Source of the DNA: Gammaproteobacteria bacterium
Lineage (GTDB): Bacteria > Pseudomonadota > Gammaproteobacteria > Pseudomonadales > Azotimanducaceae
Length of the DNA stretch: 64,000 bases
Reading direction: 5' to 3'
Assembly (NCBI GenBank): GCA_021773565.1
Contig: JAJFJZ010000009.1
Coordinates: 248,001-312,000, forward strand
Notes under the pieces: generated by a model
The model's database searches: none
Told to the model about the DNA's origin: nothing
What the model saw: the letters and a program-made list of their open reading frames with translations, nothing else
Part shown: piece by piece, positions 1-64,000 of the stretch
Numbering within the stretch: the first letter of the stretch is position 1
How the letters are laid out: the number at the start of each line of letters is the position of its first letter
Program-made: the position numbers and the translations under genes

Positions 1-1146
1 ATTGCGTTGCACCTGATTGGAGCCGCCATAGATTGAAGCCGCGCGCGTATTTAGATAATGCGGCATGGCTAACATTGCTCCGTGTTCTGCCAGCGGTTTT
101 ACGTTTGACCCCAGCGTTCTTGCACTTTTCTGATCTGGTAAGGCGGCATAAGCCCAGGCTTCTAAAGTGAGTTCGGTAAGGCGCTGTTGCATTTCGGTAG
201 CCTGGGTTTTCAGCATGGAAGATTCTGGTCCGGGAGAACCGCCATTGCTTAAAGTTGCCATCACACGCAGTTCTGTAGCTTCGATCGCCATGACGCCAAT
301 TTCTGCTTCGTCCACCTTGCTCTGCAATCCGGGGACATCAGTTTTTTTCAAGACCTTACGCAATTCTTCTATTGTGCGTTTTACCCTTGGCGCCGAACTT
401 CCCCCGCGTTCAAACATCAAAAGGTATTTGGCTACCGTCCAGCCTGCGTTCTCCTCACCAACGCGCTGGCTTTTTGGTACCCGCACATCCGTGAAGAAGA
501 CCTGGTTTAGTTCGTGATCGCCTGAAATGGAGACGATGGGTTGCACCTCGATTCCACTCGAGTTCATGTCCAAAAGAAGAAACGTGATTCCGGCCTGGGG
601 CTTTGAGTCGAAATCTGTACGCACCAACAGAAACATCTTGTTTGCGTAATGTGCCATGCTCGTCCAGATTTTCGTGCCGTTAAGCACGTAATCTTCACCG
701 TCACTGTCGGCTCTTAATTTTAGCGATGCCAGATCAGATCCCGCACCGGGCTCAGAGTAACCCTGACACCAGAAGTCCTCTCCCGAGAGAATGCGCGGCA
801 GGTAGTATTTTTTTTGTTCCTCGCTTGCACAACCCATGAGCATGGGACCACACATATTAAGGCTCATAGGTATTAATCCAGGAGCACCAACAACCTGGCA
901 TTCTGTGGAGAAGATGTATTTTTGAACCACAGACCACCCGGTACCACCCCATTCAACGGGCCAGGAAGGTGCAGCCCAGCCCTGCGTATGAAGAATCGAT
1001 TGCCAGCGCATCGCTATATCAGGGTGTGTAAAAACGCTGGTTGCCAGCCGGGCACCGGCTCTGAGTTCATCATCCAGCTTAAGATCCAGAAAATCCCTGA
1101 CCTGATCTCGAAAAACCTTATCTGTCTCGCTGAAGGAAAGATCCAT
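1..1146 (-). CDS. Acyl-CoA dehydrogenase family protein (3' end outside window)
   Basis: Reading the minus strand from the ATG at 1146 gives an uninterrupted frame of 382 codons to the window edge, so only the C-terminal end is missing. It begins MDLSFSETDKVFRDQVRDFL, typical of the N-terminal helical domain. The middle contains the flavin-binding signature region (WCQGYSEPGAGSDLASL, then KIWTSMAHYA). The visible end, TRAASIYGGSNQVQ, matches the segment common near the C terminus of the family. These FAD enzymes oxidise acyl-CoA thioesters to 2-enoyl-CoA and pass electrons to ETF. Substrate cannot be told from sequence; the long 'large-subunit-like' form often acts on bulky or branched substrates, which would fit the terpene/acyl-CoA genes elsewhere in the window. 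It is divergent from the cytochrome c/d1 gene. Confidence 0.93.
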   Translation of the reverse strand, partial: MDLSFSETDKVFRDQVRDFLDLKLDDELRAGARLATSVFTHPDIAMRWQSILHTQGWAAPSWPVEWGGTGWSVVQKYIFSTECQVVGAPGLIPMSLNMCGPMLMGCASEEQKKYYLPRILSGEDFWCQGYSEPGAGSDLASLKLRADSDGEDYVLNGTKIWTSMAHYANKMFLLVRTDFDSKPQAGITFLLLDMNSSGIEVQPIVSISGDHELNQVFFTDVRVPKSQRVGEENAGWTVAKYLLMFERGGSSAPRVKRTIEELRKVLKKTDVPGLQSKVDEAEIGVMAIEATELRVMATLSNGGSPGPESSMLKTQATEMQQRLTELTLEAWAYAALPDQKSARTLGSNVKPLAEHGAMLAMPHYLNTRAASIYGGSNQVQRN

Positions 1147-1357
1147 ACCCAGGCACCTGTTTACTAGCTTCCAGTAGATACTAGCGAATGAATCCCGAGG
1201 AGGGAATGTTATTGCAATTACTTGACTCATTCAGTTTTATGCGGAGTGATGGGTTCGCGCACTGCATGAACGGCACAGAGAAAAAAAAGAATAGGGAAAT
1301 CCCTTAGTTTCAGGGGAGGCGGCAATCCGCATACTGCCATTAGATGATAGCAGGGGT
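1147..1357. promoter_or_regulatory. Divergent intergenic region, acyl-CoA dehydrogenase / cytochrome c-d1
   Basis: About 210 bp separate two divergent genes and must hold both promoters. I see an A-rich run (around 1280-1290) and a weak purine-rich stretch near 1350 before the ATG at 1358, but no operator palindrome I could assign. Confidence 0.35.
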
Positions 1358-3292
1358 ATGCGTATGAAATTTGCAGGATTGTTACTTTCGATGTATGCAC
1401 TCATAGCCACTACGAGTATTTCTGCCGCAGCAGTATCGAACGGCCCTGACAGTTTTCAAAAGCACTGTAGTAATTGTCACGGCGTAGATGCTAAAGGCGG
1501 CCCGCCGTTTTTTCCTTCCCTGGTTGAAAGGGTGAAAACTCAGGAGTTGGATGAGATCATTAATATGATCCTGACGGGCAGGTTTTCTGTAGAGGCGGAT
1601 TTGGCACACACAGTGCCAATAATGCCAGGCTGGGACCACCTGGCCAATGAAGATCTGGCAGATATTGTTAACTTCCTCTACTCAAATGCAGGTATAAAAT
1701 CTCCCTTGATAACCACCGAAGACGTTGCTTTTGAGAGAGGTCGGCTGCAAAACACACAGGACGCAACTGCCTTATCCGAGGAAGGATTCAATCGGGCAAA
1801 ACAGCAGTATTTCTACAAATGTGCTGGTTGTCATGGTGTTCATCGAGAGGGTGCGGCAGCCAGCGCATTAACTGACTGGCTGATGCGCTCGAGTGGCAGT
1901 CATAGCCTTAAAGAAATTCTGCACTATGGATCGCCCTGGGGAATGCCGAATTGGGGCGTAAGCGAGAGAATGACGGCAGAGGACATGGGCTTAATGGCGC
2001 GGTTTTTACAATTACCAGCGCCGCCCGCACCGCGTTTTGGTATCGAAGCCATAACTGCATCCTGGCAGGAACTTGTACCAGTAAAAAAACGTCCTTCACG
2101 TCGAAAATTCAAGGTGCATCCTGCAGACATGTTCGTGTCATTGTTACACGATGTTGGCCAGGTGGTTTTGATCGATGCAAAGAGCAAGGCCATTGTAGAG
2201 GTCATTAGTACTGGGCTTGCACCGCATAGTATCGACATTTCAAAGAATGGGCGGTATCTCTATGTCATTTCCAGAAGTGGTGATGTTGGACTGATTGATC
2301 TGTACATGGAAAGACCCCAGGTTGTGGCCAGGGTAAAAACAGGCTTCGAAGCGCGAAGTTTTGCCATATCCCGTGCGAAAAGAAATAACTACCTTGTGGC
2401 AGGTGCCTATTGGCCTCCACAAATCACTATCCTGCATCCTGAAACGCTGCGTCCTTTTCGCACGCAGCTATTGGACCAGAGCTTGAACCTCAGTCGACGA
2501 TCTGAAGCGCGCGTTTCCCAGGTGGTTAGTTTTGGAATTAGAACAGCCAGTTTTATTGTTGCCACTAGTGAAAGTGGTGAGTTGTTTGTTGTTTCCCCGG
2601 AGAAAGCAAATGAACTTGGCGCAGGCCACAAGGGCGCGGCATTCTTGCGCGCGGGTTCATTTGATAGATCCGGGCGATACTTTCTCATCCCTGCGGATGA
2701 TGAACAGGTGGTGGTGTTCGATACTAAAAATGCACAGGTTATCACCACAATTGATGTGGAAGGTCTGGTAGGTGGTAACAGCGGAACGAACTATGTTGAT
2801 CCGCTTTACGGGCCGGTCTGGGCGACGAGTGCGATGGGTAGTTCTGTTGTTGTGGTTATTGGAACTGATCCAGATAAGCATCCTGAAAATGCCTGGCGAG
2901 TGGTACGCTCTTTTAGATTGCCCACTGCCGGATCACTTTCTATTGAAACCCACGAAAAATCAGGAAACCTATGGGTAGATACTCCTTTAAATGTATCCAC
3001 CGAACTCAGCAATTCCGTGTATGCCTTTGATCGAAATGCATCCGATCCAACAATTCACACGCTCCCCATAGCAGAGTGGGCAGGTTTCAAAGGGCAGAAA
3101 GTACGTGTATTGCATCCTCAGTACAGTAAAGGTGGCGACGAAATATGGTTTACAGTTTTTGATAGACAGGATAGAGCGTCTGCCATAGTGATAGTTAACG
3201 ACACCACAAGAAAACTAAAATACGTGTTAAGGGACAATCGACTTATCACACCCACGCGCACTTATTCGATAGCATCTATGTTGGAGCAATGA
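1358..3292 (+). CDS. Secreted dihaem cytochrome c fused to a cytochrome d1-type beta-propeller (NirS/NirN/NirF-like)
   Basis: The 644-residue protein starts with a Sec signal peptide (about 1-24). Two c-type haem sites follow, C37-SN-C40-H41 and C155-AG-C158-H159, then a d1-type eight-bladed propeller from about residue 245 to the end. Segments such as EARSFAISR, AGAYWPPQ, YGPVWATS, LPIAEWA and RLITPT line up from memory with NirS. His290 (TGLAPHSID) sits where NirS has its proximal d1-haem ligand. The two distal-pocket histidines of NirS, in SHEHPEF and TPHPGRG, appear replaced (SFGIRTASF and LVGGNSG here). Dissimilatory nitrite reduction is therefore doubtful; a d1-binding electron-transfer or biosynthetic role like NirN/NirF, or another small-molecule reaction, is possible. 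No other nir gene is nearby. The stop codon abuts a REP repeat. Confidence 0.88.
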   Translation: MRMKFAGLLLSMYALIATTSISAAAVSNGPDSFQKHCSNCHGVDAKGGPPFFPSLVERVKTQELDEIINMILTGRFSVEADLAHTVPIMPGWDHLANEDLADIVNFLYSNAGIKSPLITTEDVAFERGRLQNTQDATALSEEGFNRAKQQYFYKCAGCHGVHREGAAASALTDWLMRSSGSHSLKEILHYGSPWGMPNWGVSERMTAEDMGLMARFLQLPAPPAPRFGIEAITASWQELVPVKKRPSRRKFKVHPADMFVSLLHDVGQVVLIDAKSKAIVEVISTGLAPHSIDISKNGRYLYVISRSGDVGLIDLYMERPQVVARVKTGFEARSFAISRAKRNNYLVAGAYWPPQITILHPETLRPFRTQLLDQSLNLSRRSEARVSQVVSFGIRTASFIVATSESGELFVVSPEKANELGAGHKGAAFLRAGSFDRSGRYFLIPADDEQVVVFDTKNAQVITTIDVEGLVGGNSGTNYVDPLYGPVWATSAMGSSVVVVIGTDPDKHPENAWRVVRSFRLPTAGSLSIETHEKSGNLWVDTPLNVSTELSNSVYAFDRNASDPTIHTLPIAEWAGFKGQKVRVLHPQYSKGGDEIWFTVFDRQDRASAIVIVNDTTRKLKYVLRDNRLITPTRTYSIASMLEQ

Positions 3293-3345
3293 AAAAGGGG
3301 TCAGGTTCAATTTAGGTCAATGAAAAGGGGTCAGGTTCAATTTAA
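3292..3345 (+). repeat. Two directly repeated REP units
   Basis: Two copies of the core AAAAGGGGTCAGGTTCAATTTA lie at about 3292-3313 and 3323-3345. The first begins at the last base of the cytochrome gene's stop codon. The same core recurs at 3395, 4449, 5248, 5273, 12882, 51525 and 51570, and brackets the RAYT transposase gene at 4464-5159. Confidence 0.85.
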
Positions 3346-3394
3346 ATTTGAAAAGAGGCAAGTCTGAACGGGGGTCCAAAAACCGGATCCAAAG

Positions 3395-3416
3395 TAAAAA
3401 TGAACCTGACCCCATT
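3395..3416 (-). repeat. REP unit, inverted
   Basis: AAAATGAACCTGACCCCATT is the reverse complement of the REP core. It directly follows, on the minus strand, the stop codon (3416-3418) of the YdjM-like gene. With the two direct copies at 3292-3345 it forms an inverted BIME-like arrangement between two convergent genes. Confidence 0.85.
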
Positions 3417-4411
3417 TACCTGTCAGTCAGCATGCGCCACCATTTGGCTGTTTGTTCTGCCTCCGCACGACGAAGGCTCAGCCAGGCTACGTGCGCATCC
3501 GAAGGTTTTTCAGGGTCCAGTTCGATTCCCCACAACGCATTGATTTCATTGGGAACTACTGAATAGCGAACATCAATAATCCGGTTGGGTTTATTGGGGT
3601 CTAAAGCAAGATAGTCATTTGAGAACCAGCGAAATCGTTTTATGTCTTTTGCCTGTTGGCTGGATTCGTCCAGCCACGGAAAATGGGTAACCACACTGAG
3701 TTTTTCAGCGCGATCGCCAGCATATGTTTTGTGTGATGTATCGACACGAACGGCATCGACATAAAAGTGATTTTCGGTTTCGTAAACCACTTTCCATAGA
3801 ATAAGGTTTGCGAAACCGGGTTTGGCTTCGAGGCGGATTGGTGTGTGTCCGCGGCTTTCTGCCAGCTGATTGCCCAGAGCTACTGCCCGATCTCGTTGAA
3901 TGACACCAAACAGAAGGTACGTAATTGCCCAAACGAATGCCAACCTGGCCAGCCACGGTTGGTTTCTTCTTACACCTAATATAATCAGGACCAGAATGGG
4001 AAGGGTGAATAAGGGGTCAATTATTGAAACGTTGTTCCACGCAAACCTTTCGGATGAAAACGGCCATAGAAGTTGGGTTCCGTAAGTTGTGCACGTATCA
4101 AGCAAACCGTGCGTTGCGTAACCCAATAGACAAAAAAGATATCCTTTTTTAAAGGAAACATCCTTGCCCAGCCAGCGATAGAGGACCGCCGTTACCAGCA
4201 AAGCACCAATCGGGATGAAAATCAGGGAGTGCGTGAATTGCCTGTGAAACTCGAGAAACAGTAGTGGATCGTTAGACGAAGAAATGAGGATATCCAGATC
4301 CGGAGCTAAGCCACCGAAACAACCAAACAGTGTTGCTGCCCTCACTCCCTCTTTGTTGCTGGCAGATTGTGCGAACGCCGCGCCGAGCGAACCCTGGCTG
4401 ATAGGATCCAT
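3416..4411 (-). CDS. Membrane-bound metal-dependent hydrolase, YdjM/DUF457 family
   Basis: The 331-residue protein begins MDPISQGSLGAAFAQS, characteristic of the YdjM-type inner-membrane hydrolases. It carries APDLDIL (about residue 36), HRQFTHSL (about 55) and HGLLDTCTTYGTQLLWP (about 100), which supply the conserved His/Asp residues. Hydrophobic segments lie around 60-80, 90-105, 130-150 and 155-175. The C-terminal half (about 180-331) is soluble. The family's physiological substrate is not established; the E. coli member is in the SOS regulon. The gene converges on the cytochrome gene and ends directly at a REP unit. Confidence 0.85.
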   Translation of the reverse strand: MDPISQGSLGAAFAQSASNKEGVRAATLFGCFGGLAPDLDILISSSNDPLLFLEFHRQFTHSLIFIPIGALLVTAVLYRWLGKDVSFKKGYLFCLLGYATHGLLDTCTTYGTQLLWPFSSERFAWNNVSIIDPLFTLPILVLIILGVRRNQPWLARLAFVWAITYLLFGVIQRDRAVALGNQLAESRGHTPIRLEAKPGFANLILWKVVYETENHFYVDAVRVDTSHKTYAGDRAEKLSVVTHFPWLDESSQQAKDIKRFRWFSNDYLALDPNKPNRIIDVRYSVVPNEINALWGIELDPEKPSDAHVAWLSLRRAEAEQTAKWWRMLTDR

Positions 4412-4448
4412 GTAATTCTCATTATTGGTTGTGGTGGGGATTATATGT

Positions 4449-4471
4449 GAAAAGGGGTCAGGTTCAATTTT
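4449..4471 (+). repeat. REP unit overlapping the transposase 3' end
   Basis: GAAAAGGGGTCAGGTTCAAT matches the REP core. The minus-strand TGA of the transposase gene (4466-4464) lies inside this unit, so the repeat supplies the stop codon. Confidence 0.85.
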
Positions 4472-5159
4472 CCCCCTCGTTTTTTGGTCGACCCCTTGGT
4501 TTTAATCCAACCGACTGACCCACGAGTTCCTCGATTCGTTTCTGAAACCTTTTAGTCCCAAGCACCTTCCCTTGATTGATATGAGCACGAATGTTCAAGA
4601 CTTCGCTTTCACTTAGTGAATTGCAGAGTAAAGCCTGATAGCTACTTAGTCTTGAACCAGGATCTTTGCCAAGCTCTAGAAAGACCGCGTGTGGGCTGAC
4701 TATCGGATCAGGTTTCCCAAATGCATTGGCCCTTGCGCTAGACCACGGATAGTCTTCGGCGCGAGGCACCATATGTGCTCTCACGGGGTTTAATTCAATG
4801 TACCGGTAGCAGGTCAACAGATAGCTTTCCGAATCAACGAGGCTGGATTTGAATCGCCCTTCCCAGAGCGTACCGGTTCGACTATATCGATTGTTGAAGT
4901 ATTGAACGTATCGTCGACCCAATGCCTGCATCATTGTGGAACTACATCCAGGTTGCCCACCTGTCACTAGCAGGTGGACGTGGTTGGTCATAAGGACGTA
5001 CGCGTGTATTTGGCAGTTATGTTTAATGGCGACTTTTTGCAAAGCAGAGAGATAAAATCGCCTGTCCTCATCTGCGGCAAAGCAAGCAGAGCGGTCAACA
5101 CCACGCTGGATGAGGTGTTGCGCTACACCCGCTACATCAATTCGGGGTTGTCGAGCCAT
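4464..5159 (-). CDS. REP-associated tyrosine transposase (RAYT, Y1_Tnp / IS200-like)
   Basis: The 231-residue protein starts MARQPRIDVAGVAQHLIQRG, the usual RAYT opening. It has the HUH metal-binding motif H60-V-H62 in MTNHVHLLVT and the downstream RRYVQYFNNRYSRTGTLWEGRFKS-type segment (about 82-105), which holds the candidate catalytic tyrosine. YIELNPVRA and YPWSSA, also typical, follow at about 125-145. Family members cut and rejoin single-stranded DNA at REP hairpins. All catalytic features look intact and there is no frameshift. The short C-terminal tail ends in GEN, read through into the REP unit. Confidence 0.93.
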   Translation of the reverse strand: MARQPRIDVAGVAQHLIQRGVDRSACFAADEDRRFYLSALQKVAIKHNCQIHAYVLMTNHVHLLVTGGQPGCSSTMMQALGRRYVQYFNNRYSRTGTLWEGRFKSSLVDSESYLLTCYRYIELNPVRAHMVPRAEDYPWSSARANAFGKPDPIVSPHAVFLELGKDPGSRLSSYQALLCNSLSESEVLNIRAHINQGKVLGTKRFQKRIEELVGQSVGLKPRGRPKNEGEN

Positions 5160-5247
5160 AGTGAACGCTCCAGAAATGACCTAATTCCATGAGCATATGC
5201 CAGCAGGCAACTTCCGGGTGTCGGTTGCTACGCTTGATTTGTGTGGG

Positions 5248-5294
5248 AAATGAACCTGACCCCTTTACCATGAAAATGAACCTGACCCCTTTTT
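5248..5294 (-). repeat. Two REP units, inverted relative to the left unit
   Basis: Two reverse-complement cores (AATGAACCTGACCCCTTT) lie at about 5248-5266 and 5273-5294, in the region between the RAYT start and the amidohydrolase start. Together with the unit at 4449 they bracket the transposase gene in inverted orientation. Confidence 0.85.
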
Positions 5295-5332
5295 CTGTTA
5301 AGTTTCAGCCTGTCTTTGAAGAGGTGATAACA

Positions 5333-7225
5333 ATGTATTCCACTATTCGAGTCTTTTCAGTTCTGTTTCTATTGAGCGCTCCCATGGTTTACGGGAAAGC
5401 ACACGGGGATATGGAATTCAGTGATGAAATCAAAACCCGTCAGCAACTCGTACAGGTGGCCCTGGCGCGTGAACCCGCTGATCTGATTATTCGGGGTGCC
5501 ACGGTACTGAATATGTTTACCTCAAAATGGCAAAAAAATCAGGACATCGTTATTAAGGGGAAGCGTATTGCATGGACCGGGGATGCCGGGGCCTGGTCAG
5601 GCAAGTCGAAACAAATACATGATGCTTCCGGTCTCTGGGCAGTGCCTGGATTTGGTGAGCCGCATAAACACATCGAAAGCACCTATCTTTCACCGGAGTA
5701 CGAAGCGGAGTTGGTAATCCCTATGGGGAATACGTGGACGGCCGAAGGCTCACACGAAATCTCCAACGTGGTGGGCAACTACAATGCTGAATACTGGCTT
5801 AAGGCGGAGCGTGCCGGTAGCCCACTTAAGATATTTGTCTCTGTCGGATCAGCAACACCACCCACGGTGTACGAATCCGGCGGTGGGTACTACGGCTATA
5901 AAGAAATGGCTGATTTCCTTAAGTATGACTTGCGGGTAATCGCACTCGGTGAAGTCATGGACTGGCCGGCCTTGATAAATCCCGGTGCACCTGGCCATCA
6001 GCGAATCTGGGAGATGATTCAGGCGACTTACGATAACCGGGGTGTGGTTGAAGGCCATGGCAAAGGATTATCGGATTTGAATGACATTAATGCCTTTGCT
6101 GCGGCCGGACTGTCCTCTGATCATGATGCCGACTCAAAAGAGGCGGGCTTCAACAAACTGCAACGCGGCACCTATCTTGAATTACGCGCAGACGAAGCGC
6201 GTTATGTCTTACCCTATTTGGTGGAACAGGGGATCGAAAGCTGGAGTAATGTTTCAATCACAACCGATGATCGGGACGTGCATACGACCTTGCAGCTTGG
6301 ATCCATGGATTACAACATTCGAAATGCGATTGAGTCCGGTGTGCCGATGAAGGATGCTTATGCTATGGGTAGCTTTAATACGGCAAAACATTTTCATATA
6401 GAACACCTGATGGGATCCATTGCACCGGGTCGGTATGCGGACGTGGTGCTACTTTCAGATCCGAAAACCGTCGCCATTGAACGAGTATTTGCCAACGGTC
6501 AACTCGCAGGGGAGAAAGGTAAGTATCTGTTGCCTATTCCCAAAATCGAATACCCCGAATGGGTTTCCAATACCATGAATATTGGTCGCCAGGTGACTGC
6601 AGAAGATTTTGAAATAAAGGCGGCAGCGGGCAGAAAGACGATGAATGTTGCCTTGATGGAGGTATTTTATTTTGCACCGGATTTCATTCGTGGCGAGTTG
6701 CCAGTTACTGATGGTGTAGTTAAGGCTGATCCGGCTAAAAACATTAATAAAGTTGCACTGGTAGACCGACATACCGGTAGCGGCAAAGTTGCGAAAATGT
6801 TCTGGCGTGACGTGGGCATAGTGACTCCGCGTTCAGCATTGGCGAGCTCCCATGCGCATGATTTACATAATGTCTGGGCTCTGGGCAATGATGATGAGGC
6901 AATGGCGCTTGCGGTTAACACGGTCGCTGAGTCAGGTGGTGGCTGGGCGCTGGTTAATAATGGCAAGGTTGTTGCAAAGGTACGATTGGAACTGGCGGGG
7001 CTGGTAACGCAGAGGCCCGCAGCAGAGGTTGCGGAAGAAGTCGAGGCGCTTAATATTCAGGCAGACAAGATGAAATGGATTGGAAACCCGGGCATACCGG
7101 AACTTATGCGATTTGCCTTTCTCACGGCATCCCCCTGGAAATGGCAATTGGTCGCACCGTATGAAGGTAACCCGGGCGGTTTTGTTAACGTGACAAACGG
7201 CGAGATTCACCCCGTCGTCTGGTAG
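5333..7225 (+). CDS. Exported adenine-deaminase-like amidohydrolase
   Basis: I chose the ATG at 5333 because GAGGTG lies 6 bp upstream and a signal-peptide-like N terminus follows (MYSTIRVFSVLFLLSAPMVYG); the frame is open further upstream but only through REP DNA. The 630-residue product follows adenine deaminase order: an N-terminal beta-sandwich, H111-x-H113 in FGEPHKHIEST, EGHGKGLS and SSDHDADSKEA in the barrel, SITTDDRDVHT with the acidic residues, SFNTAKHFHIEHLMGSIAPGRYADVV, and a C-terminal Ade domain. Ade converts adenine to hypoxanthine in the cytoplasm, so an exported version with the unusual GEPH sequence at the first metal motif may have a different substrate. It is followed 32 bp later by a HupE/UreJ-like gene. 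Confidence 0.85.
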   Translation: MYSTIRVFSVLFLLSAPMVYGKAHGDMEFSDEIKTRQQLVQVALAREPADLIIRGATVLNMFTSKWQKNQDIVIKGKRIAWTGDAGAWSGKSKQIHDASGLWAVPGFGEPHKHIESTYLSPEYEAELVIPMGNTWTAEGSHEISNVVGNYNAEYWLKAERAGSPLKIFVSVGSATPPTVYESGGGYYGYKEMADFLKYDLRVIALGEVMDWPALINPGAPGHQRIWEMIQATYDNRGVVEGHGKGLSDLNDINAFAAAGLSSDHDADSKEAGFNKLQRGTYLELRADEARYVLPYLVEQGIESWSNVSITTDDRDVHTTLQLGSMDYNIRNAIESGVPMKDAYAMGSFNTAKHFHIEHLMGSIAPGRYADVVLLSDPKTVAIERVFANGQLAGEKGKYLLPIPKIEYPEWVSNTMNIGRQVTAEDFEIKAAAGRKTMNVALMEVFYFAPDFIRGELPVTDGVVKADPAKNINKVALVDRHTGSGKVAKMFWRDVGIVTPRSALASSHAHDLHNVWALGNDDEAMALAVNTVAESGGGWALVNNGKVVAKVRLELAGLVTQRPAAEVAEEVEALNIQADKMKWIGNPGIPELMRFAFLTASPWKWQLVAPYEGNPGGFVNVTNGEIHPVVW

Positions 7226-7257
7226 CGTCCATCAATTGAACGCGCTCTAACGTATAT

Positions 7258-8400
7258 ATGAAGGTTTACGCGGTCCTCCTGTTGTGGTTTGCGAGCGTGG
7301 GTTGTCATGCCCACCTGCTAAACATGTCCCGGGTTACAGCCAACCTGCAAGCTGACAAAACCCTTACGGTGGATATGGAGCTTGATCTGGGTAACGCGCT
7401 GGGCGGTTCCGAGCGTTACTTCGAAATCAGCCAGCTTCAAGAACCAGCTAAAGCTGCGGAGATGGTGGAGCTGCTCAGCGCGCTTACCCAGGCAACAAGA
7501 ATTACACTTGCGGGTGAGCCTGTTCCTTTGGTGGTAGTTAGTGTTGTTATGCCCAAAGCGGACAGAGAGTCGTTTGAATACACCTGGCCCCGGACAAAAA
7601 TCCGCTTAACCGGAGATGTCAAACAAGTTATTGAAGGGGCGCCAGGGAGCCTGGTTGCGCAGGGTCAGTTCCTGCCAGGATTTCGCTTTGAAGAACCCAT
7701 CGCGTTTACCTTTTATGACGTCAAAAATGATATCAGCATGACGCGCTGGCTTGCGATCCATCAAAAGAGCCCAAACTTTGATGCCAGGCCCTGGTGGTCA
7801 CAGGAGCCTTCGGCAGAAAGCGGCACTGTCGTGGCGTCTGAGCCAGCCTGGAATGAGGTTTGGAATTATCTTAAGTTTGGTTTTCTGCATATCCTGCCTT
7901 TTGGCGCAGACCACCTGTTGTTTGTTCTGGGACTTTATCTGGGCGCTGCAAGCCTAAGAGCCTTATTAATCCTGATTAGCACGTTCACGGTCGCGCATTC
8001 CTTAACGTTAATCATTTCCACTTTAGGTATTTTTCGGCTACCCCCAATGGTAGTGGAACCCATCATAACTGCATCCATCGTTTGGATAGCGGTAGAGAAT
8101 CTGTTCGCTAGAAAAAACATGTCAGTGAATATCGCCCTGGTTTTTGTATTCGGATTGATTCATGGCATGGGCTTTGCGGGTGCATTGTCGGAATTGGGAT
8201 TACCGCAAGAGTCGTTTCTAAGCGCTCTCTTGAGTTTTAATGTTGGCGTGGAAGCCGGACAGATAACCTTTGTCGCCGGATTGCTCGCTTTGATCGGCTG
8301 GGCGCGAAATAAAGCCTGGTACTCGCGTGCGATTGTTATGCCCGGTTCGATACTGATTGGCGTGCTCGCAACTGTATGGACGATTCAGCGACTGGTTTAG
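7258..8400 (+). CDS. HupE/UreJ-2-like membrane protein with long exported N-terminal domain
   Basis: The 380-residue protein has a signal peptide (about 1-18) and an extracytoplasmic domain of about 185 residues rich in beta-type sequence. It ends in a six-helix-like membrane region (about 200-380) with GFLHILPFGADHLLFVLGLY, FTVAHSLTLI, and FGLIHGMGFAGAL, the His/Asp-rich motifs of HupE/UreJ proteins. Those proteins are linked to nickel or cobalt supply; this long form is widespread but its cargo is unproven. It lies 32 bp downstream of the exported amidohydrolase, in the same direction, so the two are probably cotranscribed. Metal supply to the amidohydrolase is only an inference. Confidence 0.85.
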   Translation: MKVYAVLLLWFASVGCHAHLLNMSRVTANLQADKTLTVDMELDLGNALGGSERYFEISQLQEPAKAAEMVELLSALTQATRITLAGEPVPLVVVSVVMPKADRESFEYTWPRTKIRLTGDVKQVIEGAPGSLVAQGQFLPGFRFEEPIAFTFYDVKNDISMTRWLAIHQKSPNFDARPWWSQEPSAESGTVVASEPAWNEVWNYLKFGFLHILPFGADHLLFVLGLYLGAASLRALLILISTFTVAHSLTLIISTLGIFRLPPMVVEPIITASIVWIAVENLFARKNMSVNIALVFVFGLIHGMGFAGALSELGLPQESFLSALLSFNVGVEAGQITFVAGLLALIGWARNKAWYSRAIVMPGSILIGVLATVWTIQRLV

Positions 8401-8509
8401 ATGTTACCGGCAGCACAGTGCGACATTGACATGCTGCCGCGCACCGGGAAATAGTTTACCTGTCTCCATACCAACTAGACCTTTGATCTGCCTGTGATAA
8501 TCTTTCCGA

Positions 8510-8788
8510 ATGGCAAAACTACGACAGCAGGTTATGGTGCTTTACCTTGCGAGCTCCGCATTGGACACACATGTTGTGGCGTGGGCACATTACGATGGCA
8601 CGGGCCGGGCGCGTCATATGGCGGGAGACTCAGAGGACCCACCCTATCTGACGGGGCTTGCTGCTTTGCAGGATGGCTGGCGTCTGATCCAGGCAAGTCC
8701 TCTGGTAAGCCATGCTACTGGCGCTGAATTCAGGACGGATTATCTCAAGTATGAATTTTTCTTCGAAAAGCTGGTGCAGATAAAATGA
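8510..8788 (+). CDS. Small conserved-looking protein coupled to a PhyH-like dioxygenase
   Basis: This 92-residue frame ends in ATGA shared with the downstream dioxygenase start (8785), a strong sign of translational coupling and of being a real gene. It has no signal peptide or transmembrane helix. Visible features are AWAHYDGTGRARH, LAALQDGWRLIQASPL and a C-terminal TDYLKYEFFFEKLV segment. I do not recognise a named family. The start could be 8510 or the in-frame ATG at 8534; neither has a strong ribosome-binding site. Confidence 0.65.
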   Translation: MAKLRQQVMVLYLASSALDTHVVAWAHYDGTGRARHMAGDSEDPPYLTGLAALQDGWRLIQASPLVSHATGAEFRTDYLKYEFFFEKLVQIK

Positions 8789-9714
8789 GTAAGCCAATTT
8801 TGCTTGGATCAAGGGATATGGCCCATTTTGCCGCACGTGGGTTTCTGCGGATGGACGCGGTTGTGCCAGCAGAAATCAATCAACAATTTTTACAGGACAT
8901 CGGCCACGTCCCCGAAGACGAAATCAGCAGTCCTGGAGAACACTATGCGAAAGTGATGGCCAGCAGTGCCATTCCGATTGTAAGCGCTGGTACGCCGCTA
9001 TCGGATGCCTACCCTACTGGCAATGCGCTAAAAAAAGTTCTGGCTCTTCCGGCTGTTGCAGGTGCCATTCAGAGCCTCGTTGGCGAATCCCCTATATTTG
9101 ATCATCAGTTTTTGCACATCACATTCCCACCATCTTTTTATAAAAACTCCGTTATTGAACAGGTTTCACAGCACACCCACCAGGACTCAACCATCGATCC
9201 AAGGCAAGCGTTCGATGTGCAAATCATGTATTTCCCGCATGACGTCTCCGAGCAGATGGGCGGAACACGTTTTGTTCCTGGTAGCCATTTCAGGATTGTG
9301 AGCGAGGCATCCATTGGTCGCTACCAGAATATTTGCGGTCAGCAACATATGGTTTGCCCGGCCGGTACGCTGTTGTTTATGCACATGGGTATATGGCACG
9401 GGGGAGGGCTCAATCAATCCGATCGGGTGCGATACATGTTCAAGATTCGTCTGCAACCAGGCGAGCGCCAGGTGCGTCTGTGGGACGACTCGGACCTGCC
9501 CAGTGCGCATTTCGAACAACGGGCGATCTTCTGGACCGGGGCGGAGGCAAGAGACCCTATCCATGAGCAACTCACCACACCTGAGCCCTGGTTTGAGTTT
9601 GACACCGGCAGGCTCGAGTACCTCAACCGAATTCGTTTCTGGCGATATTTACTCGGAGATGAGGAGTTTGATGCGGATTACTGGGTGACCAGAGTGGAAA
9701 GAGAATTTGTCTAG
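8785..9714 (+). CDS. Phytanoyl-CoA dioxygenase (PhyH) family protein
   Basis: The 309-residue protein has the Fe(II)/2-oxoglutarate dioxygenase layout: H132-Q-D134 in QHTHQDSTID, a strand ending GGTRFVPGSH, the distal iron ligand H205 in MGIWHGGGLN, and the DRVRYMFKIRL segment that usually carries the 2-oxoglutarate-binding Arg. PhyH-like enzymes hydroxylate varied small molecules; the substrate is unknown. Its start overlaps the preceding small gene by four bases. It converges on the CsgG-family gene, with 22 bp between stops. Confidence 0.88.
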   Translation: MSKPILLGSRDMAHFAARGFLRMDAVVPAEINQQFLQDIGHVPEDEISSPGEHYAKVMASSAIPIVSAGTPLSDAYPTGNALKKVLALPAVAGAIQSLVGESPIFDHQFLHITFPPSFYKNSVIEQVSQHTHQDSTIDPRQAFDVQIMYFPHDVSEQMGGTRFVPGSHFRIVSEASIGRYQNICGQQHMVCPAGTLLFMHMGIWHGGGLNQSDRVRYMFKIRLQPGERQVRLWDDSDLPSAHFEQRAIFWTGAEARDPIHEQLTTPEPWFEFDTGRLEYLNRIRFWRYLLGDEEFDADYWVTRVEREFV

Positions 9715-9736
9715 AACACCCTCTCGAAATAGCCTC

Positions 9737-10888
9737 CTAAAATTTGCCTCGTTTGGGCTCTTTCCACTTGGGCGCATACTCGATACTCGGCTGCTTCGCA
9801 GTGGATACAACTTTATCTCCCCGCTTGACTTTGCCATTTAGGGAAATGGTGTCCGTAATACTGAATTTCTCCTGGGCCTGGTTGACGCGCACGCTGCCGA
9901 CCTCAGTGTCTGAGCTGCCCAGGCTGATACCGGTGTCAGGATCGATCAACTCCTCGCCTTTTGACATTATCGTCAGCACATCACCTGCTGAAACCGAGTC
10001 AGAACCCATATTGACCCAAATTTGCTTGCCTTTGGTCTGGATCACAGAACCTGAAGCCGGGGCCGCGCCGATTTCCTTGACCAGTTCGTACACGCCTTTG
10101 TTGATTCCAGCAATCACGGCCTGGCCAATGGGCGTCTTGGAATACTTGGAATAGAACCCACCCAGAGCGCCGCTGCCGGTAAAAGCAGCGCCTCCAACGG
10201 TCAATCCTGAATCATTAATAGCCGATTGCACCTGTTTGGTGTACATCACTTCAGAGGTTTCTGCATCAATCAAACGGAAATTCAGCCCGACCTGACCCTT
10301 GCTGTTCTTGGCGCCAAATCCACCCAGCAGGGGCAATCTCTTCGTCACCAGGCCACCTAGACCGCTATTGGTACCAGAGGTGTTTGTTTCATAGTCTGTG
10401 ACCACGACCTGAACCAGAAATTGAGCACCCAATACGTTACCCGTCTTGGCTCCAGAAGGTTTAGCGACACGTCCGGACGCCGCCAGGTCCTGTTCTTGCA
10501 GTATCGAGCCCAACTCCTGGCGTTCGATTAGCCGGAAGCGCCCGGTTTGATTCATTACATCAGTTACGATGGCTTCTATGCCGTTCACCGGCACCTGGTC
10601 GGCATTGCTTACATCCCAGGAATAGCTCTGGCCGTCGGGACCACTAAAACTAATCGAGTTGGAAGAGCTGTTGTTGTCGACTTCTAGTACCGCGACGCGT
10701 GATTTTGCCCCGGCATAATTGCCCCATTTAATGTTGAGTAAGTACTTGGCGTCGATCTCGTCTATCCGCTCTGGCAACGCGACTTGTGACTTTTCTCCCA
10801 CAGCAATAGCGAGATACTCAGCATGTGCACACGTAACGCCCAAGCTCATCAAAATTACCGCCAGCACCACGCCGTACTTATGACCCAT
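9737..10888 (-). CDS. CsgG-family exported protein
   Basis: The ATG at 10888 is preferred: GGGGAG lies 8 bp upstream and a signal peptide follows (MGHKYGVVLAVILMSLGVTCAHA). An upstream in-frame start at 10948 would bury that signal. The 383-residue product contains the CsgG-type core (RVAVLEVDN, GIEAIVTDVMNQTGRFRLIERQELGSILQEQDLAASG, GAQFLVQVVVTDYE, GLNFRLIDAETSEVMYTKQVQS). A C-terminal domain of about 110 residues looks like an SH3/flagellar-FlgT-type fold (GDVLTIMSKGEELIDPDTG, GSVRVNQAQEKFSIT). CsgG forms the curli pore, but here the cleavage region (LGVTCAHAE) is a poor lipobox, no other csg gene is present, and the role is more likely a CsgG-like envelope component. It is divergent from a membrane kinase. 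Confidence 0.85.
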   Translation of the reverse strand: MGHKYGVVLAVILMSLGVTCAHAEYLAIAVGEKSQVALPERIDEIDAKYLLNIKWGNYAGAKSRVAVLEVDNNSSSNSISFSGPDGQSYSWDVSNADQVPVNGIEAIVTDVMNQTGRFRLIERQELGSILQEQDLAASGRVAKPSGAKTGNVLGAQFLVQVVVTDYETNTSGTNSGLGGLVTKRLPLLGGFGAKNSKGQVGLNFRLIDAETSEVMYTKQVQSAINDSGLTVGGAAFTGSGALGGFYSKYSKTPIGQAVIAGINKGVYELVKEIGAAPASGSVIQTKGKQIWVNMGSDSVSAGDVLTIMSKGEELIDPDTGISLGSSDTEVGSVRVNQAQEKFSITDTISLNGKVKRGDKVVSTAKQPSIEYAPKWKEPKRGKF

Positions 10889-11045
10889 AGTGATCTCCCC
10901 TTCATTAACCGCGATTAATCGTGCACATTTTAACAGATAGTGGTGCACCGCTCTACAGGCCTGACAGCCAGCGCGGAATGGGGTATCGTATTAACAGGAC
11001 AAAAGCGGTATCAGGCCTTTCTAACCCACTAAGTCGAGAAGATAT
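10889..11045. promoter_or_regulatory. Divergent promoter region, CsgG-family gene / Ser-Thr kinase
   Basis: 157 bp lie between two divergent start codons. An AT-rich stretch with ATTAATCG and TTTTAACA is around 10910-10935. The shared region suggests coordinated expression, but no operator could be assigned. Confidence 0.35.
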
Positions 11046-12869
11046 GTGACCGAAAGAGAAAAGATTGGTAAGTATGAAATCGTCTCGGAGCTTGGCCGGG
11101 GGGGTATGGGTGTCGTATACAAAGCCTGGGAGGAAAGTCTTCAGCGATTTGTGGCGATCAAGATGCTGGGCGATCAACTCACCCATGATGAGGTTGTGGT
11201 ACAGAGATTTCTGCGAGAAGCACGAGCAGTTGCAGATCTGAATCACCCTAATGTCGTACAGGTCTTTGCCGTAGACACACACAAAGGTCGCCCCTATTTC
11301 GCCATGGAATACGTCGAGGGTGAGTCCCTGACTGAGTTAATTCGAACCTCCCACCGTGTCGATCCCCATCGCGCTGTGCAGTTGCTCAAAGAAGCAGCAG
11401 CCGGTCTTGCCGCCTCACACGCCAAGGGCGTGGTGCATCGTGACATCAAGCCCGACAACATCATGTTAACCAAACACGGCGGTGTAAAAGTCGTAGATTT
11501 CGGGGTCGCAAAAATCGACGACCCGGACTCGAAACTTACCGCCACGGGCATGGCCGTGGGGACTCCCAATTACATCTCACCAGAGGTTTGCCTCGGCAAG
11601 GAGGTGGATGCACGCTCGGACCTGTTCTCTCTTGGCATCGTGTTTTTCGAAATGTTGGCGGGAGAGACACCTTTTCATGCCGACAGCCCTATCGCGATGA
11701 TGACCGCTGTGGTTAACGCGGAAATACCGGATATCACCACCCTGAATTCAGAAGTAGATGAGCACATCCGCCTGATTCTGGGGCAGATGCTGGAGAAGAA
11801 CCCGGCCAGACGTTACGCAGGATGCCAGAAGTTGGTTGAGGACCTTGAGTCTTACGCTGCGGGCCAGCCTCCCGCGCATGCCATTGCGGCCGTCAACGAC
11901 GCCACGCTACAAATGCCGCTCCCCGGGAACATAAAGACTGCGGAAACGAAAACAACGCCTACGGTCACCGCTCAACGCAGAGATGGCTCATCCATGAGCA
12001 TGACGCGATGGGCATTAGCGTTGTTGCTCCTGGTAAGCACGGGTGCTGCTGCCTGGTATCTGTATGACGGAAATGGTGGATTTAACGGCCAAGCCCCAGC
12101 GGATTTACTGGCCACCGGTGGACCCCGGGTAGAAAACCAATTGGCGAAGGAGGCTCAGCCAAAAGAAAGCGAATCACAAGCCCGACCGATCGAAACAAAT
12201 CCAGAGGCTGCCGATTCCAGAGCACCTGTAAAAACAACAGAACAGTTAGCGAGAGAGCTGAACACTCAGCCTTCTACCGGGCAAGACTCCGGATTCACAA
12301 ATACACCCGTTGTGAGCATCGACACAAAACCGGCTGAGACTGCCCTGGCTAGTAAGCCAACAGAGCTAGCAATGCTAAATCCAGCGGCGCAACCCGGGCC
12401 CCAGGTTAACGCTCAAAACAGGCTGATTACCGGGCCCCCAAAATTGGTTGTCATTGCAAAAGGTGATCCGGCAGTTTCGACTATGATCGAAAGCGTACTG
12501 GAAAACACTTTGTCAGCCGCGGATTTTACCGTGATGGATGAACAGTTTTTTGAAGGGTTAGGCCGGAACAGGTCCAATCTTAGCCTGGCCGACATAGGAC
12601 GAGCGGTTCATGCCAACGGCGCCGATGTTCTGGTGTTTGCCGATATTCGTCCCGCCGGAGAGCGCAAGCTATCGTTTTACGGCCGCACAGAATATCAAAA
12701 AACTGCAAACATGCGGGTCAGGGCCGTTCTCCTGGCAGAAAAACGCAGTCTGGGAGCACCGTGGGTGAACAGCCTGGAATACGTCCCCCTGAATGCCCAG
12801 GACCAGGCCCGCGATGCAGCCCAACCCATCGCCGACGAACTTGTGGAACGCCTGCAAGCTTTACCATAG
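11046..12869 (+). CDS. Membrane Hanks-type Ser/Thr protein kinase with C-terminal extracytoplasmic domain
   Basis: The start is GTG at 11046 with GAGAAG just upstream; the ATG at 11044 is out of frame and meets TGA at once. The kinase domain (about 8-275) is complete: GRGGMGVVYKA (18-27), catalytic Lys39 in VAIKML, HRDIKPDN (131-138), DFG (151-153), GTPNYISPE in the activation loop. A Pro/Thr/Glu-rich stretch surrounds one transmembrane helix (about 320-340, WALALLLLVSTGAAAWYLY). A C-terminal domain of about 140 residues (KLVVIAKGDPAVSTMIESVL ... NGADVLVFADIRP) would be periplasmic. The pattern 'V-I-A-x-G, extended pair, GADVLVFADI' resembles the alpha/beta fold of LpoB/CsgG-N proteins. A signal-sensing role linked to the divergent CsgG-family gene is inference. 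Confidence 0.9.
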   Translation: MTEREKIGKYEIVSELGRGGMGVVYKAWEESLQRFVAIKMLGDQLTHDEVVVQRFLREARAVADLNHPNVVQVFAVDTHKGRPYFAMEYVEGESLTELIRTSHRVDPHRAVQLLKEAAAGLAASHAKGVVHRDIKPDNIMLTKHGGVKVVDFGVAKIDDPDSKLTATGMAVGTPNYISPEVCLGKEVDARSDLFSLGIVFFEMLAGETPFHADSPIAMMTAVVNAEIPDITTLNSEVDEHIRLILGQMLEKNPARRYAGCQKLVEDLESYAAGQPPAHAIAAVNDATLQMPLPGNIKTAETKTTPTVTAQRRDGSSMSMTRWALALLLLVSTGAAAWYLYDGNGGFNGQAPADLLATGGPRVENQLAKEAQPKESESQARPIETNPEAADSRAPVKTTEQLARELNTQPSTGQDSGFTNTPVVSIDTKPAETALASKPTELAMLNPAAQPGPQVNAQNRLITGPPKLVVIAKGDPAVSTMIESVLENTLSAADFTVMDEQFFEGLGRNRSNLSLADIGRAVHANGADVLVFADIRPAGERKLSFYGRTEYQKTANMRVRAVLLAEKRSLGAPWVNSLEYVPLNAQDQARDAAQPIADELVERLQALP

Positions 12870-12881
12870 GCGAAAAAAGGC

Positions 12882-12907
12882 AAAAAAAGGGGTCAGGTTC
12901 AATTTAG
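12882..12907 (+). repeat. REP unit downstream of the kinase gene
   Basis: AAAAAAAGGGGTCAGGTTCAATTTAG-type sequence, the same core as at 3292. It begins 12 bp after the kinase stop codon and has no transposase beside it. Confidence 0.85.
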
Positions 12908-13034
12908 GCCATCACTACTATCCAACGAGTCTATATTGGGGCGATACGGGTGCCGATAAGGCGTTTTGGAGTGACGCCATCCTCACACAATGGTAAAATG
13001 CCAAATTGGTAAAATTAAGGCGAAGGCCCTACAC

Positions 13035-15212
13035 ATGAGTCAATATCTGGATAAATCCGGGCTGCAGGTCCACACGCTTCTAAGCGACCTGCTCAATAAC
13101 GAAATTCTGCCCGGTCTTGAACTTGATTCTGATCATATCTGGCAAGAATTTCGTAAACTGGTCGATGAACTGACTCCTGTAAATCGCCAACTGCTTGCAA
13201 AGCGTGAGAGCATTCAGGAAAAAATTGATCAATGGCACGCCCAAAACCCCGATGTAGTCCGAACTGACTTTGCACGTTATAAAGCATTCCTGGTCGAGAT
13301 CGATTACCTGGTACCAGAAGGCCCTGAATTTGCTATCAGTACAGAAAATGTTGATGTGGAAATTGCCTCGATAGCGGGCCCGCAGCTTGTTGTACCCGTG
13401 AACAATGCGCGCTTTGCCCTGAATGCGGCCAACGCTCGCTGGGGTAGCCTGTATGATGCTTATTACGGTACCGATGTGATCAGTGAAGACGATGATTGTG
13501 GACGCACCGGGCCATACAACGAGAAGCGCGGGCAGAAGGTAATCGCAAAAGCTGCGGATTTTCTGGATGGTGCGATACCCCTGGCTGGAGGTGCCAGCCA
13601 TTCCACAGTGGTTGAGTATGAAATCACCGCCGATTCACCAGCACGATTAAATGCCCGCTTGTCTGATGATTCAGTCGTCCCCCTGGTAGACGCGGATAAA
13701 TTTGTGGCTTATCAACTGAATGACAAACAAAAGGTATTGCTGTGCAGAAACAATGGTCTGCATATAGAAATCCACATTGACAGAAATAGTAGTGTAGGCA
13801 GCACTAATCCTTCGGGTGTGAGTGACGTGGTGCTGGAATCTGCCGTAAGCACCATTCAGGACTGTGAAGACTCTGTTGCGGCGGTTGATGCGGAAGATAA
13901 AGCGCTGGTTTATCGTAACTGGCTGGGACTTATGCGGGGAGATCTTGAGGATAGCTTCGAAAAAGGCGGCCGAATAATGACGCGACGCCTGAATGCGGAC
14001 AGAGCCTATATCAGTGTAGACGGCAGTGAACTTACTTTGCACGGAAGAAGCTTACTGCTGGTTCGCAATGTTGGTCACCTGATGACCAACAGCGCGATTC
14101 TTGATAGCGAGGGTAACGAGGTACCCGAAGGTTTTATCGACGCACTATTTACCACGCTGTGCGCGATGCATGATTTCAAAGACGACGCCCCATTGCACAA
14201 TAGTCGGACCAAGAGTGTTTACATAGTAAAACCCAAAATGCACGGTCCCGAAGAAGTTGCCTTTGCGGACCGATTATTTGGTGCTGTTGAAAAAATTCTG
14301 GGTCTACCCACTGCTACCATGAAAATTGGCGTCATGGATGAAGAGCGTCGCACTACCGTCAACCTGAAGGAATGCATTCGTGCGGTGAAAGACCGCCTGG
14401 TATTCATCAACACCGGCTTTCTGGATAGAACCGGCGACGAAATTCATACTTCCATGCAGGCAGGTCCTATGCTGCCTAAAGATGATATCAAGCAGCAGGC
14501 CTGGATCAGCGCTTACGAAAACTGGAATGTAGATATCGGCTTGCAGACGGGTTTGCCTGGAAAAGCACAAATCGGTAAAGGCATGTGGGCTAAGCCTGAT
14601 GAAATGCAACAAATGCTGGATACAAAACTGGATCACCTGAATGCAGGTGCAAATTGCGCATGGGTGCCTTCGCCAACTGCGGCTACATTACATGCAACAC
14701 ACTATCATCAGGTGAATGTATTTTCCGTACAACAGGCTTTAAGGCAGCGCGAAAAAGCCAATGTAGATGATATATTGACCCCGCCATTACTGGGTGAGCG
14801 CAAGCTTGGCAGCGCTGAAATTCAGCGTGAACTCGACAACAATGCACAGGGCATTCTTGGTTACGTGGTGCGCTGGGTAGAGCAGGGCGTTGGCTGCTCG
14901 AAGGTACCGGATATTAATAATGTGGGGCTAATGGAAGATCGCGCCACGTTGCGTATTTCCAGCCAGCACATTGCCAACTGGCTGCACCACGACATCTGTT
15001 CTGCAGCACAGATTACTGAAACCCTGCAGCGTATGGCTGCCGTTGTGGACGAACAGAATGCCGGTGACCCGCTGTATCACAATATGGCACCCAACTTTGC
15101 ACAAAGTGTTGCCTTCCAGGCTGCCAGCGACCTGGTATTTAAAGGTGTGGAGCAGCCAAGTGGTTACACCGAACCTCTGCTGCATGCATTTCGAGTGCAG
15201 GCAAAGGTGTAA
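13035..15212 (+). CDS. glcB: Malate synthase G
   Basis: The enzyme condenses glyoxylate with acetyl-CoA to malate and serves glycolate or acetate use. I start at the ATG at 13035 ([16 protein letters not shown]), giving 725 residues, close to the E. coli GlcB length; upstream starts add an atypical extension. Diagnostic segments are [107 protein letters not shown] and the C-terminal [13 protein letters not shown]. No isocitrate lyase is in the window. A second, diverged copy of the last 62 bp lies at 16726-16787, beyond the GGEEF gene. Confidence 0.96.
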
Positions 15213-15375
15213 GAAGCAATCAACCGCTGATTAACAGTGGGATCGCCCCGACAATTGAGTCACGGTTGCTGCAGGTAAATGTGCGGTGCCCAACAAGTTT
15301 GATTCGGGGCGATTTCCCAATCCAGTAGATCTGCACGGTTGATGCCGTCCTTCACCTGCTAATATCAGGGCAACC

Positions 15376-15510
15376 CAAGGTCGAGATTATTGACTTTCTT
15401 GTTAGTTATTACAATCAGGTTAGACCCTAACGAGATTACAAGGTGTTAGCGCAGAATGTAGCAACAAAAAACACCTGGAATGAGTACGAATTCGTGCCCA
15501 ACAAAACTTG
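15376..15510 (+). pseudogene. Possible remnant of a transposase C terminus
   Basis: A plus-strand frame reads VEIIDFLVSYYNQVRP, a stop, then RDYKVLAQNVATKNTWNEYE and a second stop. The YYNQVRP sequence resembles the 'YN..RPH' element near the C terminus of integrase-core (IS3/IS481-type) transposases. No upstream catalytic part is visible, so this is weak. Confidence 0.25.
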
Positions 15511-15586
15511 ACCATGAAAGGGTGGATTGAAGATTGGGAATAGTTTGTGCCAATAAGCATCGTTCCAAGTCACATTCCTGTGAGAG

Positions 15587-15616
15587 CTGTGTAGCATTCC
15601 TCACAATGCTACACAG
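15587..15616. terminator. Perfect 12-bp inverted repeat (hairpin)
   Basis: Arms CTGTGTAGCATT (15587-15598) and AATGCTACACAG (15605-15616) are exact complements around a six-base loop. No T-run follows, so it is not a standard intrinsic terminator; it could be a terminator remnant, an operator or a structured leader about 115 bp upstream of the GGEEF gene. Confidence 0.45.
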
Positions 15617-15730
15617 ATTAACCTGAAATGGTTCACATTAAACAAACTTAACGCGACATCAAGCTCAAAAAGTATCTACTCTTGTCAAAGAACACATGTA
15701 TTTGTTTGTGCAAGTTTATGGATTTTCATC

Positions 15731-16696
15731 ATGCGAAAGCAGCGTACAGCTGAAGAATATATCCTACTGTCACTCAGCGGCATTTTGTCGCTTGCCATAC
15801 TGCCTTTTTGGTTTGTGCGTTTCGCGGCGTCTGAATGGACAATGACTGCGCTGGATTCGTTCGCTATAGCGATCATGATGGCGGCGTTTGCACATGTTTA
15901 CGTTACCGGAAAAACGAACCTGGCAGGTATTGTTGTTTCGGTATCAGTGATGATAATTGTTTGGGCCAGCGTATACGTTAAGGGGCAGGGCCAGCTTTTC
16001 TGGGCTTACCCAGCATTAGTAGCCACTTTTTTCCTTGTTACGCTGCGTCTAGCAGCCGTCATTGTTTCAGTGTTTCTTGTTGCAATGATACCTGTAGTGT
16101 TGCTCCATGCTGATTTGGTTCTAGGCGGGGCTTTTTATCTCACCGTTATTGCCAATAGCGCCGCAGTATATGCATTTGTATATCGCATGCAAGAACAGCA
16201 AAAACTATTGTCTACTCTGGCGATTAGAGATCCATTGACAGGTGCAGGTAATCGACGAGCTATGGAAGAAAAGCTTGTTGAACTAGTAGATTTGCAAAAC
16301 CGCAGGGTTTCCGAAGTCTCACTGATTTTTATGGATCTGGACAATTTCAAAGCAATCAATGATAAATTCGGGCATAGCGAAGGTGACGAGGTTTTGGTCC
16401 AGTTGGCCAAAATAGTCGCGGAGAGAATACGCTCCACAGACACATTTTACCGATACGGAGGAGAAGAGTTTGTTGTGCTTGCTGAAAATACGAACGTCAC
16501 GGGCGTATTAAAGCTGGCAGAGGAACTCCGTACCGCTGTTCAGGCTTGTAAAATTCTTCAATTGCACCATGTATCTATCTCATCAGGTTGTGCACAGTAT
16601 CAGGCTGGAGAAACCGGTAGCGAGTGGGTGGGTCGTGCAGACGCGGCAATGTTTCAGGCCAAGGATGAGGGCCGGAACCTGAGTCGTGCCGCATAA
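15731..16696 (+). CDS. Membrane diguanylate cyclase (GGEEF)
   Basis: The 321-residue protein has about six hydrophobic segments in residues 10-152 and a GGDEF domain from about 160 to the end. DPLTGAGNRRA opens the domain, MDLDNFKAINDKFGHSEGD holds the metal-binding Asp, and the signature is GGEEF (243-247), an active-site form. An RxxD inhibitory site, RSTD (234-237), lies exactly five residues before it, so product feedback inhibition is likely. It makes cyclic di-GMP from two GTP. The membrane part is not a recognised sensor domain. It stands alone between duplicated glcB 3' sequences. Confidence 0.9.
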   Translation: MRKQRTAEEYILLSLSGILSLAILPFWFVRFAASEWTMTALDSFAIAIMMAAFAHVYVTGKTNLAGIVVSVSVMIIVWASVYVKGQGQLFWAYPALVATFFLVTLRLAAVIVSVFLVAMIPVVLLHADLVLGGAFYLTVIANSAAVYAFVYRMQEQQKLLSTLAIRDPLTGAGNRRAMEEKLVELVDLQNRRVSEVSLIFMDLDNFKAINDKFGHSEGDEVLVQLAKIVAERIRSTDTFYRYGGEEFVVLAENTNVTGVLKLAEELRTAVQACKILQLHHVSISSGCAQYQAGETGSEWVGRADAAMFQAKDEGRNLSRAA

Positions 16697-16725
16697 CCAA
16701 CTATTTGCTTTGAGAGCAGACGTGC

Positions 16726-16787
16726 AGTAGCCCAGTGGTTACACCGAACCCTTGTTGCATGCGTTTCGAGTGCAGGCAAAGGCCTGA
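16726..16787 (+). pseudogene. Duplicated 3' end of malate synthase G
   Basis: These 62 bp align over their full length with the last 62 bp of glcB (15151-15212). In frame they read [18 protein letters not shown] followed by TGA, against ...VQAKV and TAA in the intact gene. Most differences are third-position changes (CTGCTG/TTGTTG region), so this is a once-coding sequence and not a recent exact duplication. The preceding codon is TAG and there is no start. Confidence 0.75.
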
Positions 16788-16834
16788 GAAAACAGGCTTC
16801 CACAGAAAACGGAGCAGGTGAAACCGGTTATGGC

Positions 16835-17713
16835 TTATGCCAGCTCTTTTTCGAAAAGTGCCAACAGCTCTGACCAGGCTTTTTCTGCCATCGCTTCGTT
16901 GTAAACTCGTGAATCCGGAGGGCACCAACCATGCAACGTGCCCTCATACACTTCGATTTCGGCATCGACCTTGGCACTGCCCAGGGAAGCCCTCAAAACA
17001 TGCTTTGTATCCGGTTCTTTCTCGTCATCATTTTCAGCAATAGCAATCAGCAAACCGGCTTTGATTTTGGGTGCCAACAGGTGTGGACTATCATCGGCAT
17101 CGGTGACAAGTCCACCACCATGAAACGAACCACCTGCGCCAATACGTGCCGGTATCGCAGCAGCCAGGCGCATAACATAGGAACCGGTCATGCAATAACC
17201 GGTAGTGCCGATCATCCGGGTGGTATCCACTGAAGCCTGGGAATCCAGCCAGCTTACATAATCTTTTCCGTCAGATACGGCAGTAAGCGGTGATAATGAA
17301 CGCGCATGGGGCATTAACATCGCACGGGTTTCGGGGTCTCCAAACGATTTGCCATCCGGGGTAACCTGGCCCGTAACCGTGCGGTAATAGGGGTTAACCA
17401 CCAACACCGAATATCCCGATTGGGCCAGTCGTTTGCCCATGGCACGAAAGGCTGGACGAATGCCCATTATGTCAGGCCATATAATTACGGCTGCATGTCG
17501 TCCGCTTGCCGGGTGAACAAAATAGCCGTCTGCCGCGCCTTCAGCCATATCGATCTTCACGTCCTGCTCAACCACATTCTGTGCATTGGCAATAGGTGGC
17601 AACATGATCGACAGCGTTATACCCGCACCCAACATACCAAACTCACGCCGGGTTAAGCCCTTCTGCCGGGACAAAAACGTCTGTTCTTCCTGATTGGTTC
17701 TTTCATCACACAT
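16835..17713 (-). CDS. Tat-exported dienelactone hydrolase family protein
   Basis: The 292-residue protein has a twin-arginine signal (TRREFGMLGAG, Arg22-Arg23, then a hydrophobic stretch to about 44). An alpha/beta-hydrolase of the DLH type follows, with the nucleophile Cys174 in GTTGYCMTGSYV, DPETRA-type acidic segment, ENDDEKEPDT, and His in GTLHGWCPPD near the C terminus. DLH opens dienelactone to maleylacetate in chloroaromatic breakdown, but this large family covers many esterase activities and no aromatic pathway genes are adjacent. It lies 71 bp downstream of the carboxylase operon, in the same direction, and could be its last gene. Confidence 0.88.
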   Translation of the reverse strand: MCDERTNQEEQTFLSRQKGLTRREFGMLGAGITLSIMLPPIANAQNVVEQDVKIDMAEGAADGYFVHPASGRHAAVIIWPDIMGIRPAFRAMGKRLAQSGYSVLVVNPYYRTVTGQVTPDGKSFGDPETRAMLMPHARSLSPLTAVSDGKDYVSWLDSQASVDTTRMIGTTGYCMTGSYVMRLAAAIPARIGAGGSFHGGGLVTDADDSPHLLAPKIKAGLLIAIAENDDEKEPDTKHVLRASLGSAKVDAEIEVYEGTLHGWCPPDSRVYNEAMAEKAWSELLALFEKELA

Positions 17714-17784
17714 ATTTTTTCACTCGCTTTAAAATAATGAATAATTGCGTCTGCGCTCAAACCTAGAGATCAGTTCCTTAACGA

Positions 17785-19431
17785 TTATAACCTGGCAACA
17801 CCAAATGTATTGGGCCTGGTTCCCCGGTGATTTGTTTCCAGGCTGGTCTCGAGGGTAAATATGAGTACTTGCCTTGTATCCACGGGGTCGATGATCCCAT
17901 CATCCATCATGCGTGACGAGCAGTACATTGCCTCCGAAGAGCGTTCCATAGACGCAATGAGTTGCTCACCATGCTTCTGCATTAGCTCTTTTTGTTCCTG
18001 CGGAATCTGCTGGCCCGACAGGCGGGCCTTATCTTCTGCTATCACGCGCATTACACCAGCAGCCTGAGCGCCTCCCATAACGGCCTGGCGCGCAGTTGGC
18101 CACGAAAAAACAAACTCAGGTTTAAGAGACTTCGAGCACATTGCGTAATTACCTGCACCATAGGAATTGCCAACGATAATGGTAAGTTTTATGGGACGAA
18201 AATTGGCGACTGCCTGGATCATTTTTGAACCGTGTTTAACCTGCCCGGCCTGTTCCGCCTCTACGCCAACCAGAAACCCGGTGGTGTTTTGTAAAAATAT
18301 CATGGGTGTGTTGGTTTGATCGCACAGCTGCAGAAACTGGCTGGCCTTTTTCGCCCCCTGGGGGGTAATGGGTCCGTTGTTGGTGATGATGCCACATCGC
18401 CACCCACCAATATGCGCATGCCCACAAAGCGTATGATGGTCATTTTCCGGTTCAAATTCGAAGAACCTGGAGCCATCAAATACTCTGGCGATGACCTCCC
18501 GCATATCATAGGGAATGCGTTTGTCTTCCGACACAATACCGCGCAGTTCTTCTGCCGGGTACAGGGGCTGTTCTGCCGTCTGGTCCGGTGTTATATAACT
18601 GCCTGCATCAGGTGGAAACTGATCGAGAATGTCTCTGGCGACTCTAATGCCATCAGCATCACTCTCGGCAAGATACTCGCCGGTTTGCGAGATGCTTGCA
18701 TGCATCACTGCGCCACCCAGAGTTTCATGATCTGCATCTTCTCCAGTGGCGGCTTTCAATAAAGGCGGCCCGGCTAGAAACAGATGCGTCTGATTGCGCA
18801 CCAGTACTACATAGTCAGAGAGGGCCACTTGATAGGCCCCTCCTGCTGTAGCATTACCATGGGCTACGGTTAGCTGCGGTATGCCTGCGGCCGAGAGTTC
18901 AGCCTGTTGGCAATATACCCTGCCGCCATCGAGAAAACCGTGCGCACCCCAGGGATCTGGATCACCGCCGCCTGAAAGGTTGCCGCCACCGCTTTCGCTT
19001 AAACAAACCAGCGGTAATCTTGTGCTAAAGGCGATCTCCTGCAGTCGCAAATTTTTACGGGTTGTCACAGAGTTGATGGTGCCGCCCTTGATTGCGTAGT
19101 TCCAGACCATGGCTAACACGCGGCGTCCCTTGACATAACCGATGCCAATTATCAGGTTTCCGCCCGCAGACTCACCTTCCTTGTCACCATTCATGCGCAA
19201 GCCGGCAATTGAAGAAAGTTCGAGAAAAGGGGCTCCACGATCAAGTAGATGTGCAAGGCGCTCCCGGGGTAATAACTTACCCTTCTTTTCCGCACGTTCC
19301 CGGTAGCGCTCTTCGCTGGTCCTTATGTTTCGCTCAACAACCCGAACCTTCTCGACATAATTATTCATAAACTCGACGTTCGCAAGATATGCCTCACTGC
19401 CGACTTCCAATTTTGATTCAAGCTGACTCAT
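17785..19431 (-). CDS. Acyl-CoA carboxylase, carboxyltransferase (beta) subunit
   Basis: The 548-residue protein is a biotin-dependent carboxyltransferase: RERLAHLLDRGAPFLEL near the N terminus, SGGGNLSGGGDPDPWG, HGNATAGGAY (oxyanion region), LAGPPLLKAATGE, NNGPITPQGAKKASQFLQLCDQ, FLQNTTGFLVG, and GNSYGAGNYAMC. The family includes methylcrotonyl-CoA (LiuB) and geranyl-CoA (AtuC) carboxylases. An AtuA-like gene in the same operon favours an acyclic-terpene or related branched substrate, but substrate is not decided by what I can see. Its first 14 bp overlap the alpha-subunit gene, so translation is coupled. Confidence 0.92.
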   Translation of the reverse strand: MSQLESKLEVGSEAYLANVEFMNNYVEKVRVVERNIRTSEERYRERAEKKGKLLPRERLAHLLDRGAPFLELSSIAGLRMNGDKEGESAGGNLIIGIGYVKGRRVLAMVWNYAIKGGTINSVTTRKNLRLQEIAFSTRLPLVCLSESGGGNLSGGGDPDPWGAHGFLDGGRVYCQQAELSAAGIPQLTVAHGNATAGGAYQVALSDYVVLVRNQTHLFLAGPPLLKAATGEDADHETLGGAVMHASISQTGEYLAESDADGIRVARDILDQFPPDAGSYITPDQTAEQPLYPAEELRGIVSEDKRIPYDMREVIARVFDGSRFFEFEPENDHHTLCGHAHIGGWRCGIITNNGPITPQGAKKASQFLQLCDQTNTPMIFLQNTTGFLVGVEAEQAGQVKHGSKMIQAVANFRPIKLTIIVGNSYGAGNYAMCSKSLKPEFVFSWPTARQAVMGGAQAAGVMRVIAEDKARLSGQQIPQEQKELMQKHGEQLIASMERSSEAMYCSSRMMDDGIIDPVDTRQVLIFTLETSLETNHRGTRPNTFGVARL

Positions 19432-21382
19432 CTTTTTCCCCCGCTAACTTCAACTCGACCATAAACTGTCGGTTTTTAACCTGGCTGCCTGCTTCAATAG
19501 CAAGCCGTAGCACCTCGCCATCTCCGTCTGCCAGATGCCGGTGTTCCATTTTCATCGCCTCGACAATCACGAGCGCCTGTCCTTTCATGACTTTATCCCC
19601 CTCGGCAACGAGCACCTTAATTACCTGACCTTCCATTGCAGCATGGATCTGGCCGCTACTTGCTGCATCTTCTGAAGCCTCGGGCAAATAGGTGGTTATG
19701 TTTGCGTTGAGGGTTTCCCTGCCAAAATCCATGCTGATCTGGTTGTCGTCCCGGTAAAATACAGCTTCCTTTTCTACACCATTAAGGCGGTAGAGCAGGG
19801 TGCCTGAATCGCAGGAGGTAATTGTTACCAGGTAGGCACTATTCTCGATTTGAACCTGATAACCAGCCGGTGTGGCAAGCGTGGAAACCGTTTTTTCCGC
19901 TTTACCATCAGCAGAGCCAACAAGAAATTTGTCGGTAACCAACATCGGTTCAGCATTGCTCCAGCCGCTTTCGGGTGCGCCATTTTGAGCTACAACTGCT
20001 GCAGCGACCGCAAGTTGTTCGTTATTGTCAGATGTCCTCAGCTTCTCCAGCAATTTTTCGCTGATGAAGCCGGTCGTCGTGTCTCCGTGAACAAACTCCG
20101 GTTGCTCCAGAAGGCTCACCAGAAAACCCTTGTTGGTGGTTAAACCAAGAATCCTGCTCCGGGTTAGGGCTCTGATCAGTCGTCGCCTGGCTTCTTCCCT
20201 GTCTCTTCCCCAACAGATCAGTTTGGCAAGCATAGCGTCATAGTGGGGTGTGATGTCGCAACCACTGTGTAGCCCATGATCGATTCTTACGCCAACATTT
20301 TCATAGGGCTCAAAATATTGGAGCTTGCCGGTTTGCGGCATAAAATTATTCAGGGCATCTTCAGCGTAGATTCGAACTTCGATAGCGTGGCCATCAAAAT
20401 TGATGTCCTGCTGCGCACAGGGTAGCGCTTCTCCATTGGCAATTTTCAACTGCCAATCAACCAGATCCGTATCGGTGACAAGTTCTGTCACCGGGTGTTC
20501 GACTTGCAAACGTGTATTCATTTCAAGGAAATAGAACTGCCGTTTGTCATCAACCAAAAATTCTACCGTACCCACGCCTTCATATTGCACGGCTTTTGCC
20601 GCATTCACCGCAGCAAGGCCCATTTGTTGTCGAAGTTCTTCGTCAACAAAGGGCGATGGACATTCTTCGATCACCTTTTGATGGCGGCGCTGTGCTGAAC
20701 AATCCCGTTCACCCAGATGAATCACATTGCCGTGACTGTCACCTGCGATCTGAATTTCGATATGTCGTGCATTGAGAATGGCTTTTTCCAGGATCAATTC
20801 GTCGCTGCCAAAGGCGTTGAGTGACTCGCTGCGAGCCGAGTCAATCGCTGCTTCCAGCTCTGCCAGTTCGTGTACGAGACGCATTCCGCGTCCGCCACCA
20901 CCGGCAGCCGCTTTAACCATGACAGGCGAACCGATTTTTTTGGCTTGTGCCAGCAATTGAGCCGTAGACTGGTTCTGTCCCTGGTAGCCCGGTACGCAAG
21001 GGACGCCCGCTTTTATCATCAGATCTTTGGCAGATGCCTTGTTCCCCATCAGTTCGATTGCTTCAGGTGAGGGACCGATAAACTTGATATTATTGTCCGC
21101 GCATGCCTTGGCAAAATCTGCATTCTCCGAGAGAAAGCCATAACCCGGGTGAATTGCGTCGGCACCTGTAAGCTTTGCAGCATTGATAATCTTGCTGATA
21201 TCCAGATATGAATCTGCAGGAGACTTTCCGCCGAGACTTACGCTTGCATCGGCGAGCATAACAAAAAGCGATTGTGCATCGGGTTCACTATAGACAGCGA
21301 TTGCATCATAACCCGCGGCCTGGACGCTTTCAGTAATGCGGCATGCGATTTCAGCCCGGTTTGCTATTAGTATTTTTTTCAT
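19418..21382 (-). CDS. Acyl-CoA carboxylase, biotin carboxylase/biotin carrier (alpha) subunit
   Basis: The 654-residue protein joins a biotin carboxylase domain (about 1-450; MKKILIANRAEIACRI, KAAAGGGGRGMR ATP-grasp loop, ERDCSAQRRHQKVIEE, EMNTRLQVEHPVTE) to a middle domain and a C-terminal biotinyl domain with EAMKMEH; the biotinylated Lys is residue 611. It carboxylates biotin with ATP and bicarbonate for the beta subunit encoded downstream. The length and order match MccA/AtuF-type alpha subunits. It lies 21 bp after the AtuA-like gene. Confidence 0.94.
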   Translation of the reverse strand: MKKILIANRAEIACRITESVQAAGYDAIAVYSEPDAQSLFVMLADASVSLGGKSPADSYLDISKIINAAKLTGADAIHPGYGFLSENADFAKACADNNIKFIGPSPEAIELMGNKASAKDLMIKAGVPCVPGYQGQNQSTAQLLAQAKKIGSPVMVKAAAGGGGRGMRLVHELAELEAAIDSARSESLNAFGSDELILEKAILNARHIEIQIAGDSHGNVIHLGERDCSAQRRHQKVIEECPSPFVDEELRQQMGLAAVNAAKAVQYEGVGTVEFLVDDKRQFYFLEMNTRLQVEHPVTELVTDTDLVDWQLKIANGEALPCAQQDINFDGHAIEVRIYAEDALNNFMPQTGKLQYFEPYENVGVRIDHGLHSGCDITPHYDAMLAKLICWGRDREEARRRLIRALTRSRILGLTTNKGFLVSLLEQPEFVHGDTTTGFISEKLLEKLRTSDNNEQLAVAAAVVAQNGAPESGWSNAEPMLVTDKFLVGSADGKAEKTVSTLATPAGYQVQIENSAYLVTITSCDSGTLLYRLNGVEKEAVFYRDDNQISMDFGRETLNANITTYLPEASEDAASSGQIHAAMEGQVIKVLVAEGDKVMKGQALVIVEAMKMEHRHLADGDGEVLRLAIEAGSQVKNRQFMVELKLAGEKDESA

Positions 21383-21403
21383 AAACTCATGCTTATCCTG
21401 GTA

Positions 21404-23173
21404 TCAGTGTCTGATATGCGCAGCAATTTCAGCTGGCACGTCTATCAATTTGGCTCTTAGATATTCACCCATCGTCTTTCCCTGACTGTCGATGCGAACG
21501 GAGGAGGACACACCTTCCCCGAGAATGCCGTGGATATAAAAATTAAGCGCATGAAGATTTGGTAGCTCGAAGCGTTCAATTTTGTATTCAGCTGTGTCTT
21601 TCAAAAGCGCTTTAAACTTTTCGATTGTCAAAAACTCATACAAAAAACCAAATGCTTCCGGAGAAGTTGCCCATATCCCTACGTTGGCATTGCCGCCTTT
21701 GTCACCCGATCGGGTGCCGAACAGTCGCCCGAATGGAATGCGTATCGTTTCGCCCTTTGGGTAAGAAGGAATCTTTACTGGTAGTTGCTGGTAATAAATG
21801 GGCTCAAGATCGAGTTGGCTCGTCGGTTGAACTTCGATTGACTCGCCATCGACATGCACCAACTCAACAATATGCTTGCTGTCAATGAGTGCTGGCCAGT
21901 AAGAGATAAAAGCGCCTCCCGAACCTGCAGCTGTAGAGCTGAAGGCTGGAAAATTGGCCAGTGCCAGCTCAATCACCTTGGCCGAGAAGATTCTGCCGAC
22001 CAGTGCGGGGTCTTTTGACTTTACGTTAATCCTTAGTCTGGCATAGGCCTCTTCATTAGTTTGTGGGTCTTCCTTGTCGTTTCGAATGAGTTGAATAACA
22101 ACCTCATCAAATTGCGCTTTGCCACCCACCGACTGAAACAGGGTGCTGGTGAATATCTCTGCTTTTTCTTCGATGTCCAGGCCAGTGAGCAACATTTCCA
22201 TACTGTTTCTGAAGCCACCGGCGGTGTTGATGCAGACTTTGTGGGTAGGCGTGGGAGTACTACCACGACATCCCGAAACATAGACCCGGTCATCACCCTG
22301 TTGCTCGATACTCAGTGTATCAAAATGTGCAATTACATCCGGATTCAGGTAGGCGGGTGAACTGATTTCATAAAGCAATTGTGCCTTAACCGTTCCTACT
22401 GATACCAGCCCACCCGTGCCGGGGTGCTTGGTAATTGTGAAGTTACCATCTGCTTCAATTTCAGCAATGGGATAGCCCATATTGTGAAAACTTGGCACCT
22501 CCTGAAAGAACGAATAGTTGCCGCCGGTTGCCTGCGCGCCACACTCAATGATGTGTCCCGCTGCAAGCGCGCCTGCCAGGGCATCGTAGTCCTGTCGTTG
22601 CCAATTAAATTTCCATGCGGCGGGACCAATAACAACGGCTGCATCGGTCACTCTGGGACAGATCACGATGTCGGCACCCTTATCGAGCGCAGTTTTAATT
22701 CCCCACGCGCCCAGATATGCGTTTGCGGTAACGGTTGGTTTATCACCATCGGCCAGAAGCTGTTGTGTATCCATATTTTCAAAGCGTTCCCCTGCAGATT
22801 GCAGTTCCGCCATCCTGGGCAAAAGATCATCACCATCAATGTAGGCAACCTTTACTGCCAGTCCAAGCTCGTCGGCAATTTTTGAGACGGCTGCGGCCAT
22901 ACCCGATGGATTGAGACCACCGGCATTGGTAACAATCCTGATGTCCTTTTCGACACAAGTTGCCAATACTTCCCGTACCTGTTTCAGGAAGGTGCCAACA
23001 TAGCCTGCATCGGGGTTTTTTGAGCGTTGGTTGTATAAAATAGCCATCGTCAGTTCGGCCAGGTAATCACCTGTGAGAACGTCTATAGGGCCACCTTCAA
23101 CCATATCTTTTGCAGCACCTAACTTGTCACCGTAGAAGCCGCTGCAGTTTGCAATTCTGATTACATTTGTCAT
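21404..23173 (-). CDS. AtuA-like protein (DUF1446, acyclic terpene utilisation family)
   Basis: The 589-residue protein begins with the DUF1446 signature region (RIANCSGFYGDKLGAAKDMVEGGPIDVLTGDYLAELTMAIL, about 6-47) and includes IRIVTNAGGLNP, ICPRVTDAAVVIGPAAW and GHIIECGAQATGGNYS. A C-terminal portion (LFGTRSGDKGGNANVGIWA, about 490-510) matches the extra domain often fused to AtuA. AtuA is required for growth on citronellol and geraniol in Pseudomonas, but its reaction is not settled. It lies between the TetR gene and the carboxylase subunits in one operon. Confidence 0.9.
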   Translation of the reverse strand: MTNVIRIANCSGFYGDKLGAAKDMVEGGPIDVLTGDYLAELTMAILYNQRSKNPDAGYVGTFLKQVREVLATCVEKDIRIVTNAGGLNPSGMAAAVSKIADELGLAVKVAYIDGDDLLPRMAELQSAGERFENMDTQQLLADGDKPTVTANAYLGAWGIKTALDKGADIVICPRVTDAAVVIGPAAWKFNWQRQDYDALAGALAAGHIIECGAQATGGNYSFFQEVPSFHNMGYPIAEIEADGNFTITKHPGTGGLVSVGTVKAQLLYEISSPAYLNPDVIAHFDTLSIEQQGDDRVYVSGCRGSTPTPTHKVCINTAGGFRNSMEMLLTGLDIEEKAEIFTSTLFQSVGGKAQFDEVVIQLIRNDKEDPQTNEEAYARLRINVKSKDPALVGRIFSAKVIELALANFPAFSSTAAGSGGAFISYWPALIDSKHIVELVHVDGESIEVQPTSQLDLEPIYYQQLPVKIPSYPKGETIRIPFGRLFGTRSGDKGGNANVGIWATSPEAFGFLYEFLTIEKFKALLKDTAEYKIERFELPNLHALNFYIHGILGEGVSSSVRIDSQGKTMGEYLRAKLIDVPAEIAAHIRH

Positions 23174-23197
23174 ATAGCTACCCTTCCAGTATTAATT

Positions 23198-23803
23198 TTA
23201 CAAGTTTTGTTCCCGCAGACGAATCAGCGGTGAAATCAAAGATATCCATTTCTTTATATAGTTCAGGCTTTTAACCCTGTCGTTACCATAGCTTTCCTGG
23301 ATCAACAGGCCTCTCATGAAGCTGCGCGTCATATTGAGCAGCATTACTACTTCATCATCATCGCCTGAAAGTGCTTCATACTGGGCCAGAGATTGGGCGT
23401 CCAGTGCTTGCCCCCAGTCCAGCAGTTCACCTGCTATCCTGCTTTGGAGCAGATTGTCGGTTCGGGCGGCGTTTAAAATTTCCAGAAGGGCACGATAGGC
23501 CGGGGTATTGATATATTTTTTCCAGGCAATCATCAAAGCGTCTTCAATGTTATTTGCCGGGTTGCGCTCACGTCTAAATGGCCTCTCCAGTAAGCGGTTG
23601 AGCGTCGCGGCGATCAGATCTTCCTTTGATGGATAATGGTGTTGCAGGGCACCTTTTGAAAACCCGGCATTGCTGGCAACACGATTCAATGAAGTCTCGA
23701 CATAACCAACGTCTACCAGCAATTCGATGGTGGCCTCACAGATTGCGTCACGCGCCCTGATGCTTTTTGCCTGTTGCTTACCCGGATTACTGGTCGTATT
23801 CAT
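23198..23803 (-). CDS. TetR/AcrR-family transcriptional regulator
   Basis: The 201-residue protein has a TetR helix-turn-helix (RDAICEATIELLVDVGYVETSLNRVASNAGFSKGALQHHYPSKEDLI, about 18-65), followed by a helical ligand domain. It is embedded in the carboxylase operon, 5 bp after the enoyl-CoA hydratase gene and 24 bp before the AtuA-like gene, so it most likely regulates the cluster, as AtuR does in Pseudomonas. A candidate inverted repeat lies upstream of the first gene at 24626-24655. Confidence 0.92.
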   Translation of the reverse strand: MNTTSNPGKQQAKSIRARDAICEATIELLVDVGYVETSLNRVASNAGFSKGALQHHYPSKEDLIAATLNRLLERPFRRERNPANNIEDALMIAWKKYINTPAYRALLEILNAARTDNLLQSRIAGELLDWGQALDAQSLAQYEALSGDDDEVVMLLNMTRSFMRGLLIQESYGNDRVKSLNYIKKWISLISPLIRLREQNL

Positions 23804-23808
23804 TAAGA

Positions 23809-24588
23809 CTAATCTTCCTGAACCCAGGCTGGTTTACGCTTTTCGCGAAATGCCTTCATTCCTTCAGCACCTTCCTCTGATTTGAACATACGTACACTCC
23901 AGGCACCGGTTTCAGCGAAACCTTGTGGTATATCTAACTCGGAAACCCGGCGAACGAGTTTTTTACACTCGGCTACAGCATTCGGCCCACCAAGATTAAT
24001 CATATCAATCTCTTCCTGAACCGCGCTGTTGAGTTCACTTTTGGGGACTGCGCGGTGGGCTAAACCAAAGTCTACGGCCTGACTACCAGTGAAACGCTCA
24101 CCGGTTAAGAACAGTTTCATGCCATGGTGGGTGCCAAGTTTGGGAAGACAAACCACCGAGATGACAGCGGGTATAACGCCGATGCGAACTTCGCTGAAAC
24201 TAAATTGAACATCTTCCACAGTGACGACGATATCGGCAGCACCGACCAGTCCAAGCCCTCCTGCAAAGGCGGCTCCATTAACGGCGACAATAACGGGTTT
24301 CTCGCTATCGAGGATACCGCTTAATACATCGGGGTAGGGTATTGCTTTGCCACCACCATCGATTGTTTGGCCCGGTGGGCTTTTAAGGTCTGCTCCGGCA
24401 CAGAAGGCAGGGTCGCTACCGGTGATAACGATAGAGCGTACCGCAGGGTCCTTGTTGGCATTAACCAAATGCTCGTAAAGTTCATTGACCAGAATCGCAG
24501 ACAGGGCATTTCGATTCTCTGGCCGGTTCAGGGTAATCCAGGCAGCGCCCTTTTTTATCTCGTACAAGGTTGCTTCAGTACCCGCCAT
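23809..24588 (-). CDS. Enoyl-CoA hydratase/isomerase family protein
   Basis: The 259-residue crotonase-fold protein shows ITLNRPENRNALS (about 18-30), the oxyanion-hole segment FCAGADLKSPPG and the second signature VIVAVNGAAFAGGLGLVGAADIVV (about 98-120). The hydratase Glu pair is uncertain from inspection. It is the first gene of the leftward carboxylase cluster; in Atu/Liu pathways a hydratase acts on the carboxylated product (isohexenylglutaconyl-CoA or methylglutaconyl-CoA), which suits its position. Confidence 0.9.
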   Translation of the reverse strand: MAGTEATLYEIKKGAAWITLNRPENRNALSAILVNELYEHLVNANKDPAVRSIVITGSDPAFCAGADLKSPPGQTIDGGGKAIPYPDVLSGILDSEKPVIVAVNGAAFAGGLGLVGAADIVVTVEDVQFSFSEVRIGVIPAVISVVCLPKLGTHHGMKLFLTGERFTGSQAVDFGLAHRAVPKSELNSAVQEEIDMINLGGPNAVAECKKLVRRVSELDIPQGFAETGAWSVRMFKSEEGAEGMKAFREKRKPAWVQED

Positions 24589-24625
24589 AGAAATTCTCCC
24601 CGATTGTTTGGCCTGAGGGTATCAG

Positions 24626-24655
24626 AATAAAAAGCCAGCCGGAAGGCTTTTTATT
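24626..24655. promoter_or_regulatory. Perfect 11-bp inverted repeat upstream of the carboxylase cluster
   Basis: AATAAAAAGCC (24626-24636) and GGCTTTTTATT (24645-24655) are exact complements around an eight-base spacer, between divergent genes. It could be the TetR operator or a structured leader; the T-rich arm also makes a stem with terminator-like ends in either direction. Confidence 0.45.
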
Positions 24656-24757
24656 AACTGTGGAGGACAAGGCTCACGTATATTATCCTGATATCAAACT
24701 ATCCGAAAAAACGGCATCGCTCACAAAAATCGAGCCGTCCACCCGAAAGAGGAAGTA

Positions 24758-26308
24758 ATGAGAAAATTCGCCGTACTGGTATTGGCCCTGTTGTGTTCCT
24801 ACAACGCAACAGGTGCACCTGTAGAATTAGCGACACCACAAGGCGTTATTGTTGGGGATCAACAAGGTACGGTTGCATCGTTCAAGAGTATTCCCTTTGC
24901 CACACCGCCTGTTGGTAATCGCCGTTGGAAGGCACCTGAACCTGCGCCTGCGTGGACCGGAAAACGGGCTGCGACGAATTTCAGTCCCGCTTGTGCACAG
25001 CTTCCTTATCCACAAAACTCGGTGTTTTCAAGAGCCCATTTTCCAGGTAGTGAGGATTGTTTGTACCTGAATGTCTGGACGCCCCAAAGTAATGACAATA
25101 AGCCGCTGCCCGTAATGGTCTGGATTCATGGTGGTGCACTAACGCGGGGCACTGGTGCAACCAGTATTTACGAGGGCACTAACCTGGCGCACAAAGGTGT
25201 CGTCGTTGTGACTATCAACTATAGATTGGGGGCTTTTGGATACATGGCGCACCCGGAACTGTCTTCGGAGTCAGCAGAGGGTAGTTCCGGAAATTACGGC
25301 ACGCTCGACCAGATTGCTGCACTGAAATGGGTGCAAAACAATATCGCTACGTTTGGTGGTGATCCGAAAAATGTCACAATCTTTGGTGAATCGGCGGGCT
25401 CCTGGAGTGTCAATCACCTCACCGCATCTCCCCTGGCAGCAGGGTTATTTCACAAAGCTATAGGACAAAGTGGCGCAAAATTCGAGCCAATGCCACTACT
25501 AAAAAAAGCAGCCAACAATATTGCCTCGGCTGAATCTGTGGGTCGTCAGTTTTCAAAGCACCTGGGCGCAGAAAACATTCAGCAGCTCAGGAATTTGACT
25601 GCGGAAGATATTCTTGCGGGATTTGACGGCTTTAAGACGCAGGGATTCTCCCAGCCCAATGTCGATGGGTATGTATTCCCGGATCATATTGCAAATATCT
25701 ACAAACGCGGAGAACAGAATAAGGTTCCACTAATATTGGGCTCGAATGCCGATGAAGGTAAAAGTCTGATGCCACCGCCCACTGATAAGGAAAAGAGTCT
25801 TCAGTACTTCAAGGATAGTGGTGGTGAGCACAGTGAAGAGCTACTCAGGGTATACGACTTTGAACAAGACTCCATGGCGGCAAGCTACGCGTTTTTAAGA
25901 GACATGGTTTTTACCTGGAATATGTCTGAATGGGCGAGCCTGGCCGCCAGCTCGGGGCAGGATACGTGGCTTTACTATTTCTCATTTGCTCCACCCGCAC
26001 CAATGGACGGAAAGCTTGGCGCCTATCATGCCGCGGAGATTCGTTACGTCTTTAATAATGAGCACATTGTATTTGGTGACGGCGAAACAAACGAAGCTGA
26101 GAAAAAACTGGGTAAGCAATTGTCTGACTATTGGGTGAATTTTGCGAAAACAGGCGTGCCCTCTGCAATGGGATATCCCCAATGGACGAGATACAGTTCA
26201 GATTCCAAATCCTATATGCGCTTCGATAATGAGCTCAAGCTGGAACTGGATCTATTGCCGACAAAGCTAAACGTTGTGCGAAAGGTTCAAGCCGCTGCGT
26301 GGGAATAA
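24758..26308 (+). CDS. Secreted type B carboxylesterase
   Basis: The 516-residue protein has a signal peptide (about 1-19) and the carboxylesterase/lipase fold: FKSIPFATPPVGNRRW, SEDCLYLNVW, MVWIHGGALTRG, nucleophile Ser212 in GESAG, SNADEGKSL with the likely acid region, and the catalytic His in LGAYHAAEIRYVFNN. A ribosome-binding site GAGG precedes the ATG. Such enzymes hydrolyse carboxylic esters in the periplasm or outside. Divergence from the terpene-like cluster suggests it may release alcohols or acids from esters for it (inference). Confidence 0.93.
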   Translation: MRKFAVLVLALLCSYNATGAPVELATPQGVIVGDQQGTVASFKSIPFATPPVGNRRWKAPEPAPAWTGKRAATNFSPACAQLPYPQNSVFSRAHFPGSEDCLYLNVWTPQSNDNKPLPVMVWIHGGALTRGTGATSIYEGTNLAHKGVVVVTINYRLGAFGYMAHPELSSESAEGSSGNYGTLDQIAALKWVQNNIATFGGDPKNVTIFGESAGSWSVNHLTASPLAAGLFHKAIGQSGAKFEPMPLLKKAANNIASAESVGRQFSKHLGAENIQQLRNLTAEDILAGFDGFKTQGFSQPNVDGYVFPDHIANIYKRGEQNKVPLILGSNADEGKSLMPPPTDKEKSLQYFKDSGGEHSEELLRVYDFEQDSMAASYAFLRDMVFTWNMSEWASLAASSGQDTWLYYFSFAPPAPMDGKLGAYHAAEIRYVFNNEHIVFGDGETNEAEKKLGKQLSDYWVNFAKTGVPSAMGYPQWTRYSSDSKSYMRFDNELKLELDLLPTKLNVVRKVQAAAWE

Positions 26309-26387
26309 CATGCGATGTGGCTTAACTCCATAAGGATCTTCGGTAGCAGGGTGGCTTTCTTAAGCTAAATGTTGGCTGCTGCAAGGC

Positions 26388-27239
26388 TCAGTCTTTTTTC
26401 GAACGACCACGAAAATTATTCAGAAACTCCCGGTCAAGCATAGAACCATCCTGCGTCAATCGATAATGGGTGTGTGATAAATGGTGTGCGTTGAAGGCTA
26501 TTTTTTGAACGTTTTCGATACCCTGAGCCTGATAGGCTGCATTAATTGCATCCTTGGCGAGTTTTAAGGCAAAAGCCGGTTTATCTGCAATAGAGCGCGC
26601 AAAAGCCAGGGTCGCTTCTTCCAGTTCCTCGAGCGGCACAATTTTATTGATCATGCCTGCTTCCAGTCCTTCCTGTGCTGTGATCGGAGCGCCGGTCAGC
26701 AGAAACTCCTTGGCTTTGCGAATACCCAGCTCCCAGGCATGTACAAAGTACTCGACCCCGGGAATACCCATAAACATGGTATTGTCCTGAAAAGTTGCAT
26801 CTTCACTGGCAATGATAAAGTCCATTGGCCAGATCAGCATCAGGCCCCCTGCAATGGATTTTCCGTGAACCGAGGCAATGGTTGGTTTGGCCAGATCTCT
26901 CCAGCGCCGACAAAAGCCTTCGTAGATTTCCTTTTCGCGCGCATATGCCGCTTCTGCACCTTCCCAGTCGTCCGACGCCCAGCTACCTACAGTTTTTTCC
27001 GCTTTTAACGCTTCTCTTACCTTAGGCTCCCGCAGATCGTGGCCGGCAGAAAAATGTGGTCCTTTAGCCGCCAGTATTACAACCTTGATACTGGAATCCT
27101 GCATAGCCATGTCAAATGCATCATTGAGCTGATACAGCAGTTTGGTGTCCTGGGCATTACGCGCTTCAGGCCGATTGAGCCAGATTCTGGCAATGTGTGG
27201 TTCAGGTATTTCATAGATCAGGCTTTCAAATTCAGGCAT
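26388..27239 (-). CDS. Enoyl-CoA hydratase/isomerase family protein
   Basis: The 283-residue crotonase-family protein has IWLNRPEARNAQ, KGPHFSAGHDLREP (oxyanion segment), and PTIASVHGKSIAGGLMLIWPMDFIIASEDATF. It contains an insertion around residues 78-105 (KAEKTVGSWASDDWEGAEAAY) typical of one long enoyl-CoA hydratase subgroup seen in actinobacteria and proteobacteria. The substrate is unknown. It converges on the carboxylesterase gene. Confidence 0.9.
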   Translation of the reverse strand: MPEFESLIYEIPEPHIARIWLNRPEARNAQDTKLLYQLNDAFDMAMQDSSIKVVILAAKGPHFSAGHDLREPKVREALKAEKTVGSWASDDWEGAEAAYAREKEIYEGFCRRWRDLAKPTIASVHGKSIAGGLMLIWPMDFIIASEDATFQDNTMFMGIPGVEYFVHAWELGIRKAKEFLLTGAPITAQEGLEAGMINKIVPLEELEEATLAFARSIADKPAFALKLAKDAINAAYQAQGIENVQKIAFNAHHLSHTHYRLTQDGSMLDREFLNNFRGRSKKD

Positions 27240-27359
27240 TGTGCGTCTTCCTTAGACTTAGCTCACAAATATCGTACGGGATACTTCCACAGGGCTCAAC
27301 GTTGCAGCGATAGCTTAACTATTTGGAGAAAACAGCTTGTAAGTTTTTACACGGGAATT

Positions 27360-28829
27360 TTATTCAGAGTCTTCGAATTCGTCGGGGCCGGATTCCGTGT
27401 TAATCATTTCTGTAGTTTCTGCCTGAATACCAATTCTGTAAGTTGCAAACCCGGGCATAACGAGTTGGTTGAGCGCCATGCCCAGCACCAGACCATCGTA
27501 GGGTGATCTTATTTCCGACTGCTGATTGTTGATAGGGTCGGTTACTATGCCCAGCATATCGCCGATTTTAACTTTTTTACCCAGCTTGACCTGACTAAAC
27601 AATATACCGCTCTGATCGGCACGGATCCATTTTGCATGATAGAAAGTTGGTTTTGGCGGCCCTAACAGGCTGCGTTTTCGATACATACCCATGGTGTAGA
27701 GCAGGCTGTGAATGCCTTTCACTCCGTGGGCAACAGCGTCCTCCTGCAAACGCATGGGTTCTCCTGCTTCTAGGGTAACCGCAGGTATACCGGCATCTGT
27801 GGAGGCACGACGCAGCGTCCCAGGTCCGCCGTCGCTGTGTAGTATCACCGTCGCACCAAACCCGCGTGTTAGTTCTACCACTTGCGGGTTGTTTAAATCC
27901 GCTCGCAATTGAGGCATGTTTGTACGTCTGAACGATCCCGTGTGCAAGTCCACAAGTGCATTGCATTTTTGAATAATACCGCTAAATAGCGAGCTGGCGA
28001 TTCTGGAAGCCGAGCTGCCTCTGGGGTTGCCGGGAAAAAAACGATTCAGATCACGGCGATCAGGTAAGTAGCGCGATGTTTCGCGAAAAGCCTGCAGATT
28101 TACAATGGGCACTCCGATCACCGTACCGCTGAGTTTGCTGACTTTTAGTTTGCTGAACACTCGGCGAATTATCTCAATTCCGTTCAGTTCATCGCCGTGA
28201 ACGGCAGCGGTCAGGCAAAGTGTTTTGCCTGGCTTGTCGCCATGCATGACCAGTACAGGAGTGGCTACATTGCCACCCTCATAGGATTGGCTAGCGGTCC
28301 AATCGATTTGTTGGTAGGTGCCAGGTGGAACTATTTGGCCGAATAGCTCAAGGTCGATTCCGACATCGACATCGCTGGATACCTTAAGGGCGGTAAACTC
28401 ATTTTGATCTGGCGGGAACTTATTATCAAGTTCGGATTGAATTTCTTCGGTATTGCTGCTTGATGTGAGATGCACCAGATCATCTGATGCGCTTACTTCG
28501 ATTATGTCCTGAGGGAGAGCAGCTTCGGGCTCTGGTTGGCTGCTGGCAGCTGATGGCTCGGGCGTTTTAGGATGCTCAATACTGTTTTCGATTCCGCCAG
28601 CTTTCTCAGGTAGCGTAGCGGCCTCGAAGGCGATTGAAGACTGGGAAGGTATAACTTGATCCGACAATGTATTGGCTGAGGCATTGCTGATTTGTGTGCC
28701 TTGAACCGGGTTATGGTCCTGCCTTTTCAGCCCTGATTCAGAATTGGTCTGCGTCTCTGCAATGGTGGAACCACCAGGCTCAGCACACGAAAATAGCAGA
28801 CCTGCAAACAGCACAGGCAAGAATCTCAT
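27360..28829 (-). CDS. Succinylglutamate desuccinylase/aspartoacylase-family lipoprotein
   Basis: The ATG at 28829 gives a lipoprotein signal (MRFLPVLFAGLLFSC, lipid Cys15); the frame opens earlier at 28919 but that would hide it. Residues about 16-165 are a low-complexity Ser/Pro/Glu-rich linker. The AstE/AspA zinc-hydrolase domain follows, with TAAVHGDELNGIEI (zinc His and Glu), DRRDLNRFFPGNP, NALVDLHTGS (zinc His) and a C-terminal beta domain (SPYDGLVLGMALNQLVMPG). Cytoplasmic AstE/AspA deacylate N-acyl amino acids; a lipid-anchored periplasmic member implies another substrate, possibly a peptide or acylated compound. 489 residues. Confidence 0.87.
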   Translation of the reverse strand: MRFLPVLFAGLLFSCAEPGGSTIAETQTNSESGLKRQDHNPVQGTQISNASANTLSDQVIPSQSSIAFEAATLPEKAGGIENSIEHPKTPEPSAASSQPEPEAALPQDIIEVSASDDLVHLTSSSNTEEIQSELDNKFPPDQNEFTALKVSSDVDVGIDLELFGQIVPPGTYQQIDWTASQSYEGGNVATPVLVMHGDKPGKTLCLTAAVHGDELNGIEIIRRVFSKLKVSKLSGTVIGVPIVNLQAFRETSRYLPDRRDLNRFFPGNPRGSSASRIASSLFSGIIQKCNALVDLHTGSFRRTNMPQLRADLNNPQVVELTRGFGATVILHSDGGPGTLRRASTDAGIPAVTLEAGEPMRLQEDAVAHGVKGIHSLLYTMGMYRKRSLLGPPKPTFYHAKWIRADQSGILFSQVKLGKKVKIGDMLGIVTDPINNQQSEIRSPYDGLVLGMALNQLVMPGFATYRIGIQAETTEMINTESGPDEFEDSE

Positions 28830-29199
28830 GCTGGCTTCGCTGATAGTTTTGAGCACAGACGCGCAAGCGGAAATCCGCCTTAGCCTGATACATCCTGTAT
28901 GCCCTGACTGGTAATCCATTCCAGTAAATCCGATATTAAAGGCGTAAGCGTATGAAACTACACGATTTTGACTGTGCTTTCAGTAGGAATTTGTAAATGA
29001 GCTGTTAGCTATCGGAAAAGATTGTGATCTGCTTGGCGCTTTCCGGGGAATTTATGCTATCTGCTGACAATTCAACTGCAAGCCTGTGGCGGCTTGGAGT
29101 GGTTTTTGTCGATACGCAGCGTCGGCCTGCATCATCACAAAATTACATTTTATATTTCACTCCCCCAAGATGAATGTTTAAATAATTTGGGCAAATTTT
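28830..29199. other. 370-bp intergenic region
   Basis: This lies between the divergent aspartoacylase-like gene and the LLM pseudogene. I see no gene, strong palindrome or repeat. Confidence 0.4.
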
Positions 29200-29887
29200 A
29201 TGAATCTCGGCAAACTCGGCGTATGGTATTTTTTGGATGGAATACCTGCATCCCGGGCTGCGGAAGCTGCATAACGAATAGAATCGTTGGGTTACAGTGC
29301 TCTGTGGATACCGGAGGTGGTGGGACGACACCCATTTGTGCATGCATCCTGGTTGTTGGCCAATACCAAAACACTGGTCGTGGGCACGGGCATCGCGAAC
29401 ATTTATCACAGAGAACCCGGTGTCACGGTACAGGCCCAGAAAACGCTCGCGGAGCAGTCAGGTAATCGCTTTCTGCTGGGTTTGGGAGTTTCACATAAAC
29501 CTGTGGTGGAAGGTCTGCGCAAACTGGAATCTGGCAAGCCAGATTCTGGGACCGGACGCCAGGTTGTGTGTTGAACAGAAAGTTGTGCTTGAAGCTGATG
29601 CGAATGTGGCCAGAACGTCGGCCCGCATCAACGCACAAACTTACATGGCGTTATCCAATTACCGTAACAATTGGCTGCGCATGGGGCTTAACGAATCTGA
29701 TATCGACAATGGCGGCTCGGATAAATTTATTGATACAACCTTTGCCTGGGGATCTGTAGAGAAAATCAGGGAACGTATTGCAGAACATTTCGAGGCAGGC
29801 GCAACGCACGTTTGCATACAACCCGTGAAGCCAGCCGGGGCACCGGGTGAACTGGATTGGAATGCACTGGAAAAACTTGCGGAATAG
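29200..29887 (+). pseudogene. Decayed LLM-class (TIGR03620-like) oxidoreductase gene
   Basis: The reading frame starts at ATG 29200 (MNLGKLGVWYFLDGIPASRAAEAA) and meets TAA at 29272-29274, where the intact paralogue (58681-59553, minus strand) has CAA. After GLRKLESGKP the sequence jumps directly to the ILGP segment in another frame, through a deletion of 185 bp relative to the paralogue. The rest, through DWNALEKLAE, continues to 29887. The missing part includes the EAPKTVIAALGPRMLELA region. With a stop and a frameshift the gene cannot make a full enzyme. Confidence 0.9.
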
Positions 29888-29985
29888 GGCAGGGCATCCA
29901 TTTTTTTCGGAACTGGACGAGAAGATTGGGGTCAAAAAGTCGCTGCTGATTAGTTCCTGCGGTGTGCCTTAGACAAGAGAGATAC

Positions 29986-30747
29986 ATGGACAGAAGAAAA
30001 TTTCTGGCTTATTCATCCGCGGGATTGCTGGCCAGTGGCCTCGCTCGCGCCGCATCGGCTGCCGCCAGGCCGATTGTTCCCGGGCAACAGTTTGCCAGTA
30101 CTGCAGAGGGCAACAACGGATTGATCGGTTGGGATGAATTTATCAATCGCGCGGTGGCAGGTACAAAGATGCTCAAGGAAGATCGTTCGCAGAGTGGACA
30201 GGATGCTTACCTGTACACCATCGGTGCTCTCGCTTCACGCTTGGGGGAATTACCGGACGTAGCACCTCGAGATTTTGGTGGACTGGATCCGGCGTACGAA
30301 CTGAATATGATTTTTCGTGACGCTGGCGCGCCGTTTATTGTTCTTTATTGGACAATGGAGCCCGGTGCGATATTTCCTGCTCACTGTCATCCCGGTGCCA
30401 ACGTGTGCACTTTGTGCACCAGCGGTCGCGCAATTATTCGTAATTTCGAAACCGTCGGGAGTGCACCACGGTGTTGGGAAAGCACTGAGGATGAATTTGG
30501 TGTCATCGAGTCGAGGCGTGAAGTTTTAAGACCGGGCGTTATCAACACCATTACGGAGTTTCGCAACAACATTCATCGTTTTGAGGCTGGTCCAAAGGGC
30601 GTTGCTGGCATCGACATTACCACCGGCTATGATGAGCAGCCAAAACCATTCTCGTTTCTCAAGATTGTTAATGAAGTAACCAATCCCAATGGCGAAACGA
30701 ACTACACGGGTCGTTGGGTAGGCAAGGATATTAAGCAAGCTGTCTAA
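29986..30747 (+). CDS. Tat-exported cupin protein, cysteine/cysteamine-dioxygenase-like
   Basis: The start at 29986 (AGAGAG upstream) gives a Tat signal, MDRRKFLAYSSAGLLASGLARA. The 253-residue protein has a cupin core with the metal motif MEPGAIFPAHCHPGANVCTLCTSG (about 127-150) and a later HRF in NNIHRFEAGP. The pattern 'PxHxHPGxxV..L..G' and 'NIHxF' recalls the PCO/ADO thiol dioxygenase family, which oxidises N-terminal Cys or cysteamine. The match is from memory and moderate. It is exported, unlike those enzymes. It lies downstream of the dead LLM gene. Confidence 0.75.
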   Translation: MDRRKFLAYSSAGLLASGLARAASAAARPIVPGQQFASTAEGNNGLIGWDEFINRAVAGTKMLKEDRSQSGQDAYLYTIGALASRLGELPDVAPRDFGGLDPAYELNMIFRDAGAPFIVLYWTMEPGAIFPAHCHPGANVCTLCTSGRAIIRNFETVGSAPRCWESTEDEFGVIESRREVLRPGVINTITEFRNNIHRFEAGPKGVAGIDITTGYDEQPKPFSFLKIVNEVTNPNGETNYTGRWVGKDIKQAV

Positions 30748-30795
30748 CAGCTTCAGAAGCAAACCAGTCTGGAAATCCTCTGAGCGTCAAAAGCG

Positions 30796-31110
30796 CTAAA
30801 TGCCCAGGTTCTCGAACTTTCTTACGCTCATGCTTTGCACGCCACCATCCAGCAGCGGATCCAGTAAATCTGCCAGTCCGGATTCCATCCGCCAGTTAAA
30901 ATAGCGGTCATAATGATCAAAGGATTCCCAATCCTGGATAGCAGTGAATGTTGAAGTTGCTTCCTCGAAGTAAACGTTGATACCAATACAGCCTTCAAAA
31001 GCTCGTGTATCTCCCAGTGCAGATTCAAATGCAGCCTTTACCTCTGCTACCTTATCTTTTCGTGCAGGAAATTCTGCAATAACCAAATTTTTCACAAGTC
31101 GTTTCTCCAA
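30796..31110 (-). CDS. Antibiotic biosynthesis monooxygenase (ABM) domain protein
   Basis: This 104-residue protein is a single ferredoxin-like ABM domain (KNLVIAEFPARKDKVAEVKAAFESALGDTRAFEGCIGINVYFEEATSTFTAIQDWESFDHYDRYFNWR). ABM proteins are cofactor-free monooxygenases, haem-degrading enzymes or accessory factors; none of the specific catalytic residues can be assigned here. It follows the TauD-like gene in the same direction, 91 bp away, and may share its transcript. Confidence 0.8.
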   Translation of the reverse strand: MEKRLVKNLVIAEFPARKDKVAEVKAAFESALGDTRAFEGCIGINVYFEEATSTFTAIQDWESFDHYDRYFNWRMESGLADLLDPLLDGGVQSMSVRKFENLGI

Positions 31111-31201
31111 GAATAGCCCTGAATAGTAACATGGTTATTTGGCTGTTTGGCTGGGTATCGATGCGTCTGGAATTGTCTTTTTCCTGGTGTGTAATCGACC
31201 A

Positions 31202-32122
31202 TTAAACAGTAAGCGGCGATTCATTTGAGGTGCTTGGGTTGAACGCCACAGCGCGCTCATCTCGATAAGTGGGCGCTAATTCAGTTTCTTCATCGCCGGA
31301 GATACGGGTGCCGCGCAACATGCGTGGATATTTGGTATCAAACGGGCAGGCTCTGTGCATCAGGCACCGATTATCCCACACAACGATATCGCCGACTTGC
31401 CATTTGTGACGATATACCCTGGGAGGTTGGCAGGCATCAGCTAACAGATTCTTTAAGAGTCTGGCCGATTCGTCCAGGCTCAAGCCGGGAATACCGTAGG
31501 CGTGACGACCGGTATAAATGGACTTTCGACCTGTTTCAGGATGGGTTTTAACAATCGGGCGCAGTGGAGCGCCTTTGTCGTGCAAGCCGTAGAAGTTATC
31601 GGTTTCGTGCTTAAACCCTGCCTGTTCCTGAGAATAGTACAGGGAGTGATACGCAGACATCCCTTCAAGCTGGTTCTGCATCTCCGGGTCGAGCGCATCC
31701 CACGCGGCACGCATGTCCGCGAATTCAGTTTCTCCGCCTGCAGGTGGTAGTACGTGAGCCGAAAGCATCGCGACTTTCGATGCTATTGGCATATAGGTGC
31801 TGTCGGTATGCCAGCCCTCATTGCCTTTTAGTATCTGGTATTGGTACTCGTGAGGTTGGGCGACGCTACCATCGGGTTTCTGGTTAGAGATTGGAACTGT
31901 CGGGCCAGTTTGTCTGGGAGAGAGCCTTTCGGCTTCGCCAAATAGCTGTGCAAATTCGCCTTGTGCGGCCTTATCCAAATGTTGAGCGGGAAAAATGAGG
32001 ACGCCGTAAGTGAGAAACGCGCTATAAACTGCCTGCCATGTAGTGTCGTCAAGATTGGCCAGATCGACGTCCGTAACGATCGCACCCAGTGTTGCGTCGA
32101 CAGGCGTAACTGAAATAGTCAT
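31202..32122 (-). CDS. TauD/TfdA-family 2-oxoglutarate dioxygenase
   Basis: The 306-residue protein has the Fe(II) facial triad H105-x-D107 (GWHTDSTYMP) and His256 (NRCLMHRACPFD), with the Arg in MLRGTRI for 2-oxoglutarate. The layout LTYGVLIFPAQHLD near the N terminus is typical of TfdA/AtsK-like enzymes. They hydroxylate sulfonates, sulfate esters or phenoxyacids; a sulfonate or sulfate transporter would be expected for taurine use and is absent, so the substrate is open. Confidence 0.92.
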   Translation of the reverse strand: MTISVTPVDATLGAIVTDVDLANLDDTTWQAVYSAFLTYGVLIFPAQHLDKAAQGEFAQLFGEAERLSPRQTGPTVPISNQKPDGSVAQPHEYQYQILKGNEGWHTDSTYMPIASKVAMLSAHVLPPAGGETEFADMRAAWDALDPEMQNQLEGMSAYHSLYYSQEQAGFKHETDNFYGLHDKGAPLRPIVKTHPETGRKSIYTGRHAYGIPGLSLDESARLLKNLLADACQPPRVYRHKWQVGDIVVWDNRCLMHRACPFDTKYPRMLRGTRISGDEETELAPTYRDERAVAFNPSTSNESPLTV

Positions 32123-32345
32123 AGGATTCCTCCCGCTCTCGTTGTTATGCGCGATTTTACGCGCCTAAACGGTACATGCCAAATCCAGGCAAGTCCCCTA
32201 TCAGTGTCCCTGTGAGCTGTTTGGCCGGGTAACGAGGTATCGAGAGTTTTAATCAACCGGTGGTCTATTTACCAATACTCTCCAGTTCGCCATTCAATGT
32301 ACTGCAACTTACTCTGCAAAAGTGGTCTAATTGGTTAACTTCTTT

Positions 32346-33065
32346 ATGGCGAGCATATTATTGCAGTCCCCGGTACTCAAACCCCGATCTGTAATCAGGT
32401 TAGAGGGATTACAGCGTCGTTATCAAATGGGCGCTCAATTTATCGATGCGCTACATTGCGTTGACCTCGAAATTCAGAAAAACGAGTATGTTGCCATAAT
32501 GGGGCAGTCAGGCTCTGGCAAGTCGACATTAATGAACATCATAGGCTGCCTTGATCATCCCACTGCCGGTGAGTACTGGCTTCACGATGAGCGAGTATCG
32601 AGGATGAATGATAAACAGCTTGCGCGTACTCGAAATATGGCCATAGGTTTCGTTTTTCAAACTTTTAACCTGCTACCACGTATGACCGCTTTTGCGAATG
32701 TTGAAGTGCCCCTTATCTATAGTGGCCTGAATAGAAAGGAACGGCTTGGGCGCACGAATATTGCGCTGGAAACAGTTGGTTTGAAGGATCGTATGCAACA
32801 TCGTCCATCGGAATTGTCCGGTGGGCAACGACAACGAGTTGCCATTGCCCGTGCGCTGGTAACCAATCCGAGTATATTGCTCGCCGATGAACCAACGGGA
32901 AATCTGGATTCGGCTACAGGTTTGGAAATTATGGGCCTCTTTGACAAACTGCATAGTCTGGGCAACACGCTCATCGTTGTAACGCATGAGCAGCACATTG
33001 CAGATCACGCGCAACGCACCGTTCGATTGAGCGATGGCGACGTTATTGAAGACACTAGATTATGA
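32346..33065 (+). CDS. ABC transporter ATP-binding protein, MacB/LolD type
   Basis: The 239-residue ATPase has Walker [10 protein letters not shown], the Q-loop [24 protein letters not shown] typical of MacB/LolD-type transporters, signature [15 protein letters not shown], Walker [13 protein letters not shown] and switch His [10 protein letters not shown] chose the ATG at 32346; a TTG at 32331 is in frame. It overlaps the next gene by ATGA at 33062-33065. With the two genes that follow it forms a complete exporter of the MacAB type, with the ATPase and the permease as separate proteins. Confidence 0.94.
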
Positions 33066-34360
33066 GGCCAGCTATTTTGGTAACACTACTTGTAACTGCG
33101 CTTTTTCTTTCCGCCTGCGCGGAAGAACAAGCGGTTGGACCGGTTTATGATACGGCCGCAGTGGAGCGTCGTACGATTGAGGTTTCTGTTAGTTCAGCCG
33201 GAATAGTCGAACCATTGGCAACTGTCGAGGTGAAATCCAAAGCTTCTGGCGAAGTACTAGATCTGTTTGTTGAAATCGGAGACACGGTTAAGCAAGGTGA
33301 ACTGATGGTCACCATTGACCCTCGCACCGTTCGTAACCGGCTTAACCAATCACAGGCCGAACTCAAGGCCGCGTTGTCCCGGCGCGAAATTGCAGAAACA
33401 CAAAAATCTCGCGTCCAGTCACTGGTAAATAAAGGTACATTAACGCAGTCAGATTTGGAGCAAGCAAACCTGGAGTTCGCTAACTCTGAAGCGCAAGTGG
33501 TCAAATCACGAGTTAGCGTCGAGAATGATCAGATTGCCGTAGATGACACTGATATACGTGCCCCGATATCCGGAACGGTAATTTTTAAGCCCGTTGAGAA
33601 GGGCCAGGTAATTACCTCCCCAACCCAGGATTTTTCGGGTGGAACCATGCTGATGCAGATGGCAGATTTAAGTGCGGTACAGATTCGATCGCTGGTTGAC
33701 GAAACTGACATCGGCAAAATCAAACCCGGAATGGTGGCCAGTGTTACCGTGGCAGCCTATCCCAATCGTCCGTTCAAGGGTGATGTTCTCAAAATTGAAC
33801 CGCAGGCGGTTGTAGAACAAAATGTCACCATGTTTGCGGTTTTGATTTCCATTCAAAATCCTGATGGTCTGCTGTTGCCTGGAATGAATGCCGACGTGGA
33901 TATTTCTGTCGCCAGGAGCACCAATGCCCTTTCCATTCCGGTTATGGCGCTTCGGACTCATCGTGATCTGGCCTCCACCGCCGGGATTCTTGGTCGACCA
34001 GAAACCGATATCAGAAACTCACTTGGCTTGTTGGAGACAAAATCTACGAATGCAGGGGCGAAATCTAATGCGAAGCGACATCGGCCAGGTCGTGGTGATG
34101 GTGGGGGACCAGCCTCGAATTCGAAACCGAAATCGGATTATCGATTTGGCGGGGCGTTTTGGGTTGTGCTTGATACTCAGGCGCAAGAAGTCCGGCACGT
34201 AACCACAGGGGTGACGGATCTGAATCGTGTCGAGATTGTACGCGGGCTTGAAGAATCTGACCGTGTTCTGGTACTGCCGAGTAGCCACTTGATTGAAACG
34301 CAGCAAGCCTTGCAAAATTTCATTGAACGCAGGAACCGGGGCGTTCCAGGAATAAACTAG
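33062..34360 (+). CDS. Periplasmic adaptor (membrane fusion) lipoprotein, MacA/HlyD family
   Basis: The 432-residue protein has a lipoprotein signal (LFLSAC, Cys19), a biotinyl-lipoyl-like domain ([25 protein letters not shown]), a coiled-coil hairpin (about 95-155), the second lipoyl half ([24 protein letters not shown]), and beta-barrel and membrane-proximal parts. An unusual hydrophilic, Lys/Arg/Gly-rich insert (about residues 318-360) interrupts the C-terminal region. It links the ABC permease to an outer-membrane channel, which is not encoded here. Confidence 0.92.
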
Positions 34361-34364
34361 AACG

Positions 34365-35573
34365 ATGTTGATTGTAGAAACTATTCGAATGTCACTCAAT
34401 TCCATTCAAGCCAACCTGTTTCGAGCACTCCTAACGATGCTTGGAATCATCATCGGCGTGGCTGCAGTGATTACAATGGTGGCTTTGGGTACGGGAGCGC
34501 AGAGAGCCATCGATGCACAAATGGCTGCCCTGGGCGACGACATTCTGTCCATTCAATCTTCATCGCGGTTCAGTAGGGGTGTAACACATGACAGCCAAAC
34601 TTTAACTACAGACGATGCCAAAGCGTTAGCGATAGAACCCGTGCATTTATCTGATGTTGTACCGGAAATAGGCGGACGATTACAAGTGAAGTATGGCAAC
34701 AAAAACTTTAACCTGTCAGTTGTCGGTACGACGCCTAACTATCCACTCGTGCACGGCTTTAAGCTTGCGCACGGTGAATTTCTATCTGCAGCGGAAGAGG
34801 CGTCACGAACGCGCGCTGTCGTTCTCGGTTCTGAAATTCCGGAAATGATGGAGGTTGATGCAGCCGCGCTTATCGGACAGACACTACAGATTAGATCCAT
34901 TTCGTTCGAGATCATCGGCATATACGAATCGAAAGGTGGGTCTGGATGGCGAAACCCTGATGACGATTTATATATTCCATTATCAACTTCACAATTCAGG
35001 GTGACCGGTAACGAGTTTGTAGGGACGATTAGCGCCAGGGTTAGTGATTCGTCCACGATTCCACTGGCAATGCTCGAAATCGAACGCGTATTGCGACGTG
35101 AGCATGGAATTTTACCTGGCAAGGATAACGATTTTTCCATAATGAACCGAAAACAATTTGCGGAGTCGCGTGCAGAAGCAACGCAAGTATTCAAATATCT
35201 GCTTGCTGGTATTGCGGGTGTTAGTCTGGTGGTCGGCGGTATCGGTATCATGAACATCATGTTGGTTACTGTTACAGAGCGAACGCGTGAAATCGGTGTA
35301 CGCAAAGCATTGGGTGCCACCAGGGGCAATATACTGCTGCAGTTTCTGGTCGAGTCGACGATTCTCTGTCTGCTTGGAGGATTGCTGGGCCTTGCCCTCG
35401 GGGCGAGTGTGTCGGCATTGCTGGCAAAATATGCAGGTTGGCAGACCGTGGTTACCTCCAGTTCTGCCATGATAGCATTTGGTTTTAGTGCTGCGGTTGG
35501 GATGGTATTTGGTATCTGGCCTGCGAAACGCGCGGCAGCTCTGGATCCAATAGAAGCGCTACGTTACGATTAG
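34365..35573 (+). CDS. ABC transporter permease, MacB/FtsX family
   Basis: The 402-residue protein has an N-terminal helix (about 16-45, MSLNSIQANLFRALLTMLGIIIGVAAVITM), a periplasmic MacB_PCD domain (about 50-270), then three helices: GIAGVSLVVGGIGIMNIMLVTVTERTREIGVRKALGA, the FLVESTILCLLGGLLGLALG region, and a final one near 370-390. TEREREIG-type and KRAAALDPIEALRY motifs are standard. It starts 4 bp after the adaptor gene. The operon should export a macrolide, lipid, peptide or similar compound. Confidence 0.93.
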   Translation: MLIVETIRMSLNSIQANLFRALLTMLGIIIGVAAVITMVALGTGAQRAIDAQMAALGDDILSIQSSSRFSRGVTHDSQTLTTDDAKALAIEPVHLSDVVPEIGGRLQVKYGNKNFNLSVVGTTPNYPLVHGFKLAHGEFLSAAEEASRTRAVVLGSEIPEMMEVDAAALIGQTLQIRSISFEIIGIYESKGGSGWRNPDDDLYIPLSTSQFRVTGNEFVGTISARVSDSSTIPLAMLEIERVLRREHGILPGKDNDFSIMNRKQFAESRAEATQVFKYLLAGIAGVSLVVGGIGIMNIMLVTVTERTREIGVRKALGATRGNILLQFLVESTILCLLGGLLGLALGASVSALLAKYAGWQTVVTSSSAMIAFGFSAAVGMVFGIWPAKRAAALDPIEALRYD

Positions 35574-35670
35574 AAAAAACTGTATTGTCCAGATTGCTAT
35601 TTACGTAACCTATATTCCATTGCCAAACCTAAAGCATTAATACCCACCGCACACCGACGAGGATGAATTA

Positions 35671-36345
35671 ATGAAATACCTGTTACCTGTACTGCTTATA
35701 TTTTTTTCGCTTCGAGCCCTGGCCCACGAGACTGAGAGTCACTATGATCGTGTGCACCTGAGCGCCAGCGCAGAGCAACAGATTGAAAACGATACCATTA
35801 TCGCAACACTCTATGCTGAAGAAGAAGGTAGCAATTCAGCACAGCTTGCAGATCTGGTTAACAAAAAAATAGAGTGGGCGGTGAAGCTGGTGAAGCAACA
35901 CAAGGACATAAAGCTCCAGACCAATTCATATACGACCAACCCGGTTTATAACGGCAAGAAAATTAGTCGTTGGCGGGTACGCCAGAGCATCAGGCTGGAA
36001 AGCCGGAATATGGCTAAAGTTAGTGCGATACTGGGTCGGCTGCAAGACAAGCTTGCCTTACAGGGTATGCAATTTGCTGTTTCATCCGGGCTCAAAACAA
36101 AAACCGATGATGCGCTCATAGCGGATGCCCTGTCTGCTTTTGAAAATCGAGCCAGACTGATAGCAAAACAGCTAAAACGCAAAGCCTACAAGATTGTGGA
36201 TATCAATATTTCGACATCGGGCGGTATTCGTCAGCAGAATACGTATGCGCGTACGGCGATGCTGGAATCGGTGACAGCACCGATGGTAGAAGCGGGAGAA
36301 CAAACGGTTCAGGTCACCGTGAATGGCAGTGTGGAATTGGAGTGA
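35671..36345 (+). CDS. SIMPL-domain (DUF541) periplasmic protein
   Basis: The 224-residue protein has a signal peptide (about 1-18) and a DUF541 domain: HLSASAEQQIENDTIIATLYAEEEG, an IKLQTNSYTTNPVYN segment, WRVRQSIRLES, and a C-terminal AMLESVTAPMVEAGEQTVQVTVNGSVEL strand. The family includes E. coli YggE, associated with oxidative-stress tolerance, but no reaction is known. A ribosome-binding GAGGATG precedes the ATG. It lies about 100 bp after the ABC operon and may not belong to it. Confidence 0.88.
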   Translation: MKYLLPVLLIFFSLRALAHETESHYDRVHLSASAEQQIENDTIIATLYAEEEGSNSAQLADLVNKKIEWAVKLVKQHKDIKLQTNSYTTNPVYNGKKISRWRVRQSIRLESRNMAKVSAILGRLQDKLALQGMQFAVSSGLKTKTDDALIADALSAFENRARLIAKQLKRKAYKIVDINISTSGGIRQQNTYARTAMLESVTAPMVEAGEQTVQVTVNGSVELE

Positions 36346-36365
36346 GCGGGTATGAAGTTCCTTTT

Positions 36366-36379
36366 ACGCTGATCAGCGT
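36366..36379. terminator. 14-bp palindrome between convergent genes
   Basis: ACGCTGATCAGCGT is a perfect palindrome located between the SIMPL gene stop and the hexR stop. It has T-rich and A-poor flanks and no loop, so it is at most a weak bidirectional terminator. Confidence 0.3.
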
Positions 36380-36380
36380 T

Positions 36381-37217
36381 TCACGGTATAGCCAGGGCCG
36401 CCTTGGTAAGCTGCAAATTATTTTCGGCAGTACCCCCCAGCTTGATTGCCAGCGTTACTTGCAAGGCATCCAATAATGTCAGGTGTGCAAGGCGTGAGCT
36501 CATTGGCGTAAATGCATTGGTATCCTCTGCTGGCACGCAATCGAAAGTGTATGTCGCAACACCGGCCAGCTCAGACGAGGGGTGCGTTAGCGCAATGATG
36601 GTTGCACCGCGCTGTTGTGCGAGCTGCATTCCTCGAATGAGCAAAGGCCAGCTACCCGAATGAGAAATTGTCAGGTAGACATCTCGGGGGCTGGCGATCG
36701 CTGCCTGTTGCAGAATAGTCTGCGTATCAAGTGATGCGCTGCAGGGTATTCCAAGACGGAAAAACTTGTGACAAGCGTCGCTGGCCACGTGCCCCGAGGC
36801 ACCCAGACCTACAAAGATAAGCTGGCGGGCATCCATCATGGTCGATACGGCCGCATCGAACGGCATGTGGGCTATAGACGCGCGCAGGTCCACCAACGTT
36901 TGTACAGAACTTTCAAGCACCTTGATTGCGGCGCTGGTGGCATCATCTGCCTGGCTTACATCATGGTGGACATAACTCTGTGGTTTTTGTAGCGCAGCAA
37001 TCAGGTGCGTTTTCAGTTCCCTGAATCCGGACATACCCATCTTTCGACAAAAACGCACTACCGTGGGTTCGCTCACCGTTGCGCCTGATGCAACTGCGCT
37101 TAGGGGTGTGTCGATGGCGAGCCTGGCGTTTGTTAAGAGCCAGTCTGCAACCTTGCGCTCAGACTTACTGAATCTTGGCAAGTTGTCTCGGATGTCATTT
37201 AGAATAGCACTGTTCAA
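36381..37217 (-). CDS. hexR: HexR-type MurR/RpiR transcriptional regulator
   Basis: The protein has an RpiR helix-turn-helix (FSKSERKVADWLL ... GATVSEPTVVRFCRKMGMSGFRELKTHL) and a SIS sugar-phosphate domain (RQLIFVGLGASGHVASDACHKFFRLG, YLTISHSGSWPLLIRGM, IIALTH). HexR represses zwf and edd genes and is released by 2-keto-3-deoxy-6-phosphogluconate. The frame is open back to ATG 37283, but I prefer TTG 37217: it puts about 16 residues before SKSER, close to the E. coli HexR (14), and places both operator-like sites upstream of the gene. No strong ribosome-binding site supports either start. 278 residues from 37217. Confidence 0.9.
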   Translation of the reverse strand: MNSAILNDIRDNLPRFSKSERKVADWLLTNARLAIDTPLSAVASGATVSEPTVVRFCRKMGMSGFRELKTHLIAALQKPQSYVHHDVSQADDATSAAIKVLESSVQTLVDLRASIAHMPFDAAVSTMMDARQLIFVGLGASGHVASDACHKFFRLGIPCSASLDTQTILQQAAIASPRDVYLTISHSGSWPLLIRGMQLAQQRGATIIALTHPSSELAGVATYTFDCVPAEDTNAFTPMSSRLAHLTLLDALQVTLAIKLGGTAENNLQLTKAALAIP

Positions 37218-37234
37218 GGCGCTTAGTACCAAAA

Positions 37235-37249
37235 TGTAGTTAAAATACG
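37235..37249. promoter_or_regulatory. HexR-like operator, second half-matching site
   Basis: TGTAGTTAAAATACG resembles the HexR consensus TGTAATTAAATTACA but is degenerate at the right end. It lies next to the better site at 37297-37311, 62 bp away. Confidence 0.5.
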
Positions 37250-37296
37250 GATAAAAGTACGATATTCGTAGATAGTATGCCATGAAACTGCAAAAA

Positions 37297-37311
37297 TGTA
37301 GTTAAATTACA
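37297..37311. promoter_or_regulatory. HexR operator upstream of zwf
   Basis: TGTAGTTAAATTACA differs at one clear position from the consensus TGTAATTAAATTACA known for gammaproteobacterial HexR, and is a near-palindrome. It ends 20 bp before the zwf start and lies between divergent hexR and zwf, so repression of both is expected. Confidence 0.8.
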
Positions 37312-37331
37312 TAATTGATAGAGTGATGAAC

Positions 37332-38804
37332 ATGACTCAACTCACCCCGGTAGATCCTTTTGACCTGGTAATATTTGGCGGAAGCGGAGACCTTGCTTTG
37401 CGCAAGTTACTTCCCGCACTTTGGCATCGACATCGTGATGGCCAGTTTAGCGCTGACAGCCGCATACTCGCTGTGGGTAGAAGTGCGATGGACAAATCAG
37501 GCTACGTTAGCCAGATCGAAGCATCACTGTCTGAACTCTATGAGGAAAGGGTTGGTGGCGAACTCTGGCAATCGTTTATTGGCAGAATTGATTATCTGAG
37601 CCTGGATGTACTGGAACTCGCCTCCTGGGACGGCTTGGTCAAGGCACTACAACATCGTGAAGATGTGATTCGTGCATTCTATCTGGCAACCCCACCGGAT
37701 ATCTTTGGCACGATTGCACAGGGCATAAAATCTGCGGGCTTGATGGTTGCTAATATGCGAATTGTCCTGGAGAAACCCGTTGGCCATGACTTTGATTCAG
37801 CGAAGGAAATTAACGACCAGGTCGGGGGGTGTTTCAGCGAGAACCAGATCTACAGAATTGACCACTACCTGGGAAAGGAGACAGTCCAGAACCTGCTGGC
37901 ATTGCGATTTGGTAATTCGATTCTGGAACCGTTATGGCGCAGAGAAGTAATTGACCATGTGCAGATCACCGTTGCCGAGGAACTGGGCGTTGGTAACCGG
38001 ATAGAATTTTATAATGAGATTGGGGCTTTGCGGGATATGGTGCAAAACCATTTACTGCAATTGGTCTGTCTGGTAGCTATGGAGCCCCCGGCCAATCTGG
38101 ATGATGATGCGGTACGTGATGAAAAGATCAAGGTGCTGCGCGCACTGAAACCTATTAAGGGTGATGCCCTGAAAAGCCATGCTGTACGTGCCCAGTACCG
38201 GGGAGGCGCCGTTGATGGAAAGGTTGTATCCGGTTATGAAGATGAACTGAATTCGCAAAGCAACACCGAAACATTTGTTGCATTAAAGCTGGAGATAGAC
38301 AACTGGCGTTGGTCGGGCGTGCCTTTTTATATTCGTACAGGCAAGCGACTGGCTACCAAACATTCGGAAATCATGATTCAGTTCAGGCCTATTCCGCACT
38401 CGATATTCGATGACGCACACTATTCTACCGAACCCAACAGGCTCTCGATTATGCTGCAACCTGACGAGGGCGTTAAGTTGAAAATGATGGCGAAGGAACC
38501 GGCACCTGGTGGATTTACCTTAAAGCCGGTATCGCTTGATTTAAGCTTTGAAGAAACTTTTGGCATTCGCTACCCGGATGCGTATGAGCGATTGGTAATT
38601 GAAGTGCTCCGGGGTAATCCGGCACTGTTTATGCGCAGGGACGAAATAGAGACGGCGTGGCGCTGGATCGACGAAATTCTGGGCGGCTGGAATGATAGTA
38701 ATGATAGTACTGAAAAGCTCGACAAATATGCAGCAGGAACCTGGGGACCACTGGATGCAGCTATGTTACTTGCCCGGGATGGTCGCGAATGGTTTCCTGA
38801 ATGA
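37332..38804 (+). CDS. zwf: Glucose-6-phosphate 1-dehydrogenase
   Basis: It oxidises glucose 6-phosphate to 6-phosphogluconolactone, making NADPH for the Entner-Doudoroff and pentose phosphate routes. The 490-residue product (start 37332, chosen because AGAG lies about 9 bp upstream; GTG 37323 and ATG 37326 are alternatives) has the NADP motif GGSGDLALRKLLPALWH and the substrate site RIDHYLGKETVQNLLALRFGN. Length equals the family norm. It overlaps pgl by four bases (ATGA) and is divergent from hexR with an operator between them. Confidence 0.97.
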   Translation: MTQLTPVDPFDLVIFGGSGDLALRKLLPALWHRHRDGQFSADSRILAVGRSAMDKSGYVSQIEASLSELYEERVGGELWQSFIGRIDYLSLDVLELASWDGLVKALQHREDVIRAFYLATPPDIFGTIAQGIKSAGLMVANMRIVLEKPVGHDFDSAKEINDQVGGCFSENQIYRIDHYLGKETVQNLLALRFGNSILEPLWRREVIDHVQITVAEELGVGNRIEFYNEIGALRDMVQNHLLQLVCLVAMEPPANLDDDAVRDEKIKVLRALKPIKGDALKSHAVRAQYRGGAVDGKVVSGYEDELNSQSNTETFVALKLEIDNWRWSGVPFYIRTGKRLATKHSEIMIQFRPIPHSIFDDAHYSTEPNRLSIMLQPDEGVKLKMMAKEPAPGGFTLKPVSLDLSFEETFGIRYPDAYERLVIEVLRGNPALFMRRDEIETAWRWIDEILGGWNDSNDSTEKLDKYAAGTWGPLDAAMLLARDGREWFPE

Positions 38805-39436
38805 AATTCAAGGCGTTTAAAAATCGCGGGGAAGCTTCCGGCGCTGCAGCCCAGTACTTGCACAACATGCTGAGCCAGGCGCTAGACTTGAATAAGAGGA
38901 CCACACTGATCGTAAGTGGTGGTAGTTCTCCTCTTTGCTGTTTCAAATTATTGTCGCGTAAGACGCTGGACTGGTCCTCTGTCGATATTACCTTAAGTGA
39001 TGAACGAGTAGTGCCCACTGAGCATACGGACAGCAACGAAAAAATGGTAAGAAGCACATTGTTAAAGGACGAGGCCCGTGCCGCAACTTTCTATCCCGCT
39101 GTACAAACGTCCATTCCTCATATCCTTGGCTCAATCGCTTGCAGCCTTATTGGTATGGGAGAGGATGGCCATTTCGCCTCGATATTTCCAGATCTGGCGG
39201 AACTACCCGCATTGACTGATAGAGCGGCAAAGCCAGGGTTTCAACTGGTTATCACTGCCGCAAGTGAGCATCCCCGAGTGACAGCAAATCTGTCGCTTTT
39301 GCTTTGTAGCCGCGGCATTTTGCTGTTGGTATTTGGAGACAACAAGAAGCAGCTACTGGAAAATCCTGGCAATCGCCCGATTTCCACTCTGCTGAATCAG
39401 GATACGGTACCGGTAGAAGTTTACTGGGCGCCCTAG
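38801..39436 (+). CDS. pgl: 6-phosphogluconolactonase
   Basis: The 211-residue DevB-type lactonase hydrolyses 6-phosphogluconolactone to 6-phosphogluconate. Diagnostic segments are [10 protein letters not shown] near the N terminus, [16 protein letters not shown], and [14 protein letters not shown] (the GxGxDGHxAS motif). It is translationally coupled to zwf by ATGA and leads to edd 23 bp on. Confidence 0.93.
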
Positions 39437-39459
39437 TTAATAGACGGAGAGTGAACATA

Positions 39460-41262
39460 GTGAATCCCATCGTTGATGAAGTTACGGACAGGATCAGGGA
39501 ACGTAGCGTGAAATCCCGGACTGATTATCTGGCTAGAGTAGACACGCAGGCCAAGGCAGGTCCTTCTCGTGAAAGCCTTTCATGCAGTAACCTGGCGCAT
39601 GGTGTGGCCGCGTGTTCTGCAGCAGATAAAAAAAGTCTGATAGACGGGCCCGTGAAAAATTTGGCGATTGTTACTGCCTACAATGACATGCTGAGTGCAC
39701 ACCAGCCTTACGCAGATTATCCGGCACAGATCAAGCGGGCTGCCGAGGCTATGGGTGCCGTAGCACAAGTGGCAGGAGGGGTTCCTGCCATGTGCGACGG
39801 CGTAACACAGGGACAGGATGGCATGGAATTATCCCTGTTTAGTCGTGACGTCATTGCTCTGGCTACGTCAATTGCACTCTCACACAACATGTTTGATGCA
39901 GCAATGTATTTGGGTATCTGTGACAAGATTGTGCCGGGTTTGTTGATCGGCGCTTTGTCGTTTGGCCATCTGCCCGCAATTTTTGTACCGGCAGGACCCA
40001 TGCACTCGGGGCTACCGAATAAAGAAAAGGCACGTGTCAGGGAAGCTTATGCGGCAGGGGAGGTCGGTAAGCCGGAACTGATTGCCGCTGAATCCGCATC
40101 CTACCACAGCGCTGGAACCTGTACATTTTATGGGACAGCGAACAGTAACCAGATGTTAATGGAAATGATGGGTCTGCAGCTTCCCGGCAGTGCTTTTGTT
40201 AACCCAACAGATCCGCTGAGGCAAGCTCTAACCAGAACAGCTGTCAAACAGGTACTGTCCATCACACACGAAGGGGAAGCTTTTACCCCCATAGGAAAAA
40301 TCGTGGATGAAAAAGCCATCGTTAACGGCATTGTTGGATTGTTAGCAACTGGCGGGTCTACCAACCACACCATCCATCTGGTTGCTGTGGCGGCGGCGGC
40401 GGGCATAAGTATTGATTGGAATGATATGGCTGACCTTTCAAGAGGGGTGCCCATGCTCGCGCGGGTTTACCCCAATGGTCAGGCAGATGTAAACCAGTTC
40501 CACGCAGCAGGAGGGCTGGCTTACGTGATTGATCAGTTGTTGTCAGCAGGCTTGCTGCATAATGATGTGCTTACAGTTGCTGGGCCCGGATTGCAGCGCT
40601 ACACCAATAAGCTGGAGCTGGTCGGTCCAGATGTTGTCTGGAGTACCTCGAAACCGGAATCGGCAGACCGCAGCATTCTCAGCTCCGTGGAGAAACCCTT
40701 CAGCAAAGAAGGTGGCATCCGGCTCGTCGAAGGAGAGATTGGCAGAGCAATTACCAAGGTTTCGGCAGTTGATGCTGCGCACTATTCGATCACCGCTCCA
40801 GCCAGGGTATTTTCTTCCCAGGCGGCATTTGCAAATGCATATGAAGCTGGTGAGCTAGTCGAGGATATGGTAGTGGTTATCCCTGGCCAGGGACCTGGCG
40901 CTAATGGTATGCCTGAACTGCATCGCCTGAGCCCCTTCCTTGGGGTTATGCAGAACAAGGGTTTAAAGGTTGCCCTGTTAACAGACGGACGAATGTCCGG
41001 GGCGTCCGGTAAGATTCTTGCCGCAATCCAGGTCACGCCGGAAGCCGCTGCTGGTGGCAACATTGGCAGAATTCGTGATGGAGACTTGGTGACAATAGAT
41101 GCAAATGCAGGGACACTAAAGGTGGATTGTGCATTAACGGACAGAACGTCAAGCTTTTCGAGCGAAACAACAGACGTGGCGGGAATGGGGAGAGAACTGT
41201 TCAAGGTGTTTCGAAGAAATGCGGGTACTGCAGAATCGGGTGGTAGTATATTTGGTTCATGA
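39460..41262 (+). CDS. edd: Phosphogluconate dehydratase
   Basis: It converts 6-phosphogluconate to 2-keto-3-deoxy-6-phosphogluconate. I take GTG 39460 as start because GGAG is 10 bp upstream and the product then begins [16 protein letters not shown], matching E. coli Edd (MNPQLLRVTNRI...); GTG 39451 is an alternative. The 600-residue sequence has [41 protein letters not shown] and [12 protein letters not shown] (Fe-S cysteines) and [10 protein letters not shown]. No aldolase (eda) or kinase follows in the window; phr converges 9 bp away. Confidence 0.96.
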
Positions 41263-41271
41263 GTACTCAAT

Positions 41272-42681
41272 TCAATCTGTTGGGTGTGACGACAATTGGG
41301 ACCGGAATACCTCTATGGCTCTTTGCCGCGCAAATTTATGCTCAACAATTGGCTCGGGATAATCCAGCCCAATACCTGCTTTACGGGGTTCGAACAGGTG
41401 GCGATCAGATAAGTCAGCTAGCTCAGGTAACATCTCACGGGTAAACCTTCCAAGGGGATCAAACCTTCGGCCCTGTGTGGTTGGGTTGAATATACGAAAA
41501 TAGGGCGTGGCATCGGTTCCAGTAGATGCACTCCACTGCCAACCGCCATTGTTGGCTGCGAAATCGCCGTCCACTAACTGCTGCATAAAGTGGCGTTCTC
41601 CATGACGCCAATCTATGAGCAGGTGCTTGGTTAAAAACATGGCAGTGACCATGCGAAGGCGATTGTGCATCCAGCCGGTATTAAGCAATTGCCGCATTCC
41701 AGCGTCAACCAGAGGGTAGCCTGTTACCCCTTGCTGCCACGCAGCTAACTCCTGTGGTGCGTCACGCCACGGAATAGAATCATAGGATCGTTTGAACGCG
41801 AAGCCTTTGCTAACGTGTGGAAACAATGCAATGACGTGTCGATAGAAGTCGCGCCAGATAATCTGGTCAACCCAGGAATCTGTCGCCGGGCCTCGCAGTC
41901 GGCCGCGGTTCATCTCGGATGCAGCATATAAACACTGATTGCTGGATAAAGAACCAACGGACAGATAAGCCGATATATTACTCGTACCGTGCAGACCGGG
42001 AAAGTTCCGTTGCGACTCGTATTGAACCACGTGCTTATTAAGGAACTCCTTGAGGTGGTTTTGGGCGACCTGCTCGCCAGCTGGCCAGCTTTCAGACCCG
42101 AGCGCAAGCGGCACGCCTGCCAGACTATCAAGGTGCATAGCAGGGACTTTTTCCCCTTGTGGAGACGGTGCGGCTACTGGTCGAAACTGGTCCGGCTGCA
42201 ATCGCTCCAACCAGCGACGCTTAAACGGCGTATAAACAGAAAAGGGTGTGTCCTTCTGCGTCATTATTGTTCCGGGCGGCATGCTTACTCCACCGTGTGT
42301 GCGCATGACTGCGATGCCGTTTGCCTGCATTACAGTTACAACAGCGTCGTCTCGCTTTTGCTCATTGCCTGGATATTCAGCATTGAACATGAGCTGTCGC
42401 ACACCGGTCTGCTCAGCCAGTGCAAGCAATGCGCCAGGAACGTCGTCAAAATGTGGGGCTTCTATCAGCTTAAGCGGAATGCCGAGTTTCGCCAGAGCAA
42501 CCGCCACAGCGTTTAACGACCTGCCCAGAAAAGCCAGTCTGCGTTCACCCACGGCGTGATCTCGCCACTGAGCGCTACTCACTACAAAACAAGCGACAAC
42601 GGGTCCACTCTCGCAAGCCGCTACCAACGCCGGATTGTCCGCTATTCGCAGATCGTTGCGAAACCACATGAGGGCAGTCAC
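41272..42681 (-). CDS. phr: Deoxyribodipyrimidine photolyase
   Basis: The 469-residue protein repairs UV-induced cyclobutane pyrimidine dimers with blue light and FADH-. The N-terminal antenna domain starts MTALMWFRNDLRIADNPAL; the FAD domain includes YLSVGSLSSNQCLYAA, SWVDQIIWRDFYRHVIALFP, LVDAGMRQLLNTGWMHNRLRMVTAMFLTKHLLIDWRHGERHFMQQLVDGDFAANNGGWQWSA and the terminal FNPTTQGRRFDP. It is the last gene of a leftward coupled operon that starts at the SOUL gene. Photolyases are regular members of ECF/ChrR regulons. Confidence 0.96.
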   Translation of the reverse strand: MTALMWFRNDLRIADNPALVAACESGPVVACFVVSSAQWRDHAVGERRLAFLGRSLNAVAVALAKLGIPLKLIEAPHFDDVPGALLALAEQTGVRQLMFNAEYPGNEQKRDDAVVTVMQANGIAVMRTHGGVSMPPGTIMTQKDTPFSVYTPFKRRWLERLQPDQFRPVAAPSPQGEKVPAMHLDSLAGVPLALGSESWPAGEQVAQNHLKEFLNKHVVQYESQRNFPGLHGTSNISAYLSVGSLSSNQCLYAASEMNRGRLRGPATDSWVDQIIWRDFYRHVIALFPHVSKGFAFKRSYDSIPWRDAPQELAAWQQGVTGYPLVDAGMRQLLNTGWMHNRLRMVTAMFLTKHLLIDWRHGERHFMQQLVDGDFAANNGGWQWSASTGTDATPYFRIFNPTTQGRRFDPLGRFTREMLPELADLSDRHLFEPRKAGIGLDYPEPIVEHKFARQRAIEVFRSQLSSHPTD

Positions 42682-42682
42682 C

Positions 42683-43663
42683 TCAAAGGTCTCTTCGTAG
42701 TCCAGCGCTCACCGGGTGCGGTTGCAGATACATTTGATTCCAGGCATAGGTCGCTTCATGTTCACCGAGATGGTGTTTCAGCAGTGCAAGGGGTGCCATT
42801 AACGGGATTTCGCCCCGGCGATAGCTCTCGATCAACTCTGCGAGTTCCTTGCGGGACGAGCTCGATATTTGTTCCTTTACATAACCCTGCAGGTGCGAGA
42901 GGACATTGGCATGGCCGCCCCGAGAGGCAGGTTGCGCTAACGCCTGCATCAACTGCGAAAAATATTGGACGGCTATCCGCTCAACATCACCTGAGAGGTC
43001 TGACAGGAGTCTACCAAGCTGTTTGTACCCGGCAATGCTGTGAGCCATCACGAGATACTTGTAAGCACTGTGAAATGCTATAAGTTTTTTCGCCGTTAAA
43101 CCGGCCTCCAGCAGCGCACGCCAGTGAGCGTGTACAAAAGTCCTGGTAACGAAGTTTTCTCGCAGCACCGGATCATGCAGTCTGCCGTTCTCTTCCAGGG
43201 GCAGATCCGGGCGCCAATGTGCTATACCTGCCGCATAGAGACCCCTGCCTTCAGGAATTGGTGGTGTATCTTTTTTGCCATACACCTTAACCCTGAACAG
43301 TCCGCAGCTCGGAGAGTTTTTAGTGAAGATATGACCATCGACGTCATCGAGATCAGGTGCATAGTCCGAGGCAAAATCGATTAATTTGTTGGTGAAATCC
43401 AAAGCGCTGTCTTTCGTACTGACGGCGCGTGGTGATTTAATATCACCTACCAGTCTGATTGCATCTCTCGGTATGCCCAGCCCGATGCCAACTTCAGGGC
43501 AGACCGGTCGAAACTTGAATAATCCCTCCAGCTTGTCGTGCGCCAGTGACGATCGTTTGTGTCCGCCATCATGCCGAACCTCGCCACCAACGAGACACTC
43601 ACTGATTGCTATGGTCAAAGGTGCGTTGGGAAGAGCGGGCAGGGCCTCCAGCAAGTAACTCAA
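42683..43663 (-). CDS. DUF523 and DUF1722 protein (YbgA-like)
   Basis: The 326-residue protein joins a DUF523 domain (ISECLVGGEVRHDGGHKRSS, RPVCPEVGIGLGIPRDAIRLVG, SPSCGL; Cys residues suggest metal or Fe-S binding) to a C-terminal DUF1722 domain (about 190-320, KKLIAFHSAYKYLVMAHSIAGYKQLGRLL). E. coli ybgA, the DUF1722 part, sits directly before phr. Here it overlaps the upstream gene by four bases and lies one base before phr. The role is unknown but links to DNA repair by neighbourhood. Confidence 0.92.
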   Translation of the reverse strand: MSYLLEALPALPNAPLTIAISECLVGGEVRHDGGHKRSSLAHDKLEGLFKFRPVCPEVGIGLGIPRDAIRLVGDIKSPRAVSTKDSALDFTNKLIDFASDYAPDLDDVDGHIFTKNSPSCGLFRVKVYGKKDTPPIPEGRGLYAAGIAHWRPDLPLEENGRLHDPVLRENFVTRTFVHAHWRALLEAGLTAKKLIAFHSAYKYLVMAHSIAGYKQLGRLLSDLSGDVERIAVQYFSQLMQALAQPASRGGHANVLSHLQGYVKEQISSSSRKELAELIESYRRGEIPLMAPLALLKHHLGEHEATYAWNQMYLQPHPVSAGLRRDL

Positions 43664-44574
43664 GAGGAAGGTTTCTGCACAATATCGTCACGGGGCGTCG
43701 TGCCCGCTTTTAAGGTTGGGTTTAAGATTAACACTGGCGTACTTTTGCAGTAGTCCTGGTAGGCTTTTTCGTGCCCCCATTTTCTATCGGCCCGTACTTC
43801 CAGCATTCTTACGCCACTTATCCAGGTCAATAACACCACAACGAACACCGGTGAAATTAGCGTGACTAATTGCCATCCCTCCAGCATTGGCATAGCAACA
43901 ATGGCGATCCCAATCCACAAAAGGATCTCGCCAAAATAGTTCGGGTGCCGGGACCAGGCCCATAATCCATGTCGAATGAATTTGTCCTTGTTTGCAGGGT
44001 CTTTCCTGAAGTCGGACTTCTGCTGGTCTGCAACAATCTCAATTAACAAGCCCGCGAGCCACAAAACAGCTCCGCCTACAACGAAAGCATCAAGCGGGTA
44101 AGCCTTTCCAGAGCTTAGTGCCGATAGCCCAGCAGAAAATGTAATAAATACCCATAAGCCCTGCAGGGTCCAGGTCATCAGGAATTGCAGAAAGTCCGGC
44201 TTTATTCTGGCGAAGCGGCGGTCATGGCCCGATTTGGAAACCCGTGTGAACAGGTAGCTACCCAACCTCACTGCCCAGATCACAACCATTGCGGTAAGGA
44301 CAATGGCACCAATCCCCTGACTGGAATAGAAAAACCCAAACACCGCCAGGCCGATATAGGTGAGAGAGCCCAAAAGATCAAAATATTTTTCTGTCTGGTA
44401 TATGAAGGCAGGAATAAATGCCAACCATTGAATGAGAAAAGCGATAATTCCGCAGATATAGAAAAGGGGGATGCCAAATAGCTTAATGTCGCCACTACTG
44501 CCAGCTACAGCGATACCGAGTGCCACAGCAACCGCAGCAATGATTCCCAGAATAGATACAAGTGGCTTGTTCAT
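43660..44574 (-). CDS. DUF1295-family membrane protein (steroid-5-alpha-reductase-like)
   Basis: The 304-residue protein has several transmembrane segments (about 8-30, 35-60, 65-85, 90-110, 140-175, 240-265) and the C-terminal signature FIRHGLWAWSRHPNYFGEILLWIGIAI. This is the family's cofactor or substrate region, shared with isoprenylcysteine methyltransferase and steroid reductase folds. Family reaction is unproven. It overlaps both neighbours by ATGA and forms part of the putative photo-oxidative operon. DUF1295 genes recur near SigE/ChrR modules. Confidence 0.9.
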   Translation of the reverse strand: MNKPLVSILGIIAAVAVALGIAVAGSSGDIKLFGIPLFYICGIIAFLIQWLAFIPAFIYQTEKYFDLLGSLTYIGLAVFGFFYSSQGIGAIVLTAMVVIWAVRLGSYLFTRVSKSGHDRRFARIKPDFLQFLMTWTLQGLWVFITFSAGLSALSSGKAYPLDAFVVGGAVLWLAGLLIEIVADQQKSDFRKDPANKDKFIRHGLWAWSRHPNYFGEILLWIGIAIVAMPMLEGWQLVTLISPVFVVVLLTWISGVRMLEVRADRKWGHEKAYQDYCKSTPVLILNPTLKAGTTPRDDIVQKPSS

Positions 44575-45107
44575 GATGTGCTCGCTCTCTTGTCTGCTTT
44601 ATATACGATCATTGAAAAACTTGACTCAACCAGCCGAAGGAATACAAATCCTGCCTGTCCAATCGTTCCGATGATAGCAGCGATATACAATCCAAACTGT
44701 TGCTCGTCGGCGTAGCCCAGCAGAATTGTGATTAGGCTGACTTGAATCAGGATTTCAAGGCCAATTGCGACTATCACTGCCAATTTGTCCGGGGGGAATG
44801 TACCTTTCACCGTTTTGTAGGAAGAGATGAAGCTGCCGATAACGAAATAGATGAGTGTTAGAAAAAGCAGTGCGCTTGCTTGCCAGATTATTGTTTCCGG
44901 TAGGCCCAGTCCAGCTGCTGCCACGGGAAACAACGCCGCCATAACAGCGGCCACGCTGGCACCAATCACCAGGCGCAACCGCATCAGATCATGGGCTGCT
45001 CCGCCTTCTACACGTCTTCTGGCAAAGAGCGTCACCAGCGCTGCAAATCCGGCAAATGTCGCTGATACTTCAGCGAGGGTCATCAAGGCTTCACTCTGAG
45101 CCAGCAC
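44571..45107 (-). CDS. Small membrane protein of unknown function
   Basis: The start is GTG at 45107, sharing one base with the SOUL stop (TAGTG). The 178-residue product has about four hydrophobic helices (about 10-30, 45-70, 75-95, 108-165). I do not recognise a family; the sequence AEVSATFAGFAALVTLFARRR is conspicuous at the N terminus. The tight overlaps make it a bona fide gene of the operon. Confidence 0.78.
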   Translation of the reverse strand: MLAQSEALMTLAEVSATFAGFAALVTLFARRRVEGGAAHDLMRLRLVIGASVAAVMAALFPVAAAGLGLPETIIWQASALLFLTLIYFVIGSFISSYKTVKGTFPPDKLAVIVAIGLEILIQVSLITILLGYADEQQFGLYIAAIIGTIGQAGFVFLRLVESSFSMIVYKADKRASTS

Positions 45108-45727
45108 TAGTTTTCTTCCTGTGTTGCGGGTGAAACTTCAATCGCGACTTCGTTTGTACGCATGAAAGAGGGCATGATCGGCGGATTATACCGAGACCAG
45201 GAAGGATCGCCCTGCTTGATCCAGAAAGCGTCTTTGTCAATCAGCGACAGCAGTTGTGCTTCATGAATGCGATACCGCTCCTCTGACCAGTTGCCTTTGT
45301 ATCGAAGCACTGCCAGGTACCGTTCCGGAACTTCAATTATTTCTATGCGATTGTCATTCGGGACAGGAAGTTCATCCACGGCGTATTTGCCTGGCATGTT
45401 AAAAGTGATCCAGTATTGGGATTCCGTTGCAGTCTCATCGTGTGATTGAAGACCAACAGGGGCGGTCATGGCTATTTTTTGATCTTGCACATTGCCTCCA
45501 AATATGTAACCGGCCAAACGCCTGAAACCCTGGTTACCGGATTCGCTGAAAGAACCGGTGACAAGTGTGCGCGCAAGGATTTGTGGCTGATACTTTCTTA
45601 TCTCAAGCTCCCCGACTTCTTCGATAAGCTCAAATTCTGGTTGTTCTATCGCGTTCACGAACTCAGTTGAGAATGCCATCAATAACACCAGACTCGTGGC
45701 GCCTGCTCTCATTTGTTTGAAAGTCAC
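45107..45727 (-). CDS. SOUL haem-binding family protein, exported
   Basis: The 206-residue protein has a signal peptide (about 1-26) and a SOUL domain: EFELIEEVGELEIRKYQPQILARTLVTG, NQGFRRLAGYIFGGN, KIAMTAPV and the final DPSWSRYNPPIMPSFMRTNEV. The bases GGGGTA precede the GTG at 45727; ATG 45712 is an alternative. SOUL/HBP23 proteins bind haem or tetrapyrroles; haem or porphyrin is a source of singlet oxygen in light, which fits the operon. It is the first gene of five. Confidence 0.9.
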   Translation of the reverse strand: MTFKQMRAGATSLVLLMAFSTEFVNAIEQPEFELIEEVGELEIRKYQPQILARTLVTGSFSESGNQGFRRLAGYIFGGNVQDQKIAMTAPVGLQSHDETATESQYWITFNMPGKYAVDELPVPNDNRIEIIEVPERYLAVLRYKGNWSEERYRIHEAQLLSLIDKDAFWIKQGDPSWSRYNPPIMPSFMRTNEVAIEVSPATQEEN

Positions 45728-45763
45728 AGATTGTTTACCCCGCTAAACTTGAATTTCTAGTAG

Positions 45764-45793
45764 CTTATTCGCCTGGTGGAACTGATTGGATCA
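45764..45793 (-). promoter_or_regulatory. Candidate ECF promoter for the SOUL-phr operon
   Basis: On the minus strand TGATCC (45793-45788) is followed by 18 bases and AATAAG (45769-45764), or by 20 bases and TAAGCT. The -35 extends to TGATCCAATC, the same ten bases as at the rpoE-like promoter on the other strand. The -10 match is weaker. Confidence 0.5.
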
Positions 45794-45861
45794 CTCCTAC
45801 ACAATTTTTTTCTGGCTTAGGCGTGATGTGCCGGGTCGAATCACATCAAACTTGATCGATT

Positions 45862-45891
45862 TGATCCAATCTTACAATGCAGACGTAAAAG
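45862..45891 (+). promoter_or_regulatory. Candidate ECF (SigE/ChrR-type) promoter of the sigma-chrR operon
   Basis: TGATCC (45862-45867), an 18-base spacer, then TAAAAG (45886-45891). This fits the TGATCC-N18-TAA type of promoter reported for Rhodobacter RpoE (ECF11). It lies about 90 bp upstream of the sigma gene, consistent with autoregulation. Confidence 0.6.
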
Positions 45892-45981
45892 GGTGTACGA
45901 ATAGTCTATCGACTCACGCAGCGCGATTTCATTGCCCTGCTTGAGCAAAGAGAATTTATAGCTTGAGCAAACCCGGAAAAC

Positions 45982-46593
45982 ATGAAGAATAGCCAACTCA
46001 ATCGACTCTGTGAAACGCCAATGCCCGAGGTTCAGGACTGGACTGCCTGTCTGAAAACGATAGGTGACTACCAGGATAAAGCCAGGTTTAGCCTGCTGTT
46101 CGAGCATTTTTCACCGCGAGTTAAGGCTTTCCTTATTAAGGGCGGGCATTTGAACGAGGAAAAAGCTGAAGAACTGGTGCAGGAGACAATGATCAAGGTC
46201 TGGCGAAGATCGTCAACATTTTCCCCTGCACAGGCTTCAGCCAGCACCTGGATATACACGATCGCCAGAAATACCAGGATTGACTGTTTCAGGAAGCAAA
46301 GCCGGGAAAACCTGGAGTCGCTGAGTGCTGACGATATTTATGATAGTAGCTATGAGGACGATTCGCATTACTCAAGTCTGGTACAAATTCGGCGGAACGA
46401 CCACATCGACCAACAACTTAAAGAACTTCCTCAGGAGCAGTCTGAGGTATTAAGAATGATGTATTTACAGGGTATGTCCGGGCAGCAGATCTCTGATTCT
46501 CTGGGTTTGCCGCTTGGAACTGTAAAATCTCGAATCAGGCTGGCGATAGCAAAATTGAAAATAGGTTTCGCCTCCACCTATAAACCCGACTAG
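45982..46593 (+). CDS. ECF sigma factor of the SigE/RpoE-ChrR (ECF11) type
   Basis: The 203-residue protein has sigma region 2 (RFSLLFEHFSPRVKAFLIKGGHLNEEKAEELVQETMIKVWRRSSTF and WIYTIARN) and region 4 (LKELPQEQSEVLRMMYLQGMSGQQISDSLGLPLGTVKSRIRLAIAKLK). The spacing and the adjacent ChrR-like anti-sigma gene, 18 bp downstream, identify the singlet-oxygen-response type. It probably transcribes its own operon and the divergent operon. The assignment to ECF11 is by context and memory, not by alignment. Confidence 0.9.
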   Translation: MKNSQLNRLCETPMPEVQDWTACLKTIGDYQDKARFSLLFEHFSPRVKAFLIKGGHLNEEKAEELVQETMIKVWRRSSTFSPAQASASTWIYTIARNTRIDCFRKQSRENLESLSADDIYDSSYEDDSHYSSLVQIRRNDHIDQQLKELPQEQSEVLRMMYLQGMSGQQISDSLGLPLGTVKSRIRLAIAKLKIGFASTYKPD

Positions 46594-46611
46594 GTAATAG
46601 AAGGAATTTCC

Positions 46612-47277
46612 ATGGTTACCAGACATCCAGACACAGACTTGTTAGTTGAATATACATCGGGCTCTTTGTCATTGGCTCCAAGTATATCGGTCACAACACA
46701 TCTGCAGTTCTGTGAAAATTGCAGTAACGCAGTTGATTCGCTAAACCAGCTTGGGGGAGATATTCTGGAAGCTGCGGAGGCTGTCCCAGTCTGTGAAGAT
46801 CTGTTTGAGAAAATACTGCTTGGTATAGATGAGGGTTCCCCTGAATCTGCATCACCGCACGGCGCCAAAATCACAGCAGTTGATGCAATTAGCGATTCCC
46901 TACCTCGATACGTGCAGCAGTTTCTCCCAAAAGGAAAGCTGCGGTGGCGGTTTCTGTCTCCCTCACTGAGACTCGCGACCATTAGTGTCGGGGAAGATCG
47001 GCACGAACTTGCTCTGCACCGCATTCAGGCTGGAGGAAAAGCGCCAGAGCACGATCACAATGGAGAGGAAATTACCGTAGTTTTAACCGGGTGCTTCTCG
47101 GATGAAGACGGGGTCTACCAGCCTGGAGATTTCATCGTGCGAGAACCCGGAGATGTTCATCGGCCGTTTGCTGCTCAAAATAAAGAGTGTATCTGTCTAT
47201 CTGTGCTGTCTGCTCCCATCAAGCTAACAGGTTTAAAGCGGGTGTTTAATCCATTTATGGGATTCTCGCCCAGCTAA
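46612..47277 (+). CDS. chrR: ChrR-type zinc anti-sigma factor with cupin domain
   Basis: The 221-residue protein has a zinc anti-sigma N-terminal domain with H5, then H30-x3-C34-x2-C37 (HLQFCENC). A ChrR-type cupin domain follows (about 105-205): HRIQAGGKAPEHDHNGEEITVVLTG, GVYQPGDFIVREPGDVHRPFA, where the His and Glu residues can bind a second metal. In Rhodobacter, ChrR holds RpoE until singlet oxygen or organic hydroperoxide triggers release. The ribosome-binding site GAAGGA precedes it. Confidence 0.92.
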   Translation: MVTRHPDTDLLVEYTSGSLSLAPSISVTTHLQFCENCSNAVDSLNQLGGDILEAAEAVPVCEDLFEKILLGIDEGSPESASPHGAKITAVDAISDSLPRYVQQFLPKGKLRWRFLSPSLRLATISVGEDRHELALHRIQAGGKAPEHDHNGEEITVVLTGCFSDEDGVYQPGDFIVREPGDVHRPFAAQNKECICLSVLSAPIKLTGLKRVFNPFMGFSPS

Positions 47278-47335
47278 TAATCCGAAGGTGGGTGGGGAAT
47301 ATTTTGCGTAATCAATCTGTGAAGTCCAGGCAACT

Positions 47336-47845
47336 GTGAGCGAGTCACTTGCAGAACTGATCGCTGCTTTTCAACCGCACATGCTGTTGCTGGTTCCTCT
47401 GCTGGCGTTTCTCGAGTCCTGTATTTTTGTTGGCCTGTTCATATCAGGTCTGTTTCTCTTGAGCACCATCACCCTTGTGTATGGACAGGGGGAGAGCGGT
47501 TTGAGTTTCCTGATCGGTCTATCGTTTGCGGGTGCGTTGTTAGGAGACCATGCTGGTTTTTGGGTTGGTAGATTGGGCGGCCCCGTTCTTCTGAAAAAGA
47601 GGTGGGTTAGAAAACAAATTGTGAAGCGCAAGCAAGGCTATCGAAAATTTAGAAAGATGCTGACCAGGTCTGCGCCATGGGCCATTTGCCTTGGTCGCTT
47701 ATATCCACCAACAAGGTCTATCTCACCGGCCGTGGCTGGGGCCAGTGGCATCACACTCGTGCAGTTCTTTGTCTATGATCTCCTGGCTTGTACCCTGTGG
47801 GCCGTTGGACTTACATTTTTGGTGTTTGGCGCTAGCCAATTCTAG
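47336..47845 (+). CDS. DedA-family membrane protein
   Basis: The start is GTG at 47336, 58 bp after chrR. The 169-residue protein has the DedA layout: LLLVPLLAFLESCIFVGLFISGLFLL, FAGALLGDHAGFWVGRLGG (the conserved 'G..xGxxGYxxGR' area), LGRLYPPTRSISPAVAGAS and a final helix. DedA proteins are undecaprenyl-phosphate or phospholipid scramblases with roles in membrane homeostasis. It may be cotranscribed with the sigma-chrR pair. Confidence 0.88.
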   Translation: MSESLAELIAAFQPHMLLLVPLLAFLESCIFVGLFISGLFLLSTITLVYGQGESGLSFLIGLSFAGALLGDHAGFWVGRLGGPVLLKKRWVRKQIVKRKQGYRKFRKMLTRSAPWAICLGRLYPPTRSISPAVAGASGITLVQFFVYDLLACTLWAVGLTFLVFGASQF

Positions 47846-48145
47846 GCATCTTTTCGATCAACAGTTCCTCTCGACAAAACGCCAACACTTCCAAGTGACG
47901 AAAGAATAGAATCAAGAAACATAATTTGGATCAACTTACCCATGTTGAGTATTAGTCAGGCTCTCAAATTGTGTCTGATTTGGGGAAGTCGAAGTATTTC
48001 TTCCTGCACACGACTATTTGGGATGGACATGTCCGATAAATCGGTTACTTTGTGATCTGTTCTGATCGTGTACTGAAAAACTCGGTTCAACATTTTTGCT
48101 AAACACACAAAACGATGTCCTGGTGCTCGAGGAGTTTGCGAAATC
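47846..48145. other. 300-bp intergenic region
   Basis: Between the DedA gene and a PhyH-like gene. I see a short palindrome GGACATGTCC near 48023-48032 and a GAGGAG ribosome-binding site before ATG 48146, but no gene. Confidence 0.4.
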
Positions 48146-49393
48146 ATGAGTTCTATCCCAAACGAATTTGAGCCGGGCTACATCAAGTCCAGGTCCGCAC
48201 CAGAGATGCAGATGTATCGTGCTGAGGCGACATCCCAGGAACCGATGAAATCCGTTCTAGAAAACAATCCGGAAATATATTTTGTACCACCCAGACGCAA
48301 GAGTGAATGGGGTAATTGGGAGTTCAAGCCAGGATCCTACTACGACACCACTATTGGTTTGAAACATCCCTTCTGGCAGGGTCAGGACTTGCCACTGCCC
48401 AGCAGAGACATAGAGCAGCTGCGCAACGACATGCTGAAGTGGGGCTATTGTAAAGTCGAGGATGCGCTTTCTGCAGAACAGGTAGCACTAATTCGTCGGC
48501 GTGTGTTGGAGCAGGCCGAAGGCGAGCGGCTTGCTGGCATTGCCCAAAGAACCCCCAGTGGACAGAATATCAATTGTTGCGTGAACAAAGGCCGCTGTTT
48601 TGAGGGCTTGATTGAACAGCATCCGGGTGTGGTTCAGGGTGGCCCTTTGCTGGAACAGCTTGTAACGGAAGCTTTGGGGCCTGGCTGGATCTGCACTTCC
48701 CTGATCGCTTCCATCTCTTTAAAAGGAGGAGTGCCGCAAGCCCTGCATCAAGATCAAAATAATGCGCTCGACTCACGAAGCCCCACGTCGATAAATATAC
48801 TCACAGCCATTACCGACATTGATGAGGCCAATGGCGGCACTCTGGTTATTCCCGGTAGTCATTTAGTGTTGTCCGAGGCAATGCGAGCAAACAAACCGGT
48901 TGGTAAATTACCGCCAGCTATCAACATGGATGCCAAAGCGGGCACGGTGGTAATTACCGATGGGCGCTTATTGCATGGTACTGGTATCAATCACACAGAG
49001 TTTCCGCGCATTGTTATGCTCAACGGTATGCAAAAAGCCTTTCTAAGGCAGCAAGAAAACTGGATGTTGTCGGTGCGTTCAGAGGTTTTGAGAAGAGCGA
49101 GCCCAAAACTCCTGCATCGCATGGGCTATCAGGCTACTAACGGTGCTCAGACCAATGAGGGACACGGGTTTGGGGCCAACGGCCTCGTTGGTGAGGATGC
49201 CGGTGCGACGGTAGACTTTCGATTGGCTGCAGACAGTGGCGAATACCTGCGCGTTGGCGAGCTCGGCCCAGACTCAACACCGGAGGAACTGAACTCTGCC
49301 TTCACCCTTCGTGATGTTGTTGGTAAAGCCAGGGCTGCTGGTCAGAGCGCACCTGTGGGAATCGGCGGTATGAAATCGAAAAGACACAAGTAA
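48146..49393 (+). CDS. Phytanoyl-CoA dioxygenase (PhyH) family protein, long form
   Basis: The 415-residue protein has the double-stranded beta-helix ligands H201-x-D203 (ALHQDQNN), GGTLVIPGSHLVL, and the distal His in GRLLHGTGINHTEFPRIVML with the Arg for 2-oxoglutarate. An extra N-terminal part (about 1-90) and a C-terminal part (about 340-415) are beyond the core. GAGGAG precedes the ATG. Substrate unknown; it differs from the PhyH-like protein at 8785 and has no obvious partner gene. Confidence 0.88.
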   Translation: MSSIPNEFEPGYIKSRSAPEMQMYRAEATSQEPMKSVLENNPEIYFVPPRRKSEWGNWEFKPGSYYDTTIGLKHPFWQGQDLPLPSRDIEQLRNDMLKWGYCKVEDALSAEQVALIRRRVLEQAEGERLAGIAQRTPSGQNINCCVNKGRCFEGLIEQHPGVVQGGPLLEQLVTEALGPGWICTSLIASISLKGGVPQALHQDQNNALDSRSPTSINILTAITDIDEANGGTLVIPGSHLVLSEAMRANKPVGKLPPAINMDAKAGTVVITDGRLLHGTGINHTEFPRIVMLNGMQKAFLRQQENWMLSVRSEVLRRASPKLLHRMGYQATNGAQTNEGHGFGANGLVGEDAGATVDFRLAADSGEYLRVGELGPDSTPEELNSAFTLRDVVGKARAAGQSAPVGIGGMKSKRHK

Positions 49394-49409
49394 TAATACG
49401 ACCCGATAC

Positions 49410-49670
49410 TTAAGCGGCTTTCTGCCTGGCTTTCCAAAGGTCGTGTTCTGCCTGCATTCTTACCCACATTTCAGCGGAAGTTTTCAAAACAGTCTCCAGG
49501 GTGATTGCAAACGAAGGGGAAATACTGCGCTTGCCATTTACGATTTCGTTCACCTTTCTGGGCGAGCAGCCGCACAGCTTGGCCAGTGCCGTTTGATTCA
49601 AGTCTAATTGTGACATGTAGACTTCAGAGAGCACTTTTCCGGGATGCAGCGGTAGCGGATTATTGATCAT
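49410..49670 (-). CDS. higA: HigA-type antitoxin
   Basis: The 86-residue protein is a HigA XRE-family antitoxin: NPLPLHPGKVLSEVYMSQLDLNQTALAKLCGCSPRKVNEIVNGKRSISPSFAITLETVLKTSAEMW. It follows the toxin gene by 9 bp and should repress the pair through the palindrome upstream. Confidence 0.94.
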   Translation of the reverse strand: MINNPLPLHPGKVLSEVYMSQLDLNQTALAKLCGCSPRKVNEIVNGKRSISPSFAITLETVLKTSAEMWVRMQAEHDLWKARQKAA

Positions 49671-49679
49671 GTTTGTGCC

Positions 49680-49970
49680 TCAGTGGTAGTTTTCGATCTT
49701 AACTTCTGAAAATTCACCATCCTTGAACTTGAAGGTTATACCCCAAGGTAATTTAATGGTTACATTCCAATTACCTTTCAGACCGCCTTTAAGTTTATGT
49801 CGTCTGATATCAGGTGGATTGCCTTTAATTTGCAAATCCTCGATTGAGCTAGTTGAATGCATAATTGTTAGCAATGCATTTGCTCTTACCCACATGTTTC
49901 TCGGTAGCGAATTCGACTGATTTTGTTCCCAGATATCCTTGGCTACTTTTCCTCTGAAGTTGGTAATCAT
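49680..49970 (-). CDS. higB: HigB-type (RelE superfamily) mRNA interferase toxin
   Basis: The 96-residue protein (MITNFRGKVAKDIWEQNQSN ... DLQIKGNPPDIRRHKLKGGLKGNWNVTIKLPWGITFKFKDGEFSEVKIENYH) has the HigB size and the core 'HKLKG-x-W-x-v-i..W-it-F-F' pattern. It is the first gene of the pair, the reverse of most TA operons and the norm for higBA. It cleaves mRNA on ribosomes until neutralised by HigA. Confidence 0.93.
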   Translation of the reverse strand: MITNFRGKVAKDIWEQNQSNSLPRNMWVRANALLTIMHSTSSIEDLQIKGNPPDIRRHKLKGGLKGNWNVTIKLPWGITFKFKDGEFSEVKIENYH

Positions 49971-49983
49971 AACCAGTTGTTTA

Positions 49984-50006
49984 TTACACTATATGGTATA
50001 GTGTAA
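49984..50006. promoter_or_regulatory. HigA operator palindrome
   Basis: TTACACTATA (49984-49993) and TATAGTGTAA (49997-50006) are exact complements around TGG, 14 bp upstream of the higB start. The right arm also includes a TATAGTGTAA -10-like stretch, so binding would block the promoter. Confidence 0.8.
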
Positions 50007-50118
50007 CAAAATATCTAGCCAGGTCAATAAGAGAAAGCAGGGCTGAGCTGTACTCTGTGAACGCCAAATCGACAGTTGTTATACTGGTACCTTTCCTGGA
50101 CGCCAAAGAGAGTACTTT

Positions 50119-51522
50119 ATGAGAAATATGCGACTTTTGTTTGTTGTTACTGCACTGATGCTGACTGTCCCTTTGTTGGCGTGGGAACTGGTTATCAATA
50201 ATGGCAGGGTCATTGACCCGGAATCTGGCCTGGACGCAATTAGAAATATCGCGATCGAAGAGGGCCAGATTCGCAAGATAAGCCCTCGCGCACTCAAGGG
50301 TGATGTCGTTATTGATGCAACCGGACTGGTTGTTTCACCCGGCTTTATTGATCTGCATGCCCATGGCCAGGATGCCGTCAGTAACCGCTTTCAGGCAGCA
50401 GATGGTGTTACCACGGCGCTGGAACTTGAAATTGGTATTTCACCCATCGAGTCCTGGTATGCGTCTCGTGCGGGTAAAGCACCCCTTAATTATGGTACAT
50501 CTGTCAGCCATCCCTGGGCCAGGGCAGCAGCACTGGGCGTTGCTGCCGAAAAAGCATTGACCAGTGCTGCTCATGCCGTTTTAAGCGAGGACCAGCTTGA
50601 GAAGATGCTGGCCAGTCTTCGGCGTGGTGTTGAACAGGGCGCACTCGGAATTGGCATGGGTATCACATACACGCCAGCAGCTAATCACGAAGAAATTTAT
50701 CGCGTCTTTGAACTCGCCGCTGAATTGAAACGACCCATCTTTGTGCACATGCGTAATCCGAAGTTTATGAACAATGATACGCTGGCTCCGCTTCAGGAGG
50801 TAATATCGAACGCTGTAATAACGGGTGCTGCGCTGCATGTCGTGCATATCAACTCCAGCCTGGATGAGTCTGCGCCACAAGCTGTAGAGATGATCCGAAA
50901 GCTACAGGCAAAAGGGTTTGATATCACAACCGAAAACTATCCTTATACTGCTGGTTCAACGCGGCTTGAAAGTGCCTTGTTTGACGGCTGGAGCGACTAC
51001 GAAAAATTGCAGTGGGTAGCAACCGGTGAAATATTGAACAAAGAGAGCTTTGAACGATACAGAAAGGAGGGTGGCTGGGTTATTATTCACGGCCGGTCAC
51101 AGAAAACTAACGACTGGTTGGTGGCGCAACCGGATTTGATTATCGCCAGTGATGGTATTCCATTCGTTGATGGTTTATCACACCCCCGCAGTGCGGGAAC
51201 CTTTGCCAAAATTCTCGGCAAATACGTGCGAGAAGACAAGTTGTTAACGCTGATGCAAGCATTGGCAAAGATGACTATCATGCCCGCCCGTCGGCTGGAA
51301 TCTTACGTGCCGCAAATGAAGCACAAGGGCAGAATTCAAAAAGGCGCTGATGCGGATATCACTATTTTTGATCCCAATGTCATAATCGATCAAGCCACTT
51401 ACACTAAGCCAGCCCAGCACTCCAGGGGCATAGTTCATGTGCTGGTCAATGGCATCCCTGTAGTATCAAATGGCAAGGTAATCGAGTCCGCCTATCCAGG
51501 AGAAGCAATACTCGCAGAATAA
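50119..51522 (+). CDS. Exported amidohydrolase, D-aminoacylase/dihydroorotase-like
   Basis: The 467-residue protein has a signal peptide (about 1-21) and an amidohydrolase barrel: VVSPGFIDLHAHGQDAVSN with H80-x-H82, RRGVEQGALGIGMGITYTP, IFVHMRNP and LHVVHINSS with further His, and IIASDGIPFVDGLSHPRS with the catalytic Asp. The ending RIQKGADADITIFDP is typical. Best relatives are N-acyl-D-amino acid deacylases, though a carboxylated Lys or Cys ligand was not checked. The stop is two bases before a REP unit. Confidence 0.87.
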   Translation: MRNMRLLFVVTALMLTVPLLAWELVINNGRVIDPESGLDAIRNIAIEEGQIRKISPRALKGDVVIDATGLVVSPGFIDLHAHGQDAVSNRFQAADGVTTALELEIGISPIESWYASRAGKAPLNYGTSVSHPWARAAALGVAAEKALTSAAHAVLSEDQLEKMLASLRRGVEQGALGIGMGITYTPAANHEEIYRVFELAAELKRPIFVHMRNPKFMNNDTLAPLQEVISNAVITGAALHVVHINSSLDESAPQAVEMIRKLQAKGFDITTENYPYTAGSTRLESALFDGWSDYEKLQWVATGEILNKESFERYRKEGGWVIIHGRSQKTNDWLVAQPDLIIASDGIPFVDGLSHPRSAGTFAKILGKYVREDKLLTLMQALAKMTIMPARRLESYVPQMKHKGRIQKGADADITIFDPNVIIDQATYTKPAQHSRGIVHVLVNGIPVVSNGKVIESAYPGEAILAE

Positions 51523-51524
51523 AT

Positions 51525-51600
51525 GGGGTCAGGTTCATTATTCAGATTACACTGAATAAATGAATAAAAGGGGTCAGGTTCATTATTCAGATTACACTGA
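51525..51600 (+). repeat. Tandem REP pair with extended 31-bp identical unit
   Basis: Two exact 31-bp copies, starting GGGGTCAGGTTCATTATTCA, occupy 51525-51555 and 51570-51600, a 45-bp period. The first begins two bases after the amidohydrolase stop. They share the REP core of the RAYT locus and add the common tail GATTACACTGA. Confidence 0.85.
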
Positions 51601-51757
51601 AGTAGACAAATTTTTTCGTTAGTCAGTCTTCAAGGCGATCCAAAGGAGTACTGCGCAAAGTGGTAAAACTGGAAAATGAAGCAGACCGTAATCCGGGTGT
51701 GGGCGCGCACAGTCGGATGGTGGTTGAGGATTGGCTTGGGAATTTGGTGGGGATCGG

Positions 51758-52429
51758 GTGACACAAAAACCGTCGCTATTACAACAGATCCGGCGATCTG
51801 GCCTGCCACGGGTCGTCATGGCCAGGGTATCGCGGGCGCTGGAGCGTTACCTGCGTATACATCTGTGGGCTATTTCGACTCGCCCTATGTATCGTGATTA
51901 TGACGTGCCACTTGAGCTGGCAGAGGCTTTCGAGTTTAAGCTATTAACGATCGATGAGTTGCGCAGCGCAGCCATCGAACGGCATCGGGGTTTAGATGCT
52001 GAGTTCATACAAGATGCGCGCACACGGGGTGATACTTGTTTTGCCGCGATACAGAACGGCTCTGTCGTTGCTTACAACTGGCATAGCCGAACGAAAGCGC
52101 CCGTGTTGGAAAACCTGTGGCTTCAAGTCGAGCACCCACAAGCGTATTACTCGTACAAATCCTGGGTATCGCCAGGGTTAAGAGGCTTAAGAATGTCGGA
52201 AACGCTCCGCGGTTTATACGATGCGAAATTCTCCAGTGACGAACTCACCAGCGCCTTCGGCTATGTATCCCTGCACAATCTGGCTTCTATGGCGTCACTG
52301 GAGCGAAATCCTGAGCAGAAGCGTTGCGGATATGCCGTGATTCTAAACGGGAAACGCAAGGCTCGTACCTGGTGTACGAGCAAAGCTCGAGCGTGGGTGT
52401 CTTTTGAGTCTACTGAGCATTCTGGATAG
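51758..52429 (+). CDS. GNAT-like (FemAB/acetyltransferase-type) protein
   Basis: I start at GTG 51758, with GGGG just upstream; a TTG at 51731 is in frame. The 223-residue product has DTCFAAIQNGSVVAYNWHSRTKAP, KSWVSPGLRGLRMSETLRGLYDAKFSS and YVSLHNLASMASLERN, the order of a GNAT fold (strand, acyl-CoA loop, 'N-x-xS' helix). Its identity is moderate and no substrate is known. It converges on the PP-loop gene with 5 bp between stops. Confidence 0.65.
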   Translation: MTQKPSLLQQIRRSGLPRVVMARVSRALERYLRIHLWAISTRPMYRDYDVPLELAEAFEFKLLTIDELRSAAIERHRGLDAEFIQDARTRGDTCFAAIQNGSVVAYNWHSRTKAPVLENLWLQVEHPQAYYSYKSWVSPGLRGLRMSETLRGLYDAKFSSDELTSAFGYVSLHNLASMASLERNPEQKRCGYAVILNGKRKARTWCTSKARAWVSFESTEHSG

Positions 52430-52434
52430 TTATT

Positions 52435-53862
52435 TCATCGGCGCGGTTGTGGTAACTCGAGCCATTCGTTGTTGCGAGAGTGTTTTGCATTGCGTTTTTG
52501 CAACCAGCCAGCAAGCAGGATGTCGTCCAACGATCTGGCTATATTCTTTAGTGCTCGTTTAAAATGCACGCTGGCTTCGGCCCAGGCCATAGCCCTAACG
52601 AGCCTGGTATTGGCCATTGCCCTTGCACTCTCAATATTCTCGCTGAACAGCTGCGCATCCACCGTTGCAACAAACCGGGCACCGCGGATGCTGCTCATTG
52701 TTAGAGGGAGCGGAAATTTGGGTGACTGGATGTTGAGCAGTTCCATCGCAATCATGGTGCGCAGACATTTATTGCATCGACAACAGTTTATCTCAGGCTG
52801 TTCCCAGCACACCAGCAACTTTTGCATCGCGTCGGAATGTTGATCAAGGTATGCAATCTTTTCGATACGACTTTCTGCACCACCATCGTAAACCAGTTGA
52901 ACCGTATCTGAAGACCAGGCGGGATCTGTTAACGGATGGGAACCAACCGGATCCAGGTGGTTGTATGGATAAGATGACGGAATATAGATTTTGCTAAATC
53001 CCAGAAGGTGAGCAACAGCCGCCAGGGAGCTGCCGTGATTGAGGTAGCGGCCTATTTTTAGGTTTCGGAAGAATTCAACCTGATTGGTTTCAACGACGAT
53101 CAGTTGCTTGCCATAGGCTTTTGCAAAGCCGGTCAGATAGTCTGTGGTTCGCGCAAGCGTCGGCGTATCCTGCATATGCTCAAATCCAGCGATATATACA
53201 ATATGGCTGATCTCCTCCTGGTGTTTCAACAGGGTGTAAACGCTATCCACGCCGCCTGAGAACATTGAGGCAATCCCGGGTGTGCGGTCCTGTGTGCTCG
53301 AATAAGCTGTTTCGCGTGCCTTGAGGGTAAATTGCTCCAGGCGTGGACACCAGCTTTGAAATACGTTCCTGAGGAAGGGGAGTGAGGCGGTTAAAGCGGG
53401 TGAAACCGGGTATTCAGATGGTATTTCGAGCGTAGTCAGTTCGGCAGTACGAGTGTTCGTATGATGCGGTGCCATCGCTGGGAAAAACGCACTCGCAACA
53501 AGGGCATTTCCGATTGTTCCATTTAGATAGCTGGCAGGTAATTTGAACCAGAGTATCTCACCACAGATCGTTACAGACAACTTAGCCTGGATTTCATTTG
53601 TGTCCAGTTGGATATTCTCTATGCGCATAACGTGTCTCAGTAAGCCTCTATTTTGAGCTTCGGTGATACGGCTACGTTTAGCAAGTCTCTGTGTTTTGTT
53701 GGTCAGTAGGGCATTTTCGCCGGTAGTGCTGATCTTCCAATCGACGGGACTGCGGTAAAGATTCACCTGCTCCGGGCTGGACACCATGGCCGCATCACTG
53801 ATGCACTCCTGGACATATTGGTCCAGAATGTGGAAGCACCCTGTTTCTTGCGCGGTCCCCAC
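52435..53862 (-). CDS. PP-loop (N-type) ATP pyrophosphatase of unknown role
   Basis: The 475-residue protein has an ATP pyrophosphatase P-loop SGGVDS (202-207) in SMFSGGVDSVYTLLKH, GFSKIYIPSSYPY, and a cysteine cluster C352, C360, C361, C363, C366 (NCCRCNKCLRTM). Its N-terminal domain (about 75-190, including GEILWFKLP and LVASAFFPAM) resembles a family seen near polysaccharide and secondary-metabolite genes. It should adenylate or activate a substrate; the Cys cluster could hold zinc or Fe-S. The start is GTG 53862 with no good ribosome-binding site; ATG 53787 is an alternative. Confidence 0.7.
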   Translation of the reverse strand: MGTAQETGCFHILDQYVQECISDAAMVSSPEQVNLYRSPVDWKISTTGENALLTNKTQRLAKRSRITEAQNRGLLRHVMRIENIQLDTNEIQAKLSVTICGEILWFKLPASYLNGTIGNALVASAFFPAMAPHHTNTRTAELTTLEIPSEYPVSPALTASLPFLRNVFQSWCPRLEQFTLKARETAYSSTQDRTPGIASMFSGGVDSVYTLLKHQEEISHIVYIAGFEHMQDTPTLARTTDYLTGFAKAYGKQLIVVETNQVEFFRNLKIGRYLNHGSSLAAVAHLLGFSKIYIPSSYPYNHLDPVGSHPLTDPAWSSDTVQLVYDGGAESRIEKIAYLDQHSDAMQKLLVCWEQPEINCCRCNKCLRTMIAMELLNIQSPKFPLPLTMSSIRGARFVATVDAQLFSENIESARAMANTRLVRAMAWAEASVHFKRALKNIARSLDDILLAGWLQKRNAKHSRNNEWLELPQPRR

Positions 53863-53984
53863 GTCGTTTATGGCTGACAGTCAAAAAAAAACCACAGGGT
53901 TAATACCCGCCATTACCAATTGTGGTGACGCCAGACCGTTGTTGGTACTATCCTCAACAATATTACATTTTGTGAGATACAGAC

Positions 53985-56465
53985 TTGGAGCACACGAGCA
54001 CGGTAATCGATTTAGTGAGCGCAGTGACCATGCTGTTACTGGTGGCGGCCGCGGTGCTGGCGTTGAGCAAGCGCCTGCGACTGCCTTTTACGGTTATGCT
54101 GGTGGTCGCCGGTATCGGGCTGGCGGAATTTGCCAAGTGGAGCCCCTGGTTACTCTCGACGCTGGTTGAATTCCACATCTCACCCGATGTCATTCTGTTC
54201 GTGTTTCTGCCTACCCTGATCTTTGAATCATCGCTGCACCTGGACGCACGCGAAGTACGACGTAATCTGTTGCCTGTGCTGACCCTGGCGGTACCCGGCT
54301 TGCTGATATCCACTGCTATTATTGGCACCCTGGTGGCCTGGCTAACGCCTATTGATTTCGCCGCTGCTCTGGTGCTGGGTGCGATCCTCAGCGCAACGGA
54401 CCCGGTCGCGGTAATCTCCCTGTTCAAACAGCTCGGGGCGCCGCGAAGGCTAACTATACTGGTAGAGGGCGAAAGCCTGTTTAATGACGCGACTGCCATT
54501 GTCGCATCGCAAATATTGCTGGCGATAGCTGTAGCTGGTTACGTGTCGACCCAGACGATCGTTTCCGGCGTTGGTGATTTTGCCTTTGTCTTTTTTGGTG
54601 GCGCTATTGTCGGTTATGGGCTGGCTGTTGCGGTCGGCTATTTACTGGGCCACGTAGAGGGTGATCCGTTGATAGAGATTTCCCTCACCACATTTCTGGC
54701 CTACTTTTCTTTTCTGCTCGCAGAACATGTGTTGCACGTCAGCGGTGTAATGGCGACGGTTGCTGCAGCCTTGACCATCGGCGGTTGGGGTCGCTCGAAG
54801 ATTTCACCCTCTGTCAGCGAATACCTGGAAAATTTCTGGGAGTATCTGGCCTATGTTGCCAACGCCCTGATATTTCTATTGGTAGGTTTGCAGATCAATC
54901 TGGTCGCCGTTGCTGATTCCTGGCGCATGCTGGTGTGGGTGATTCTTGCCATGTTGTTGGCCCGGGCAGTGGTAGTTTTTACCTTGGTCCCGCTGGTAGG
55001 TCGCCTGCCGGGTGCGGAAGGCATCAACCGCAAGTACCAGACGGTGATGTATTGGGGCGGTCTGCGTGGCGCCATCGCTTTGGCTATTGCGCTGAGCCTG
55101 GGGGAATTTCGCCATGCCGACACATTTGTAGTTCTGGTGACGGGCGCTGTGCTGTTCACCCTTATTCTTCCCGGACTCACGATTGAGAAACTTATCAAAT
55201 CCCTCGGCCTGCATCATCCGCCCCTGGCGGACCGGATGGCCGAAACCGAGGCACGCCTGGGCGCGCGGCGCAATGCGATGACGAAGCTGCCAGATCTCCA
55301 AAGGGAGGCATCTTTTTCAGCCCGCATAGCTACTCGTCTGCGCACGGATTATCAATTAAATATTGATGATGCCGAGGAACATTTCGAAAAGCAGTGGAAG
55401 CTGGAACTCGACGATACCCAGGAACATAACCTGTTGTTGTTGAAATGCTTCTCTGTGCAAAAAGCATTTTATCACGAGATGCTTGGCAGTGGACATTTGT
55501 CGGAGCAGACTTACCGCAACCTGGTTTATGCGCTGAACGTTGAGGGCGATAGCCTGCGATACCAGGGCGCGCTACCCCGTGTACCACCTCGTTCAAAATG
55601 GGGACGCTGGTTGCGCAATACGTGGATGCGCCTGATGCAGCGCCTGGGATTTTTGGATTCCTATGCAGAATCTATACGCAGTCATGCGACCGCACAGGAC
55701 TATGAGTACGCCTGGGCTGGATACCATGGCTGTGTGCGGGTGTTGGCCAACATTGACAGCTTGTCGCAGCATAGCCATACCCGTAACGCTGTCGTGCGTG
55801 AACTGCGTGCGCTCTTTAGTCGTTGGGCCCAGGGCGCACGTAAAAAACTGGATACCGTCGCCGAACAGTTCCCCGAGTTTTACAATGCCAGCCAGCAAAG
55901 GCTCGCCGAGCGAATGATGTTGCACAGCCAGCGGGACTTTATCGTTGCCCAGCGTAGAAGCGGCACCATCCCTAACAGCGTCGCTGCGTTGCTGCTGGAA
56001 GAGCTGGACGGTGAAATACGCAAGCTGCGGGGCTACGACACGACCGCCCTAAAGATTGATTCCAGCGAGCTACTGCGCAAAATGCCGATATTCCAGAATC
56101 TGCCTGAAGACGAAGTTTTAGGCATTTTGTCCTGTCTGCAACAGCGTACGGTGCCAACACGCCAGGATTTGTTGCAGGAAGGCAACCGTGGTGAAACGCT
56201 GTATCTCATCGCGCGCGGTAAAATCAGGGTGTTAACAACCGAAGATGGCAGCGAGGTTGAAATTGACGTTTTGGGTGTTGGCGACATCATCGGTGAAGGC
56301 GGCTTCTTGAGAAACGAAATGTGCACAGCCACTTATCGTGCTCTGACGCCATGCGCAATCTATGAACTGAAACGCAGAGATCTTGATCTGCTCCACGCGT
56401 CAAACCCGGGTCTCCTTGCAAAGCTGGAGCAGGCCATACTGGAGCGAGCTGACAAAGATGTTTAA
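53985..56465 (+). CDS. Na+/H+ antiporter (CPA1/NhaP-type) with C-terminal cyclic-nucleotide-binding-like domain
   Basis: The start is TTG 53985. The 826-residue protein has about twelve transmembrane helices (about 10-400) with the CPA1 motifs FVFLPTLIFESSLHLD, GAILSATDPVAVISLFKQLG and EGESLFNDATAIVASQ, then a long soluble tail with charged regions (about 430-690) and a CNB fold (about 690-815; LPEDEVLGILSCLQQ, LLQEGNRGETLYLIARGKIRVL, VGDIIGEGGFL). The usual phosphate-binding PRxAT is replaced (EMCTATYRA), so cNMP binding is doubtful. It exports Na+ (or K+) for protons and helps pH or salt balance. Confidence 0.92.
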   Translation: MEHTSTVIDLVSAVTMLLLVAAAVLALSKRLRLPFTVMLVVAGIGLAEFAKWSPWLLSTLVEFHISPDVILFVFLPTLIFESSLHLDAREVRRNLLPVLTLAVPGLLISTAIIGTLVAWLTPIDFAAALVLGAILSATDPVAVISLFKQLGAPRRLTILVEGESLFNDATAIVASQILLAIAVAGYVSTQTIVSGVGDFAFVFFGGAIVGYGLAVAVGYLLGHVEGDPLIEISLTTFLAYFSFLLAEHVLHVSGVMATVAAALTIGGWGRSKISPSVSEYLENFWEYLAYVANALIFLLVGLQINLVAVADSWRMLVWVILAMLLARAVVVFTLVPLVGRLPGAEGINRKYQTVMYWGGLRGAIALAIALSLGEFRHADTFVVLVTGAVLFTLILPGLTIEKLIKSLGLHHPPLADRMAETEARLGARRNAMTKLPDLQREASFSARIATRLRTDYQLNIDDAEEHFEKQWKLELDDTQEHNLLLLKCFSVQKAFYHEMLGSGHLSEQTYRNLVYALNVEGDSLRYQGALPRVPPRSKWGRWLRNTWMRLMQRLGFLDSYAESIRSHATAQDYEYAWAGYHGCVRVLANIDSLSQHSHTRNAVVRELRALFSRWAQGARKKLDTVAEQFPEFYNASQQRLAERMMLHSQRDFIVAQRRSGTIPNSVAALLLEELDGEIRKLRGYDTTALKIDSSELLRKMPIFQNLPEDEVLGILSCLQQRTVPTRQDLLQEGNRGETLYLIARGKIRVLTTEDGSEVEIDVLGVGDIIGEGGFLRNEMCTATYRALTPCAIYELKRRDLDLLHASNPGLLAKLEQAILERADKDV

Positions 56466-56473
56466 GTGGGGCG

Positions 56474-57295
56474 CTACCCCATCTGACCCAAACTGATGCC
56501 GCCATCTACGGCTACCACTTGACCGGTGATCTGACGGGCCTGATCGGATGCAAAAAATACCGCCAGATTTCCGATATCTTCCGGTGTTTGCTCTTCTCCC
56601 AGGGGTGCAGCATTTTCTATCACAACTTCAAATATTTGCCGTTGTGACATGTTCGCGAACTCGGATTGTCGGGCCTTCATCCCGTCAGCGAGCAACTCCC
56701 ACGCCCGAGTCCATATAATGCCGGGACATATGCAATTGACCCTTATCTTCCGGGATGCCAGATCAACAGCCAGGGTCCGGGTCAGGTGCGCAACTGCTGC
56801 TTTGGCAGCACCATACGCGGGCAACATCGGCGTTGGTGAAAGTGCAGCAATAGAGGCTATATTAATAATACTACCCCCATCCCTGATGCGACTGATTGCC
56901 GCATGAGTTGAGGAAAAAGCAGTCCTCAAATTGTAGTGAAGCTGCTCATCCCAATTGTCATCGCTTAATCCCAGAAATGCGCTTGCAGGAGAGAGTTCCT
57001 GGGCTTCAACGTTCAGCCCGCCAATGCCCGCATTGTTAACCAGTATATCCAGTTGGCCCAGTTTTGAAGCTACGAGGTCGATGGCTTCTGCCATTGAATT
57101 CTGATTTGCTGCATCTGCGACGATGCCCATAGATTGAGTATCCAGGGCCGCTGCCGAGCTGTCGGCGAGCTCCTGGCTGAGATCTGTAACAGCTACTTTG
57201 GCCCCGTGCTGTGCAAAGCATTTTGCAATGCCCGCACCAATACCCCGACCGGCACCGGTGACCAATACCACTTTGTTTTCCAAGCTCACTGCCAT
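56474..57295 (-). CDS. Short-chain dehydrogenase/reductase (SDR)
   Basis: The 273-residue classical SDR has TGAGRGIGAGIA (NAD(P) binding), NNAGIG, and the catalytic Tyr/Lys in PAYGAAKAAVAHLTRTLAVDL. The final AVDGGISLGQMG is typical. It follows the P450 gene by about 34 bp and likely oxidises an alcohol made by it (inference). Confidence 0.92.
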   Translation of the reverse strand: MAVSLENKVVLVTGAGRGIGAGIAKCFAQHGAKVAVTDLSQELADSSAAALDTQSMGIVADAANQNSMAEAIDLVASKLGQLDILVNNAGIGGLNVEAQELSPASAFLGLSDDNWDEQLHYNLRTAFSSTHAAISRIRDGGSIINIASIAALSPTPMLPAYGAAKAAVAHLTRTLAVDLASRKIRVNCICPGIIWTRAWELLADGMKARQSEFANMSQRQIFEVVIENAAPLGEEQTPEDIGNLAVFFASDQARQITGQVVAVDGGISLGQMG

Positions 57296-57329
57296 TCTCC
57301 TTAAAAGAAATCCGGTTATGTAATTGGTA

Positions 57330-58592
57330 CTAAATTCGATGTAATCGCACTGGAACGTCCTTTATTCCCCTAATAAAATTGTTAGGGAGGCGGGTAACGT
57401 CGCCTACCAGTTCAATTCTACTAAATCGCTTCATGATCTCCTCCCAGAGCACACGCAGTTGCATCTCGGCCAGTCGATTACCCATGCATCGGTGAATGCC
57501 GAATCCGAATGCGACGTGCGCTCGCGCATTGGGGCGGTCAATAATCAAACGGTCAGCATTGTTGAAAACACGCTCATCGTGATTGCCAGACAGATACCAC
57601 ATAATGACCTTGTCCCCCTCCTTTATCAGCTTGCCGCCAAGTTCGTAGTCCTGCAACGCGGTTCTGCGCATGTGAATGACGGGCGTTTGCCAACGAATGA
57701 ACTCGGATACCATGTTCGGTATGAGATCGGAATTGTTGCGCAGTTTCTGGTACTCATCCGGGTATTCGTTTAAGGCCATGACCCCTCCGCTGATACTGTT
57801 GCGCGTGGTATCGTTACCGCCAACGATTAATAACAGCAGTGTGCCCAGGAAGAGCCCCGGGTTTTCGTTCATGGTGCGTGTTTCTTCGCCATGTGCAAGC
57901 ATGGAGATGAGATCGAATTTTGGCGGTGCCGCAGCCCTTTCCGCCCAGAGTTGATAGAACTGACCCGCCGCCTGCATGAGTTCTTCATACCGCCTGGTCA
58001 TGTCGATGCTGTCATCGCCAGTAACCTGGGGAACTGCAGTAGTGATATCTGACCAGTGAATCAGCTTGTGGCGCTCTTCGTACGGAAAATCGAACAAGGT
58101 TGCCAACATCCGACCCGTCAGTTCGATAGACACTTCATCCACCCAGTTAAAGGTCTCTCCCACGGGTAAATTTTCCAGTATATCCACTGCACGCTCGCGA
58201 ATGAGGGGTTCGAACTCAGCCAGGTTTTGTGGGGCGACTGCTGGCATTACGGTATTGCGCTGGGGGGTGTGCCGAGGCTCATCCAGTTGGATAAAACTCT
58301 CTCTCTGCAATTCTTCCGTGTTAATTTCATCAGCTTCCACAATCGAAATGCCGCCGGCTTCCGAGGAGAATACCTGGTGATTGGTATCCACTTCCTTGAT
58401 AAGTGCATGACTGCTCACCGACCAGAAAGGACCATTTTTGCTATCGGCAAGATAGTGAACGGGAGCCTCACGCCGCAATCGTGCAAACCAGGGACGCCAT
58501 GTGTCGTTCTCAAACAACTCGGGGCGGCTGACGTCGATTTCCTCCAGCGGCGTGTTATCTACTGTTGTTTGTTGTTCATCTAACATACTCAT
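57330..58592 (-). CDS. Cytochrome P450
   Basis: The 420-residue soluble bacterial P450 has the I-helix LLLIVGGNDTTRNSISGG, the ExxR region (MVSEFIRWQTPVIHMRRTA), and the haem-binding AFGFGIHRCMGNRLAEMQ with Cys369 as thiolate ligand. It hydroxylates a small organic; no ferredoxin partner is in the window. It is paired with an SDR and lies beside an LLM oxidoreductase, so alkane, terpene or sterol oxidation is plausible but undetermined. Confidence 0.95.
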   Translation of the reverse strand: MSMLDEQQTTVDNTPLEEIDVSRPELFENDTWRPWFARLRREAPVHYLADSKNGPFWSVSSHALIKEVDTNHQVFSSEAGGISIVEADEINTEELQRESFIQLDEPRHTPQRNTVMPAVAPQNLAEFEPLIRERAVDILENLPVGETFNWVDEVSIELTGRMLATLFDFPYEERHKLIHWSDITTAVPQVTGDDSIDMTRRYEELMQAAGQFYQLWAERAAAPPKFDLISMLAHGEETRTMNENPGLFLGTLLLLIVGGNDTTRNSISGGVMALNEYPDEYQKLRNNSDLIPNMVSEFIRWQTPVIHMRRTALQDYELGGKLIKEGDKVIMWYLSGNHDERVFNNADRLIIDRPNARAHVAFGFGIHRCMGNRLAEMQLRVLWEEIMKRFSRIELVGDVTRLPNNFIRGIKDVPVRLHRI

Positions 58593-58680
58593 ACTGATCT
58601 CCAGAGGCTGAAAAATATCACCAGACTGTAACCGTTAGCGATTCGGTGGCTACCCATGCATCGGCCAGCAATTAACAGAA

Positions 58681-59553
58681 CTAGTCCGCAAGTTTTTCCA
58701 GTGCATTCCAATCCAGTTCGCCTGTTGCGCCGACTGGCTTTACTGGCTGGATACACACATGGCTTGCACCGGCTTCGAAATGTTCTGCAATACGTTCCCT
58801 GATTTTCTCAACAGAGCCCCAGGCAAAGGTTGTGTCGATAAACTTGTCCGAGCCGCCGTTGTCGATATCGGATTCGTTTAGCCCCATACGCAACCAATTG
58901 TTGCGGTAGTTTGGTAGCGCCATGTAGGTTTGTGCATTGGTACGGGCGGCCGTTCTGGCAACATTTGCATCTGTTTCAAGCACTACTTTCTGTTCGACAC
59001 ACAGCATGGCATCCGGTCCCAGAATCTGGCTTGCCATTTTGGTGTGTGCAGGTGAGGTAAAGTAGGGGTGAGCACCCTGGCATTTGTCACGCGCGAGCTC
59101 CAGCATGCGTGGTCCAAGTGCCGCAATCACTGTTTTTGGCGCTTCTGTGGGCGGTACCGCAACGTAGGGTGCGATTGCCATATTCTCCAGGTATTTTTTC
59201 ATGGTGGTAACCGGCTTGCCATATTCCAGTTTGCGCAGGCCTTCCACTACGGGTTTATGAGACACACCTAAACCGAGCAGAAAACGATTACCGGATTGTT
59301 CTGCCAGTGTTTTCTGGGCCTGCACAGTAACCCCGGGTTCTCTGTGATAGATGTTTGCGATGCCCGTGGCTATTACCAGGTTTTTGGTATTCGCCAGCAA
59401 CCAGGATGCATGCACAAATGGGTGTCGTCCCACCACCTCCGGTATCCACAGAGCACTGTAACCCAACGATTCTATTCGTTGTGCAGCTTCCGCAGCCTGG
59501 GATGCAGGCATCCCATCCAAAAAATACCATACGCCGAGTTTGCTTAGATTCAT
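58681..59553 (-). CDS. LLM-class (TIGR03620-like) flavin/F420 oxidoreductase, intact copy
   Basis: The 290-residue protein has the luciferase-like barrel order: MNLSKLGVWYFLDGMPASQ, RIESLGYSALWIPEVVGRHPF, LVIATGIANIYHREPGVTVQAQKTLAEQSGNRFLLGLGVSH, PKTVIAALGPRMLELA and the end CIQPVKPVGATGELDWNALEKLAD. The TIGR03620 group is described as probable F420-dependent oxidoreductases; F420 synthesis is not shown in this window, so FMN is possible. A decayed copy lies at 29200-29887. The start ATG at 59553 matches that copy. Confidence 0.9.
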   Translation of the reverse strand: MNLSKLGVWYFLDGMPASQAAEAAQRIESLGYSALWIPEVVGRHPFVHASWLLANTKNLVIATGIANIYHREPGVTVQAQKTLAEQSGNRFLLGLGVSHKPVVEGLRKLEYGKPVTTMKKYLENMAIAPYVAVPPTEAPKTVIAALGPRMLELARDKCQGAHPYFTSPAHTKMASQILGPDAMLCVEQKVVLETDANVARTAARTNAQTYMALPNYRNNWLRMGLNESDIDNGGSDKFIDTTFAWGSVEKIRERIAEHFEAGASHVCIQPVKPVGATGELDWNALEKLAD

Positions 59554-59574
59554 AAAATTTGCTCTGGTTATTGA

Positions 59575-60339
59575 TTAAGTACGCGGGCCCGCTGGTGCGT
59601 GCTTTGGCAGTTTTGGAAGATTGCCAATCATTCCGTCAGGGCGCGCCTTCGCCAGCATGCGTTGATATGCTGGCCGTGCACCGGCTTTTTTCTTCCAGGC
59701 GGCAACATTCGGGAACTGGGCTTCGTCCACAATGTTCAAACCCGTGGCTACATTCAAGGGAAACATCATCATGATGTCGGCGCTGGAAAATTCAGCACCC
59801 CCGAACCAGGGATGTTTTGCCAGATAATTCTCCGCGTATTGTACCGTGGCCTCAGAGTCGACAAAGCGTGAGCGCTCGGTCGGTGGGTCTATTCTCCATG
59901 CTCGATAATCCGAAAACAGGCGGGCTGCCAGACTGCCTTCGGCAAAATGCATCCACATCAGGTGATTTGCATAGTCCGCGGTATCAAGTGCGGGTTGGAG
60001 TTTGTCGGGCGCGTAGCGATTGAGGAGTACTTCGATGATTGCGCCGGATTCAACCAGAACCAGATTGCCAATAGTCACTGTTGGCGCCATCGGTACATCC
60101 GGATTAACAGCTCTGATGTTAGCCATGGAACCGGCCAGGTCACCGCGTTCAAAAACCAGCTTGTAAGGCGCGTTCAGCTCTTCCATCAACCACACGATAC
60201 GCTCTGAGCGACGGCCCTCGAGATGGTAGATGGTGATTTCAGGCATGGCGCTGGCTGCGGCTTTTGCCGCAACCTCAGACTGGGCTGCCGCATATCCACT
60301 GAGGAGTAAACATGTCGTAACAAGGAGCAAGCGAATCAT
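59575..60339 (-). CDS. Glutathione S-transferase family protein with signal peptide
   Basis: The start at 60339 gives a signal peptide, MIRLLLVTTCLLLSGYAAAQ, an odd feature for a GST; the upstream start at 60405 would add a 22-residue extension before it. The 254-residue protein has the thioredoxin-fold half (ITIYHLEGRRSERIVWLMEELNAPYKLVFE, with P in VPMAPTV and LVESGAIIEVLL) and the C-terminal helical half with FSSADIMMMFPLNVA. It lies 21 bp beyond the LLM gene and may be cotranscribed. Periplasmic glutathione is scarce, so its substrate is open. Confidence 0.85.
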   Translation of the reverse strand: MIRLLLVTTCLLLSGYAAAQSEVAAKAAASAMPEITIYHLEGRRSERIVWLMEELNAPYKLVFERGDLAGSMANIRAVNPDVPMAPTVTIGNLVLVESGAIIEVLLNRYAPDKLQPALDTADYANHLMWMHFAEGSLAARLFSDYRAWRIDPPTERSRFVDSEATVQYAENYLAKHPWFGGAEFSSADIMMMFPLNVATGLNIVDEAQFPNVAAWKKKAGARPAYQRMLAKARPDGMIGNLPKLPKHAPAGPRT

Positions 60340-60524
60340 AGAAGTTTTCCAAATTGGTTTGGTTATTGTCGAATAACTGCAGTGTAGCAGAAGTATGTTT
60401 TGCATATTGCTATGGACAAGGGATGATTATTTGCGGAATTTGTGACAGGGTAATAAGGCACAATACTGGTGAACGCACTGACTTAATTGAAATTCACTGA
60501 GTCTTTGTACAAAAGGGTTTTTCC

Positions 60525-61979
60525 ATGCGACTGACACAAACCGATGCCTCATTCATTTATATGGAGTCTGCTAGTGGACCGATGCATATTTCGTCTGTCT
60601 ATGTGCTGGATGGTGAGCTATCTTTCGAAAAATTTTTAACCCGGTTCGAAAAACGTATTCACCTTGTACCTGCCTATAGAAAAAAATTGGCGCAGGTGCC
60701 TTTTAGCCTTGCACACCCGGTTTGGGTTGATGATCCCGATTTTGATCTGAAAAATCATGTCATCCATCACAAACTGCCACCGGGTACCAGTTTGGAGGCA
60801 GCCACGGACTTTGCCGTTGAACTCAATGAGCCCCTGATGGACAGGAATATTCCCTTGTGGCAAATGGTGCTGATAGAGGGGGTACCTGGAAAGACCCTGG
60901 TGCTGCAAATGACCCATCACGCCATGATTGATGGTGCTTCCGGTATTGCCCTCACGATGGTGCTTTATGATCTTGATCCCAATGCCGGAGAACCAGTGCC
61001 GCCAAATGAGCCCTGGGAACCCGAGCCGACACCGGGATATCAACAGCTGATAAGTGATGCGGTGCAGGAAAATATCCGCAACCTTGCAACAGATAACCCT
61101 GTGCAGCTCATGCGTCGTGCAGTCACCAATAGACAAAAGCTTGCTAAAGCAACACAGGTATTAAGCCGCTTTATTACCCAACCAGCCATTACCGCGCCCT
61201 TTAATGCAGGCCTTGTTGGTCCGAAACGAAAAGTGCGCTGGATGAAAAAGCCCTTCGGCGAAATTCGTGAAATACGCAAGCATCTTGGCGGTACTATTAA
61301 CGATATCGTATTGGTTGTCGTCTCGGAAGCTGTGGCTCGATATCTGAAGGTGCATGGGGAGAGCGTAGACGGAAAATTTATGCGCATTATGTGCCCCGTC
61401 AATGTACGAACCGAAAGTCAGGAGGGCGCACTGGGGAATCAGGTATCCGCTATTTTTCCGAGCCTGCCAGCAACGCCGATGGATTGTATACAGCGATTGA
61501 ACGTTGTAGTCGCCGAGATGGAACGTATAAAGCGCGATGAAGAAGCGCAGGCGCTCACAGTTCTGCAGGAGAGTATGCCCGCCGTTCCGCCAGTTGGAAT
61601 GCTTGGCTCCCAGTTAATTGGCACATCTATGGACCCCACAGCCCTCCTCGCACGTTTTTCCTTACCCATAATTCCGAGTATCGGGGGTTTTCGAATGCCT
61701 AACGTGGGATTGAATTTCGTTTGTACCAATGTGCCCGGGATTCAGGTGCCGCAATACATGTGTGGCCATGAGGTAACTGATACGGTTGGGCTGTTAGTAT
61801 TAAGTGGTAATGTAGGCTTTAGCATTACCATCCTCAGTTATAACAAACAGCTGTTCTTTAACTTTATTTGTGAGCCCCGCTTGCTGCCGGACGTAGAACT
61901 GATTGTAGAAGGGGCGGGCGACGTGTTTCAGGAGTTGCTGGATGCGGCGGCCGATAAAAATCTAAAACGGCAGGGTTAA
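60525..61979 (+). CDS. Wax-ester synthase/diacylglycerol O-acyltransferase (WS/DGAT)
   Basis: The 484-residue protein has the active-site HHAMIDG (131-137), an opening MRLTQTDASFIYMESASGPMHISSVYVL, PLWQMVLIEG before the motif, and the C-terminal VGLLVLSGNVGFSITILSYN. It esterifies fatty acyl-CoA with alcohols or diacylglycerol to store wax or triacylglycerol. It is divergent from the GST gene and fits the acyl-CoA and hydrocarbon metabolism here. Confidence 0.95.
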   Translation: MRLTQTDASFIYMESASGPMHISSVYVLDGELSFEKFLTRFEKRIHLVPAYRKKLAQVPFSLAHPVWVDDPDFDLKNHVIHHKLPPGTSLEAATDFAVELNEPLMDRNIPLWQMVLIEGVPGKTLVLQMTHHAMIDGASGIALTMVLYDLDPNAGEPVPPNEPWEPEPTPGYQQLISDAVQENIRNLATDNPVQLMRRAVTNRQKLAKATQVLSRFITQPAITAPFNAGLVGPKRKVRWMKKPFGEIREIRKHLGGTINDIVLVVVSEAVARYLKVHGESVDGKFMRIMCPVNVRTESQEGALGNQVSAIFPSLPATPMDCIQRLNVVVAEMERIKRDEEAQALTVLQESMPAVPPVGMLGSQLIGTSMDPTALLARFSLPIIPSIGGFRMPNVGLNFVCTNVPGIQVPQYMCGHEVTDTVGLLVLSGNVGFSITILSYNKQLFFNFICEPRLLPDVELIVEGAGDVFQELLDAAADKNLKRQG

Positions 61980-62004
61980 TACTACCCTCAATACAGGAGA
62001 GATA

Positions 62005-62589
62005 ATGTCTGAATCAAGTACCGACTACCCGAAGTCGATTACCCTGGCTGATGGAGCGAAAGTCGAGATTCGCACCATGACGAAAGATGATCGCAACGCA
62101 GTGCTGGCCTTTGCCAGGAGATTAACAGAAGAGGATATGCTTTTTCTCAGGGTAGATATCACTCGGCCTGAAGTTGTTGATGACTGGATGAACAATCTGC
62201 AATCTGGACACTCGACCTCGCTTGCAGCGTACGATGAAGAAGGATTGATAGGGTATGCCACAGTGCATAAAAACCCTGCGCCCTGGACCAGGGGAGTAGG
62301 TGAGCTTCGCGTAAATGTAAACCAGGCCTATCGGACACGCGGGCTGGGCAAAAACCTTACTTCAGAAATTTTTAGCGTTGCCAGAGCGCTGGGGCTTCGA
62401 AAACTAATGGCGAATATGACGGCGGACCAACCTGGAGCGCAAGCAGCTTTTAGACGATTGGGTTTTGTCCCGGAGGCGGTATTGTCGGACTATGTCGAGG
62501 ATCGAAACGGCATGGCGAGAGATCTTGTGATTATGTCCTTTGATATCGACGGCCATTCTGACCAGGTGGCAGATACAGTTCGCATCTGA
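62005..62589 (+). CDS. GNAT-family N-acetyltransferase
   Basis: The 194-residue protein has VEIRTMTKDDRNAVLAFARRL at the start, the acetyl-CoA loop GELRVNVNQAYRTRGLGKNLTSEIF (RTRGLG), and the AAFRRLGFVPEAVLSDYV end, all typical GNAT elements. GGAGAG precedes the ATG, 25 bp after the WS/DGAT gene. Substrate unknown. Confidence 0.9.
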   Translation: MSESSTDYPKSITLADGAKVEIRTMTKDDRNAVLAFARRLTEEDMLFLRVDITRPEVVDDWMNNLQSGHSTSLAAYDEEGLIGYATVHKNPAPWTRGVGELRVNVNQAYRTRGLGKNLTSEIFSVARALGLRKLMANMTADQPGAQAAFRRLGFVPEAVLSDYVEDRNGMARDLVIMSFDIDGHSDQVADTVRI

Positions 62590-62606
62590 AACCCTATACT
62601 GGTCGC

Positions 62607-63173
62607 ATGATTGAACTTAGCGTAATTTTTGCCATAACCGCAGGAATGGTAGTCTGGATCTACAACAAACTTGTCAAAGCGCGCAACCAGGTACGTGCTG
62701 CCTGGAGTGATATAGATGTGCAACTCAAGCGCCGTCACGATTTAATTCCGCAGCTTGTAGCCACAGTCAAAACCTACGCCGCTTATGAAAAAGCCACCCT
62801 GCTTGCCGTAAGCGAATTGCGCAGTCAGAACGAGGCGGCTGAAAGTTTGCCCCAGGCTTCCGGATTGCCGGCGAAGGCGGCACTCGAGGATGCCATGCAG
62901 GCTGGATTACACAGGCTGATAGTTCTGGTTGAAGATTATCCGGATTTAAAGGCCGATGCGAATTTTCGCAAGTTGCAGGTGGATCTCACGGAAACTGAAG
63001 ATAACATTCAATATTCCAGACGATTTTATAATGGCGCTGTACGAATTCTTAACACCCGCATTGAATCCTTCCCAAATCTGTTAATTGCCAAACCCTTTGG
63101 CTTTGTTCCCGCTGAATTCTTCGAAGTTGAAAATGACAGTGCGCGAAGTGCGCCAAAAGTGGAATTATCCTAG
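62607..63173 (+). CDS. lemA: LemA family protein
   Basis: The 188-residue protein has an N-terminal membrane anchor (MIELSVIFAITAGMVVWIYN) and the LemA core (KARNQVRAAWSDIDVQLKRRHDLIPQLVATVKTYAAYEKATLLAV, TEDNIQYSRRFYNGAVRILNTRIESFPN). LemA has a coiled-coil, largely periplasmic or cytoplasmic-facing role not well defined. Its stop is immediately before the DUF2207 start; the pair recurs together in many bacteria. Confidence 0.94.
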   Translation: MIELSVIFAITAGMVVWIYNKLVKARNQVRAAWSDIDVQLKRRHDLIPQLVATVKTYAAYEKATLLAVSELRSQNEAAESLPQASGLPAKAALEDAMQAGLHRLIVLVEDYPDLKADANFRKLQVDLTETEDNIQYSRRFYNGAVRILNTRIESFPNLLIAKPFGFVPAEFFEVENDSARSAPKVELS

Positions 63174-64000
63174 ATGGGCAGATACTCATATGCGAGACCG
63201 CTAATTGCCTTGTTGTTACTGGTTGGGGCTTCAACGGGCGATGCCCAGGAACGCATTCTCTCCTACCACAGTGAAATAAACATCGCGCAGGACGCGACAA
63301 TGACTGTGGTGGAAACGATTCGGGTTAAGGCCGAGGGCGAGAACATACGCAGGGGAATTTATCGGGACATACCCACCACTTATGAAGACGCTCTGGGTAA
63401 TAGTTATGTTGTTGATCTGCAAATACTGGGTGTCAGTCGGGATGGTGTACCGGAGCCCTGGCACACAAACGATGTCACGCATGGCGTGCGTGTGTATGCA
63501 GGATCCAGTGAAACCCTGCTAAATCCCGGGGAGTATGCCTACACATTTCGTTACAAAACCAATCGCATGATCGGTTATTTCGATACTCATGACGAGCTTT
63601 ACTGGAATGTCACCAGCACCCGATGGAATTTTCCAATAGAGGAGGCCAGCGCCAAAGTTTCGCTGCCAGGCTCGGTGAGTGCAGCACAGATTAAGATGGA
63701 AGGGTATACCGGCCGTTATGGTGAAAACGGCCAGAACTATACCACTCAGATTGTCGACGGTGGTGCCGCTATAATTACTACGCGTTATCTTAACGCTCTG
63801 GAAGGGTTGACGCTGGTAATGAGCTGGCCTAAAGGAATCGTAAGGGAACCAGATAGCGCAGAGCGCCTGGGATATTTGCTCGGAGATAATCTCGGGCTGC
63901 TTTTGTCATTGCTGGCATTGGGGGCAACGATGGTTTACCTGTATCTGATGTGGTCAAAATTTGGCCGTGATCCTGCAGAAGGTGTCATCTTCCCCCACTA
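63174..64000 (+). CDS. DUF2207 domain membrane protein (5' part; runs off right edge)
   Basis: From ATG 63174, directly after the lemA stop, 275 codons are present to the edge without a stop. A signal peptide (about 1-24) is followed by a beta-rich extracytoplasmic DUF2207 domain (ERILSYHSEINIAQDATMTVVETI, RRGIYRDIP, YTFRYKTN, DELYWNVTSTRWNFPIEEA) and one transmembrane helix near 242-262 (LLSLLALGATMVYLYLM). The rest, typically a cytoplasmic C terminus, is cut off. It may work with LemA at the membrane. Confidence 0.92.
   Translation, partial: MGRYSYARPLIALLLLVGASTGDAQERILSYHSEINIAQDATMTVVETIRVKAEGENIRRGIYRDIPTTYEDALGNSYVVDLQILGVSRDGVPEPWHTNDVTHGVRVYAGSSETLLNPGEYAYTFRYKTNRMIGYFDTHDELYWNVTSTRWNFPIEEASAKVSLPGSVSAAQIKMEGYTGRYGENGQNYTTQIVDGGAAIITTRYLNALEGLTLVMSWPKGIVREPDSAERLGYLLGDNLGLLLSLLALGATMVYLYLMWSKFGRDPAEGVIFPH

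Follow-up and report, generated by a model that had tools for sequence, protein, structure and literature searches.

Duplication of a gene's 3' end around inserted DNA is familiar from integrative elements. In icd, prophages e14 and 21 each lie in an insertion around which the 3' end of this housekeeping gene is duplicated, with synonymous differences between the copies. Other described systems share single features with the locus studied here. Tycheposons are tRNA-bordered cargo islands with a tyrosine recombinase, and fGI-2 of the Methylophilaceae, which uses tRNA-Lys, consists of cargo blocks with recurring tRNA 3'-end pieces (PMC10872708). Homology-facilitated illegitimate recombination (HFIR) is likewise a described process, and its products generally also show a loss of DNA roughly as long as the insert, 1 kb on average (PMC3240628).

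Here we analyzed a locus in a 64,000-nt stretch of a gammaproteobacterial draft genome (contig JAJFJZ010000009.1, positions 248,001 to 312,000; "the window"), where the end of the malate synthase gene glcB is found on both sides of a diguanylate cyclase gene.

The glcB 3' end is repeated downstream

The features of glcB, its two tails and the right flank are as follows.

13035-15212, + strand: glcB, malate synthase G, 725 aa, intact (Pfam MS_TIM-barrel, MS_C, MSG_insertion and MS_N)
15147-15215, + strand: proximal repeat copy, the 3' end of intact glcB, reaching just past the stop codon (repeat and pattern search)
16697-16728, no strand: junction from the GGDEF gene to the putatively stranded glcB tail (sequence and repeat alignment)
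16722-16790, + strand: distal repeat copy, probably the stranded 3' end of a second glcB allele, terminating QAKA-TGA (repeat and pattern search, codon tests)
16835-17713, - strand: dienelactone-hydrolase family gene, convergent, right flank (PF01738, 4.5e-34)

The glcB gene is complete, with all four malate synthase domains, and it was the single match in the genome at E<=1e-50. A repeat search of the window found the last ~60 nt of glcB again 1,575 bp downstream on the same strand; the two copies form a 69-nt pair with 86% identity. The original prediction had placed a 62-bp repeat of the glcB end at 16726-16787, and these coordinates proved correct within a few bases. When we searched the window for a 52-nt motif common to both tails, tolerating up to 3 mismatches, there were two matches (15156-15207 and 16731-16782) with 0 mismatches each, while 0 of 100 shuffled windows gave a match, which rules out a chance origin of the repeat.

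The glcB homology of the distal copy begins somewhere in 16722-16729. Because a TAG stands there at the Gln codon preceding PSGY, the match at the protein level begins at about 16729, which makes the distal copy a fragment. It reads as 18 residues plus stop, the counterpart of the last 18 residues of the intact gene. At the other end, the copies cease to match within a few bases after the stop codon and the downstream sequences diverge almost at once, as would be expected if two alleles have different downstream DNA. The hydrolase gene begins 44 nt beyond the distal copy.

Across the 17 codons that the tails have in common (51 nt), they are identical at 46 of 51 nucleotides (rough Ks 0.56), and all five differences are silent (P 0.001-0.003, about 0.002). 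Adding the last residue and the stop codon gave 8 differences with 1 amino-acid change (P 0.0014). This purely silent divergence over the 17 codons indicates that both tails diverged as coding ends of glcB. Judged from their codons, the tails are two glcB alleles and not one decayed duplicate; the silent differences and the 46/51 identity thus support the earlier claim that the second tail came from a real but different glcB allele. None of 135 other glcB tails shared more than 38/51 nucleotides with the proximal copy or 40/51 with the distal copy. We also considered that the tail might be a conserved short motif found elsewhere, and we rejected this since AFRVQAK occurred in none of the 135 tails compared.

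glcB and its flanks in other genomes

Downstream sequence of 1.7 kb or more was available for 73 other glcB loci. None of them had a second glcB tail, and glcB was therefore not seen as a recurrent integration site in other genomes. The orders glcB-arm (the arm is described below) and glcB followed by the window's GGDEF gene were not found among the other loci examined. The closest glcB protein found was 67% identical. The congener (G001) gave no glcB match at E<=1e-50 and no hydrolase or arm match at the thresholds used. In one genome (G011) glcB converges on a nearby gene for a hydrolase homologue (44% identity), with other genes between the two.

Outside sources of the block were also considered. 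A phage source was rejected as no phage DNA matched. A plasmid source was rejected as well: the five plasmid records that matched covered 3-6% of the query, and the matches fell within genes whose annotation was malate synthase or GGDEF protein.

The DNA between the tails

Four features lie between the two copies.

15217-15371, + strand: recurring ~150-nt arm at the left edge of the block (match in genome G106; model R1)
15224-15238, - strand: 15 nt from the 3' half of a tRNA-Asn, covering the anticodon loop and 3' stem (tRNA positions 31-45), between glcB and the arm (15/15 match)
15587-15616, no strand: perfect 12-bp inverted repeat with a 6-nt loop, upstream of the GGDEF gene (repeat search)
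15731-16696, + strand: diguanylate cyclase with a hydrophobic N-terminal part (PF00990, 4.3e-41; TIGR00254, 1.6e-45)

The block between the tails (15213-16721, 1.5 kb) is most likely imported DNA, and the earlier suggestion that it reached this site by recombination or insertion is supported. The GGEEF gene that had been noted there is a full GGDEF gene. Its translation contains RYGGEEF, the signature expected of the GG(D/E)EF family, and the sequence shows an RxxD five residues ahead of the GGEEF active site; the product is likely a c-di-GMP synthase. At E<=1e-45 the protein matched six places in 5 of 57 other genomes, with 33-37% identity, and none of these six loci (about 3.5-4 kb each) contained a glcB tail.

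The original prediction also placed a possible transposase remnant in the block. Ten of 54 stop-to-stop frames were scanned against Pfam (nine from 15143-15897 and one at 16704-16943), and none matched at E<=0.1, although very short scraps would escape such a scan. A transposase remnant is not supported by these ten frames. Likewise, no recombinase or integrase was recognized between the tails, either among the Pfam domains or in the scanned frames, and in 12800-18000 no Rfam family reached its gathering score (best E 3.1), on which basis a known RNA in the block was rejected.

The sequence beyond the distal copy weakly resembles an island boundary (best local score P 0.03 against shuffles, for the best of 8 panel members). 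A second boundary at this position was set aside, as it rests on that single match.

A recurring arm with links to tRNA genes

The arm begins within 10 nt of the glcB stop codon. The window copy is 71% identical to the copy in G106 over 147 nt (E 5e-11), and a search of 206 genomes of the host's bacterial family with model R1 gave 21 places at E<1e-6 in 12 genomes; five of the 21 were seeds of the model, the window copy among them. Homologues of this putatively terminal sequence are thus present elsewhere in the family. Other matches of the arm search were dropped as unrelated or coding (L175, L176, L178, L184 and L185, and the places in G006 C14, G181, G167 and G145 C74). We also inspected the arms as possible integron attC sites and abandoned this idea, since they carry tRNA pieces. 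Rfam searches of three arm loci gave nothing at gathering score and two sub-threshold matches, one of which was to tmRNA, weak (E 0.0046) and located on G146's displaced tRNA half. In other genomes some arms have IS-type ORFs close by, recognized by eye only.

Arm copies often adjoin 3' pieces of tRNA-Pro or tRNA-Asn. A full 45-nt tRNA-Pro half adjoins the arms of G029 and G146, and in the window 15 nt of tRNA-Asn are left. The window arm is of the tRNA-Asn type. Four genomes that belong to three other genera (G172, G029, G133 and G145) have a tRNA-Asn that the 15-nt scrap matches at 15 of 15 positions, including its TCAGC stem; the genome's own tRNA-Asn, unlike the scrap, has a TCATT stem. 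The TCATT stem is also that of a displaced half in the congener G001, which equals this genome's own tRNA-Asn over 48 nt. That the scrap's stem matches other genera and neither of these two hints at import.

The intact tRNA-Asn of the genome lies 64 kb off (C31:327419-327494, - strand), on the expected side and in the expected orientation. Among nine contigs read far enough, an intact tRNA of the matching type was present on the expected side in five and not found on four. A 104-aa integrase remnant adjoins the genome's tRNA-Asn; its best match is the integron integrase TIGR02249 (1.7e-33, below the cut-off of that model). In our reading, integrative elements or islands anchored at tRNA genes in the host's family putatively have the arm as their outer end. 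The arm was not recognized as a known sequence. We do not claim it as unpublished, the literature search having addressed islands and integration sites and not the arm sequence.

Origin of the locus

The best explanation, which we hold with moderate confidence, is that recombination with a related allele brought island-end DNA, together with a diguanylate cyclase gene, to a site next to glcB and left the former 3' end stranded. In the block, the diguanylate cyclase gene would accompany the outer end of an integrative element or additive island of the tRNA-Asn type, and the arm and tRNA-Asn scrap would make up this island-end part. A related lineage would have borne this block immediately behind its own glcB allele. 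Entry on the left would have been by homologous recombination inside glcB, and on the right by an illegitimate or micro-homologous event inside the last codons of the resident glcB. The resident 3' end would then be left with the GGDEF gene on one side and the hydrolase gene on the other, and glcB would have remained intact, now with the incoming 3' end. We infer the direction of this event (that is, which copy was resident), its donor and the type of recombination.

Several points count against an import. If homology is taken to include the two or three codons ahead of PSGY, three amino-acid positions differ and P rises to 0.017. The loci examined held no donor arrangement. HFIR usually comes with a deletion (PMC3240628), and none is demonstrable at glcB. 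The sequence behind the distal copy, with its weak resemblance to an island boundary, is a further such point. Finally, the same repeat would be expected from a mobile element that carries a glcB tail for attachment.

Such an element is the first alternative, and we consider it unlikely. A small integrative element, consisting of the arm and the GGDEF gene, would have its attachment site at the 3' end of glcB. The tails would then be attL and attR, and site-specific insertion would have regenerated glcB with the element's own synonymous version of the 3' end. The layout is exactly that of such an element (intact gene, arm, cargo, residual 3' end), with the gene's 3' end duplicated around the insert, mostly synonymous differences and a repeat that stops just past the stop codon, and members of the arm family apparently mark where integrative elements end. 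However, the perfectly matching tRNA-Asn piece kept in the arm indicates that the usual target is probably tRNA-Asn and not glcB. The lack of a recognized recombinase between the tails and of a second tail in the 73 loci also argues against it, and a degenerate pattern of the glcB tail (45 positions) found no match among viral contigs. Somewhat less likely again, the arm family could represent integrase-poor mini integrative elements moved in trans, mostly into tRNA-Pro and tRNA-Asn and sometimes into the 3' ends of protein genes; the window's element would carry a single diguanylate cyclase gene and regenerate the glcB end.

Another possibility, which we judge improbable, is an artefact of assembly or strain mixing, in which the glcB tail was the joining point of two strains, one with glcB-arm-GGDEF and the other with glcB-hydrolase. 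In its favor, the assembly is a draft of 32 contigs, and two alleles in a single contig are what one would expect from a mixed population. Against this stand the stated completeness of 98.38% and contamination of 0.48% and the position of the locus on a 343-kb contig; nothing else opposes it. Tandem duplication of the glcB region within the genome, with loss of most of the second glcB, would yield the same gene order, but decay after duplication should not leave such silent changes and the sequences behind the two stop codons differ almost at once, so we regard it as very unlikely. Least credible is that an ordinary transposon or IS inserted here and that the repeat represents its target duplication or its terminal repeats: the IS-type ORFs seen near some arms would favor it, but no transposase was recognized in the ten scanned frames and a repeat of 60-69 nt that is coding and diverged is unlike a target duplication.

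Under the import that we favor, the locus documents, on a small and readable scale, how a regulatory gene, likely encoding a c-di-GMP synthase, was gained beside a core metabolic gene that was left unbroken. Its study also brought up a recurring sequence that is apparently a marker of tRNA-anchored island ends in the host's family. With the arm, such islands could be mapped in draft genomes without integrases.

Comparison with known systems

Compared with e14 and 21 in icd, the insert in glcB is 1.5 kb long, with no integrase recognized and no known attachment site. The resemblance to Tycheposons lies in the tRNA-bordered cargo; unlike them (PMC10872708), the host genome keeps a recombinase fragment only, beside the distant tRNA-Asn. 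The locus is like the HFIR cases (PMC3240628) in its proposed homology at one end only, its proposed illegitimate junction at the other and an insertion on the scale of about 1 kb, but it differs in being deduced from one genome. The arm family can be set beside fGI-2 (PMC10872708), with which it shares cargo blocks with recurring tRNA 3'-end pieces, here oriented towards one intact tRNA gene. The family differs in using tRNA-Pro and tRNA-Asn and in having a recurring ~150-nt arm beside the displaced tRNA pieces; the window copy differs further in that it has lost most of its tRNA piece and abuts glcB. Against this background the locus looks like the scar of a recombination event and not like a new kind of system.

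A second glcB tail downstream of an intact glcB

The last ~60 nt of glcB are present again 1,575 bp downstream of the first copy. Between the 3' end of the intact gene (the proximal copy) and the second tail (the distal copy) lies a block with a predicted diguanylate cyclase gene and, at its left edge, a recurring sequence of ~150 nt (the "arm") that we read as an island end:

13035-15212: glcB, intact, 725 aa, four malate synthase Pfam domains
15147-15215 and 16722-16790: direct repeat pair, 69 nt, 86%
15217-15371: the window's arm copy
15731-16696: GGDEF gene, complete

A 52-nt motif spanning both copies had two matches in the window and none in 100 shuffles. When 113 kb of the contig that holds the window was compared with itself (same-strand BLAST at E≤1e-6 with low complexity filtered), one further direct repeat was found, an internal one at ~72 kb in window coordinates, past the window end. 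The distal copy encodes 18 residues followed by an in-frame stop, and the Gln codon ahead of them is replaced by TAG. It is therefore a stranded fragment starting at about 16722-16729.

We compared 135 other glcB loci, in which the same species may appear twice: 29, the best 80 of 381, and 26 from a search where 173 of 206 genomes had glcB. With the window included (136 loci), 74 have 1.7 kb or more of downstream sequence and 66 have 5 kb or more, the remaining 62 being too short for a second tail at the window's distance. Among the 74, a second glcB tail (DNA and peptide, within 6 kb) occurs in the window only. ARAGORN placed tRNA genes in 3 of the 136 loci, none of them tRNA-Asn. The nearest glcB protein among the best 80 of 381 matches is 67% identical, and glcB was absent at E≤1e-50 from the sole congener examined, G001.

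The two tails resemble two working alleles

As originally predicted, the second tail appears to come from a different, real glcB allele. In the 51-nt stretch that runs from PSGY to the final Lys the copies differ at five positions, all silent, and are identical at 46, while the best of the 135 other loci reaches 38/51 to the proximal and 40/51 to the distal copy. AFRVQAK is encoded by none of these 135. Under randomly placed changes the all-silent pattern has a P of 0.001-0.003, varying with the transition rate and somewhat sensitive to the block chosen: adding the last residue (V vs A) and the stop codon gives eight differences with one amino-acid change (P 0.0014), and adding also the three codons before PSGY gives ten with three changed positions (P 0.017). 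Ks is roughly 0.56, from a very small sample of 12.7 silent sites. The silent differences and the closeness of the copies thus indicate that most of the divergence accumulated in two functional glcB genes whose lineages are fairly close. The same evidence argues against an old decayed duplicate as the source of the distal copy.

Content of the block

The original prediction also placed a possible transposase remnant in the block. None was recognised: 10 of 54 frames were scanned without a Pfam match at E≤0.1, nine of them from the stretch leading up to and into the GGDEF gene and the tenth spanning the distal junction. Relatives of the GGDEF protein elsewhere in the family are distant: at E≤1e-45, 5 of 57 other genomes have matches, with 33-37% identity. 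The strand 15213-15730 folds better than its shuffles (z -3.5, none of 100 equally low). A perfect 12-bp inverted repeat with a 6-nt loop, possibly an operator, lies upstream of the GGDEF gene at 15587-15616. Elsewhere in the window, an ORF at 4464-5159 (-) looks, by eye only, like a REP-associated (Y1-type) transposase, and the GGGGTCAGGTTCAATTTA motif at 12889-12906, upstream of glcB, is of a kind known from the surroundings of such transposases.

A family of arms

When 206 genomes of the same family were searched at the DNA level with 15213-15735, a single outside match was convincing (G106, 71% over 147 nt, E 5e-11); the second best had E 0.009, and 106 of the 206 had something at E≤1. Weak matches in G133, G182 and G146 proved related on further comparison; the other weak matches inspected did not. 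A model built from these four sequences and the window's matched 19 of the 206 genomes at E≤0.01 and, at E<1e-6, 21 places in 12 genomes (five of the places being seeds), with E-values that are rough and a search limited to this family. Copies are clustered: G138 has three in 36 kb and G172 has three in 19 kb. In the window the arm starts no more than 10 nt from the glcB stop.

Upstream of many arms lies the reverse complement of the tRNA-Pro(GGG) 3' half, whole or in part; other arms, the window's included, are preceded by a piece of tRNA-Asn.

Intact tRNA genes on the expected side and strand of arms
G013: tRNA-Pro, 4 kb from the arm
G138: tRNA-Pro, 5 to 40 kb from three arms
G146: tRNA-Pro, 12 kb from the arm
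G172: tRNA-Asn, 15 to 34 kb from three arms
Window's genome: tRNA-Asn, 64 kb from the arm

The arms at E<1e-6 are spread over 16 contigs, of which five have a matching tRNA, four showed none, and seven ended early or were not read on that side. The four (C28 and C53 of G106, C19 of G006, C2 of the window's genome) had at least 15 kb read on the expected side. The window's tRNA-Asn was located by whole-genome search, and its 64-kb reach exceeds the stretches read in other genomes. On the opposite side no tRNA gene was found in 15-20 kb of G138, G172, G146 and the window genome's C2, nor in the 33 kb that precede the window's arm on its left. G172 has tRNA-Asn fragments dispersed over ~38 kb, as far as the intact gene. 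Because tRNA pieces adjoin the arms and matching intact tRNAs are found, we read the arms as putative outer ends of integrative elements that are anchored at tRNAs and sometimes form stacks in additive islands.

In the displaced tRNA-Pro halves of L222, L225, L226, L227, L230 and L233 another, hairpin-like sequence replaces the T-loop; this was not seen in L229 and L232, and the tRNA-Asn type in G106 and G172 has longer replacements.

Recombinases and island neighbors

A 104-aa tyrosine recombinase remnant adjoins the tRNA-Asn of the window's genome (C31:327038-327229); its best family is integron integrase, under the curated cut-off, as expected of a fragment. In G029 a PF00589 match adjoins tRNA-Asn on a different contig from that genome's arm. 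No PF00589 match was found in the 12 stretches around arms for which larger ORFs were listed. Recombinase matches in G006, G029, G141 and G146, off the arm-bearing contigs, lie in open frames of ~330-340 aa, match the catalytic domain over a long stretch and may be integron integrases.

Two neighborhoods of the window's genome deserve mention. L257 17157-19277 (C31:325157-327277), beside the genome's own tRNA-Asn, holds a tRNA 3' fragment and the integron-integrase-like remnant; an AbrB-Doc-like toxin-antitoxin pair was recognised there by eye, as was an IS110-like fragment. L222 ~7681-10093 (C2:71681-74093) has a HigBA-like toxin-antitoxin pair (by eye) between two arms; its tRNA-Pro 3' end is followed directly by the 55-aa tail of a truncated gene, judged by eye to be wax-ester-synthase-like, which makes it the second gene end cut at an arm-type boundary.

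Origin of the locus and known systems

Only 15 nt of the tRNA-Asn half remain beside the window's arm. Their stem is that of tRNA-Asn in G172, G029, G133 and G145 (four genomes, three other genera); it is unlike that of the genome's own tRNA-Asn, and unlike the displaced half in G001, which equals this tRNA-Asn of the window's genome over 48 nt. The simplest account is probably import from a related lineage of one DNA piece comprising the glcB 3' part, the island end and the GGDEF gene. It would have entered by homologous recombination within glcB on the left and, on the right, through an illegitimate junction within the tail of the resident glcB; which copy is resident we infer. A mini element that targets glcB would yield the same picture, and we consider it unlikely. 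Misassembly is less probable still.

Gene-end duplication with synonymous changes is known from e14 and phage 21 in icd. One-sided homology with an illegitimate junction is described, in PMC3240628, for homology-facilitated illegitimate recombination, generally with a deletion similar in size to the insert; the import proposed here would share the homology and the junction, but not demonstrably the deletion. Of the by-products of this analysis, the arm family is the most useful. Its arrays are of a known kind, since additive islands with similarly recurring tRNA 3'-end repeats are already described in Methylophilaceae (PMC10872708). Given these islands and the prophage precedent, we file the locus under known kinds, as a scar left by recombination at the end of an island.
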